Source of the DNA: Thermoleophilia bacterium
Lineage (GTDB): Bacteria; Actinomycetota; Thermoleophilia; Gaiellales; JAICJC01
Length of the DNA: 33,539 nt
Reading direction: 5' to 3'
Assembly (NCBI GenBank): GCA_025927685.1
Contig: JAICKX010000024.1
Location: 1-33,539 of the forward strand
This document shows, piece after piece, positions 1-33,539 of the stretch. Below the pieces are notes generated by a model that had not been told where the DNA came from, did not search any database, and saw nothing but the letters and a program-made list of their open reading frames with translations. The translations under genes were made by a program, and so were the position numbers. Positions within the stretch are counted from its first letter, which is position 1. The number at the start of each line of letters is the position of its first letter.

Positions 1-147
1 GACCATCCCGGACTGCAACGGATCTGCAAACGAACGCGACATCACGTCGGCCCACAAGACGATACTCGTCGCCCCCCGCTGCCTCGGGATCTCACTCGCC
101 AACCGACCTAGGGGCACTGATCCACACCAGACATCACGGCCGCGACC

Positions 148-192
148 GGACTCATAATCCCAAGGTCACAGGTTCGATCCCTGTACGGCCCA
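148..192 (+). other. 3' half of a CAT-anticodon tRNA (attachment-site scar)
   Basis: The stretch reads as the 3' half of a tRNA. It has an anticodon loop CTCATAA (151-157, anticodon CAT), a five-base variable loop (163-167), a perfect T arm (ACAGG 168-172, loop TTCGATC 173-179, CCTGT 180-184), a 3' acceptor strand ACGGCCC (185-191) and discriminator A192. No CCA is encoded. The matching 5' acceptor strand GGGCCGT, D arm and D loop are absent upstream. Only three anticodon-stem pairs form (148-150 with 158-160), and pairing fails exactly at 146-147. Integrases that target tRNA genes commonly cross over in the anticodon arm and leave a duplicated 3' half at one end of the element, so this is probably an att scar. 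Positions 1-147 would then be element-side sequence; no gene is seen there. A degenerate tRNA pseudogene is the alternative. Confidence 0.7.
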
Positions 193-207
193 TCCGAGCG
201 CGGCCGA

Positions 208-225
208 CTCTCAGGCGGCTCTCAG
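208..225 (+). promoter_or_regulatory. 11-bp-phased direct repeat, candidate response-regulator box
   Basis: CTCTCAG occurs at 208-214 and again at 219-225, separated by GCGG, so the period is 11 bp. It lies just upstream of the phosphoesterase start at 249. Heptamer repeats with four-base spacers are the usual layout of OmpR/PhoP-type binding sites, and the operon downstream encodes an OmpR-type regulator. Autoregulation is therefore an inference. Only two units are seen. Confidence 0.35.
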
Positions 226-248
226 CTTGCGCCAGCGAGGGTGCGACG

Positions 249-1133
249 ATGCGTCGCCCCCGCCGCGCCCTCATCTGCGCAGCCGTCTGCCTGGCCGCGG
301 CGGTCTCGGTCGTGGCCGTGCCCCGCGCCGACGCCCGGGTTCACCGCTTCCATCACGTGTGGGTGTTCGTGATGGAGAACCACAGCCTTCGCCAGATCAT
401 CGGGAACCCGAACGCGCCGTTCCTGAACCGGGTCGCCCGCCGCTACCGGGTTGCGACCCGCTTCTACGCGGTGCGACACCCGAGCCTGCCGAACTACCTG
501 GCGATGATCTCCGGCTCGACCCAGGGGTGCGGGAGCGACTCCTGCCGGCCCGGGTACGGCGGCGCCACGCTCGTCCGCCAGCTCTCGCGGCACGGCCTGC
601 GCTGGCAGGGGTACTTCCAGGGCCTGCCGCGGCGGGGCTATACGGGCGGCGACCGCGGCAACTACATCCGCCACCACAATCCCTTCGTCTACTTCCGAAG
701 CGTCACCTCGCACCCGCGCCAGGTCCGGCACATCCGGCGCCTGCGGGCGTTCCCGCGAAGCCTGTCCCGCCCGCCGGCACTCAGTTACGTCGTGCCGAAC
801 AACGCCCACAACATGCACGACTCGTCGATCAGGACCGGCGACCGGTGGCTGGCACACTGGGTGCCGCGGGTGATCCGCTCGCCCGGGTACCACCACGGCG
901 GCGTGATCTTCATCGTCTGGGACGAGGGCCACGACGACAGCTCCGGCTGCTGCCTACCCGGCGTGCATGGCGGCCGGGTCCCCCTCTTCATCATCTCGCG
1001 TCATGCCGCCCTGCGCCATCACCTGCGACGGCCTGCCACGACCTACTCGTTCCTGCGGACGATCGAGACCGGCTTCCGGATTCCGCATCTGGGCCTGGCG
1101 CTGGACGCCCGACCGCTGCCCCCGCCGCTCTGA
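249..1133 (+). CDS. secreted phosphoesterase (PF04185-like)
   Basis: This 294-residue protein has a cleavable Sec signal (about residues 1-29, ending near ADA). The body looks like the phosphoesterase family that includes phospholipase C and AcpA-type acid phosphatases. The diagnostic MENHS motif is at residues 42-46, HPSLPNYLAMISGS follows near 77-90, and later blocks NNAHNMHD and FIVWDEGHDD supply likely metal and phosphate ligands. It is shorter than full phospholipases C, which suggests a compact acid-phosphatase-type enzyme acting outside the membrane on organic phosphates. ATG 249 has a GAGGG-type ribosome site a few bases upstream and gives a proper signal peptide. A two-component system follows after 38 bases on the same strand, so phosphate-related sensing is plausible, but the substrate is unknown. 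Confidence 0.8.
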   Translation: MRRPRRALICAAVCLAAAVSVVAVPRADARVHRFHHVWVFVMENHSLRQIIGNPNAPFLNRVARRYRVATRFYAVRHPSLPNYLAMISGSTQGCGSDSCRPGYGGATLVRQLSRHGLRWQGYFQGLPRRGYTGGDRGNYIRHHNPFVYFRSVTSHPRQVRHIRRLRAFPRSLSRPPALSYVVPNNAHNMHDSSIRTGDRWLAHWVPRVIRSPGYHHGGVIFIVWDEGHDDSSGCCLPGVHGGRVPLFIISRHAALRHHLRRPATTYSFLRTIETGFRIPHLGLALDARPLPPPL

Positions 1134-1171
1134 CTCCGGAGCCCGGCAGGCCCTCTCACACTCCTCCCACG

Positions 1172-1858
1172 GTGGACGCGGATAGTCACGATGTGGGGGA
1201 CGGCGCCTGCGTGCTCGTGGTCGACGACGATGCCTCAGTGCGACGCATGCTCCTGCGGACCCTGGCAGCCGAGGGCTACGAGGTCCTCGGCGCAGCAGAC
1301 GGCGGGGCGGCGCTTGCGAAGGTCGAGGCCTCGCTTCCCGACGCCATCGTGCTCGACGTCGCGATGCCCGGCCTTGGCGGCGTCGCGGTCGCGCGCAGTC
1401 TTCGGGCGAAGGGTGTCACGACGCCGATCCTGATGCTCACCGCGCGTGACGCGGTCGCCGATCGCGTCGCCGGGCTGGACGCCGGCGCGGACGACTACCT
1501 CGTGAAGCCGTTCGCCATCCCGGAGCTGACCGCGCGCCTGCGTGCGCTGCTCCGCCGCACCGACGCCGGCGACCTGCGCTCGTACGCCGACCTCGTGTTC
1601 GACGCCGCCCTGCGAACCGTCCGGCGGGACGGGCGCTCGATTCAGCTCACCGGCCGTGAAGCTGACCTGCTGGAGCTCCTCATGCGCCGGCCCGGCCGAC
1701 CCATCAGCCGCCGTGCCGCGCTGGCCGCCGTCTGGGCCGACGGCCGGGCAGAGAGCGAGAACGTGGTGGACCGGTACGTGGCGTACCTGCGTCGCAAGCT
1801 CGGCGACCCGCCGCTGATCCACACGGTGCGCGGAACCGGGTACGTCCTAAGACGGTGA
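1172..1858 (+). CDS. OmpR/PhoB-family response regulator
   Basis: This 228-residue two-domain regulator has a receiver with acidic cluster VVDDD near residues 16-20, phosphoacceptor D62 in VLDVAMPG, T90 and K112 in DDYLVKPF. A winged-helix effector domain occupies about residues 130-228, ending in VRGTGYVLRR. GTG 1172 was chosen because it lies right after the phosphoesterase and gives a normal family length; GTG 1193 is an in-frame alternative. The open frame extends far upstream, but that part only shadows the phosphoesterase. The stop overlaps the next start as GTGA, so translation is probably coupled to the kinase. It should bind promoter DNA when phosphorylated by that kinase. The regulon is unknown; the phased repeat at 208-225 is a candidate site. 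Confidence 0.9.
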   Translation: MDADSHDVGDGACVLVVDDDASVRRMLLRTLAAEGYEVLGAADGGAALAKVEASLPDAIVLDVAMPGLGGVAVARSLRAKGVTTPILMLTARDAVADRVAGLDAGADDYLVKPFAIPELTARLRALLRRTDAGDLRSYADLVFDAALRTVRRDGRSIQLTGREADLLELLMRRPGRPISRRAALAAVWADGRAESENVVDRYVAYLRRKLGDPPLIHTVRGTGYVLRR

Positions 1859-3213
1859 CCGTGGTGAGACGGCGAGGATCGCTGCGCGTGCGCGTCGCGC
1901 TTGGCGCAGCACTCGCCATCGTCGTGTCCGTGGCCGTGCTCGGTGCGGGCGTCCAGATCCTGCTCTCGCGAGATCTCTACGGCTCGCTCGACTCGACGCT
2001 CCGCCAGCGGGCGGACGAGATCTCCCAGCTCAGCGTCACCACGCCCGGGCTGCTGACGTCGCCCGGAAGGCTCGACGTCTCGGCCGGGCCGCGGCTCGTT
2101 GACGTCGAGGTCGTGGACCGGCAGCGGCGGATCGTCGCGCGATCGCTCGGGCTTCAGGGCCAGACGCTTCCCGCAGACGGCCTCGTGGCCGAGGCCGTCG
2201 ACCGGGGGCGGGGCGGCTATGCGACTGCCCACGTGCGCGGCGACGAGCTCCGGATCTACGTTTCGCCGCTCCCCGAACTCGGCGGCACCGCCGGCGGCGG
2301 TGCGGTCATCGTCGCCGCGTCCACCGACGACGTCGCAGACACGCTCGAGCAGTCGCGCCGGCTGATCGTCGCCGGCGCCCTGCTCGCTGCGATGGTCGCG
2401 TTCCCGCTCTCGCTGCTCCTCGCCCGCCGCGCCCTGCGGCCGCTCGAGCGGTTGTCGGACGACGCCGCCCTGATCGAGCGGACGGAGGACACCTCGCTCC
2501 GGCTCCGCACCGGCGACACGGCGGTCGCCGGCGAGGTCGCCCAGCTCGCCGAGACGCTGAACCGCATGCTGGCTGCGCTGGAGCGGGCGCGCGAGTCCGA
2601 GCGCCGGTTCGTCGCCGACGCGTCGCACGAGTTGCGAAACCCGGTCACGGCGCTCCGCGGGAATGCCGCATACCTGGCCCAGCACGGCGGTGACGGCGAC
2701 GCGCTCGCCGACCTGAACGCCGATGCCGAGCGCCTGAGCCGGCTCCTCGACGCGCTGCTCAGGCTGGCACGCGAGGACGTGGGAGAGGTGCCGGCTGAGC
2801 CGGTGTCGCTTCGCCAGGTGGCACTCGCGGAGTCCGCGGGGCATCCGTCCGTGAGGGTCGAGGCCGACGGGCCCGGGATGGTCCGCGGCGATCGCGGGGC
2901 GCTCGAGCGAGCGCTGCGGAATCTGCTCGAGAACGCAGAGGGCTACGGCCCGGACGACGGCCTCATCCGTGTTCAGGTCGAGACGGGGCCGAGCACCGTC
3001 GTGTTGTCGGTCACCGACGACGGTGTCGGGATTCCGCCTTCGCAGGCGGCACTGGCCACCCGGCGGTTCTGGCGTGGGCCGAACGCAGGCTCGTCGCAGG
3101 GCTCCGGCCTGGGGCTCGCCCTCGTTGCAGCGACGGCCGAGCGCCACGGCGGCCGGCTGACGATCGACGGCCCGCGGTTCGCGATCGCGCTTCCCGCCCT
3201 CGTGCCGCTCTGA
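1855..3213 (+). CDS. sensor histidine kinase (HAMP-HisKA-HATPase)
   Basis: This 452-residue membrane kinase is the partner of the upstream regulator. TM1 lies near residues 13-37, an extracytoplasmic sensor of about 125 residues follows, and TM2 is near 170-190. HAMP then continues into the HisKA helix with phospho-acceptor H258 in DASHELRNP. The ATP-binding domain shows the N box (NLLENAEGYG), the G1 box (DDGVGI) and the G2 box (GSGLGLALV). GTG 1855 overlaps the regulator's stop by four bases; GTG 1861 and 1864 are alternative starts. The sensor domain has no motif I recognise, so the signal is unknown. Linkage to a secreted phosphoesterase hints at phosphate or envelope stress. Confidence 0.9.
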   Translation: MTVVRRRGSLRVRVALGAALAIVVSVAVLGAGVQILLSRDLYGSLDSTLRQRADEISQLSVTTPGLLTSPGRLDVSAGPRLVDVEVVDRQRRIVARSLGLQGQTLPADGLVAEAVDRGRGGYATAHVRGDELRIYVSPLPELGGTAGGGAVIVAASTDDVADTLEQSRRLIVAGALLAAMVAFPLSLLLARRALRPLERLSDDAALIERTEDTSLRLRTGDTAVAGEVAQLAETLNRMLAALERARESERRFVADASHELRNPVTALRGNAAYLAQHGGDGDALADLNADAERLSRLLDALLRLAREDVGEVPAEPVSLRQVALAESAGHPSVRVEADGPGMVRGDRGALERALRNLLENAEGYGPDDGLIRVQVETGPSTVVLSVTDDGVGIPPSQAALATRRFWRGPNAGSSQGSGLGLALVAATAERHGGRLTIDGPRFAIALPALVPL

Positions 3214-3291
3214 GGCGACAGCCGCTCGCCTCGTGGACGTCGCCTTCGTGCGCAGGGACGTCGCCGGGGCTGACCGTCGGCGGCGGCGCGG

Positions 3292-3945
3292 CTACCCGAT
3301 CGAGACCGAGACGTTCCGCAGCTTGCCGATGTAGAAGTCCTCGCCGTTCGTGCCGGACGCGGGCTTCCAGCCGATCGTGAACGCGGTGATCTTGTGCGTG
3401 ATCGTCCCGATCTGGATCGCGGCGGTCTTCACGACGACGCCGTCCACCGTCAGGCTCATCTGGTTCGACGTCTTCGTGCACGTGATCGTGTGCCATCGGC
3501 CGTCGTTCAGCGCCGGGCCCGCGGTGATCTGCTTGTGCGCGAGCGACCCGGAGAAGAAGCACAGGGCGAGCGCCTTGCCGTTCTTGGGGAAGAGCTCGAT
3601 CTTGTACTGCTGCCCGGCCTTGGACGACCGCACGATGTCGAAGTCGAGCCCGCCCGTTCCGGGCATCGCCGTGGTGTTGATCTCCACCGTCGCCGAGACG
3701 TCCTTGGAGCCCGGGACGAGCGTCGCCGAGTAGGGCACGGTGATCCGGGAGTTGACGCTGGCCCCTCCGAAGAACGCGCTCGTCCCGTCGAACGTGACGT
3801 TCTGCGCCGTGCCGTTGTTCGACCCCACGGAGTCCTGCGCGTTCGTGGCGAGCGGCCATGCGGAGATCACGGCGGCCTGGGCGACCGCCGGCAGGACGAG
3901 GATCCCGGCAAGCGCCAGGACGGCGATTCTGAGACTGCGGACCAC
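3292..3945 (-). CDS. secreted LamG/concanavalin-A-like lectin-domain protein
   Basis: This 217-residue protein has a clear signal peptide (charged MVRSLR, hydrophobic core, cleavage after AQA near residue 24) and one beta-rich domain that looks like a LamG/ConA-like jelly roll. Typical blocks are WPLATNAQDSVGSNNGTAQN at the start, the central DGRWHTITCTKTSNQMSLTV hairpin, and a final strand KLRNVSVSIG. Such domains bind carbohydrate or act as exported adhesion modules. No enzyme domain is attached. The start is GTG 3945 with the G-rich site AGGGGGAG just upstream. It has its own promoter (see 3974-4003), so it can be expressed apart from the preceding minus-strand gene. The ligand cannot be told from sequence. 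Confidence 0.75.
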   Translation of the reverse strand: MVRSLRIAVLALAGILVLPAVAQAAVISAWPLATNAQDSVGSNNGTAQNVTFDGTSAFFGGASVNSRITVPYSATLVPGSKDVSATVEINTTAMPGTGGLDFDIVRSSKAGQQYKIELFPKNGKALALCFFSGSLAHKQITAGPALNDGRWHTITCTKTSNQMSLTVDGVVVKTAAIQIGTITHKITAFTIGWKPASGTNGEDFYIGKLRNVSVSIG

Positions 3946-3973
3946 GGCTCCCCCTCTGGCTGACGGTCGGCCA

Positions 3974-4003
3974 ATGGTACCGACCGCTACCAGAACATGT
4001 CAA
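3974..4003 (-). promoter_or_regulatory. sigma70-type promoter of the LamG gene
   Basis: Read on the minus strand, a perfect -35 hexamer TTGACA (4003-3998) is followed after 18 bases by TACCAT (3979-3974), which matches the -10 consensus at four positions. Transcription would start near 3967 and give a leader of about 20 bases with a ribosome site before GTG 3945. It starts just past the stop of the gene at 4011. Confidence 0.6.
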
Positions 4004-4010
4004 TCAACGC

Positions 4011-4481
4011 TCATCGGTCGATATCGAACTCCTCCCGGAACGCCGTCTGGCTGGCTCGGGCGGCCCGGATCTGGCCGCGCGCGCGGTCGAAGCGGCCGGT
4101 GCCGCCGTCGATCGAGATTGCCAGCGTGGCGGAGCCGGCGGCCGCGACGAAGGTCGTGCTCAACGTCCCGCGCGCGAGCGTCACGACCGAATGGCACAGA
4201 TTCCGCCCGCCGAGCAGGACGACGCAGTGTCCGTCCACCGTGCCGACCCGTGTGCCGGTGCCGTCCGTGAGGACGCTGTGGAAGATGAAGGCATCGCCCG
4301 GCGTGGACGTGCCCGAGCGGTCGACGTCGACGCTCGCGCGGTTCGTGGTGGTCTCGGTGAGGACGAACTCGCCGCCCGCCGCGCCGTCCGCGTGCGCGAT
4401 GCTGGCCCCTCCTGCGGCCGCGAGCGCGGCCGTGATCGCCGCGGCGGCCAGCAGGCGCCGTCTCGTGCCCATGATGCCCAT
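4011..4481 (-). CDS. secreted allene-oxide-cyclase/dirigent-barrel-like protein
   Basis: This 156-residue exported protein has a long alanine-rich signal (residues 1 to about 31, cleavage near AHA-DG). The mature part resembles the AOC/dirigent eight-stranded barrel. Typical features are GDAFIFHSVLTD, then VGTVDGHCVVLLGG, and the family-like motif GGTGRFDRARGQ near the C-terminus. In bacteria such proteins are mostly uncharacterised secreted small-molecule-binding or cyclase-like barrels, so no reaction is assigned. ATG 4481 has an AAGGA ribosome site seven bases upstream; an in-frame ATG lies three codons later. The C-terminus runs into the promoter region of the LamG gene on the same strand. 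Confidence 0.6.
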   Translation of the reverse strand: MGIMGTRRRLLAAAAITAALAAAGGASIAHADGAAGGEFVLTETTTNRASVDVDRSGTSTPGDAFIFHSVLTDGTGTRVGTVDGHCVVLLGGRNLCHSVVTLARGTLSTTFVAAAGSATLAISIDGGTGRFDRARGQIRAARASQTAFREEFDIDR

Positions 4482-4585
4482 GGTCCCGTCCTTTCTCGTG
4501 CCCGAGGTGACAAGCCGATCCTCTCACACCTCCCCGGTCGATACGCGCGCCCGGCCGGGCCCTCACGACCCCCCAGCGGCAGCGG

Positions 4586-5284
4586 CTATGCGCTCACCTG
4601 CTGCGACTTCACGTGCGCGATGTAGCCGCGCACGTCGGCCGCCGGCTCCGTATAGGCATCGCCCAGTGCCTGCTCCATCGCGTTCATGTAGCCGGTGAGC
4701 CACTCGGGCGAGTCGTAGTCGATCGCCTTCAGGAACTCGAGCGACGCCGCGAGGCGCATGTCGGCGATCGACGGCTCCGAGCCGCCGATGAACGTCTTGC
4801 CGTCGAGGAAGAACGAGTGGTAGACCTCGAGCGGCTCGGCGAGCGCCGTCTCGGCCGCGCGCTGGGCGTCGGCCTTCGCGTCGGCGTCGGCGTCCGACGA
4901 GCCCACCTCGCCCGGATACTGGGGGAAGCCGAGCGCCGGGTACGTCGCCCGCGCCAGGAGCGGGTACAGCGTCGCGAGCAGGTAGCACATCGCGCTGTCG
5001 ACCATGGCCCGCTCGGCCGGTTCGGTCGGGTAGAAGCGCGTGAGGCCGTGCTTGTTGCACAGGTACTGCATGATCGCGCAGCTCTCCCACATCGCGCCCT
5101 TCGGCAGGCCGGCCTCCTCGATCGTCGGCGTCAGGTGGGCGGGGTTCATCCGCAGGAACTCGGGGGAGGTCGTGACACCCCAGGAGTCGATCTCTTCGAA
5201 GTCGAGCCCGGCGGCCCGCACGAAGATCCGCGCTGTGAGGTTGTTCACGCTCGGCTTCAGGATGTGCATCGTGATCTCGGCCAT
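4586..5284 (-). CDS. glutathione S-transferase-family protein
   Basis: This 232-residue protein has a two-domain GST layout. The N-terminal thioredoxin-like half has NPAHLTPTIEE with the cis-proline (P53) and the glutathione-contacting E67-S68 pair in MWESCAIMQYL. The helical half contains FIGGSEPSIADMRLAASLEF, which matches the N-capping-box segment of GSTs. An Ala/Asp-rich linker (about residues 130-145) is unusual. Ser12 in KPSVNN could be the catalytic hydroxyl, as in theta-like enzymes. ATG 5284 has a strong GGAGGA site. Actinobacteria mostly use mycothiol, so the cofactor is uncertain. The gene follows the VOC gene on the same strand with 31 bases between, and the pair may act in detoxification or ring-cleavage chemistry. 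Confidence 0.8.
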   Translation of the reverse strand: MAEITMHILKPSVNNLTARIFVRAAGLDFEEIDSWGVTTSPEFLRMNPAHLTPTIEEAGLPKGAMWESCAIMQYLCNKHGLTRFYPTEPAERAMVDSAMCYLLATLYPLLARATYPALGFPQYPGEVGSSDADADAKADAQRAAETALAEPLEVYHSFFLDGKTFIGGSEPSIADMRLAASLEFLKAIDYDSPEWLTGYMNAMEQALGDAYTEPAADVRGYIAHVKSQQVSA

Positions 5285-5296
5285 GGTGTCCTCCCG

Positions 5297-5311
5297 GCCT
5301 GCCCCGCAGGC
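5297..5311 (-). other. small hairpin between VOC and GST genes
   Basis: GCCTGC (5297-5302) and GCAGGC (5306-5311) form a six-pair stem with loop CCC. It sits just upstream of the GST ribosome site in the minus-strand transcript. No T tract follows, so it is more likely a weak attenuator or an mRNA-processing hairpin than a terminator. Confidence 0.3.
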
Positions 5312-5315
5312 GCGC

Positions 5316-5897
5316 TCAGTAGGGGTCTTTGGGCGATCGATCCTCGGAGAGCGACGGGCGCGACGCGCGCACCAGCTCCTCGATCGCGTCTGCCAGGTGC
5401 ACCTCGGCGATGTTCTCGTCGCCTCGGGCCACGCGGATCCGGTGCGCCTCTCGCAGCACGTCGGCGTGAGCGTACCCGAAGGGTGGCTCGAAGCGATAGG
5501 AGGCGAGCTCGATGAGGAGGCCCAGCGGGTCCTCGAAGTAGATCGAATCCATGAACCCGCGGTCCTTCACCCCGCTGTGGCGGATGCCGCGCTCGTCCAG
5601 CCGCTCGACGGCCTGGGCGAACACGGCCTGCGACAGCGAGAAGGCGACGTGGTGGACGCATCCCTGGTCGGTGGAGGTGCGCGCCGGGTCTCGAGCCCGC
5701 TCCTCGTCGGTGAAGACGGTGATCAGGCGGCCGTCGCCCGGATCGAAGTAGAGGTGGCTCTCCGAGGGGTTGTCGAGGTTCGGCTGCTCGAAGATGAACG
5801 GCATCCCGAGCACGCCCTCCCAGAAGTCGATCGAGGTCCGGCGGTCGGCGCCGACGAGGGTGATGTGGTGGACGCCCTGGCTCTGGAGCTTGCGCAT
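5316..5897 (-). CDS. VOC-family (glyoxalase/dioxygenase fold) protein
   Basis: This 193-residue protein carries paired beta-alpha-beta-beta-beta modules of the vicinal-oxygen-chelate superfamily. Likely metal ligands are H10 or H11 in GVHHITL, H82 or H83 in CVHHVAF and E130 in LLIELASY; H48 in SESHLYFD lies in the expected substrate pocket. FEDPLGLLIELASY is the typical closing motif of ring-cleaving dioxygenase and glyoxalase relatives. ATG 5897 was preferred over an in-frame start eight codons upstream because it begins right before the first VOC strand and lies seven bases after a -10-like hexamer. The C-terminal 45 residues are extra and charged. The substrate is unknown. It is probably co-transcribed with the GST gene. 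Confidence 0.8.
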   Translation of the reverse strand: MRKLQSQGVHHITLVGADRRTSIDFWEGVLGMPFIFEQPNLDNPSESHLYFDPGDGRLITVFTDEERARDPARTSTDQGCVHHVAFSLSQAVFAQAVERLDERGIRHSGVKDRGFMDSIYFEDPLGLLIELASYRFEPPFGYAHADVLREAHRIRVARGDENIAEVHLADAIEELVRASRPSLSEDRSPKDPY

Positions 5898-5904
5898 GCC
5901 GGCC

Positions 5905-5931
5905 AGTCTAAATGGGCGCACGGCTTTTCAA
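5905..5931 (-). promoter_or_regulatory. probable leaderless promoter of the VOC gene
   Basis: On the minus strand TTGAAA (5931-5926) is followed after a short 15-base spacer by TAGACT (5910-5905). Seven bases later comes ATG 5897. No ribosome site is present between them, so the mRNA would start at or next to the start codon. Confidence 0.45.
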
Positions 5932-5986
5932 GATCCTCAACTTGTGCTCAGACCATCCTTACGTCCGCTGCCGATGGTTTCGCACG

Positions 5987-6886
5987 ATGCGGTTCAGGCT
6001 GGCCGGGATAGTGGCGGGCGTGGCCCTCCTTGTCACGCTCACGACCGGGACGGCGAACGCCTCCAAGGGGGCGTACTTCGGTACGGCCGTCGAGATGGCA
6101 CCCGGCGAGAATTCCTACGACGCGCTGCGGCAGCTCGAGCACGCCGTCGGCCGGCACTTCCACATCCTGCGGCTGTACCGCTCGCTCAACGACGTGACGT
6201 TCACGGGTGCGGGGCCCGAGGCGATGCACGCCCGCGGGCTTCCCATGTACCTGAACGTGAGCTCGGCGATCAGCAAGCGGTGCGTCTCGTGGCGCTCCGT
6301 GGCGAACGGCCGTTACAACCGCTATCTGCGCTCGATCGCGAAGAAGGTGAAGCGCTACCACTACCGCGTCTACTTCTCGTGGAACCACGAGATGCAGGGC
6401 ACCTGCAACACCGGCACCGCCCGGGACTACCGGGCGAGCTACAAGCGCGTGCGGCGGGCGTTCAGGCGCCGGCACGTCAGGAACGCCGTCTGGGTGTGGA
6501 CGGTCGCGGCCGGGAACTTCAACCACAACCCGCGGAGGGCGGCGAAGTACCTGCCGAAGCACGTCGACCTGATCGGGGTCGACGGCTACAACCGCTCCGG
6601 CGAGTGGCGCTCGGTGAGGGAGATCTTCGGTGCAGCGCACAGGTTCGCGTCCAGGCGCCACATCCGACTCTTCGTCGGCGAGATCGGATGCGCCGAGGAT
6701 GGGAGCGACCCGGATGCCAAGGGCCGGTGGATCGCGAACGCGTTCGACACCTTCAAGACGTGGAACGTGGCCGCCGTCCTCTGGGCGAACGTGGACCGGA
6801 GCGAAGGGAACTACCGCGTCGACACGTCATCGGCCGCGCTCTCGGCCTACAGGCAGGCCGGCGGCATGCGCTTCTACGGCCGCTAG
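5987..6886 (+). CDS. secreted GH26-like glycoside hydrolase
   Basis: This 299-residue enzyme has a signal peptide (residues 1-25, cleavage after ANA) and a TIM-barrel pattern like that of family 26 beta-mannanases and related glucanases. The likely acid/base is E135 in FSWNHEMQG, and the likely nucleophile is E232 in FVGEIGC; both sit after predicted beta strands as in clan GH-A. VDGYN and AAVLWANVD fit late barrel strands. It would cleave a beta-linked polysaccharide outside the cell. ATG 5987 gives a clean signal peptide; a start 25 codons earlier would add a non-signal extension overlapping the divergent VOC promoter. Its stop overlaps the convergent gene's stop in CTAG. The polysaccharide is not identifiable, and no carbohydrate-binding module is present. 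Confidence 0.7.
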   Translation: MRFRLAGIVAGVALLVTLTTGTANASKGAYFGTAVEMAPGENSYDALRQLEHAVGRHFHILRLYRSLNDVTFTGAGPEAMHARGLPMYLNVSSAISKRCVSWRSVANGRYNRYLRSIAKKVKRYHYRVYFSWNHEMQGTCNTGTARDYRASYKRVRRAFRRRHVRNAVWVWTVAAGNFNHNPRRAAKYLPKHVDLIGVDGYNRSGEWRSVREIFGAAHRFASRRHIRLFVGEIGCAEDGSDPDAKGRWIANAFDTFKTWNVAAVLWANVDRSEGNYRVDTSSAALSAYRQAGGMRFYGR

Positions 6887-7644
6887 ATGCGGGCGCCGCG
6901 CTCGACGTCGCGGAAGAGCGCCATCCCCAGGCCGCGCGCCATCTCCTCGTCCAGATGGGCGACCAGGCCGGCAGTTCGGGCCAGGAGCGCCATCCCGCGC
7001 ACGATGCGGGCCGGGAAGCCGAGATCCGCGAGCGCCGCACCCGCGACGCCCGCCCCGTTGATCGGAAGCGCCTTTCCCGTCGCCTGGCGGTGGGCGGCGG
7101 CGACGAGCTCGAGCGCCCGCAGGTGCGGCCCCTCGAGCCCGTGCTCCCGCGCGATCGCGTAGATCCGCTCCGTGCGCGGGTCGCCGGCCTTGTGGACGGG
7201 GTGACCGAGCCCCGGGATGCGTCCGCCGGCGCCGGTGCGGGCCCTGACGGCCTCCGCCGCGGCGGCTTCCAGCCCGTCGTCCCCGCAGCCGGCGACGACC
7301 GCGTCCAGGAAGACGGCCGTGTCCTCGACGACGCCCAGGAACACCGATCCCGCGCCGAGGAGGCCGGCGGCGACCGCTCCCTGGAGCGACTCGGGCGCGC
7401 CCGTATGCGTGAGCCGGGCGGCCAGCACGGTGGGCGTGAGGCCGTGCTCGGCGAGCGACACGAGCACCGCGTCGAGAAGCGCCGTCTCCTGCGGCGTCGG
7501 CTCGCGGCCGCGGACGAGCAGGAACGTCAGCTCCGTGAACGTGACCCTGCCCATGAGCTCCGTGGCGAGGTCGCGGCCGCGGACCGTGATCGAGTCGGCC
7601 CCGGCCCCGCCGACGTCGGTGTGCAGCCAGTGGCGCTCGCTCAT
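6883..7644 (-). CDS. citrate-synthase-fold protein, citryl-CoA lyase-like
   Basis: This 253-residue protein corresponds to the short, C-terminal-type citrate synthase fold usually annotated as citryl-CoA lyase. IPGLGHPVHKAGDPR (143-157) matches the conserved active-site loop, with H148 aligned to the oxaloacetate-binding His. By hand alignment two other catalytic positions look changed: the first His region reads GSVFLGVVED (F102 where His is usual), and the NVDG-like segment reads INGAG (A198 where Asp is usual). Such a protein may bind acyl-CoA but use other chemistry. It is translationally coupled to the acyl-CoA ligase (ATGA overlap at 7641-7644), so the two probably handle the same CoA ester. 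Its stop overlaps the GH26 gene's stop by four bases. Citryl-CoA cleavage remains the default guess with modest confidence. Confidence 0.65.
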   Translation of the reverse strand: MSERHWLHTDVGGAGADSITVRGRDLATELMGRVTFTELTFLLVRGREPTPQETALLDAVLVSLAEHGLTPTVLAARLTHTGAPESLQGAVAAGLLGAGSVFLGVVEDTAVFLDAVVAGCGDDGLEAAAAEAVRARTGAGGRIPGLGHPVHKAGDPRTERIYAIAREHGLEGPHLRALELVAAAHRQATGKALPINGAGVAGAALADLGFPARIVRGMALLARTAGLVAHLDEEMARGLGMALFRDVERGARI

Positions 7645-9158
7645 CCTGCCCTCCGCACGCGTGGGTCGAAGTCCGTCTCGGCGCCGGTCCGCTCCCGCGG
7701 CAGCTCATGCTTCGCGATCCGGCCGGTCGGCGTGTGCGGCAGCTCGGCCACCGCTTCCAGGTAGCGCGGCACCTTGAACGCCGTGAGCCGCGCCGCAGCG
7801 GCGTCGCGGATCGACGCCAGGTCGGCCGTCGCCGGATCGGCCACGGCCACGAATCCCTTGATCTCCTCCTCGCTCAGCTCCGAGGGCACGCCGACGACCG
7901 CCGCCTCGGTCACGTCGGGATGGGAGCAGAGCGCCTCCTCGATCTCGGCCGGGGCCACGTTTTCGCCGCGGCGCCGGATGACCTCCTTGCGGCGGCCGAC
8001 GAACGTGTACGTCCCGTCCGGGCTCCGGCGCACGAGATCGCCGGTCCGCAGCCATCCGCCCGGGCCGACCGCTTCGGCGGTCTCGTCGGGCATTTCCCAG
8101 TAGCCGCGCATGACGGCCGGGTTCCGCAGCTCGAGCTCGCCCACGCCGCCGTCGGCGAGCTCCGTTCCGTCGAGCATGACCCGCGCCTCGTTCACCGTTC
8201 CGAGCCGGGGATGCTGGCGAACGGTCCCGAGCGTGCCGAACGGCCGCGAACCGTGCGGCCAGATCGTCCCGTACGGCGACTCCGAGAGCGCGTAGCCGCA
8301 GACGATTCGAAGGCCGAAACGCTCCTCCATCTCGAGTTGACGGGCCTTTGTGGGAGCCGGGCCCGTGTAACATAGGCGAAGCGGCGTTTCGGCGTCGTCT
8401 TCCCGTTCCGGCTGGCGCATCAGGATCTCGAGCATGGCGCCAATCGCGTTGAACTCCGTGGCGCCGTGGCGGCGGGCGGAATCCAGGAACGTGCTGGCCG
8501 AGAACCGGGGCAGGAGCACGAGCCCAGCCCGGGCGGCGATCGATCCGAGCACCGAATAGGCGGGCGCGTTGATGTGGAAGAGCGGGAGCGACGTCATGAG
8601 CCGGTCATCCTCTCCGAGCTGCATCCACCACGGGAAGCCCTCGCCGGCCATCGCGTACGCGCGGTGGGTCTGCGCCACGAGCTTCGACCGTCCGGTGGTG
8701 CCGGAGGTCGGGATGAGCGCCGCGACGTCGTCGGCCCCGGGCCGCCGGGCCGGTGCCGCCTCGGCCGGCTCGGCGTAGAGGGCGGCCACGTCGGCCGTCG
8801 TCGCGCCGGCCTCGCGGACCGCGGCCGGTGCCTCGGCGTCGGTGACGACGAGCCGCGGCCGTACCTGTCCGATGAGCGCCTGGAGCTCGTGCTCGCCCGC
8901 GAGCGGGTTCACGGCGACGACGATCGCGCCCGAGCACGTCGTCGCCAGCCAGGCGAAGAGGTACTCCGGAGTGTTCCGGGCCGTGACCAGCACCAGGTCG
9001 CCGGGGCTGACGCCCAGCCGCCCCATGGCGGAGGCGGCCCGCTCCACCAGCGCCTGGGCCTCGGAGAACGTGAACGTGCGGCCGTCGGTGCGCAGCCAGA
9101 CCCTGGAAGGGGCTGCGGCGACGGCCTCGTCGAAGAGTTCGGGGATGGTGTCCGGCAC
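7641..9158 (-). CDS. acyl-CoA ligase (ANL superfamily, CaiC-like)
   Basis: This 505-residue AMP-forming ligase carries the full motif set: PTSGTTGRSK (about 150-159, phosphate loop), GYALSE (about 288), GWLRTGDL (about 368), the hinge GRRKEVIRRRGENVAP (about 387) and PTGRIAK with catalytic K483. The RRRGENV form is typical of crotonobetaine/carnitine-CoA and related ligases. It activates a carboxylic acid to acyl-AMP and then to a CoA thioester. The frame stays open upstream to 9359, but conserved sequence begins at VPDTIPELFDEAV, so GTG 9158 was chosen; no convincing ribosome site precedes it and the start is uncertain. It overlaps the citryl-CoA lyase-like gene by four bases. A citrate- or dicarboxylate-like substrate is inferred only from that neighbour. 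Confidence 0.85.
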   Translation of the reverse strand: MPDTIPELFDEAVAAAPSRVWLRTDGRTFTFSEAQALVERAASAMGRLGVSPGDLVLVTARNTPEYLFAWLATTCSGAIVVAVNPLAGEHELQALIGQVRPRLVVTDAEAPAAVREAGATTADVAALYAEPAEAAPARRPGADDVAALIPTSGTTGRSKLVAQTHRAYAMAGEGFPWWMQLGEDDRLMTSLPLFHINAPAYSVLGSIAARAGLVLLPRFSASTFLDSARRHGATEFNAIGAMLEILMRQPEREDDAETPLRLCYTGPAPTKARQLEMEERFGLRIVCGYALSESPYGTIWPHGSRPFGTLGTVRQHPRLGTVNEARVMLDGTELADGGVGELELRNPAVMRGYWEMPDETAEAVGPGGWLRTGDLVRRSPDGTYTFVGRRKEVIRRRGENVAPAEIEEALCSHPDVTEAAVVGVPSELSEEEIKGFVAVADPATADLASIRDAAAARLTAFKVPRYLEAVAELPHTPTGRIAKHELPRERTGAETDFDPRVRRAG

Positions 9159-9215
9159 GGAGACGCGGCCATCATCGCCGCCCGGCCCGTCGCGGCGCAA
9201 CCTGCCTCCGCGGGC

Positions 9216-9244
9216 GTGACGAGCGGCCTGGAACGCGGTACACT
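9216..9244 (+). promoter_or_regulatory. promoter of the Thr-rich membrane protein gene
   Basis: GTGACG (9216-9221) and TACACT (9239-9244) are 17 bases apart and match the -35 and -10 consensus at four positions each. GTG 9268 follows after a short leader with a GGTAGGGAC ribosome-site-like stretch. The same TACACT hexamer precedes the FtsH-like gene and sufC. Confidence 0.5.
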
Positions 9245-9267
9245 CTTGGCGGGGGTCAGGTAGGGAC

Positions 9268-9963
9268 GTGATCGAGCGACTGCTCATTGCTGCGGGGATT
9301 CTGGTCGTGAACGGGGCCGTTCTCGTCGGCGTGCTGCGCCTGCTGACGATGGTCGTCATCCGGCGGGTGCCCCGCCACGAGGAGGCCGCGACAGCCGCAC
9401 CGATGCCGCTCGCGGCGCAGGTCGACGTGGCGCAGGTCGCCGCGCCCGAGCCGGAGCCCGAGCTCGCAACGGCCGTCTCCGAGCCTGTCGTGGCCGCCCG
9501 CCCCCGTGGCCGGCGCGGCTCGAACGGCCACCTGTACCGGATCCATCACCATCGCATGCTGCTCGGCGTGCCTGTGCTGGCGGCGATCTTCGCCTCCGGC
9601 GCCTGGCTCGGCGACTGGGTCGGCGGCGGGAGCTCGGCCGACGCGGCCACGGTCACGGTCCATCTCAAGGGCAAGGTCATCCGGGTCGCCGGCGCGCCGG
9701 TGGCCGTACGGGTGCCCGGCCAGACGGTGAGGGTGAAGGGCAAGGTCGTCAGGGTGCCGGGCACGACCGTGCAGCTTCCGCCGAAGACCCAGACCGTCGT
9801 GACCACCGACGTCATCAGCACCACGTCGACGGACACGACCACCATCGAGACCACGATCAGCGTCCCGACCACGCTCACCGAGACGACGACCGACACGACC
9901 ACGGTGACCGAGACGACGACGGTCACCGACACGACGACGTCGTCGACCGCCACGACCACGTAG
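9268..9963 (+). CDS. two-TM protein with Thr-rich extracellular tail, unknown function
   Basis: I do not recognise this 231-residue protein. TM1 spans about residues 5-30, a Pro/Glu/Ala-rich cytoplasmic or linker segment with a basic RPRGRRG patch follows, and TM2 spans about 97-115. Next is a short beta-like region containing a repeated KGKVxRVxG unit (about 134-142 and 157-165). The last 55-60 residues are almost only Thr with Asp, Glu, Val and Ser, in short TETTT/TDTTT-type repeats. Such tails are often extended, O-glycosylated wall-spanning stalks. No sortase motif or enzyme domain is visible. GTG 9268 has a fair ribosome site. The stop sits in a small stem (GTAGC GCC GCTAC, 9960-9972) shared with the convergent ABC ATPase gene. 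Confidence 0.65.
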   Translation: MIERLLIAAGILVVNGAVLVGVLRLLTMVVIRRVPRHEEAATAAPMPLAAQVDVAQVAAPEPEPELATAVSEPVVAARPRGRRGSNGHLYRIHHHRMLLGVPVLAAIFASGAWLGDWVGGGSSADAATVTVHLKGKVIRVAGAPVAVRVPGQTVRVKGKVVRVPGTTVQLPPKTQTVVTTDVISTTSTDTTTIETTISVPTTLTETTTDTTTVTETTTVTDTTTSSTATTT

Positions 9964-9968
9964 CGCCG

Positions 9969-10715
9969 CTACATCCGCCCGGCCTCGATGATGCGGCGCA
10001 GGAACTCCTGCGTGCGCGGCTGGACGGGCTCGGTGAAGATGCGATCGGGCGTCCCCTGCTCCAGGATCCGACCCTGGTCGAGGAAGCACACCCGGTCGGC
10101 GGTCTCGCGGGCGAAGCCCATCTCGTGCGTCGCGATCAGCATGGTCATGCCGCTCTGGGCCAGGTCGCGGATGACGCTCAGCACCTCGCCCACGAGGGCC
10201 GGGTCGAGGGCGCTCGTGACCTCGTCGAGCAGCATGATGTCCGGCTCCATCGCCAGCGCGCGGACGATCGCGACCCGCTGCTGCTGGCCGCCGGAGAGCC
10301 GGTCGGGGTACTCGTCGCGCTTGTCCGCGAGCCCGAAACGGGTCAGGAGCTCGGTCGCGCGCTCCTCCGCATCGCGTCTCGGCACCCGGAGGGCCTTCCG
10401 CGGGCCCAGCGTGACGTTCTTCAGCACGCTCATGTGCGGAAACAGGTTGAACGCCTGGAACACGATCCCGATCCGGCGCCGGACCTCGTTCACGTCGACC
10501 TCCCGGGCGGTCACGTCCTCACCGTGGATCACGATCCGGCCTGAATCGACGGGCTCCAGCAGGTTCACGCACCGAAGCAGGGTCGATTTTCCGGATCCCG
10601 AGGCCCCGATCAGGCACAGCACCTCGTGCTCCTCCACCTCGAGGTCGATCCCGGAGAGCACCTCGAGCTTCCCGAACGACTTCTGGATCCCCTCCAGCAC
10701 GACCGCCGGAGCCAT
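9969..10715 (-). CDS. polar amino-acid ABC transporter ATPase
   Basis: This 248-residue nucleotide-binding subunit is of the GlnQ/HisP type. It has Walker A GASGSGKST (37-45), Q-loop FQAFNLFPHMSV, signature LSGGQQQR (140-147), Walker B IMLLDE (160-165) followed by VTSALDP, and the H-switch in IATHEMG. The Val in DEVTSALDP replaces the more common Pro but does not affect catalytic residues. It powers import by the upstream-encoded permease. ATG 10715 shares its A with the permease stop (TGATG), and GTG 10718 is an alternative. It is the last gene of the binding protein - permease - ATPase operon on the minus strand. Confidence 0.92.
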   Translation of the reverse strand: MAPAVVLEGIQKSFGKLEVLSGIDLEVEEHEVLCLIGASGSGKSTLLRCVNLLEPVDSGRIVIHGEDVTAREVDVNEVRRRIGIVFQAFNLFPHMSVLKNVTLGPRKALRVPRRDAEERATELLTRFGLADKRDEYPDRLSGGQQQRVAIVRALAMEPDIMLLDEVTSALDPALVGEVLSVIRDLAQSGMTMLIATHEMGFARETADRVCFLDQGRILEQGTPDRIFTEPVQPRTQEFLRRIIEAGRM

Positions 10716-11584
10716 CACACGCCCCCGGAGGCCAGGAACCGGCGCCGATCCCGCTCGATCAGATAGTCGGTGAGACGGGCGAGCGGGATCGTGAGCGCGA
10801 GGAAGAGCAGCGAGGCGGGGACGTACACCGAGAAGTTGAAGTTGGCCGATTCGGCGATCTGGGCCTGGCGGAAGGCCTCCACCGGTCCAACGATGGAGAG
10901 GAGTGCGGTGTCCTTCTGGAGGCCGATGAAGTCGTTCAGGAGCGGCGGGACGACGCGCCGCACGGCCTGGGGCAGCACGACATGGCGCAGCGCCTGCCAG
11001 CGCGACAAGCCGAGGGAGCGCGCCGCGGCTTCCTGACTCGGATGGACCGACTGGATGCCGGCCCGGTACACCTCGGCCACGTAGGCCGAGTAGACCAGTG
11101 TGAGCGCGATGATCGACCAATAGGTCTGCGACCGGTACCAGCTGGCGTCGGTGAGCTGGAGCGCAGGGATGCCGAAGGCCAGGATGTAGACGACCATGAT
11201 GGTCGGGAGGCCGCGAAAGACGTCCGTGTAGACGATGGCGAGCGCACGGATCGGGAAGAACACGGGCCCCGGCAGGCTCCGGAGGATCGCGATTCCGAGC
11301 GCCAGGATCAGGATCAGCACCTCGGAGATGCAGAAGACTCTGATGTTGACCAGGAACCCGCGGGCGATGTCCGGGAACGATGACCACCACAGATGGGTGT
11401 TCAGAAAGCTCTTCCGGAAGTCGTCCCACCCCGGTGCCGTCACGATCACGAGCGCGAGCACCGTGAACACGACGACCGTGCTCAGAAGGGCGGTCGCGAC
11501 CGCCCGGGCCTCCCGCGAGCCCGGCAGCCGCCGCCGGCGCGGCGCTACTGCAATTCCGGCGCGTGGGCGGCCTGGTTCAGCCAC
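10715..11584 (-). CDS. polar amino-acid ABC transporter permease
   Basis: This permease has about 289 residues with roughly five membrane segments. It carries the coupling EAA loop EAAARSLGLSRWQALRHVVL and continues with PQAVRRVVPPLLNDFIGLQKDTAL, diagnostic for HisM/GlnP-type subunits. The beginning is uncertain. The frame is open to 11647, but GTG 11584 has an AGGA site just upstream and would overlap the end of the binding-protein gene by 40 bases. No start codon was found right at the binding-protein stop. Only one permease gene is present, so the channel is probably a homodimer. Confidence 0.88.
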   Translation of the reverse strand: MAEPGRPRAGIAVAPRRRRLPGSREARAVATALLSTVVVFTVLALVIVTAPGWDDFRKSFLNTHLWWSSFPDIARGFLVNIRVFCISEVLILILALGIAILRSLPGPVFFPIRALAIVYTDVFRGLPTIMVVYILAFGIPALQLTDASWYRSQTYWSIIALTLVYSAYVAEVYRAGIQSVHPSQEAAARSLGLSRWQALRHVVLPQAVRRVVPPLLNDFIGLQKDTALLSIVGPVEAFRQAQIAESANFNFSVYVPASLLFLALTIPLARLTDYLIERDRRRFLASGGV

Positions 11585-12435
11585 CGGTCCTGAATCTGGG
11601 CGAGCGTCCCGTCGGCGTGGAGGGCCGAGAGGGCGCCGTTCACGCACGAGGTCAGCGAGCTGCCCTTCTGGAGCACCAGGCTGAAGTGCTCCTTGCCCGT
11701 CGGTGCGGGCAGAACGCCGACGATCGTCCCGTTCGAGAGCTGGACGTTCGCCATGTAGTAGGCGGTCGGGTAATCGACGACGAGGCCGTCGATCTGGCCG
11801 TTCTTGAGCGCCTGGAGGGCCGCGTTCAGTGTGTTGAACGTCTGGACGGCGGATCCGGGCTTGATCACGTCGTTCGTCACGTCGTAGCTGGTCGTCCCGA
11901 TCTGGGCGCCGTACGTGAACGGCTGGAGCTCTGCGACCGTGGTGGCCTTCGAGATGTCGGTGCCCTGGAGGGCGACGACCGCCTCCTGCTCGTCATAGTA
12001 GGAGTCCGAGAGGTCGGCGCCCTGCGCCCGCTGAGGGGTGTACGAGACCTGCGCCAAGTAGAAGTCGAAGTTCTTGGGCCCAGGCTTGTACGAATTGTTG
12101 AACGGAACCGCGACCCATTTCACCTCGTCCTTGCTGAATCCGAGCTGCTGTGCCACCGCATATGCGGTCGCAGACTCGAATCCCTGATCGTTGTAGGGAT
12201 CGTGGTTGAACTGCCCCGTCCACTCGTGACCGGTCGGGCCCTGGAAGAAGGGGTCGTACGCCGGGTTGTCGGTGCCGATCGTTAGCTGACCGGGCGTGAC
12301 AAGCGTCAAATTTGACTTCGCGCACGGATTGGCCTGGGTCGAGCCGCCCGGCGAGGATGTCGAGCCGCCCGATGAGCCGCAGGCGACAGCTGCCAGCGCA
12401 ACGACGACGGCCATGGCGAAGGCGCGGATTCGCAT
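11545..12435 (-). CDS. ABC transporter substrate-binding lipoprotein (family 3)
   Basis: This 296-residue lipoprotein has a signal with lipobox LAAVAC (Cys at residue 19) and a Gly/Ser-rich tether. The mature part shows the family-3 amino-acid-binding layout: LTIGTDNPAYDPFF near the start, GFESATAYAVAQQLGF (the hallmark GFDVDLA-type region), the mid-protein AQIGTTSYD, and VVDYPTAYYMA in the second lobe. It catches a polar solute, probably an amino acid or related compound, at the outer face and delivers it to the downstream permease. The 5' leader appears to be only a few bases, with a TAGGCT-like -10 nine bases before the ATG and no ribosome site. The substrate cannot be assigned by eye. Confidence 0.9.
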   Translation of the reverse strand: MRIRAFAMAVVVALAAVACGSSGGSTSSPGGSTQANPCAKSNLTLVTPGQLTIGTDNPAYDPFFQGPTGHEWTGQFNHDPYNDQGFESATAYAVAQQLGFSKDEVKWVAVPFNNSYKPGPKNFDFYLAQVSYTPQRAQGADLSDSYYDEQEAVVALQGTDISKATTVAELQPFTYGAQIGTTSYDVTNDVIKPGSAVQTFNTLNAALQALKNGQIDGLVVDYPTAYYMANVQLSNGTIVGVLPAPTGKEHFSLVLQKGSSLTSCVNGALSALHADGTLAQIQDRWLNQAAHAPELQ

Positions 12436-12507
12436 GGTCGCGGCAGCCTATACCACCCACCCCCCGGAAGGGGTACGATCGCGCTACCGGAGCCGGTTTA
12501 CGGGCCT

Positions 12508-12523
12508 TCCCCCAATTGGGGGA
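12508..12523. promoter_or_regulatory. 16-bp perfect palindrome in a divergent promoter region
   Basis: TCCCCCAATTGGGGGA is fully self-complementary. It lies between the binding-protein gene (start 12435, minus) and the Ig-repeat gene (start 12580, plus), about 72 bp from the first and 56 bp from the second. It is a candidate operator for a dimeric regulator. A -10-like TAGAGT (12547-12552) lies downstream toward the Ig-repeat gene. Confidence 0.45.
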
Positions 12524-12579
12524 GGCGGGACAGGAGGGCCCGCGGATAGAGTCTCGGGCATCATGAAGAGGGGCAGACC

Positions 12580-14967
12580 ATGCGCTGGGGCGAGCCGACC
12601 AGGCTACCGCCAGTAAGACGCGGGCGAGGGCTTCTCGCGGCCGCCCTCCTTGCGGGAGGGCTCGTCGCGGCGTACGCAATTCTCGCCGCGCTCTCGCTGA
12701 CATCAGTGGCCCCCTCGATTCTCGAGAGCGTGCCGACGACGCTCGGCGACTTCGGCAAGCCGGGCTCGGTGCCGGCGGTGAAGCCGAAGGTGCCGGATTT
12801 CGTAGGCTCGCCGTCGGCGCAGCCTGTCTTGAGCGATCTCTCGGTGAGCCTCATCAGTCCGTCCGGAACGTCTGACCCGCTCAGCGACGGCTTCGATCTG
12901 CAGAACACCGCCGCCACGCCGATCGACCTCTCGGTTCAGGTCGTCGGTGTGCCGGGCGCCTACGCGGCGTTCTCGGGCTCGGGCGCCCAGAAGCACCTCG
13001 GGGTCGGCAAGATCACCCACGTAACGGTAACGACGGATCCGCTCCACGCCGGGGCTCTTCGGGGCAGCGTGGACATCTCCGTGAGCGGCGTGCCGAAGAA
13101 GCTTTCCGTGCCGCTGTCCGTCACCCAGGCGCCGCTGCCGCCCGGTGCGGTCACGGCGACCGCCGAGGCCGGTGGCGCCGTGAAGGTGAGCTGGCCCGCC
13201 TCGCCGTCGACCGGCGTGGCGGGATACGAACTCCAGCGGAGCGTCTCCGGGGGGCCGTGGCGGACGCTGGACGCCAACGCCCCCGCTTCGGGCATCGTCG
13301 ACGCCACCGGCACCGACGGCCGCACGGTCGAGTACCGCGTGAGCGCCGTCGCCGCGGGTCTGTCGAGCTCGCCGAGCGCGTCCGGCAGCGCCGTGACGGA
13401 CGCGTCGCCGCCTGACCTGCCCACAGATCTCACGATCGCCACGGAATTCGTGAACCAGACCAACGAGGACGCCGTCCCCGTCGAGGTCGACCTGCCCCCG
13501 ACCTCGGCGCCGACGGACGTTGTGAGCGTCACGCTCACGGACGGGACGGACGACTCGGCCCCCGTGACTGTCGCGGGTGGCCAGTCGTCCGTCGTCGTCA
13601 AGGTCGATGCGAGCGGCCTCGAGGACGGGCAGGTCACGGCCAACGCGATCCTGACGGACGCCCTCGGGAACGCGACGGCGGCTTTCCCGGCCCCGAAGAG
13701 CGTGCAGAAGGACGTGATCGCGCCCGACCCGCCGACCGACGCGGGGGGGCCGGAGGTCGTGAACGGCGATCAGGCCTCGTCGGTGCCCGTCGTGGTGCAC
13801 CTGGCCGATCCGGAGGCCGGCGAGCGCGTGCACGTGGAGATCACGGGCGGCGAGAAGACCGCGGACGCCTCGGAGGACGCCTCGGGTGCGGCAACGACCG
13901 TCGACGTGGACACAAGCGATCTGCCCGACGGCCAGCTGACGGGCACGGCGTGGGCCGTGGACGAGGCCGGCAACGTCTCGCAGACGACCCAGCCGTTCAC
14001 GATCCGCAAGGACACCTCCGCTCCCGCGGGAGCGGTGAGCATCCGGGTGGCCGGCGGCGAGGCCAACCCGGTGAACTACGTGAACGCGGCCTCGGCCGGC
14101 GCGGTCGTGGCGATCGTCCGGTTCGGCGAGACCTCCGACTCGTCGGACGAGATCTCGATCTCGGTCGGCGGCTTCACGGTGCACCGGGACGGCGGCGACG
14201 ACACCTACTTCGTCGGGCCGTTCGACATGTCGGACCGCCCGGACGGTCCGGTGCCGCTGTCGGTGAGGGTGACCGACTCCGCGGGGAACGCGAGCACCGT
14301 CACCGATAAGGCCGTGAAGGACACGGTCGCGCCCGCGCCTCCGACGTCGTTCACGGTGCCCGAGACGTCCGAGAACGGCCCCGGCGTGGTGAACTCGTTC
14401 ACACAGAGCTCGGCCCTGTTCCAGGCGACCTTTCCCGAGGGGACCGACTCCTCCGACACGCTCACGGCGAGCGTCGACGGGGTCGACCTCGGCTCGCGGG
14501 TCGGTGGCTCGATCGCCGTCCAGTGGCGCGGCGACGTGAGCGCGCTCCCGGACGGCCACCTCGACCTGCGCGGGACGATCACCGACGCCGCCGGCAACTC
14601 GACAGGCTTCTCCGGCCAGGCGGTCAAGGAGACTCAGCCTCCGCCGCCGCCGGTGGCCGCGCACGTCATCGGGCTCTGCCGGCCCGACACGATCACTCCT
14701 GCGACCGCGGCCGACGTGACGGTGCAGGTCGTGCTCCCCGACGTCCCCGGTCTGGCCGGTGCCGTGAAGGTCACGCTCACGGACTCGGCCGGCCACACGG
14801 CCTCGGCCACCGCATTCGGCGGGCCCGGCATCGTGATCGTGAAGGGTATCGACGCGAGCTCGTTCGTCCCGGGCCATGTCCAGCTGTCGGTGTCCGTCAC
14901 CGACTCCGCCGGCAACACGTCCACCTTCGACGGCACCACCGCCGTCTACGTGAACCCGGACGAGTAG
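12580..14967 (+). CDS. membrane-anchored surface protein with Fn3 and tandem Ig-like repeats
   Basis: This 795-residue protein has a basic N-terminus and one strong membrane segment (about residues 17-42), so the rest is probably outside. An ASPHA/Ig-like region precedes a fibronectin-III domain (about 183-280, with GAVKVSWPASP and AGYELQRS). About five tandem Ig-like modules of roughly 90-110 residues follow, each ending in a DxSxLxDG...TDxAGN motif such as LPDGQLTGTAWAVDEAGN. These fit bacterial Ig-like adhesin or stalk repeats with Asp-rich linkers that may bind calcium. There is no LPXTG motif and no enzyme domain. ATG 12580 has a GAGGGG site (12568-12573). The likely role is adhesion or a surface layer. 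A hairpin terminator follows at 14978-15009. Confidence 0.75.
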   Translation: MRWGEPTRLPPVRRGRGLLAAALLAGGLVAAYAILAALSLTSVAPSILESVPTTLGDFGKPGSVPAVKPKVPDFVGSPSAQPVLSDLSVSLISPSGTSDPLSDGFDLQNTAATPIDLSVQVVGVPGAYAAFSGSGAQKHLGVGKITHVTVTTDPLHAGALRGSVDISVSGVPKKLSVPLSVTQAPLPPGAVTATAEAGGAVKVSWPASPSTGVAGYELQRSVSGGPWRTLDANAPASGIVDATGTDGRTVEYRVSAVAAGLSSSPSASGSAVTDASPPDLPTDLTIATEFVNQTNEDAVPVEVDLPPTSAPTDVVSVTLTDGTDDSAPVTVAGGQSSVVVKVDASGLEDGQVTANAILTDALGNATAAFPAPKSVQKDVIAPDPPTDAGGPEVVNGDQASSVPVVVHLADPEAGERVHVEITGGEKTADASEDASGAATTVDVDTSDLPDGQLTGTAWAVDEAGNVSQTTQPFTIRKDTSAPAGAVSIRVAGGEANPVNYVNAASAGAVVAIVRFGETSDSSDEISISVGGFTVHRDGGDDTYFVGPFDMSDRPDGPVPLSVRVTDSAGNASTVTDKAVKDTVAPAPPTSFTVPETSENGPGVVNSFTQSSALFQATFPEGTDSSDTLTASVDGVDLGSRVGGSIAVQWRGDVSALPDGHLDLRGTITDAAGNSTGFSGQAVKETQPPPPPVAAHVIGLCRPDTITPATAADVTVQVVLPDVPGLAGAVKVTLTDSAGHTASATAFGGPGIVIVKGIDASSFVPGHVQLSVSVTDSAGNTSTFDGTTAVYVNPDE

Positions 14968-14977
14968 ACCCACCGCG

Positions 14978-15009
14978 CCGGGGCCGGGCCGGCGAGGGCC
15001 CGGCCCCGG
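14978..15009. terminator. bidirectional hairpin terminator
   Basis: The arms CCGGGGCCGGGCC (14978-14990) and GGCCCGGCCCCGG (14997-15009) pair perfectly over 13 bp with loop GGCGAG. It lies between convergent genes that stop at 14967 and 15019. There is no T tract, as is common in high-GC actinobacterial terminators. Confidence 0.8.
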
Positions 15010-15018
15010 AGGCGGTCG

Positions 15019-16014
15019 TCAGCCCTCGTTCGAGGTTGACGGGCTCGTCGCGCCGCGCGCCCGAAGGTGTGGCGCGAGCGGTGCGAGCCGGCGGCCCACG
15101 AGAAGCGCCAGCAGCGCCAGGATCGAGATCGGGATGACCAGCCCGGCGCCGACGATGACGCTCGTCACGACGGCCAGCGCGGCGCCCAGCGAGCGCTCGC
15201 CGGCCTTCCAGATGGCGCTCGCATGCTGCGGCGGGGCCGGCTCCTTGCCCACCTCGTGCAGCGCCACCGTGATGGTCGACATGGACGTGCGGTTCTGTAG
15301 GTAGAGGATGCGGCCCTGCACATCCTCGATCTGGAATTCCACGTTTTGCAGGTAGTTCTCGACGCGAATCGAGTCGGCGATCGTCTGCGCCTGGTCCATC
15401 AACCGCAGGAGCACCTTCTCCTGGGCCTCGAGGTTCACGAGCCGCGCGCGCAGGTCGACGAACTCCTGGCTCACGTCCTGGCCCGTCACGCTCTCGGCGC
15501 TGACGTGGACGTGGGCGATGGCCTCGAGGGCGTTCAGCGCGGCGTTGAACGTCCTGGCGGGGACGCGAATCGTGATCGTGCCGTCGTGGATCCTGGAGCC
15601 CGAGGTCGAGCTGCGGGTCGGGTACCCCCCGAACCGCTGTGCGATATCGCGGACGGCGTGCACCGTCGTGCCGAACTTCCCGTGATCGACGCGCAGGCGG
15701 ACGTCGCCGGTCTTGATCACGGCGGACGGCAGGCTGGGCAGCTTGAGCGGGCCCGACGCCGTGGCCCCGGGCTCCGCGGCGCCGCTGAACGCCTTCGTCT
15801 GCGACGGAGCGGCGGTCGGGCCCAGGGAGTCAAGGGCCATCCCGCCGTTCGCGCCGGCGGCGGCGTGGGCAACGGGCGCCGGCCCGGCGCTCGCTCCGCC
15901 TCCTCCGGCAGCGTTCGATCCTGAGCCCCCCGAGCAGCCCGCGGCCGCCCCCACCAGGCCGGAGACGACGATCATCGCCGCCGGCACCACCCCGAACCGC
16001 CGTATCGCACTCAT
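15019..16014 (-). CDS. DUF4349-family lipoprotein
   Basis: This 331-residue protein has a lipoprotein signal (AAAGC, Cys27) and a long Gly/Ala/Pro-rich linker. A DUF4349 domain runs over about residues 100-270, with KTGDVRLRVDHGKF, VRDIAQRFGGYPTRS, GTITIRVPARTFNAAL and the helix VDLRARLVNLEAQEKVLLRL, which is probably a coiled coil. A C-terminal membrane segment (about 285-315) follows, with a short basic cytoplasmic end. The family is envelope-associated and its biochemical role is not established. ATG 16014 was chosen for its strong GGAGG site. A CCATCG/CGATGG hairpin (16023-16038) overlaps the edge of that site and could tune translation. It is divergent from the FtsH-like gene. Confidence 0.85.
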   Translation of the reverse strand: MSAIRRFGVVPAAMIVVSGLVGAAAGCSGGSGSNAAGGGGASAGPAPVAHAAAGANGGMALDSLGPTAAPSQTKAFSGAAEPGATASGPLKLPSLPSAVIKTGDVRLRVDHGKFGTTVHAVRDIAQRFGGYPTRSSTSGSRIHDGTITIRVPARTFNAALNALEAIAHVHVSAESVTGQDVSQEFVDLRARLVNLEAQEKVLLRLMDQAQTIADSIRVENYLQNVEFQIEDVQGRILYLQNRTSMSTITVALHEVGKEPAPPQHASAIWKAGERSLGAALAVVTSVIVGAGLVIPISILALLALLVGRRLAPLAPHLRARGATSPSTSNEG

Positions 16015-16102
16015 CGAAACCTCCATCGTGGTCGATGGTGAGACAGGCGCCGCGACCGTCCGGTTCCCAATCTGGATGCGGGGTTCGGGCGTACTTCCGG
16101 TA

Positions 16103-16131
16103 TTCCGATGAGCGCAGATCGCTACTACACT
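16103..16131 (+). promoter_or_regulatory. leaderless promoter of the FtsH-like operon
   Basis: TTCCGA (16103-16108) and TACACT (16126-16131) are 17 bases apart. ATG 16138 begins six bases after the -10 hexamer, exactly where transcription should start, and no ribosome site is present. Confidence 0.55.
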
Positions 16132-16137
16132 TAGCCG

Positions 16138-18498
16138 ATGGCGACCGAGACCTTGCCGGCCCCGGCCACCGCGCGCACCGCCGAGTCGCGCCAGCTCGTT
16201 GATCAATGGCGCCGGCTGACGTGGTTTGCGACCGCGACTGCGGTGCTCGGCAGCCCGGCCGTGTTCGTCTGGTACCACTCCGAGGTCGGCTGGTCGACGG
16301 GCTGGTCGCTGGTCGCGACGTTCTTCTCGGTCGTCGCGTTCCGCGGCGTCTTCGACGTCGCCACCCGCCGGCTGATCCCGTGGCCGAATCTCTTCGGCCT
16401 CGAGGATGCGAAGGTCACGACCGAGGACGTCGTCGCACGGCGCCGGGCCTGGTTCTGGCGGTTCTGGCTGAAGCTCGCCATCTACTACGAGGTGATCGTC
16501 ACGCTGATCTGGATCGTCCGCGTCCTGCGCGGCGACCAGGTGTCATGGTGGTCGATCGAGACGGGAGCCGGCTCCGCGATCGCCGGTGTGGCATCCAACC
16601 CGACACTGCTCCTTCAGCTCGTGTACGTCGGGTTCTTCTTCATCGCCAACTTCCTGATCTTCTTCGGCCCGCTCATGCTCATGGGGATCACGCAGATCCA
16701 GGCGTTCGAGCCGGGTGACGCGGACTGGGGCGTCAAGCTCGACGACGTCCGCGGGCAGGCCGAGGCCAAGGAGGAGGTGCGGCGGGTCGTCACCCTGTGG
16801 CAGTCGGGCGAGGAGTTCGAGCGCGCCGGCGGCAAGCGCGAGCGGGGCCTGCTCCTGCTCGGCGCGCCGGGCACGGGCAAGACGATGCTCTCGAAGGCCA
16901 TCGCCACCGGCTTCAACTGCCCGTTCGTCTCGATCCCGGGATCGGGCTTCGCGCAGACCTTCATCGGCATGGATGCGGTCATCGTCCGATACCTCGCCTT
17001 CCGCGCGAAGCGCCTCGCCCGGAAGTGGGGCGGCCAGTGCATCGTCTTCATCGACGAGATCGACGCCGTCGGCATGCGCCGCTCCAGCCTCGGCGGACAG
17101 GGCTTCTTCCAGCCCGCCGGCGAGGTCGCCGTCCCGAGCGGGGACGTGATCCTGGAGAACGAGGAGTGGCGCGAACGGGTCTTCGCCGAGCGGGCGCCGG
17201 AGCGGCCTGCGCGTTTCCCCGCCCAGATCGGGTCGGCGGTGAACCGGGTCTTCCCCGGCATGTTCGGGGGCGGCGGCCAGCTGGCGCTGAACCAGCTCCT
17301 CGTCATCATGGACGGCATCGGGAACCCGCCGTTCGTGCGAAAGACGCTCACCAACCGCATGAACACGTTCCTCGATGCGACCTACGTCATCCCGCAGCGA
17401 ATCGGACGGCTCCGGCTCCGGCTTCGGCGCCCCGGCCCGCGGCGCGAGCAGATCTATTTCATCGGGGCCTGCAACGTGCCCATCGAGTCGCTCGACCCGG
17501 CGCTGACACGCCCCGGCCGCATGGGCCGTCACGTGTGGTTCCGCACGCCCACGAAGGATGACCGCAAGGACATCTTCGACCTGTACCTGGGCAAGATCGC
17601 GCACGAGGAGGATCTGGAGACCGAGGAGCGCAAGGACGAGCTCGCCCGGATCACCAACGGCTACTCCCCCGCGATGATCGAGCAGGTCTGTTCGATGGGC
17701 CTCATGCGGGCCCATTTCGACGGGCGTGAGAGCTGCGCGCGCGAGGACATCGTCGAGTCGCTCACGACCGTCGAGTCCGGTACGGCTATCGACGTCGAGT
17801 ACGTCCCCGAGGAGACCCTCGCGACCGCGATCCACGAGGCCGGCCACGCGGCGGCCAGCCATGTGTACAACCTCGGCTACGAGTCGACGCGGCTCTCGGT
17901 GCGCATGCGCGGCGGGTCGCTCGGCCACTACCAGGCCGCGCAGAAGGAGGAGCGGTTCGGCAAGTGGCGGCACGAGATGGTCGCCCGGCTGATCGTGCTG
18001 CTCGGGGCGATGGCCGCCGAGAGGGTGTTCTACAACGAGAACACGAACGGCGTGGGCGGCGACGTACGCAGCGTGACCGCCGAGGTCTCCCGCATGGTCG
18101 GACAGGCCGCGATGGGCCCCGAGGAGCCCGAGCTGCCCGCCTGGCTGCCGGAGGACGAACGCGAGGCCCAGAGCGAGCGGATCATGAAGCGCTACGAGCG
18201 GATCGGCACCCAGATCATGAACCGCGCCCGGTCGGGCTCCGCCATGGACGCCGACCCGCTCGGAGCCGCCCTGTCGGATCCCGCCAAGCGGAAGATGGCC
18301 GCCCAGATCCTGGGCCAGGCGTACGTCACCGCGCATCACCTGATCCGCGAAAACCGCGATGCGGTCGAGCACATCGCGAACGTGCTGGTCGAGCGGCGCG
18401 AGATGTACGGCGACGAGGTCGTGACGCTCCTCGAGGACGCCAGCCTGCGCCGGCCCGACTTCGATCCGCTCCGGGAAGAGCTTTGGCCCGCCGCGTGA
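16138..18498 (+). CDS. divergent FtsH-like AAA+ membrane protease (M41)
   Basis: This 786-residue protein has about four N-terminal membrane segments (about 29-46, 54-70, 112-130, 158-186), where FtsH usually has two. The AAA domain has Walker A GAPGTGKT (242-249), a pore-loop-like FAQTFIGMDA (271-280), Walker B VFIDEID (303-309) and arginine-finger positions R458 and R461 in TRPGRMGR. The M41 protease domain has HEAGH (566-570; E567 catalytic) and a likely third zinc ligand D642 in GVGGDVRS. Two stretches interrupt the usual AAA core: about 50 extra residues after Walker B (about 320-375) and a basic insert of about 40 (394-437) before the sensor-1-like IYFIGACN. It should pull and degrade membrane or soluble proteins. 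The stop overlaps the next start (GTGA). Confidence 0.85.
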   Translation: MATETLPAPATARTAESRQLVDQWRRLTWFATATAVLGSPAVFVWYHSEVGWSTGWSLVATFFSVVAFRGVFDVATRRLIPWPNLFGLEDAKVTTEDVVARRRAWFWRFWLKLAIYYEVIVTLIWIVRVLRGDQVSWWSIETGAGSAIAGVASNPTLLLQLVYVGFFFIANFLIFFGPLMLMGITQIQAFEPGDADWGVKLDDVRGQAEAKEEVRRVVTLWQSGEEFERAGGKRERGLLLLGAPGTGKTMLSKAIATGFNCPFVSIPGSGFAQTFIGMDAVIVRYLAFRAKRLARKWGGQCIVFIDEIDAVGMRRSSLGGQGFFQPAGEVAVPSGDVILENEEWRERVFAERAPERPARFPAQIGSAVNRVFPGMFGGGGQLALNQLLVIMDGIGNPPFVRKTLTNRMNTFLDATYVIPQRIGRLRLRLRRPGPRREQIYFIGACNVPIESLDPALTRPGRMGRHVWFRTPTKDDRKDIFDLYLGKIAHEEDLETEERKDELARITNGYSPAMIEQVCSMGLMRAHFDGRESCAREDIVESLTTVESGTAIDVEYVPEETLATAIHEAGHAAASHVYNLGYESTRLSVRMRGGSLGHYQAAQKEERFGKWRHEMVARLIVLLGAMAAERVFYNENTNGVGGDVRSVTAEVSRMVGQAAMGPEEPELPAWLPEDEREAQSERIMKRYERIGTQIMNRARSGSAMDADPLGAALSDPAKRKMAAQILGQAYVTAHHLIRENRDAVEHIANVLVERREMYGDEVVTLLEDASLRRPDFDPLREELWPAA

Positions 18499-19259
18499 GC
18501 CCGCATTCGGGAAAGTTCGGGCTGGCGTACGCGGCTCTCGGAGCAGCTGCGGTCATCGCGATCGGGGCGTTCGTGATCCTGCTCGGCCGCTCGTCGGACG
18601 CCACCACCACCCCGGCGGCGGCCGACGCGACATGGGGCAACTTCCGGCCCGCCGGCCTGACCCAGGACCGGATCCAGCAGATCGCCCTGCACGTCGGCTC
18701 GACGTACCGCACCAAGACCGACCACCAGCTCGTCTCCGTGAGCGCCTCGATCCCTCCGGTCTACCAGAACGACCTCAAGATCACCCAGTACGTCCTGTCG
18801 TACAACGACGGCGGCCAGACGAACTACCAGGCCGTGCCGATCGGGGCGAACAACGTCCTCTACGAGATGTGCGGCCTCGGGCCGCAGTGCGCGATCCGGA
18901 CAGGCAAGGCCAGCACGGCACGCTTCCGGCTTCTGCGCCGCGAGGCGCTCGAGCTGGCGCTGTACACGTTCCACTACACGGACGTGGGCTCGGTCGTGAC
19001 GTTCCTGCCGCCCAAGAAGGGCGAGCGGCCGCAGTTCGTGTTCCTCTTCCTGCGGTCGCAGTTCGAGGAGCAGGGCATCCTGGCGAAGCCGCTCGGCGCG
19101 ATCCTCGCCGAGCCGACGCCGCCGGCCGCCGCGGCGATGTCGGCCGCCGAGGCGGCCACGATCGACGGGATCACCGAGCCCGACCTGTATCGCTTCCGGT
19201 ACACGTCCGACCAGCAGGGCGGCGTCCTGCTCGTGTTCGACCCGCTGGCCGGCCAGTAG
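18495..19259 (+). CDS. single-TM protein coupled to the FtsH-like protease, unknown function
   Basis: I do not recognise this 254-residue protein. It has a short N-terminus, one membrane segment (about 9-31) and a soluble domain of about 215 residues, probably extracytoplasmic. The domain opens with an Ala/Thr/Pro linker, has two cysteines in MCGLGPQCA that could form a disulfide, and a helical region followed by strands such as QFVFLFLRSQFEEQG. GTG 18495 overlaps the protease stop by four bases (GTGA), so the two are made together, and a partner, adaptor or substrate-regulator role (as HflK/HflC have for FtsH) is an inference from context only. The next gene starts five bases after its stop. 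Confidence 0.75.
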   Translation: MSPHSGKFGLAYAALGAAAVIAIGAFVILLGRSSDATTTPAAADATWGNFRPAGLTQDRIQQIALHVGSTYRTKTDHQLVSVSASIPPVYQNDLKITQYVLSYNDGGQTNYQAVPIGANNVLYEMCGLGPQCAIRTGKASTARFRLLRREALELALYTFHYTDVGSVVTFLPPKKGERPQFVFLFLRSQFEEQGILAKPLGAILAEPTPPAAAAMSAAEAATIDGITEPDLYRFRYTSDQQGGVLLVFDPLAGQ

Positions 19260-19263
19260 CCGC

Positions 19264-19641
19264 ATGACCCCGACCACCCGCGCGGCGCTCGAGCGTGCCC
19301 GGGCCCGGCTCGACACCCTCGACTACTACCCGCGCCCTGTGCGCATCGCCCGGGTGCGCGTGATCGTCGCGCCGCTCCTCTTCCGCCTGCCGTGGTTTTC
19401 GAGCTTCGACGGCTATGCGACCCACCTGGCGATCTTCCTGCGCCGGCCGGTGGCGGGCGGCGAGCAGGACGACCTGGTGACGCACGAGCTCTGCCATGTG
19501 TGGCAGATGCAGCACCGGCCGCTCGCCATGCCGTTCTCGTACGTCGTCCGCGGGTACGCGCGAAACCCGTACGAGGTGGAGGCCCGGCGAGCGGCCGATG
19601 AGACCCGGGCTGCGGTCAGACCCGAGCCGGGACCTGCATGA
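19264..19641 (+). CDS. small HExxH protein, putative minimal zinc metallopeptidase
   Basis: This 125-residue protein has a zinc-protease signature: VTHELCHVWQMQH (H74, E75, H78) and, about 25 residues later, NPYEVEARRA, whose glutamate (E104 or E106) could be the third ligand of a gluzincin-type site. There is no signal peptide; a hydrophobic patch VRVIVAPLLFRLPWF precedes the site. It is the third gene of the tight unit with the FtsH-like protease (four bases between stop and start). It could be a peptidase or a zinc-binding structural protein. Its last 26 bases overlap the convergent YciI gene. Confidence 0.7.
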   Translation: MTPTTRAALERARARLDTLDYYPRPVRIARVRVIVAPLLFRLPWFSSFDGYATHLAIFLRRPVAGGEQDDLVTHELCHVWQMQHRPLAMPFSYVVRGYARNPYEVEARRAADETRAAVRPEPGPA

Positions 19642-19978
19642 CCGGCCGCACCTCGACCGACCCGTACCTGGCGCCGGGGCACATCTTCGCCGCCTCGATC
19701 GCCTGGTCGATGGTGTCGCACTCGATCATGTAGAAGCCGCCGAGCTGCTCCTTGGTCTCGGCGAACGGGCCGTCGACCACGAGCGCTTGCCCGTCGCGCA
19801 CGCGCACCGTCCGGGCGGTCGCGATCGGATCGAGCGGCGCGCCCTCCTTCAGCGCACCACGCTGGGTCAGGCTGTCGGTGTAGGCGAAGTACTCCTGCAT
19901 CAGGCTGGCCATGTCCTGCTCGCTCACGGTGGCCCGCTGGGCCTCGTCGTCATAGATGAGAAGCATGTACTGCGGCAT
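19616..19978 (-). CDS. YciI-family protein
   Basis: This 120-residue protein matches the YciI/DGPF-type ferredoxin-like fold: MPQYMLLIYDDE at the start, the diagnostic DGPFAETKEQLGGFYMIE in the middle (about 69-86), and a C-terminal VEVRPVMQ strand. The family includes small dehydrochlorinase-like enzymes and proteins adjacent to ECF sigma factors; no sigma factor is seen here. ATG 19978 has a GGAGGG ribosome site. The gene starts inside the end of the DNA methyltransferase gene (29-base overlap), so they may be co-transcribed. It overlaps the convergent HExxH gene by 26 bases. No reaction is assigned. Confidence 0.85.
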   Translation of the reverse strand: MPQYMLLIYDDEAQRATVSEQDMASLMQEYFAYTDSLTQRGALKEGAPLDPIATARTVRVRDGQALVVDGPFAETKEQLGGFYMIECDTIDQAIEAAKMCPGARYGSVEVRPVMQVPARV

Positions 19979-21083
19979 GTCGTCCCTCCGGTGCTCGGCC
20001 TGCGGGCGGATTCCCGCCGGCACCATCATGACGAACGAGCGCGCGCGAAATCGACACGAGCGCCCGCTCGACCCGCCGCCGGTCGGGGCCGCACACGAAG
20101 AGGTGCTCGGTGTTCTCGAGGTGCGAGACCGTGCCGACCCGGCGCCCGGCCGGGTCGTGGATGCCGATCCGGGCCCCGACGTAGCGCGGCCGGGGCACGC
20201 CGACGGCGCCGACGTGGCCGCGCCGGCGAAGGAGCGCCTCGACCTCGCCCGGCCGGTGGAAGCCCTCATCCGAGAACGAGACCACGAGCCATGGGGTCGC
20301 GACGTGCTCGATGAGCCCGGCCAGGGCGGCGAGGGCCGGCGCCCGCCGGTTGTAGGCGCTCTTGCGGGTGCGGCAGTCGACCCGCTTGCACGCCACGCCG
20401 TAGTGCTGGGGCGCGTCCCAGCGCACCAGGGTCTCCCAGACGTGGTAGTTCCCGAGGTAGGAGTGCTGGTTGTAGGGCGGGTCGACGTACGCCAGGTCGA
20501 TCCCGTCGAGCTCCGGCGCGAGCGCGTTGGCGTCGGCGCGCGCGACCCGGCCGGGCGGGCCCGCGACCATGGCCGGCTCGCGGAGCTCGAGCGCGTTTCG
20601 GGCCCGGGGCGCCCAGCGCTTCAGGTAGGCCATCTGCACGCCGACCGTGGAGTCGACCCGGTCGGCCGCCTCGAGGAGGCTCGTGAGCAGGATGCCGCGC
20701 TCGACCGGGTCGAGGTCGAGCCGGCCGATCTCGTCGCGGACGGCGTCGATCCGCATGCCGTTCTCGGGCATGAAGTAGCGCGAGCGGCGGCAGAACGTCT
20801 CGGTGACGTAGCCGTCGACGGGCGGGAGCGCCTGGAGGTGGCGAAGGAGGCGCCGGATCCGGGCCCGGTCGACGTCCGCCCCCGCCGCGACGTAGGCCTG
20901 GCCGAACGCCTCGGAGTAGGCCGCGGTGTCGTTCGAGAGCACCTCGAGCCCGGCCGACCGCAGCGCCTGGCCGACACGGGTCGTGCCGGCGAAGAGGTCG
21001 GCGGCGCTCCGGGCGCCCAGCTCGGCCGCGCCGGCGGCGATGGCGCCGGCCAGCGCGCGCTTCGAGCCGAGGTACTTGATCAC
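19950..21083 (-). CDS. D12-class N6-adenine DNA methyltransferase (orphan)
   Basis: This 377-residue protein has the Dam/DpnM-like alpha-class layout. It starts with MIKYLGSKR, followed by SAM-binding motif I DLFAGTTRVG (29-38), SND (50-52), a helical target-recognition region (about 70-170) and catalytic motif IV DPPYN (201-205). It would transfer a methyl group to adenine N6 in a short DNA site. No restriction endonuclease is seen nearby, so it is probably solitary, with a regulatory, repair-marking or phage-defence role. The C-terminal 45 residues are Arg/Gly-rich and overlap the YciI gene. GTG 21083 lies seven bases after a TAGGGT hexamer, which suggests a leaderless mRNA. Confidence 0.85.
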   Translation of the reverse strand: MIKYLGSKRALAGAIAAGAAELGARSAADLFAGTTRVGQALRSAGLEVLSNDTAAYSEAFGQAYVAAGADVDRARIRRLLRHLQALPPVDGYVTETFCRRSRYFMPENGMRIDAVRDEIGRLDLDPVERGILLTSLLEAADRVDSTVGVQMAYLKRWAPRARNALELREPAMVAGPPGRVARADANALAPELDGIDLAYVDPPYNQHSYLGNYHVWETLVRWDAPQHYGVACKRVDCRTRKSAYNRRAPALAALAGLIEHVATPWLVVSFSDEGFHRPGEVEALLRRRGHVGAVGVPRPRYVGARIGIHDPAGRRVGTVSHLENTEHLFVCGPDRRRVERALVSISRALVRHDGAGGNPPAGRAPEGRHAAVHASHL

Positions 21084-21090
21084 CCGCCCA

Positions 21091-21096
21091 ACCCTA
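21091..21096 (-). promoter_or_regulatory. -10-like hexamer of the methyltransferase gene
   Basis: Minus-strand TAGGGT is followed by seven bases and then GTG 21083. The spacing equals that of the other apparent leaderless starts in this window (5897, 16138, 31826). No -35 element is evident. Confidence 0.3.
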
Positions 21097-21123
21097 CGGC
21101 GGGGAGCGGACGCCCGGGGTGGC

Positions 21124-21222
21124 TCAGGCGGGCCGGCCGCAGGCGGCGCAGCGCCGGCGCCGCGCGCCGTCCTGGACGACGACGTGGTGGCTGCAGATCA
21201 GCTTGCGCAGGCGGTTCCTCAT
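21124..21222 (-). CDS. 32-residue basic CxxC miniprotein
   Basis: This tiny gene encodes an Arg-rich protein with CxxC (CAAC near residues 25-28) and an upstream Cys-His pair (ICSHH near 9-13), so a small zinc knuckle is possible. The ribosome site GAGGA is well placed six bases before ATG 21222 and follows the stop of the 75-residue gene, from which it is separated by eight bases. I do not recognise a family. The good ribosome site and tight spacing support a real gene. Confidence 0.5.
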   Translation of the reverse strand: MRNRLRKLICSHHVVVQDGARRRRCAACGRPA

Positions 21223-21230
21223 GGCGTTCC

Positions 21231-21458
21231 TCAGGCGGCGGCCTGCTCGAGGCCGGCGTAGAAGTACGGGTGGTTGAACACGTCCATGGGATTCGCGTCG
21301 CGCACGGGCACGTCGAACGCCTCGCCGATCTCGAAGTCGACGACGGCGACGTGCACCCGGTCGGTGGCGGGATCCCACAGCATGGTCACGTCCACGCCGT
21401 TCGAGCTCCGGTGCGCCAGCTCGCGCATCGGGACGATCGGGGTGACGACGGCGGTCAT
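21231..21458 (-). CDS. 75-residue conserved-looking small protein
   Basis: This 75-residue acidic protein contains GVDVTMLWDPATDRVHVAVV followed by DFEIGEAFDVPVRDANPMDVFNHPYFYA. The pattern of beta strands and an aromatic C-terminus suggests a compact fold known to me only as actinobacterial hypothetical proteins. ATG 21458 has a strong GAGGAG site; a longer in-frame start at 21494 lacks one. It probably forms a two-gene transcript with the 32-residue gene after it, and the DNA methyltransferase gene lies further downstream on the same strand. No function is assigned. Confidence 0.65.
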   Translation of the reverse strand: MTAVVTPIVPMRELAHRSSNGVDVTMLWDPATDRVHVAVVDFEIGEAFDVPVRDANPMDVFNHPYFYAGLEQAAA

Positions 21459-21566
21459 GTCGGGCTCCTCGCTGGTGTGGGTGGTGCTGATCACGATTGG
21501 AGCAGTCTCGCGCGGGCGGGCCGGCGCCGCGGTCGAGCGACCCCGTCTCCGTAGGTGTGGAAACCC

Positions 21567-22796
21567 CTACTGCCGCAGCGAGGCCAGCACGGCCAGGACG
21601 CGGCGGTGGTCCTCGGAGGCGGCCGGGAGGCCGAGCTTGGCGAAGATCGACGTCACGTGCTTCTCGACGGCCCGCTCGGTGACGACCATCCGCAGGGCGA
21701 TGCCGGCGTTCGAGCGGCCCTCCGCCATGAGCGAGAGCACCTCCCGCTCGCGCGGCGTGAGCTGGTCGAGCGGGTCGTCGGAGCGGCGCCGGCCGACGAG
21801 CTGGGCCACGACCGCCGGGTCGAGCGCGGAGCCGCCCTGGGCCACGCGCCGCACCGCCGCGGCGAAGTCGTCGACGTCCGCCACCCGGTCCTTCAGCAGG
21901 TAGCCGACGCCCTCGGTGTTCTCGCCGAGGAGCTCGACGGCGTAGCCGGGCTCGACGTAGGACGACAGCACGAGCACGCCGACGCCCGGGAACCGCTCCC
22001 GGATCGCGCGAGCCGCCTGGAGCCCCTCGTCCGTGTTCGTCGGCGGCATGCGGATGTCGACGATCGCGACATCGGGTTTTGAGAAGCCGATCCGGCGCAG
22101 GAGGTCGTCGGCGTTTGCGACCTGGCCGACCACCTCGAAGTCCGCCTCCGACAGGATGCGCGCCACACCCTCGCGGAGGAGCACCGAGTCGTCGGCCAGC
22201 ACCACGCGGATCGGGGTGCCCGCCGCCCGCCCGGTCGTGTTCAGCGCCGGGAAGGTCGTGTCGAGCCCGGCGACGTCGAGCTGGTGGAGGTGCTCGGGCC
22301 GGTCGAGATCCTTCAGATGGGCGTCACCGAGCTCGCGGGTGCTCGTCCCGTCGGGCAGGTCGCCCTCGAGCAGCGCGTGGGTGGTGTTCGACAGCAGCAC
22401 CTGGCCGCCGTGGCCCGCGTCGCAGATGCGGGCCGCCCGGTGCACGTCGAGGCCCACGTAGCGCTCCTCGGCGATGACCGGCTCGCCGGTGTGGATGCCC
22501 ATCCGCACCCGCACCTCGGCGCCGTCGGGCCAGTCATGGCCGGAGAGGCTGCGCTGGGCGTCGGCGGCGGCGGCGACCGACTCGCGCGCCGCCCGGAACA
22601 CCCAGAACGTCGAATCGCCCTGGGTGTCGACCTCCTCGCCGTTGTGGCGGCCGAAGGCCGCGCGCAGGAGGTCCTGGTGCTGCGACATGACGGCCGCGTA
22701 CCCGTCCCGAAGCTTGTTCACGAGCCGGGTCGAGCCCTCGATGTCGGTGAACAGGAAGGTGACGGTGCCGGTGGGGAGCTGCCGGGACGCGGCCAT
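21567..22796 (-). CDS. class III cyclase-domain / receiver / LuxR-HTH fusion regulator
   Basis: This 409-residue protein joins three modules. Residues about 8-175 form a class III nucleotide cyclase domain, with metal-binding D18 (FTDIEGST) and D61 (QGDSTFWVF) and R123. The residue that usually selects the base is Asp57 instead of Lys, and the transition-state Asn is His119 (GLDVHRAAR), so cyclase activity is doubtful. Residues about 195-315 form a receiver (ADD near 200, phosphoacceptor D247, K302). Residues 344-405 form a NarL/LuxR helix-turn-helix with LTPREREVLSLMAEG. It should be a DNA-binding regulator with a nucleotide-sensing or degenerate cyclase front end. It lies downstream of the transporter and the orphan-receiver/kinase pair on the same strand and could be their output. 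Confidence 0.88.
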   Translation of the reverse strand: MAASRQLPTGTVTFLFTDIEGSTRLVNKLRDGYAAVMSQHQDLLRAAFGRHNGEEVDTQGDSTFWVFRAARESVAAAADAQRSLSGHDWPDGAEVRVRMGIHTGEPVIAEERYVGLDVHRAARICDAGHGGQVLLSNTTHALLEGDLPDGTSTRELGDAHLKDLDRPEHLHQLDVAGLDTTFPALNTTGRAAGTPIRVVLADDSVLLREGVARILSEADFEVVGQVANADDLLRRIGFSKPDVAIVDIRMPPTNTDEGLQAARAIRERFPGVGVLVLSSYVEPGYAVELLGENTEGVGYLLKDRVADVDDFAAAVRRVAQGGSALDPAVVAQLVGRRRSDDPLDQLTPREREVLSLMAEGRSNAGIALRMVVTERAVEKHVTSIFAKLGLPAASEDHRRVLAVLASLRQ

Positions 22797-22813
22797 CGTG
22801 GCCGCCCAGCGTA

Positions 22814-22853
22814 CGAGGTCCGGCCCCGCCCTGCAAGGCGGAGCCGGACCTCG
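22814..22853. terminator. hairpin terminator after the MmpL/RND gene
   Basis: CGAGGTCCGGC (22814-22824) pairs perfectly with GCCGGACCTCG (22843-22853). After one C-A mismatch five further pairs extend the stem to a CTGCAA loop. It lies between the transporter stop (22866) and the start of the cyclase-fusion gene (22796), separating their minus-strand transcripts. No T tract follows. Confidence 0.75.
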
Positions 22854-22865
22854 TGGTGGTTGCCG

Positions 22866-25190
22866 TTACGCGTCGGCCGGAGCCGGCTCGGGCGAGTGCT
22901 GCAGCCGCGGCAGCCACTGGAGCGACTTGGGCATGTACCAGTTCCAGTCGCCCAGGAGCTTCATCGTCGCCGGCAGGAGCACGGCGCGGATGATGGTCGC
23001 ATCGAGCAGGACGGCCACGGCGGCGCCGACGCCGAACTGCTTGATATCGAGGACGGACAGGGTGGCGAAGAGCCCGAAGACTCCCACCATCACGATGGCG
23101 GCGCTGGTGACCACGCCGGCCGTGCCCTTGATGCCCGCCGAGACGGCATCCTCGGTCGGCATGCCGCCGTCCACCAGCTCCTTCACCCGGGAGAGGATGA
23201 AGACGTGGTAATCCATCGACAGGCCGAAGAGCACCACGAACAGGAAGAGCGGCAGCCAGTTTGCGATCGAGCCGGTGGAGTGGAAGCCGAGGATGGACTC
23301 GCCCCAGCCCCACTGGAAGATCGCGACCAGGATCCCGTATGCCGCGCCCACCGAGAGGAGGTTGAGCACGATCGCCTTGATCGGGATCACGATCGAGTGG
23401 AACGTGACCAGGAGCAGCAGGAACGCCATTCCCAGCACGAACGCGAACACGAGCGGCGTGCGCACCTTCATGAGCTCGTTGAAGTCGTGCGAGCCCGCGG
23501 TGTCGCCCGTGACCGAGACGTCCGAGCCGGTGACCTGGTCGAGCGTCGTCGGGACGAGCGAGTTCCGAAGCGTCGAGAGCGCCTGCTCCGACCTGGCGTT
23601 CTCACCGTCGCCGGCCAGCGGGGCCGTGATCTTCGCGACGGTGTGATCCGGGTTCATGGTCACCTCGATCGGGTTACCGATCTGACGGGTGGCGAGCGCC
23701 TTCTGCTTGAACTCGGCGATCGCCGCCTTGGCCTCGGGCGAGGTGACGTCGTTCGCCTGGAACGCGATCACCGCGGGAGCCGGGCCACCCGGGAACTTCT
23801 GCTCGATCTGCTTGTAGGTCTTCACGATCGTCAAGTCCTGAGGCAGGAACTTGAAGCTCGGGGTCTGCGTGTTGATGCTGAACGCCGGGATGGCCAGGAC
23901 GGCCAGGGCGCCGGCGGCGACGGCGACCGAGATGGCCGGGCGGCGCAGGACGCGGTCGATGATCGCGCCCCAGAAGCGGCTCTCGGTCCGATCCTGGCTC
24001 TTCGTGAGCCGGGACAGGAACGGGATACGACCGCGCTCGACCTTGTCCCCGAGCAGCGCGAGGATGGCCGGCAGGCCGGTCAGCGAGCCGATGACGGCTA
24101 CGAACACCACGACCATCGACGCGATGCCGATGGCGACGAACGTCGGGTCGCCGGCGAGCAGCATCCCGGACATGGCGAGGAACACCGTGACGCCCGAGAT
24201 CAGCACGGCCTGGCCGGATGTCGAGGCGGCCAGGTCGAGGGCCGTCCGGCGGTTGCCGGCGGCCGTGCGCTTCGCGTCGCGCAGCGTGCCCTTGGCGGAT
24301 GCGATGACGGCCGCGTCGCCGGCCTTCTTGGCCTGGCGCAGGGCCACCTTCGCGGCCTTGACGCGGCTGCGGTCGGCGGTCTTCGTCCCCGCACGCTCGT
24401 CGCGCTCACGGCGGAGGTAGAACAGGGAGTAGTCGACGCCCACGGCCATCCCGATCATCAGGATGATCTCCGAGGTCACGTCGGTGGTGGGCATGACATG
24501 GCTGATGATCGAGTTCAGGCCGAATGTGGCCAGAACGGCCGAGAACGCCAGGAGCACCGGGATGCCCGCGGCCACGGCCGCGCCGAACGCGAAGAGCAGG
24601 ATGATGAGCGTCAGCGGGAGGGAGACGTTCCGGGCGTGGTTCAGGTCGCCGTTGATCTTGTCGTTCAGGACGTGTGCGGCCGAGGCCTGACCGAACTCCG
24701 CGATGTGCATCTGCGGGTTGGCCTTCTGGAGCCCGGCCACGGCGTTCATGACCGGCTGGATCTTGTCGGCGGCCTTCTCGGAATCGCCCGTGATGTCGAA
24801 CTGGACGAGCGCCGAGCTCCCGTCCTTGGTCACCTGGCCGGCGTTGCTCGTCGCCAGCGGGCTGCGGACGTTGGTGACCTGCGGGAAGGCGCTCACACGA
24901 TCCACGGCCTGGTCGATGGCCGTGCGGAACGCCGGGTCGTTGACGGTGTGGCCGGGGTACGTGACGAGGATCATCTCGCCCGCACGATCCTTGAAGCCGG
25001 CCTTGTCGATGACGCGCGCGGCGTGACCGGCTTCGCCGTCGCCGAGCTGGCTTTCCTTGAGGTTGATCTGACCCGTGATCGCACCGCCGGCGATGGCGGC
25101 GATGACGAATGCGAACCAGAGACCCAGTGCGAGCCAGCGGTGATGCGCGCTCCAGCCGCCCATACGAGCGGCGAGGTTCTTGCGTTGCAT
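22866..25190 (-). CDS. MmpL/RND-superfamily membrane transporter
   Basis: This 774-residue transporter has two repeated halves, each with one N-terminal TM, a large external loop and a five-TM bundle. The proton-relay segments read GMAVGVDYSLF (247-257, D253) and GLSMDYHVFI in the second half, as in MmpL proteins. After the first of these, a charged helical stretch of about 45 residues (about 268-315, rich in Lys, Arg, Ala and Asp) extends the usual cytoplasmic loop. It probably exports a lipid or hydrophobic compound using proton motive force. ATG 25190 has a GAGGAG site; an in-frame start ten codons earlier is less likely. It follows the kinase gene after 122 bases, so regulation by that system is plausible. 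Confidence 0.92.
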   Translation of the reverse strand: MQRKNLAARMGGWSAHHRWLALGLWFAFVIAAIAGGAITGQINLKESQLGDGEAGHAARVIDKAGFKDRAGEMILVTYPGHTVNDPAFRTAIDQAVDRVSAFPQVTNVRSPLATSNAGQVTKDGSSALVQFDITGDSEKAADKIQPVMNAVAGLQKANPQMHIAEFGQASAAHVLNDKINGDLNHARNVSLPLTLIILLFAFGAAVAAGIPVLLAFSAVLATFGLNSIISHVMPTTDVTSEIILMIGMAVGVDYSLFYLRRERDERAGTKTADRSRVKAAKVALRQAKKAGDAAVIASAKGTLRDAKRTAAGNRRTALDLAASTSGQAVLISGVTVFLAMSGMLLAGDPTFVAIGIASMVVVFVAVIGSLTGLPAILALLGDKVERGRIPFLSRLTKSQDRTESRFWGAIIDRVLRRPAISVAVAAGALAVLAIPAFSINTQTPSFKFLPQDLTIVKTYKQIEQKFPGGPAPAVIAFQANDVTSPEAKAAIAEFKQKALATRQIGNPIEVTMNPDHTVAKITAPLAGDGENARSEQALSTLRNSLVPTTLDQVTGSDVSVTGDTAGSHDFNELMKVRTPLVFAFVLGMAFLLLLVTFHSIVIPIKAIVLNLLSVGAAYGILVAIFQWGWGESILGFHSTGSIANWLPLFLFVVLFGLSMDYHVFILSRVKELVDGGMPTEDAVSAGIKGTAGVVTSAAIVMVGVFGLFATLSVLDIKQFGVGAAVAVLLDATIIRAVLLPATMKLLGDWNWYMPKSLQWLPRLQHSPEPAPADA

Positions 25191-25312
25191 GACAGCTCCT
25201 CGAGAGGGGGAAAGAGGCATGTGCGCATGGTGCCGTCCGCGGGGGTGTCGCCGCAGTGCGGCGGGCAGGCGTGTGCGGTGCGGTTAGCCGAACGCCCCAG
25301 GGGCGGGAGATC

Positions 25313-28300
25313 TCAACCCGTCGGGATACGGGCCCGGACGCGGGTGCCGGAGCCGGCGGGGCTCTCGACGTCCAGGTTGCCCGCCAGCGCCTCGACCCGG
25401 TCGGCCAGGCCGAGCAGGCCCGAGCCGCGGCCGGGGTCGGCGCCGCCCGTCCCGTCGTCCGCCACCTCGACGAGCGCCCATCCGTTCTGGCAGAAGACCG
25501 AGACGTCGACTCGCGAGGCGCCGGCGTACTTCGCGACGTTCGCGAGCGATTCCGAGACGACGTAGTAGGCGGCCGCCTCGACCTGGGCGGGCAGGCGCTC
25601 CTCGGGCACCGAGTGGATCGCGACCGGGACCGGCGAGCGGTTGGCAAGCGCCTCGAGCGCGGGCGCGAGGCCGCGGTCCGTGAGGACGGCCGGGTGGATG
25701 CCGCGGGCGAGCTCGCGCAGCTCCTCGAGCGCCGTTGCGAGCTCCTGGCTGGCCGCCTCCAGGAGGGCGTTCGCCGACCCGGGATCGGACTCGAGCCGTG
25801 TCCGGGCCAGGCGCAGCGCGAGCGAGAGCGAGACCAGCCGCTGCTGGGCGCCGTCGTGGAGGTTCCGTTCGAGCCGGCGGCGCTCGGCGTCTCCGGCCTC
25901 GACGATGCGGGCCCGCGAGGCGGTGAGCTGGGCGTATGCGTCCGTGCTCGAGAGCGCCAGGGCCACGAGGTCCGTGAACTCGGCGATGCGCGTCTCCGTA
26001 CCCCGCGGGAATGGGCCCTCGTTCGAGATGACGATCATCGCCCCCCACAGATACCCCTGCACCATGATCGGCGCGGCGACCGCGGCCCGGGCGCCCAGAT
26101 CCCGCACCTGTGCGGCCAGATGCCCGGAGAGCTGCGTGTAGTCGTCGATCCGCACCGGCCGGCCCGTCTCGCGGATCCGCGAGATCGCGGCGTCGCGGTC
26201 GAGCTCGAGCACGGTCCCGGGGGCGATCGACTGGACGCCGGCGCTCCAGCCGCCGAGCAGCGTCGCGCTCGTGCCCTCCGGCCGGTACTGCACCATGTTC
26301 GTGGTCTGTGCTCCGAACAGCTTTCCGACCTCGGAGGTGACCGCCTGGAACACCGGCTCGGGCTCTGCGCCCTCCGCGATCAGCGTGGCCACCCGGCGCA
26401 GGGCGGCCTGCTCGGCGGCGAGCCTGCGCTCCGCGGCCTCCGCCTCGCGCCGCTCCGCGAACTGGAGCACGTTCTGGAAGGTCGACTCGAGCACCTCCAG
26501 CGTCCCGGGGTCGGGTGCGGTCGGGTCGTCGGAGGAGACCTGGAGGATCAGGAGGACGTCGCCGTCGGAGACGATCGGGAAGGCCAGCGTGCCCCGGCGG
26601 CCGTCGTGCTGCCCCGGCGGAAGCGGCGGGAACGGCCCGGACGTCGTGACGTCCGAGACCCAGCCCGGCTGCCCGGTCTGCCAGACGCGGCCTGCGAGCC
26701 CCTCCCCCGGCGGCAGCCGCATCGTGCGGAGGCCGGCGGCGAACTCCTCGCCGTCGTCGCGGTCGATGAGGTAGACACCGTCGACCCGGAGCGCCTTCCC
26801 GTCGGGCTCCGGCCGCCAGAAGATCCCCATCCAGCAGCCGAGTGCCGCTGTGAGGTGGGCGAGCACGAGCGGGCGGGCGACGTCCATCGACGGCGATCCG
26901 GCGAGTGCCCGGGCGACCTGCACCTGAAGGAGCAGCCGCCGGGCCGTGCGGTTTCGCTCCGTCACGTCCTCGCCGATCGAGGTCGAGCCGATCACCCGCC
27001 CGGCGTCGTCGCGTAGCAGGGTGTTGTTCCAAGCGATCTCGCGCCGCTCGCCCGAGCGGGTGAAGATGTACATCTCCTCGTGCGGGTTGATCGATCCCTC
27101 GCGCACGCGGGCCACGAACGCCTCGTCGGCAGGGTTGAAGGTGCCGGCCCATGACCGCCCGATCAGCTCGGCGCGCGTGTAGCCGGCCAGGTCGGCGAGG
27201 TACTGGTTGCAGAAGGTGATCCGGCCGTTGAGGTCGAGGCTGACCGCAATCAGGTGGACGTTCTCGAGCAGCTCGCGGAAGCGCCGCTCGGACTCCTCGA
27301 GGGCGCCGAGGCGGGCGCGCAGGTCGGCCTGGAGCTGCTCGTTCTCGAGCGCCAGGCCGGCGGTCGCGCCGACCGACTCGAGAAGCTCGGGGTTGTCGGC
27401 GAGGGCCGGGTCGTGGATGAGTGCGGCCACGCGCCGGCCCGAGCGCTCGACGATGGTGACGCCGCGGTCGGGCCGCTGCGCGGGGTCGAGCGGGTGCCCA
27501 TCCGCATCGACGTAGAGGCGGAGATCGCCGAGCCAGTACGCCAGCTCGAGGCTGGGGTCGCCCACCGCCTGGCGAAGTGCCCGGCGTACCCGGCCCGGCT
27601 CGTGGCTGCGGGTGAGCTCCTCGATCAGGTCCGCGAGGGCCCCGGACCGCGACAGGTTCGTGCGCAGGATGCCGATCAGGAACCCGACCGGGACGCTCGC
27701 GAAGGCCAGCGACGAGACGACGAACGCGACCGTGCCGGCGGTCCCGCCGGAGGCGATCTGGATGACGAGCGCGACGGCGATCGTGGCGAGTGCGACGCCG
27801 CTCGTGGCGAGCACCGGCGCCAGCACCCGGCGTGCGGCCTGCGATGCGGCCCGCCAGCGCTCGATGACGATGGCGACGACGGCGGCGAGCAGCACGATGC
27901 CGATCAGCGCCGAGGCGTTCTCCACCCCGGAGGCGACGTCGGGGTGGTGGGACACGAGCAGCACGTTCCGCGGCGCCCGCGCGTCGTCCGTCAGATCGTG
28001 GGACGTGCCGACCAGGGTCGCGACCAGCGACGGCACGACGGTGTCGACGTACGCCGCGGCGACGATTGCCTGCGCCGCGCGGGACTCCAGACGGCCGCGC
28101 GGGTAGGCCAGGATCGCGTGCACGAGCACGGCGTAGTAGATCGTCGAGAAGGCCTGGGCGACGCTGAACACCTGCGCGTTCCCCGACGTGGTGAGCGTGC
28201 TCGCGAACCATGCGATCCCCACGGCATACAGCAGCAGCCCGAACCGGTTCTCGGGGCGGCGGGCGAGCGCCACGAGCCCCGTCGCGATGAACGAGCCGCC

Positions 28301-28426
28301 GATGATGAGCGCGAACGCGACGAACCCGTGGTTCACGGTCTCGCTGAGTGCGATCGCCGTCGCCGAGGCCGCCGCCAGCGCTGTGGCCACCACCCACAGC
28401 GCGGCGCGCGCGTGCCAGCGGGTCAT
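25313..28426 (-). CDS. multi-TM PAS-GAF-GAF NarL-type sensor histidine kinase
   Basis: This 1037-residue kinase has about eight membrane helices in residues 9-254 (a 7TM-like sensor). A linker containing LAYWLGDLRLYVDADG follows, then a PAS domain (about 390-510, RITFCNQYLADLAGYTRAEL), two GAF domains (about 520-680 and 700-840) and a HisKA_3/HATPase_c module with phospho-acceptor H857 in LERNLHDGAQQR. SESLANVAKYAGA is the N box, and ADDGTGG and GSGLLGLADRVEAL are the G boxes. It integrates a membrane signal with small-molecule or redox input. ATG 28426 overlaps the stop of the stand-alone receiver gene (ATGA), so they are a pair. Its likely targets are that receiver and perhaps the LuxR fusion downstream. 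Confidence 0.9.
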   Translation of the reverse strand: MTRWHARAALWVVATALAAASATAIALSETVNHGFVAFALIIGGSFIATGLVALARRPENRFGLLLYAVGIAWFASTLTTSGNAQVFSVAQAFSTIYYAVLVHAILAYPRGRLESRAAQAIVAAAYVDTVVPSLVATLVGTSHDLTDDARAPRNVLLVSHHPDVASGVENASALIGIVLLAAVVAIVIERWRAASQAARRVLAPVLATSGVALATIAVALVIQIASGGTAGTVAFVVSSLAFASVPVGFLIGILRTNLSRSGALADLIEELTRSHEPGRVRRALRQAVGDPSLELAYWLGDLRLYVDADGHPLDPAQRPDRGVTIVERSGRRVAALIHDPALADNPELLESVGATAGLALENEQLQADLRARLGALEESERRFRELLENVHLIAVSLDLNGRITFCNQYLADLAGYTRAELIGRSWAGTFNPADEAFVARVREGSINPHEEMYIFTRSGERREIAWNNTLLRDDAGRVIGSTSIGEDVTERNRTARRLLLQVQVARALAGSPSMDVARPLVLAHLTAALGCWMGIFWRPEPDGKALRVDGVYLIDRDDGEEFAAGLRTMRLPPGEGLAGRVWQTGQPGWVSDVTTSGPFPPLPPGQHDGRRGTLAFPIVSDGDVLLILQVSSDDPTAPDPGTLEVLESTFQNVLQFAERREAEAAERRLAAEQAALRRVATLIAEGAEPEPVFQAVTSEVGKLFGAQTTNMVQYRPEGTSATLLGGWSAGVQSIAPGTVLELDRDAAISRIRETGRPVRIDDYTQLSGHLAAQVRDLGARAAVAAPIMVQGYLWGAMIVISNEGPFPRGTETRIAEFTDLVALALSSTDAYAQLTASRARIVEAGDAERRRLERNLHDGAQQRLVSLSLALRLARTRLESDPGSANALLEAASQELATALEELRELARGIHPAVLTDRGLAPALEALANRSPVPVAIHSVPEERLPAQVEAAAYYVVSESLANVAKYAGASRVDVSVFCQNGWALVEVADDGTGGADPGRGSGLLGLADRVEALAGNLDVESPAGSGTRVRARIPTG

Positions 28427-28776
28427 GGGAGGAACGCCGCGAGCGCTGCGGCGGAGAGCTCGGCCTTCGGCACGAAGCCGAGCGCCCCGCTCTCGGCGAC
28501 GAGCGGCCCAAAGTCGGCCGCGTCCCTGCTCGACGTGAGCACGACCGCCGGCCCGTCCCCGTTCCGGGTCAGCTCCGCCGCGACGGCGAACCCGTCGGTG
28601 TCGGGGAGCTGTGCGTCGAGCAGCACCAGCTCGGGCCGCAGCCGCTCGGCCTCGGCGATCGCCGAGGCGCCGTCCACCGCTTCGCCGACCACGTCGAAGC
28701 CCTCCGCCTGGAGCACCGTCCGCGCCAGGGCCCTGAACGAGGGATGGTCGTCGACGATCAGTACCGTGAGCGGCAC
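28423..28776 (-). CDS. stand-alone receiver-domain response regulator
   Basis: This 117-residue CheY-like receiver has acidic pair D9-D10 (IVDDHPSF), phosphoacceptor D54 (LVLLDAQLPD), a Thr/Ser-containing VVLTSSRD strand and Lys in GFVPKAEL. There is no DNA-binding domain; the protein ends right after the last receiver helix. It probably works as a phosphate sink, an intermediate in a relay or a protein-binding switch for the coupled kinase, whose start overlaps its stop (ATGA). GTG 28776 is the only start that keeps the first beta strand; the ribosome site is weak. The upstream region holds phased repeats and a palindrome. Confidence 0.88.
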   Translation of the reverse strand: MPLTVLIVDDHPSFRALARTVLQAEGFDVVGEAVDGASAIAEAERLRPELVLLDAQLPDTDGFAVAAELTRNGDGPAVVLTSSRDAADFGPLVAESGALGFVPKAELSAAALAAFLP

Positions 28777-28794
28777 GCTCGCATCGTGCCATAT

Positions 28795-28825
28795 GGGGAA
28801 AATGCGGGGAATACGGCTAGCCGTA
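28795..28825. promoter_or_regulatory. phased GGGGAA repeats and 14-bp palindrome upstream of the receiver-kinase operon
   Basis: GGGGAA occurs at 28795-28800 and 28806-28811 (period 11). It is followed directly by the perfect palindrome TACGGCTAGCCGTA (28812-28825). These sit 19-49 bases upstream of the receiver start, where a promoter is expected, and form a candidate operator. The binding protein is unknown. Confidence 0.4.
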
Positions 28826-28864
28826 CCCTGTCATGCGGAGGAATTCCGGAGTTGGCAGCGGGAA

Positions 28865-29626
28865 TTACGGCGTGGACGGCGTCGTCGCGAAGGCCTGGAG
28901 CTGCTTCAGCACCTGCTGGAGCTGCTTCCGGGTGGCCTGGTCGAGGTTCGGCTCGAGGTCGAGATACGCCTTGAGCGCCGTCGCAGCGGTGGTGTACTGC
29001 TGCCCGGCGGCCGCGTCCTGGGCGAGGGCGAACTGGTACGGGGCGTTCTTGGGGTCGAGGCCGACCAGCTTCTGACGCATGGCTGTGGCCTGGACGTAGT
29101 CCGAGCTCAGGCTGCCCTGGAGGGACTGGATGCGGTTCGTGTACGGCTGTGCGAGCGCCTGCTGGAGCGAGTGGGTCAGCGCCGGCGCCAGCTTCAGGGA
29201 CTGGGCCGCGCTCGCAGTCGCCGGGGTCGTGTACTGAGCCGCAAGCGCCTGGGCCTTCGTGAGCTCCGTCTGCGTGCGCCGGGCCCGCAGCTCGAGCAGC
29301 GACGCCGCTCCCAGGAGGCCGCTCTGATCGTTCGGCCGCAGGTTGACATAGCGCAGGTACGCGCCGATCGCCGCGTCGGTCTGCCCGTCGGCCTGGTAGG
29401 CGCGCGCGAGGTCGCGCCAGGCGGGGGCGGCGTTCGGGTGCTGCCGCGTCTTGGACTGGAGGTCGGAGATCGAGGAGCTGCCGGCGCTCGAGGAGTTGAA
29501 GATGTCGCCCAGGTTGATGCCGCCTGTGCCCGACCCGACCCCAAGCGCGACGAAGCCCAGGCCGAACATGATCGCCAGGAAGACGAAGACGGGCTTCTGG
29601 CCGCGGCGGATGCGTTCGAAGAGCAT
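28865..29626 (-). CDS. membrane-anchored TPR protein
   Basis: This 253-residue protein has one N-terminal membrane anchor (about 12-34), a Gly/Ser-rich linker and a helical domain with at least two TPR-like units (AAPAWRDLARAYQADGQTDA near 66-85, and APYQFALAQDAAAGQQYTTA near 195-215), plus Gln/Ala-rich helices between. It probably scaffolds proteins on the outer face of the membrane. It starts four bases after the amidohydrolase stop and has no ribosome site of its own, so it is likely translated by re-initiation as the last gene of the tatA-tatC operon. A link to Tat export is positional only. Confidence 0.8.
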   Translation of the reverse strand: MLFERIRRGQKPVFVFLAIMFGLGFVALGVGSGTGGINLGDIFNSSSAGSSSISDLQSKTRQHPNAAPAWRDLARAYQADGQTDAAIGAYLRYVNLRPNDQSGLLGAASLLELRARRTQTELTKAQALAAQYTTPATASAAQSLKLAPALTHSLQQALAQPYTNRIQSLQGSLSSDYVQATAMRQKLVGLDPKNAPYQFALAQDAAAGQQYTTAATALKAYLDLEPNLDQATRKQLQQVLKQLQAFATTPSTP

Positions 29627-29630
29627 GGAT

Positions 29631-30821
29631 TCAGGCGTGGATCATCTTGGCTCGGGCGGAGGCGGCCGTCGGAGAGGGGTGCGATCCGCGCCGGTAGCGT
29701 ATCTCCCCGTCCACCATCGTCAGGGCGACGCGATCGCATGAGCCTCCGTACACCGCGGCCGTCACCGGATCGTCCCACGGGAGGAAGCTCGACCCCGTGA
29801 GATCGAGCACGCAGACGTCGGCGGCCTTCCCGGGCGTCAGCGTCCCCGTCACCGCTCCCAGGCCGACCGCGGCTGCGCCGCCCGCCGTCGCCAGCTCGAG
29901 CGCGGTCCGCGCGGACAGCCCGTCCGCCCGCCCGAGCCGGGCCCGCGCGTGCATGATGGCGGCGCGCATCTCCGACCACATGTCGAAGTCGATCGCCGAG
30001 GAGGGCGAGTCGGTGCCGAGCCCCATCCGCACGCCTGCCGCGAGCAGCTCGGGGAGCGGCGCGATCCCGCAGCCCAGGAGGGCGTTGGAGCGGGGGCAGT
30101 GCACGCCGGGGATGTCACGGCCGGCCATGAGCTCGATGTCCCGAGGATCGGCGTACACGAGGTGGATCGCGACCGTGTCCGGCCCGAGGATGTCGCCGAG
30201 CTCGTCGAGGTGCACCGTCTCGCGGGCGGACTCGAGGAGGTGCGTTGCCACCGGCAGGCCGCGTTCGCGCGCGAGGCCCACCAGCATGCGGTAGTCGTCG
30301 AGCGTCACGGTGAACGGCGCGTGCGGCGATATCCCGGGCTGGACCAGCTCGGTGGCGGGCGCGGCGTCGATCCGGTCCTCGGTGCGCGCCTTCAGCTCGG
30401 GCCAGTCGCTGAAGGCCTCGAGGTAGACGATCGCGCGCAGCCCGGCCTCGGAAGCGGCGTCGGCAACCACCCCGGAGTAGCTGCAGTCGGCGATCGTGGT
30501 GACGCCCGCTCGCAGGCAGGCGGCCGCGCCGGCCCTGGCCTGCTCCAGGGAGTCGTCGGCCCCGGTGGCGGCCTTGCGCCGGATGTGATCCTCGATCCAC
30601 GGCCCGAACGCCATCCCGTCGCCGAAGCCGCCCATCGCCGCGTACTCGAGGTGCGTGTGCGCGTTCACCAGGCCGGGCAGGATCACCGCGCCGTCGAAGC
30701 GCTCGTCGGCCTCCCGGCCGGCCGGGCCGATCTCGGCGATCGTCCGCCCCTCGATGCGGACGGCGCCGTCGCGGATCGCGGGGCCGTCGACCGGCACGAC
30801 CCAGTCGGCGGCGAGGATCAC
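29631..30821 (-). CDS. metal-dependent amidohydrolase/deaminase
   Basis: This 396-residue TIM-barrel hydrolase is of the TrzN/MtaD (SsnA) branch. Metal ligands are HTH in VNAHTHLEY (about 55-57), a later His in ISPHAPFT, a His in VATHLLES and the catalytic Asp in GLGTDSPSS; the small flanking beta domain closes with GTLTPGKAADVCVLDL. Relatives deaminate aminofutalosine, S-adenosylhomocysteine or related nucleosides, or dechlorinate triazines, so a nucleoside-type deaminase is the best guess. The aminofutalosine (menaquinone) role is possible but cannot be decided here. GTG 30821 overlaps the tatC stop (GTGA), so it is co-translated with the Tat genes. Confidence 0.85.
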   Translation of the reverse strand: MILAADWVVPVDGPAIRDGAVRIEGRTIAEIGPAGREADERFDGAVILPGLVNAHTHLEYAAMGGFGDGMAFGPWIEDHIRRKAATGADDSLEQARAGAAACLRAGVTTIADCSYSGVVADAASEAGLRAIVYLEAFSDWPELKARTEDRIDAAPATELVQPGISPHAPFTVTLDDYRMLVGLARERGLPVATHLLESARETVHLDELGDILGPDTVAIHLVYADPRDIELMAGRDIPGVHCPRSNALLGCGIAPLPELLAAGVRMGLGTDSPSSAIDFDMWSEMRAAIMHARARLGRADGLSARTALELATAGGAAAVGLGAVTGTLTPGKAADVCVLDLTGSSFLPWDDPVTAAVYGGSCDRVALTMVDGEIRYRRGSHPSPTAASARAKMIHA

Positions 30822-31567
30822 AACGGCTCGGGCGCCGCGTCAGGCTTGGGCTCGACGGCGCGCACCAGGAAGTAGCTCAGTCCGTACAGCACGAGCACCG
30901 GGATGAATTCGGCCATCATCGTCACCGGGTCGGTCCCGGGGAGCAGGGCGGTGAGCGCCGCGAGGATGACGATCGACTCGCGCCAGCGGCGGCGCATGAG
31001 GTTCGAGCTCACGATCCCGACACGGCCCAGCATCATCATCACCACGGGAAGCTGGAACACGAGGCCCATGGCGAGCAGCGTCAGCATCACGAAGCGAATG
31101 TAGTCGCTCGCGCGTGGGATGTAGTTGATCACCTGGGCGTTGAAGTGGGTCAGGAAGTGGATCGCGGGCGGGACGACGATGTACCAGCCGAAGACGACAC
31201 CGGCCAGGAAGAGCGCCGGCACCATCACAAGCAGCGGCCTGATCGACCGCTGCGTCTCGTGCGCGAAGGCCGGGATGATGAACGCGTAGATCTGGTAGCT
31301 GATCACCGGAAGCGTGATCAGGAGGCCGCCGTAGACCGAGATCATGATCGCGTTGAAGAACGCCTCGGTCGGCGCCAGCGTCACCAGCTTCACGTTGTCG
31401 TCCAGCGGCCGCTGGAGGAAGTGGTAGATGCGGACGTTCTCGATGTAGCAGCCCGTCATCGCGATCGCGAGCGCGGAGAGCACGATGATGAGCCGCGTGC
31501 GCAGCTCCTCCAGGTGCTCGACCAGCGTCAGCTGATCGTCCGGCCCGACGCGGCGGGGACGCGCCAC
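30818..31567 (-). CDS. tatC: twin-arginine translocase subunit TatC
   Basis: This 249-residue protein has six membrane helices and the family hallmarks: the N-terminal [12 protein letters not shown] with conserved Glu that recognises the twin-Arg signal, PTEAFF in the first periplasmic loop, and [11 protein letters not shown] after TM2. Later come [13 protein letters not shown] and [13 protein letters not shown], and the C-terminus ends soon after the last helix. It forms the receptor of the Tat translocon, which exports folded proteins. GTG 31567 begins seven bases after the tatA stop without a clear ribosome site, so it is probably coupled to tatA. The stop overlaps the amidohydrolase start. 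Confidence 0.95.
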
Positions 31568-31574
31568 GGGAGAG

Positions 31575-31826
31575 TTAGTCGCCCGGCTGGGGCGTGTGCT
31601 CGGCCGGCGGCGTGTATGCCGGCGGCGGTGTGTACGCCGGCGGCGGCGGATTCAGCGACGAGGTGGTCGTGTGCGGCTCGTCGTCGTTGCCCGAGATGCC
31701 GTCCTTGAACTCGCGGATGCCGCGCCCGAGCGACCGACCGGCCTCGGGCAGGCGCTTCGGCCCCAGGAACAGGAGCGCGAGGACAAGGACGATCAGGACC
31801 TCGGGAAGACCAAGGTTGAACGGCAT
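31575..31826 (-). CDS. tatA: Sec-independent translocase subunit TatA
   Basis: This 83-residue protein has the TatA layout: a short N-terminus, a hydrophobic helix (about 7-21), the hinge [16 protein letters not shown] and an amphipathic helix ending near DGISG. The C-terminal tail is unusual, with repeated PPAYTPP-like units and a Thr/Ser stretch. TatA oligomers form the Tat pore. The single A-type subunit next to TatC could serve both TatA and TatB roles. ATG 31826 lies six bases after TACCCT, so the mRNA is probably leaderless. It is divergent from sufC. Confidence 0.93.
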
Positions 31827-31832
31827 GGTTCC

Positions 31833-31838
31833 AGGGTA
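31833..31838 (-). promoter_or_regulatory. -10 element of the tat operon (leaderless start)
   Basis: Minus-strand TACCCT is followed by GGAACC and then ATG 31826. The hexamer-six bases-ATG arrangement is the same as for the FtsH-like gene (TACACT, 16126-16131). Confidence 0.45.
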
Positions 31839-31873
31839 GCAGACGCCCCGCAGCCTGGGGAGGGGGACGTGGC

Positions 31874-31879
31874 TACACT
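31874..31879 (+). promoter_or_regulatory. -10 element of the suf operon
   Basis: TACACT lies 40 bases upstream of the chosen sufC start. A GAGGA site (31909-31913) precedes TTG 31920. No clear -35 hexamer is seen. Confidence 0.35.
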
Positions 31880-31919
31880 GTTCTCAGACCGAATTTCCCT
31901 GCGATCCGCGAGGACTGCA

Positions 31920-32696
31920 TTGCCCGATCTTGTCATTCGTAACCTGCGCGCCTCGATCGACGGCGCCGAGATCCTGAAGGGGATCGACCTCGAGCTCTCC
32001 AAGGGGGAGATCCACGCCATCATGGGGCCGAACGGGTCCGGCAAGTCGACGCTCGCGCACGTCCTCATGGGCCATCCCGCCTACGAGGTGACGGGCGGCG
32101 AGGTCGCCTTCAAGGGCGCCGACGTCCTCGAGCTCGAGCCCGACGAGCGCTCGCGGCTGGGGATGTTCCTCGCCTTCCAGTACCCGTCGGCGATCCCCGG
32201 CGTCACGGTCGCCAACTTCCTGCGGATGGCCGTGAACGCCCATCGCCGCTCCGAGGACGGCGAGGAGAACCCGATCCGCATCCCGGAGTTCCGAAAGCTG
32301 CTCCAGGAGAACATGGAGACGCTGAAGATCGACCGCTCGATGACGTCCCGCTACCTGAACGACGGGTTCTCCGGCGGCGAGAAGAAGCGGGTCGAGATCC
32401 TCCAGATGGCGATCCTCCGTCCCGAGCTGGCGATCATGGACGAGACCGACTCCGGCCTCGACATCGACGCCCTGCGCATCGTGTCGGACGGCGTGAACCG
32501 CCTGGCGGGCCCGGAGCTCGGCGTCCTCGTCATCACCCACTATTCGCGACTGCTTCGATACATCAAGCCCAACGTGGTGCACGTTCTGGTCGACGGCCGC
32601 ATCGTCCGCACCGGTGGTGCGGAGGTGGCCGATGAGCTCGAGCGCGACGGCTACGCCCCATATGGAGTGCAGGAGGAGGCGATCGTCGGTGGCTAA
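31920..32696 (+). CDS. sufC: SufC, Fe-S cluster assembly ATPase
   Basis: This 258-residue ABC-type ATPase of the SufBCD scaffold has Walker [10 protein letters not shown] (about 34-42), the SufC-specific [12 protein letters not shown]-loop region, signature FSGGEKKR, Walker [13 protein letters not shown] and the H-switch in VITHYSR. It powers conformational change of SufB/SufD during Fe-S assembly. TTG 31920 was chosen because it gives the usual LPDLVIRNL start and has a GAGGA site. GTG 31869 also has a good G-rich site and would add 17 residues. It overlaps sufB by eight bases. The order sufC-sufB differs from the common actinobacterial sufB-sufD-sufC order. Confidence 0.95.
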
Positions 32697-33539
32697 GACT
32701 GACCTGACGCCAGAGGAGGCCCAGGCAACGGCCCTGGGCGACTACAAGTTCGGTTTCCATGACGACGTCACATCCGTCTTCCGCACCCGCAGGGGGCTGG
32801 ACGAGGACGTGGTCCGCGAGATCTCGGCTCACAAGCAGGAGCCCGACTGGATGACCGAGCTCCGGGTCAAGGCGTACCGGCACTTCGTCGAGCGCGAGCT
32901 GCCGCGCTGGGGCGCCGACCTGTCGGTCATCGACTTCGAGAACATCTACTACTACCTGAAGCCGGTCGACGAGCAGGCCAAGAGCTGGGACGACCTGCCG
33001 CCCGGCATGAGGGAGACCTGGGACAAGCTGGGCATCCCCGAGGCCGAGAAGAAGTACCTGGCCGGCGTCGGCGCCCAGTACGAGTCCGAGGTCGTCTACC
33101 ACAACCTCCAGAAGGACCTGGCGGAGAAGGGCGTCGTCTTCCTCGACATGGACTCGGGCCTGCGCGAGCACGAGGACCTCGTGCGCGAGCACTTCGGCAC
33201 CATCATCCCGTACAACGACAACAAGTTCGCCGCGCTCAACACGGCCGTGTGGTCGGGCGGGTCGTTCATCTACGTCCCGCCGGGCGTGCGGGTGGAGCTG
33301 CCGCTCCAGGCCTACTTCCGCATCAACGCCGAGAACATGGGCCAGTTCGAGCGCACGCTGATCCTGGTGGACAAGGACGCCTACGTCCACTACGTCGAGG
33401 GCTGCACGGCCCCGATCTACTCGACCGACTCGCTGCACTCGGCGGTGGTCGAGATCCACGTCGCCGAGGGTGGCAGGTGCCGCTACACGACGATCCAGAA
33501 CTGGTCGACGAACGTCTACAACCTCGTCACCAAGCGCGC
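32689..33539 (+). CDS. sufB: SufB, Fe-S scaffold subunit (cut by window end)
   Basis: The first 283 codons of sufB are present; the gene runs off the right edge. The N-terminus [13 protein letters not shown] is followed by typical SufB sequence: [24 protein letters not shown], the [14 protein letters not shown]-like stretch (here [20 protein letters not shown]), [18 protein letters not shown] and [20 protein letters not shown]. SufB carries the nascent Fe-S cluster with SufC and SufD. GTG 32689 overlaps the sufC end by eight bases and has an AGGAGGAGG site (32671-32679). sufD is expected next, outside the window. Confidence 0.93.

Follow-up and report, generated by a model that had tools for sequence, protein, structure and literature searches.

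Enzymes with the citrate synthase fold make or break C-C bonds, and in citrate synthase two residues, His274 and Asp375, activate acetyl-CoA. The usual partner of a citryl-CoA lyase is a citryl-CoA synthetase that resembles succinyl-CoA synthetase. The closest described relatives of the protein reported here are Ccl of Hydrogenobacter thermophilus (6hxp) and the citryl-CoA lyase modules of the ATP-citrate lyases (ACLY) of Chlorobium and human. The homogentisate-type route of aromatic catabolism uses a ring-cleaving dioxygenase, maleylacetoacetate isomerase (MaiA) and fumarylacetoacetate hydrolase. The NCBIfam model NF004868 (PRK06224.1-5) bears the name 'citryl-CoA lyase', for which we know of no tested function. 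Among the papers listed under citryl-CoA lyase, most are, by title, on genomes, metagenomes and carbon fixation; by title or abstract we found none on this lyase family or its chemistry, and we found none on maleylacetyl-CoA, fumarylacetyl-CoA or 3-oxoadipyl-CoA hydrolase. In engineered human ACLY with the D1026A change, citryl-CoA accumulates and acetyl-CoA formation stops according to PMC10115795, whose authors themselves take this ACLY domain to be allosteric in its role.

An acyl-CoA ligase gene overlaps the gene of a citryl-CoA-lyase-fold protein

In the window, by which we mean the whole stretch of 33,539 nucleotides of Thermoleophilia DNA that was analyzed, we found an ANL acyl-CoA ligase gene and a gene of the citryl-CoA lyase fold, both on the minus strand and joined by an ATGA overlap, at the position where the original prediction had placed them. 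Gene calls were made with a home-made codon model.

4586 to 5284, minus strand: GST-fold protein, weakly like MaiA; probable partner
5316 to 5921, minus strand: VOC protein, nearest solved structure the MhqO ring-cleaving dioxygenase; probable partner
6883 to 7644, minus strand: CCL*, a citryl-CoA-lyase-fold protein of 253 aa with Ala replacing the conserved Asp (open reading frame, profiles, model)
7641 to 7644, minus strand: ATGA overlap of the CCL* start (ATG 7644-7642) and the ligase stop (TGA 7643-7641)
7641 to 9158, minus strand: ANL acyl-CoA ligase, 505 aa from GTG 9158 (open reading frame, Pfam domains)

The ligase gene runs from this GTG to a stop codon at 7641-7643, with an alternative in-frame start possible up to 9359. 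The likely true start of the VOC gene is ATG 5897, and a plus-strand gene (5987-6883) stands between CCL* and the VOC and GST genes.

Both domains of the ligase, AMP-binding (PF00501, 195.5 bits) and C-terminal (PF13193, 58.5 bits), score above their cut-offs, and we read PTSGTTGRSK and PTGRIAK, which we take to be the ANL motifs, with the C-terminal Lys retained. The nearest solved relatives are malonyl-CoA synthetase and oxalate-CoA ligase (E about 1e-48), a likeness that is no proof of substrate. The ligase is an ANL enzyme of PF00501 and not a citryl-CoA-making partner of the succinyl-CoA-synthetase type.

CCL* scores 83.1 bits against Pfam Citrate_synt (cut-off 27) and 286.7 bits against NF004868 (cut-off 193). 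It is not a full-length citrate synthase, as its match begins at profile position 154 of 357. The AF2 model (pLDDT 94.1) has the citrate synthase large-domain fold over about 250 aa; a thiolase (PcaF) fold was not found in it. The model superposes on Hydrogenobacter Ccl with Z 26.9 and an rmsd of 2.2 over 239 residues at 32% identity, and on the ACLY modules of Chlorobium and human with Z 21.7-24.4.

The active site departs from working citryl-CoA lyase modules at the Asp

We read Phe102, Ala198 and His148 in CCL* as had been described from the sequence alone.

7051 to 7053, minus strand: Ala198 codon; the conserved Asp expected here is D1026 in human ACLY
7192 to 7194, minus strand: His151 codon; Ccl and ACLY have Tyr or Lys here; His in 23/23 family matches
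7201 to 7203, minus strand: His148 codon, PGLGH motif; 23/23 family matches
7339 to 7341, minus strand: Phe102 codon; Chlorobium and human ACLY likewise have Phe, Hydrogenobacter Ccl has His
7444 to 7446, minus strand: His67 codon; Ccl and Chlorobium ACLY have their DHG-motif His here; 23/23 family matches

The His67 equivalent in human ACLY is, judging by the motif, presumably H900. The equivalents of citrate synthase His274 and Asp375 are both absent from CCL*, their sites being Phe and Ala. Hydrogenobacter Ccl shares with CCL* the whole fold and the equivalents of His67, His148, Arg157 and Arg223; it differs in that CCL* has Ala198 for Asp, Phe102 for His and His151 for Tyr. The ACLY modules share the fold, Phe at the 102 position, the His of the GxGH motif, Arg157 and Arg223; in contrast, they keep the Asp, and their lyase forms one polypeptide with a CoA-ligase domain from a different family. 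The claim that the first His is missing therefore stands against citrate synthase and Hydrogenobacter Ccl and fails as a defect, which we reject because ATP-citrate lyases carry Phe there. Since the ACLY modules also carry Phe, the sole departure of CCL* from working citryl-CoA lyase modules is at the Asp position. Alignment with Ccl and citrate synthases, which was to show whether functional His and Asp occupy the site, placed functional His67 and His148 there and no Asp, so that the picture of missing catalytic residues is borne out for the Asp and not for these histidines. Ala198 is a real departure from the conserved Asp: CCL* reads NGAG where citryl-CoA lyases carry the Asp in an NVDG motif.

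To see how these residues vary, we used sequences for which a match to the family model was the sole criterion, which leaves the residue counts free of pattern selection. Of 28 family matches 23 were used; two citrate synthases of the window's own genome (L002, L003) were dropped and three were partial (L019, L024, L028). H67, H148, H151, R157, N196 and R223 are invariant in 23/23, and the Asp position reads Ala in 15, Thr in two, Ser in one and Asp in five (18/23 without Asp). In a further comparison the placement of four long rows (L006, L015, L023, L027) is unsure. NF004868, whose cut-off CCL* exceeds, is thus a family in which this position may be Asp, Ala, Ser or Thr. We rejected decay of CCL*, as its active-site residues are kept across the family. 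His151 is, at a guess, a candidate extra catalytic residue.

Among 81 close loci, 80 of them the best-ranked of 313 confirmed relatives, His67, His148 and His151 are each found in 81/81, Ala198 in 79 (Thr in the other two) and Phe102 in 78. The scan for 80 of these loci demanded one of two peptide patterns containing NGAG or PGLGHPxH, so counts at positions 148, 151 and 196-199 are inflated, partly by construction. A separate 14-row alignment consists of rows chosen for NGAG, and four lyases missed by the gene caller (L051, L052, L056, L082) were translated directly from the match.

Coupling to CoA-ester-forming genes is conserved in relatives

In the same 81 loci, which are related to one another and not independent, a CoA-ester-forming gene lies directly upstream of the lyase in 73, being a type III CoA-transferase in 58 and an ANL ligase in 15. 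The two genes overlap in 62 of the 73, and a 4-base overlap (ATGA or GTGA) occurs in 36/81, 27 with a CoA-transferase and nine with a ligase. An ANL ligase or a CoA-transferase as partner also sets CCL* apart from Ccl. An Asp-keeping family member (L027/L128, NIDG) adjoins a CoA-transferase as well, so the coupling is independent of Asp loss.

In a sister lyase subfamily, we found a PaaK-type ligase nearby in 13 of 18 loci, homologues of the window VOC protein (74-85% identical) near the lyase in 11/18 and homologues of the window GST-fold protein (67-74% identical) in 9/18. Near L029, the closest relative, there is no such VOC or GST gene. The VOC protein resembles dioxygenases weakly, and its scores against glyoxalase I-like and fosfomycin-resistance models are about equally weak.

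Readable neighborhoods of relatives belong to aromatic catabolism

Among the 81 close loci, the 58 with a CoA-transferase hold an IclR gene somewhere in the locus in 52 cases, LigB in 39, a LigA-like gene in 39, an amidohydrolase in 42 and an intradiol dioxygenase in seven. One IclR protein (L101, Herbidospora daliensis) falls just below the PcaR/PcaU/PobR cut-off (276.1 vs 284.75 bits), and the kin of the LigB partner include protocatechuate 4,5- and gallate dioxygenases. The intradiol dioxygenase of L062 is of the hydroxyquinol 1,2-dioxygenase type (1tmx, E 2.5e-80), and the nine intradiol dioxygenases outside L034/L036 are 67-100% identical to it. The product of hydroxyquinol 1,2-dioxygenase is maleylacetate. 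An iron-type dehydrogenase occurs in three Nesterenkonia loci; among its solved relatives, two named alcohol dehydrogenase rank first and maleylacetate reductase (3w5s, E 1.1e-58) comes third.

The ligase-type loci are read less easily: among the 81 close loci a cat operon surrounds 2 of 15, and most, the window included, show no clear aromatic operon. In L036 of Amycolatopsis jejuensis (and in L034, by shared clusters), the genes for CatC, CatA, CatB, PcaD, ligase and CCL* are consecutive, with PcaD above its profile cut-off and CatC, CatA and CatB below theirs in L036. These are catechol-to-3-oxoadipate operons, and a thiolase was not found among their scanned genes. In two Herbaspirillum loci, mostly read by eye, CCL* and ligase genes accompany SDR and hydratase genes, and no thiolase was found in the operon.

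We rejected CCL* as a genome-wide substitute for missing PcaIJ and PcaF, as thiolase-family genes (E 1e-50) occur in 36/36 CCL* genomes chosen for testing, three of them above the PcaF cut-off. In the genome that holds the window, reading by eye shows an ordinary pca operon (L109) that includes pcaJ and the beginning of pcaI; its PcaD was identified by profile. CCL* is therefore not the sole route. TIGR02429 gave no PcaI match in 7 of the same 36 genomes; in all five of these whose pca region was read by eye (L109, L111-L114), there is a CoA-transferase gene pair within the pca operon, cut by the contig end in L109. We do not claim that PcaI is absent, because TIGR02429 misses this pca-operon CoA-transferase subfamily.

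A possible CoA-dependent exit from aromatic ring cleavage

We tentatively read the pair as a CoA-dependent exit of an aromatic ring-cleavage pathway in which a beta-keto-dicarboxylyl-CoA made by the ligase would be cleaved by CCL*, a reading that we place a little short of probable. The ligase (in relatives, the type III CoA-transferase or PaaK-type ligase) would form the CoA ester of a ring-fission beta-keto dicarboxylate, the likeliest candidates being maleylacetate, its trans isomer and 3-oxoadipate. CCL* may hold the keto-acid end with its retained His67, His148, Arg157 and Arg223 and split the C2-C3 bond in a retro-Claisen cleavage, for which the putative nucleophile is water or CoA; acetyl-CoA would be released together with fumarate, maleate or succinate (or its CoA ester). 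CCL* would then stand in place of the thiolase of the beta-ketoadipate pathway or of fumarylacetoacetate hydrolase. The proposed job, CoA activation followed by acetyl-CoA release, is that of PcaIJ and PcaF, whose place the pair takes in the L034/L036 operons, although the folds are unrelated. In the window, ring opening would fall to the VOC protein and isomerization of the product to the GST-fold protein; a VOC protein and a MaiA-like GST (weak similarity), present here and in sister loci, recall the homogentisate-type route, except that ligase and CCL* would replace fumarylacetoacetate hydrolase. Several points speak against the ring-cleavage exit. CCL* genomes also have thiolase-family genes, most ligase-type loci lack a clear aromatic operon, a plus-strand gene parts CCL* from the VOC and GST genes in the window, L029 has neither of these nearby, the VOC protein is no closer to dioxygenases than to other models by profile, and the Asp-keeping L027/L128 is coupled in the same way. 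The exit also leaves the supply of a beta-keto acid by LigAB and the amidohydrolase unaccounted for, and without the Asp the proton donor for the acetyl-CoA enolate is not obvious, His151 being a mere guess for that part.

The original prediction had proposed a new CoA-ester pathway, for example by activation of a tricarboxylate. CoA activation coupled to an altered-site lyase is indeed conserved; activation of a tricarboxylate is unsupported, because the readable neighbors point to ring-cleavage beta-keto dicarboxylates.

CCL* might instead act on the CoA ester of a ring-cleavage product without C-C cleavage, for instance as a thioesterase, decarboxylase, hydratase or isomerase. F102 and A198 replace both acetyl-CoA-activating positions and the acid-binding His and Arg remain, in keeping with such an activity; however, its fold relatives make or break C-C bonds, and the L036 neighbors already lead to 3-oxoadipate, so the step remaining there would be cleavage. 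We consider this alternative unlikely. We give less credence still to a retro-aldol reaction on a citrate-like tertiary-alcohol CoA ester, such as that of 4-carboxy-4-hydroxy-2-oxoadipate from a gallate-type LigAB route. The fold and His pair of citryl-CoA lyases, the kinship of the LigB partner and the CoA-transferase coupling of Asp-keeping L128 all fit it, but hydroxyquinol and catechol routes are not known to give tertiary alcohols. The Asp, moreover, is Ala in CCL*, a change that halts acetyl-CoA formation in human ACLY according to PMC10115795.

The loss of the Asp would suit a CCL* that is not catalytic and serves the CoA-forming enzyme as a binding or regulatory subunit, a role also raised in the original prediction; yet the putative active-site His and Arg, with N196, are invariant in the 23 family matches, and CoA-forming partners drawn from unrelated families make a fixed protein-protein contact unlikely, so that this is a poor prospect. 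An ordinary citryl-CoA lyase, as the NF004868 score would have it, is least credible of all, given the replaced Asp, an ANL partner in place of a citryl-CoA synthetase and readable contexts in aromatic catabolism.

Beyond the window, the ring-cleavage exit suggests a wider and more doubtful possibility: that an Ala-for-Asp enzyme of the citrate synthase fold, fed by a FadD-like ligase, a PaaK-like ligase or a type III CoA-transferase, forms a third end of bacterial aromatic catabolism, replacing thiolase and the p-diol FAH-type hydrolase in Actinobacteria and some Proteobacteria. The ring-cleavage genes beside many related pairs hint that such pathways may end in a step not yet described. CCL* carries the same change as the engineered ACLY D1026A, in which no acetyl-CoA is made according to PMC10115795, and as its natural version is therefore a direct test of the need for Asp in the citrate synthase fold; it could show how this fold handles a CoA ester without it. 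Asp-less NF004868 proteins are probably mislabeled and may catalyze a different reaction in aromatic catabolism. NF004868 proteins occur in 38 of 399 genomes of the class (forms read in part). For the phylum, 296 genomes were sampled: 22 have such proteins, and 17 of the 22 hold at least one form without the Asp.

Active site and fold of CCL*

On the minus strand of the window we read two open reading frames, an acyl-CoA ligase and a citryl-CoA-lyase-fold protein (called CCL* together with its close relatives), and, as the original prediction stated, the end of the first and the start of the second have the bases ATGA in common.

GTG start 9158, stop 7641-7643, minus strand: ANL acyl-CoA ligase
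6883-7644, minus strand: CCL*, 253 aa, citrate-synthase fold

Both ANL domains are present in the ligase (PF00501, 195.5 bits; PF13193, 58.5 bits), which among solved structures is closest to malonyl-CoA synthetase and oxalate-CoA ligase (E about 1e-48). CCL* scores above the cut-off of NCBIfam NF004868, 'citryl-CoA lyase' (286.7 vs 193 bits), and the closest solved structure is that of Hydrogenobacter Ccl (6hxp, E 1.4e-30). In the structural comparison with Ccl that the original prediction had called for, an AlphaFold2 model of CCL* (pLDDT 94.1) confirms the likeness at the level of the fold, matching 6hxp with Z 26.9 and an rmsd of 2.2 over 239 residues and the ATP-citrate lyase (ACLY) modules with Z 21.7-24.4; the residue equivalences come solely from sequence alignment with Ccl, Chlorobium ACLY and human ACLY.

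In this alignment, CCL* retains His67, His148, Arg157, Asn196 and Arg223 (His67 is aligned in Ccl and Chlorobium, and the human fragment begins after that site), whereas His151 replaces a Tyr or Lys of Ccl and the ACLYs. It had been proposed that Phe102 and Ala198 stand in place of the first catalytic His and the Asp. This holds for Ala198, since Ccl and both ACLYs alike have Asp there; Phe102, in contrast, has a counterpart His only in Ccl, the two ATP-citrate lyases having Phe as well, and is therefore no sign of lost activity. The natural Ala198 is the same Asp-to-Ala change as D1026A of human ACLY, with which citryl-CoA accumulates and acetyl-CoA formation stops, as described in PMC10115795, where allosteric action of the human module is also argued.

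In the family-model set (23 rows out of 28 hits), H67, H148, H151, R157, N196 and R223 are present in 23/23 rows; at the Asp position, 15 rows have Ala, two Thr, one Ser and five Asp. Among 81 close sequences (the best 80 of 313 confirmed relatives plus the window), the same six residues are found in all 81. Position 198 is Ala in 79 and Thr in two, and position 102 is Phe in 78 and Tyr in three. These figures arise partly by construction, because the scan patterns contain NGAG, the motif with Ala198, and PGLGHPxH. Decay of the site was rejected, as the alternative residues are conserved in both sets; judged by its sequence, the CCL* site is a conserved alternative form.

CCL* is coupled to CoA-forming genes

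We defined the upstream partner as the nearest same-strand gene within 300 bases. Across the same best 80 of 313 relatives plus the window, it is a type III CoA-transferase in 58/81 loci, an ANL ligase in 15/81 and another gene or none in 8/81. The two partner families are unrelated, and the partner gene overlaps CCL* in 62 of the 73 loci that have one or the other, by four bases (ATGA or GTGA) in 36. In a 93-row tree, a clade of 63 rows without any ligase-type row lies inside a ligase-type background, and the window's CCL* pairs with that of L029 (L-numbers denote loci opened for comparison), a Thermoleophilia MAG in the window's genus.

Neighbourhoods of CCL*

Among ligase-type loci, L036 (Amycolatopsis jejuensis) has, in order, muconolactone isomerase (119.3 bits, below the cut-off of 130.6), catechol 1,2-dioxygenase (266.2, below 404.4), muconate cycloisomerase (179.7, below 334.95), 3-oxoadipate enol-lactonase (265.7, above 255.85), ligase and CCL*, and L034 (Planosporangium) repeats this order with genes of the same clusters. 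These genes cover every step between catechol and 3-oxoadipate, and ligase and CCL* occupy the place where CoA-transferase and thiolase would be expected. L115 and L121 combine CCL*, ligase and a two-domain VOC protein (scanned in L121); a clear aromatic operon was not found in the remaining ligase-type loci. Two Herbaspirillum loci (L097, L107), read mostly by eye, contain SDR, MaoC-like hydratase, CCL*, enoyl-CoA hydratase, transporter and ligase genes, which suggests a broader range of beta-keto substrates; the L097 lyase has Thr in place of Ala at the Asp position.

For the 58 CoA-transferase loci (among the best 80 of 313 plus the window), genes were counted anywhere in the locus, up to about 17 kb. 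We found an IclR regulator in 52, an amidohydrolase in 42, LigB and a LigA-like protein in 39 each, an MDR reductase in 25 and an intradiol dioxygenase in seven. Of all loci with an intradiol dioxygenase, L100 alone has LigB as well. The LigB proteins are kin of protocatechuate 4,5- and gallate dioxygenases, and the IclR protein of L101 reaches 276.1 bits where the PcaR/PcaU/PobR model needs 284.75. The nine intradiol enzymes found beyond L034 and L036 share 67-100% identity with the one in L062, for which hydroxyquinol 1,2-dioxygenase is the closest solved relative (E 2.5e-80). An iron-type dehydrogenase in three Nesterenkonia loci has maleylacetate reductase among its solved relatives (3w5s, E 1.1e-58, ranking third behind two entries named alcohol dehydrogenase). 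A cluster of CoA-transferase, CCL*, LigB and LigA-like protein, often with MDR reductase and PRK08204-type amidohydrolase, recurs at L101:4500-11000 and in other such loci and is apparently an aromatic pathway; the L101 LigA-like protein has no Pfam or NCBIfam match at E 1e-5.

A sister form shares neighbours with the window

A family member (E 1e-40) is present in 38/399 genomes of the window's class. Among 34 regions read around lyases of this family, 12 have the NGAG form, 18 a sister form in which Ser or Ala takes the Asp position (NVSM, NVAM, NISM and similar motifs) and four other forms, including L128 (NIDG), which keeps Asp and likewise adjoins a CoA-transferase. Sister-form regions, some of which end at contig ends, contain a PaaK-type CoA ligase in 13/18, a VOC protein 74-85% identical to that of the window in 11/18 and a GST-fold protein 67-74% identical to the window's in 9/18.

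3295-3945, minus strand: Laminin-G/concanavalin-like domain protein
4586-5284, minus strand: GST-fold protein
5316-5921, minus strand: VOC protein
5987-6883, plus strand: signal-peptide-like start by eye; no Pfam or NCBIfam match

The window VOC protein has its nearest relative in MhqO (E 3.4e-14) and a further match in 2,6-dichloro-p-hydroquinone 1,2-dioxygenase (E 3e-5), with equally weak matches to glyoxalase I-like and fosfomycin-resistance models; the GST is weakly maleylacetoacetate isomerase-like (26.9 bits, and 37.3 in L160, against a cut-off of 171). Because their homologues recur near sister lyases, the window VOC and GST are likely partners of the ligase/CCL* pair, and the plus-strand gene that separates them from CCL* is apparently an insertion into the module.

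Genes resembling the cobalamin-independent methionine synthase catalytic domain also recur near CCL* or the sister form (L162 by scan, the others by similarity):

L162:6312-7295
L168:10185-11207
L170:6183-7274
L121:8769-9833
L055:5375-6409
L072:8219-9256

At L175:5881-8402, the start of a further lyase form (NAAG) coincides with the end of a 577-aa gene; by eye, this gene resembles a thiamine-diphosphate enzyme and not a CoA-forming one.

A candidate exit from aromatic ring cleavage

What the readable contexts have in common is a chemical outcome: opening the ring of catechol, hydroxyquinol or a p-diol gives rise to a beta-keto dicarboxylate, either maleylacetate or 3-oxoadipate. The CoA-forming partner would activate the beta-keto dicarboxylate, and CCL* would cleave the CoA ester by a retro-Claisen reaction to acetyl-CoA and a C4 dicarboxylate. 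CCL* keeps the citrate-synthase-fold residues that bind the keto acid and is without those that deprotonate acetyl-CoA, a pattern that would fit a reaction that releases acetyl-CoA and has no need to activate it. We tentatively consider the pair a CoA-dependent exit of aromatic ring cleavage, with CCL* cleaving beta-keto-dicarboxylyl-CoA, a reading that is somewhat less likely than not to be right; that a citrate-synthase-fold enzyme with Asp changed to Ala replaces both thiolase and FAH-type hydrolase in aromatic catabolism is more doubtful. The selection in the close-set scan and the Asp-keeping L128 make both slightly less probable; two rival readings gained slightly in probability.

Judged by titles and abstracts, searches of an open-access library listed no paper on the function of this family; the fold and superfamily are already known, and the site, the partners and the probable pathway position are new. 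Thiolase-family genes are present in 36/36 tested genomes with CCL*, and a pca operon was read by eye in the window's genome (L109), so that the CCL* route would be an additional one. At L109 and L111-L114, PcaI-like genes of actinobacterial pca operons are evident from gene order and are missed by NCBIfam TIGR02429.

Follow-up and report, generated by a model that had tools for sequence, protein, structure and literature searches.

An FtsH-like AAA+/M41 protein and its paired membrane protein in Thermoleophilia as a candidate two-component protease

The window, that is, the whole stretch of 33,539 nucleotides of Thermoleophilia DNA that was analysed, carries two adjoining genes, ORF1 and ORF2, which form a near-obligate pair. 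The reading favoured here, to which a probability of roughly 55% is given, is that their products constitute a two-component, ATP-driven zinc membrane protease of the FtsH (M41) superfamily, with ORF2 supplying the domain outside the cytoplasm. FtsH itself is nearly universal and works as a hexameric ring under the membrane, where substrates are unfolded at the expense of ATP and cleaved at a zinc site. The evidence on ORF1 and ORF2 is suggestive of a dedicated system of protein destruction that had not been described before.

Layout, pairing and distribution of the genes

The locus comprises a short promoter-like box and three codirectional genes:

16126..16131, + strand: TACACT, a –10-like box and leaderless promoter candidate, 6 nt 5′ of the ATG
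16138..18498, + strand: ORF1, AAA+/M41 zinc protease homologue of 786 aa with a four-helix membrane region (Pfam, PDB fold search)
18495..19259, + strand: ORF2, partner protein of 254 aa with one N-terminal transmembrane (TM) helix and a domain of about 210 aa
19264..19641, + strand: ORF3, HExxH protein of 125 aa, optional third gene (HELCH at residues 74-78, E104)

The fusion of ORF1 and ORF2 by a GTGA overlap and the four-base gap before ORF3, both described in the initial annotation, were borne out by the coordinates. The ORF1 and ORF2 frames overlapped in 44 of 46 loci, counted from the nearest start codon, so that exact overlap lengths are approximate. In a survey of 399 genomes of the class, many of them drafts, 78 harbored both genes, 317 neither, and only four a single one, these exceptions including contig-end fragments. 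Each gene was found in 80 of the 399 genomes, ORF1 showing a patchy distribution (~20%), and the co-occurrence was highly significant when shared ancestry was ignored (p = 5e-78). Outside the class, no ORF1 match was recovered from the phylum sample at E 1e-70. Some ORF1 orthologues were split into two matches (L067 at G039:C97, and those of G202, G300 and G232), the halves of L067 lying in different frames, and these would be pseudogenes or assembly errors.

Of 48 orthologous loci, 34 had a box of the form TA[CGA][AC]CT 6-14 nt 5′ of a start codon, compared with 0.35% of background (random) placements; the figure is descriptive, as the motif was picked post hoc. Start codons close to the ORF1 start were considered, each with the 20 nt preceding it. 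The recurrence of this TACACT-type box supports a putative leaderless promoter for the ORF1 transcript, which favours the leaderless transcript proposed earlier, although such a transcript is not provable from DNA. Divergently from ORF1 lies a gene for a DUF4349 protein (15019-16278, – strand), whose longest ORF crosses the ORF1 start, and its true start is therefore probably placed further downstream. Elsewhere in the window (21567-22796, – strand), one ORF combines adenylate/guanylate cyclase, response-regulator receiver and LuxR-type DNA-binding domains.

The third gene behaved differently from the pair. ORF3 adjoined ORF1-ORF2 in 19 of 46 loci, and 13 of the 48 ORF3-bearing genomes had no ORF1. 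Moreover, in one genome (G011) FtsK and a small membrane protein are followed by ORF1, ORF2 and ORF3, and another (G030, locus L064 on G030:C131) preserved FtsK, the small membrane protein and ORF3 and lacked exactly the ORF1-ORF2 pair, representing a natural empty site. A role of ORF3 as an essential third subunit was rejected on these grounds. The proposal of a three-gene unit with two zinc proteases consequently found no support in that form, as most of the loci had no ORF3 and the gene also occurred without ORF1; from the conserved neighbourhood once envisaged, the contiguous and co-occurring ORF1 and ORF2 remained, and the inconstant ORF3 dropped out. On gene content, the pair appears to be the unit and ORF3 an optional accessory. 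In ORF3 orthologues, H74, E75, H78 and the downstream E104, a possible third ligand, were invariant, and the comparison with named families gave only sub-threshold Pfam matches (DUF6782, 16.6 bits with a cut-off of 27; YgjP-like, 13.8 with 26; eCIS_core, 12.8 with 22).

Predicted architecture of ORF1 and ORF2

The features recognized in the two proteins, all on the + strand, are the following:

16216..16707, +: ORF1 membrane region, approximately residues 27-190, four helices with short external loops (hydropathy, AF2)
16861..16884, +: ORF1 Walker A, GAPGTGKT, residues 242-249 (invariant except for A243, which is P in two orthologues)
17041..17064, +: ORF1 Walker B, IVFIDEID, residues 302-309 (invariant in the orthologue alignment)
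17092..17271, +: ORF1 insert 1, approximately residues 319-378, at the place of FtsH pore loop 2 (Walker B to RPGR spacing, model)
17317..17448, +: ORF1 insert 2, approximately residues 394-437, flanked by the MDG-terminated helix and the sensor-1 strand (spacing)
17518..17529, +: ORF1 SRH arginine fingers R461 and R464 (RMGR), invariant
17833..17847, +: ORF1 HEAGH zinc site, residues 566-570, invariant
18061..18063, +: ORF1 D642, third zinc ligand position, invariant and aligned with the FtsH Asp
18531..18587, +: ORF2 TM helix, residues 13-31 (hydropathy)
18870..18890, +: ORF2 C126 to C132 (CGLGPQC), both cysteines invariant (orthologue alignment)

ORF1 matched the Pfam families AAA (77.6 bits, cut-off 21.2) and Peptidase_M41 (PF01434; 69.2 bits, cut-off 29.9), and the PDB fold search performed with its AF2 model returned FtsH and m-AAA structures as the best matches. 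The residues expected to be decisive for ATP hydrolysis and zinc binding (K248, T249, D306, E307, R461, R464, H566, E567, H570 and D642) were invariant across 11 orthologues, confirming the earlier reading that Walker A and B, the arginine fingers, HEAGH and the third zinc ligand were all kept. This conservation rules out, as far as motifs can tell, a catalytically dead motor.

The two inserts noticed within the AAA core were also corroborated, since 156 residues separate Walker B from RPGR in ORF1 and 156-172 in its bacterial orthologues, against 60-63 in ordinary FtsH (two proteins of this genome and three of other origin). Judged by this spacing, the inserts are genuine and lineage-specific. 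In the AF2 model, which was built on a shallow alignment of phage and distant FtsH rows, mean pLDDT was 76, with low values for insert 1 (~29-55) and intermediate ones for insert 2 (63-70). Insert 1, lying where FtsH has pore loop 2, probably tunes substrate engagement.

The hydropathy scan gave four peaks in ORF1, most orthologues having three or four, and the AF2 model placed long N-terminal helices at residues 10-50, 54-79, 91-130 and 155-184, in agreement with the four apparent TM helices initially annotated, a topology that rests on hydropathy and the shallow alignment. As these four helices are joined by only short external loops, ORF1 appears to be devoid of the extracytoplasmic domain typical of FtsH, and it would therefore probably depend on ORF2.

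For ORF2, no relatives were found in Pfam, NCBIfam or PDB, searched singly and as a profile; neither ORF2 nor its orthologues presented an SPFH (Band 7) domain or any Pfam family at useful E-values. The single-sequence structure model had a mean pLDDT of 35 and was not used. The orthologues share a positively charged N-terminus and a conserved core motif, LLRREALELALYTF. The positive N-terminus, the single TM helix and the invariant cysteine pair together place the main domain of ORF2, by prediction, outside the cytoplasm.

Taken together, these features are compatible with a mechanism in which ORF1 would assemble as a membrane-anchored hexamer, use ATP hydrolysis to thread substrates through its pore, and cleave these at a zinc site facing the cytoplasm. 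ORF2, which would be produced by translational coupling with ORF1 and be inserted N-in/C-out, would complex with this hexamer and provide its external domain, serving as substrate receptor, gate or regulator. What the analysis shows is the gene pairing, the intact motifs, the predicted fold, the separate clade and the recurrent promoter box; the hexamer, its complex with ORF2, the roles of ORF2 and of the inserts, the substrates and the proteolytic function are inferred.

A receptor, gate or regulator is the role that fits ORF2 best, though it could instead be one of the substrates, or a co-regulated protein with no connection to the protease. The main rival proposes that ORF2 is a dedicated substrate or labile inhibitor of ORF1, the regulated removal of which would be the output of the system. 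The strict pairing and the translational coupling would suit such an arrangement, as would the faster evolution of ORF2, whose orthologues preserve 29-52% identity to the window copy compared with 55-63% for ORF1; nevertheless, the core motif and the paired cysteines have the look of structural elements and not of a degron, and a substrate role is considered rather unlikely.

Relation to housekeeping FtsH and to phage homologues

In addition to ORF1, the genome encodes three other M41/FtsH proteins. Against TIGR01241, the NCBIfam FtsH equivalog with a cut-off of 600 bits, one of them (L236) scored 717.8 bits and the second 598, and the third was truncated by a contig end; ORF1 reached 228.1 bits. 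Genomes of this group usually give several FtsH-like matches, and a scan of the genome_contigs set returned mostly ordinary FtsH. The presence of these three genes indicates that ORF1 is an addition rather than the housekeeping copy. Moreover, the trees separated the ORF1 family from all canonical FtsH rows with 100/100 support, with long branches that call for caution in any finer reading of its placement. The distinction from housekeeping FtsH drawn in the initial annotation is thus upheld by the three additional genes (two of them full-length and without inserts), by the separate clade and by the ORF1/ORF2 pairing; the canonical ftsH sought in the same genome was present, and the inserts were not common to ordinary FtsH.

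It could still be argued that ORF1 is a divergent extra FtsH engaged in ordinary membrane-protein quality control and that ORF2 is only a co-transcribed envelope protein, given that the catalytic machinery of ORF1 is the same as that of FtsH and that multiple FtsH-like matches per genome are common in the group. This explanation is regarded as unlikely in view of the near-perfect co-occurrence and joint absence of ORF1 and ORF2 (as in G030), a score far under the equivalog cut-off (228 of 600 bits) and a patchy presence in ~20% of the class genomes, unlike a housekeeping enzyme.

Relatives of ORF1 also occur in phages. Pattern and profile searches revealed four IMG/VR phage contigs with an ORF1-like protease of ~50% identity, and these proteases clustered in the tree with the bacterial ORF1 family. 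Insert 1 was missing in three of them, and insert 2 was present in the phage copies in a divergent form. The contigs also carried phage genes, namely Sak4-like, exonuclease, RNase H and head protein genes, the last on L269, where a 1621-aa product (L269:11635-16497, – strand) gave minor head, ADP-ribosyltransferase and head-protease matches and has a HEAGH of its own. Four small membrane proteins (a-d) form a module on these contigs:

L266:11845-13825, module a-d
L267:8783-10747, module a-d
L269:5983-7944, module a-d (d not separately identified; the space from c to the protease gene is of a suitable length)
L265:1797-3734, module a-d

The module was placed directly 5′ of the protease gene in three of the four contigs and ~5 kb away in the fourth (G759). 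Protein a of G758 belonged to the MotA/ExbB family, above the cut-off, and protein b, with an Asp in its single TM helix and a PPC-like domain, recalls ExbD/TolR. Relatives of b, annotated as hypothetical, were found in the Rhizobium phages MN988527.1 (L273) and MN988486.1 (L274), adjoined by small hypothetical genes, with no FtsH gene nearby. The module was present in none of the bacterial ORF1 loci, and ORF2 was not found beside the phage homologues, three of the four contigs being cut or incomplete. This lack counts against the two-component reading, in that ORF1 may work alone or with another partner. A kinship of ORF2 with phage proteins c or d was rejected, as hhalign gave no match and a weak G759 hit spanned the TM region only. 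On L265, the end of the protease gene is overlapped by a gene for a 110-aa HEVYH protein (L265:8192-8521, – strand) without family match, which, compared by reading, seems to echo the bacterial HExxH neighbour.

A bolder scheme, which is deemed improbable, would regard the bacterial pair as a split FtsH with ORF2 as its obligate outside subunit, the phage motor having instead a MotA/ExbB-like proton-driven channel and thereby becoming a membrane-protein extraction machine powered by ATP together with the proton gradient.

A derivation of the window copy from a prophage or a plasmid was discarded: none of the neighbours tested was a phage gene, and plasmid matches were lacking. Least probable of all is that the locus is a mobile or phage-related module, in which a phage protease for counter-defence or host take-over was domesticated by bacteria, or vice versa. 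The clade members on the four phage contigs (three directly behind the MotA/ExbB-like quartet) and the patchy bacterial distribution may speak for it; against it stand the lack of phage genes among the neighbours tested in the window and among the recurrent neighbours, a PADLOC search in which ORF1 matched defence systems only through its AAA part (IetA/TRIP13) and ORF2 and ORF3 not at all, and a pairing with ORF2 seen only in bacteria.

The two-component protease is thus retained as the preferred reading. An FtsH-like variant without an outside domain and with a near-obligate partner would offer a clean two-protein system for tests of substrate selection, and the phage-borne copies suggest that a similar machine is useful during infection.

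Comparison with known systems

FtsH (TIGR01241; MEROPS M41; PDB 2ce7, 3kds) shares with ORF1 the AAA-M41 order, Walker A and B, the SRH arginines, the zinc site formed by HEAGH and Asp, and a membrane anchor. ORF1 differs in having four helices where FtsH has two, in lacking an extracytoplasmic domain of appreciable size, and in its pair of AAA-core inserts, its near-obligate partner gene and its score of 228 bits against the cut-off of 600.

A complex of FtsH with HflK/HflC is described in PMC12048511, and it resembles the proposed system in joining an AAA/M41 membrane protease to separate membrane proteins with domains outside the cytoplasm. Unlike HflK/HflC, ORF2 presented no detectable SPFH domain, and its gene overlaps that of the protease.

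Another FtsH-like family, here called the X clade, was found in 74 of 297 genomes from other classes of the phylum (L068, L218-L235) and neighbours the ORF1 family in the trees, both being split from ordinary FtsH with full support; L067, labelled X in one tree, is a frame-broken member of the ORF1 family. Members such as L068, titled Cellulomonas sp. 73-92, share with ORF1 the short external loops and a long Walker B to RPGR distance (100-117 residues), but they have two helices, a shorter insert 1 and a divergent form of insert 2. ORF2 and ORF3 were not found alongside X clade loci, and no recurrent neighbour was seen. Literature searches gave no description of the X clade or of the ORF1 family, such absence being weak evidence.

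Finally, the chloroplast FtsHi-Ycf2 motor (PDB 8xku) resembles ORF1 in fold and as an FtsH-like motor with a specialised membrane role. The FtsHi subunits are named probable inactive proteases, whereas the zinc site of ORF1 is invariant.
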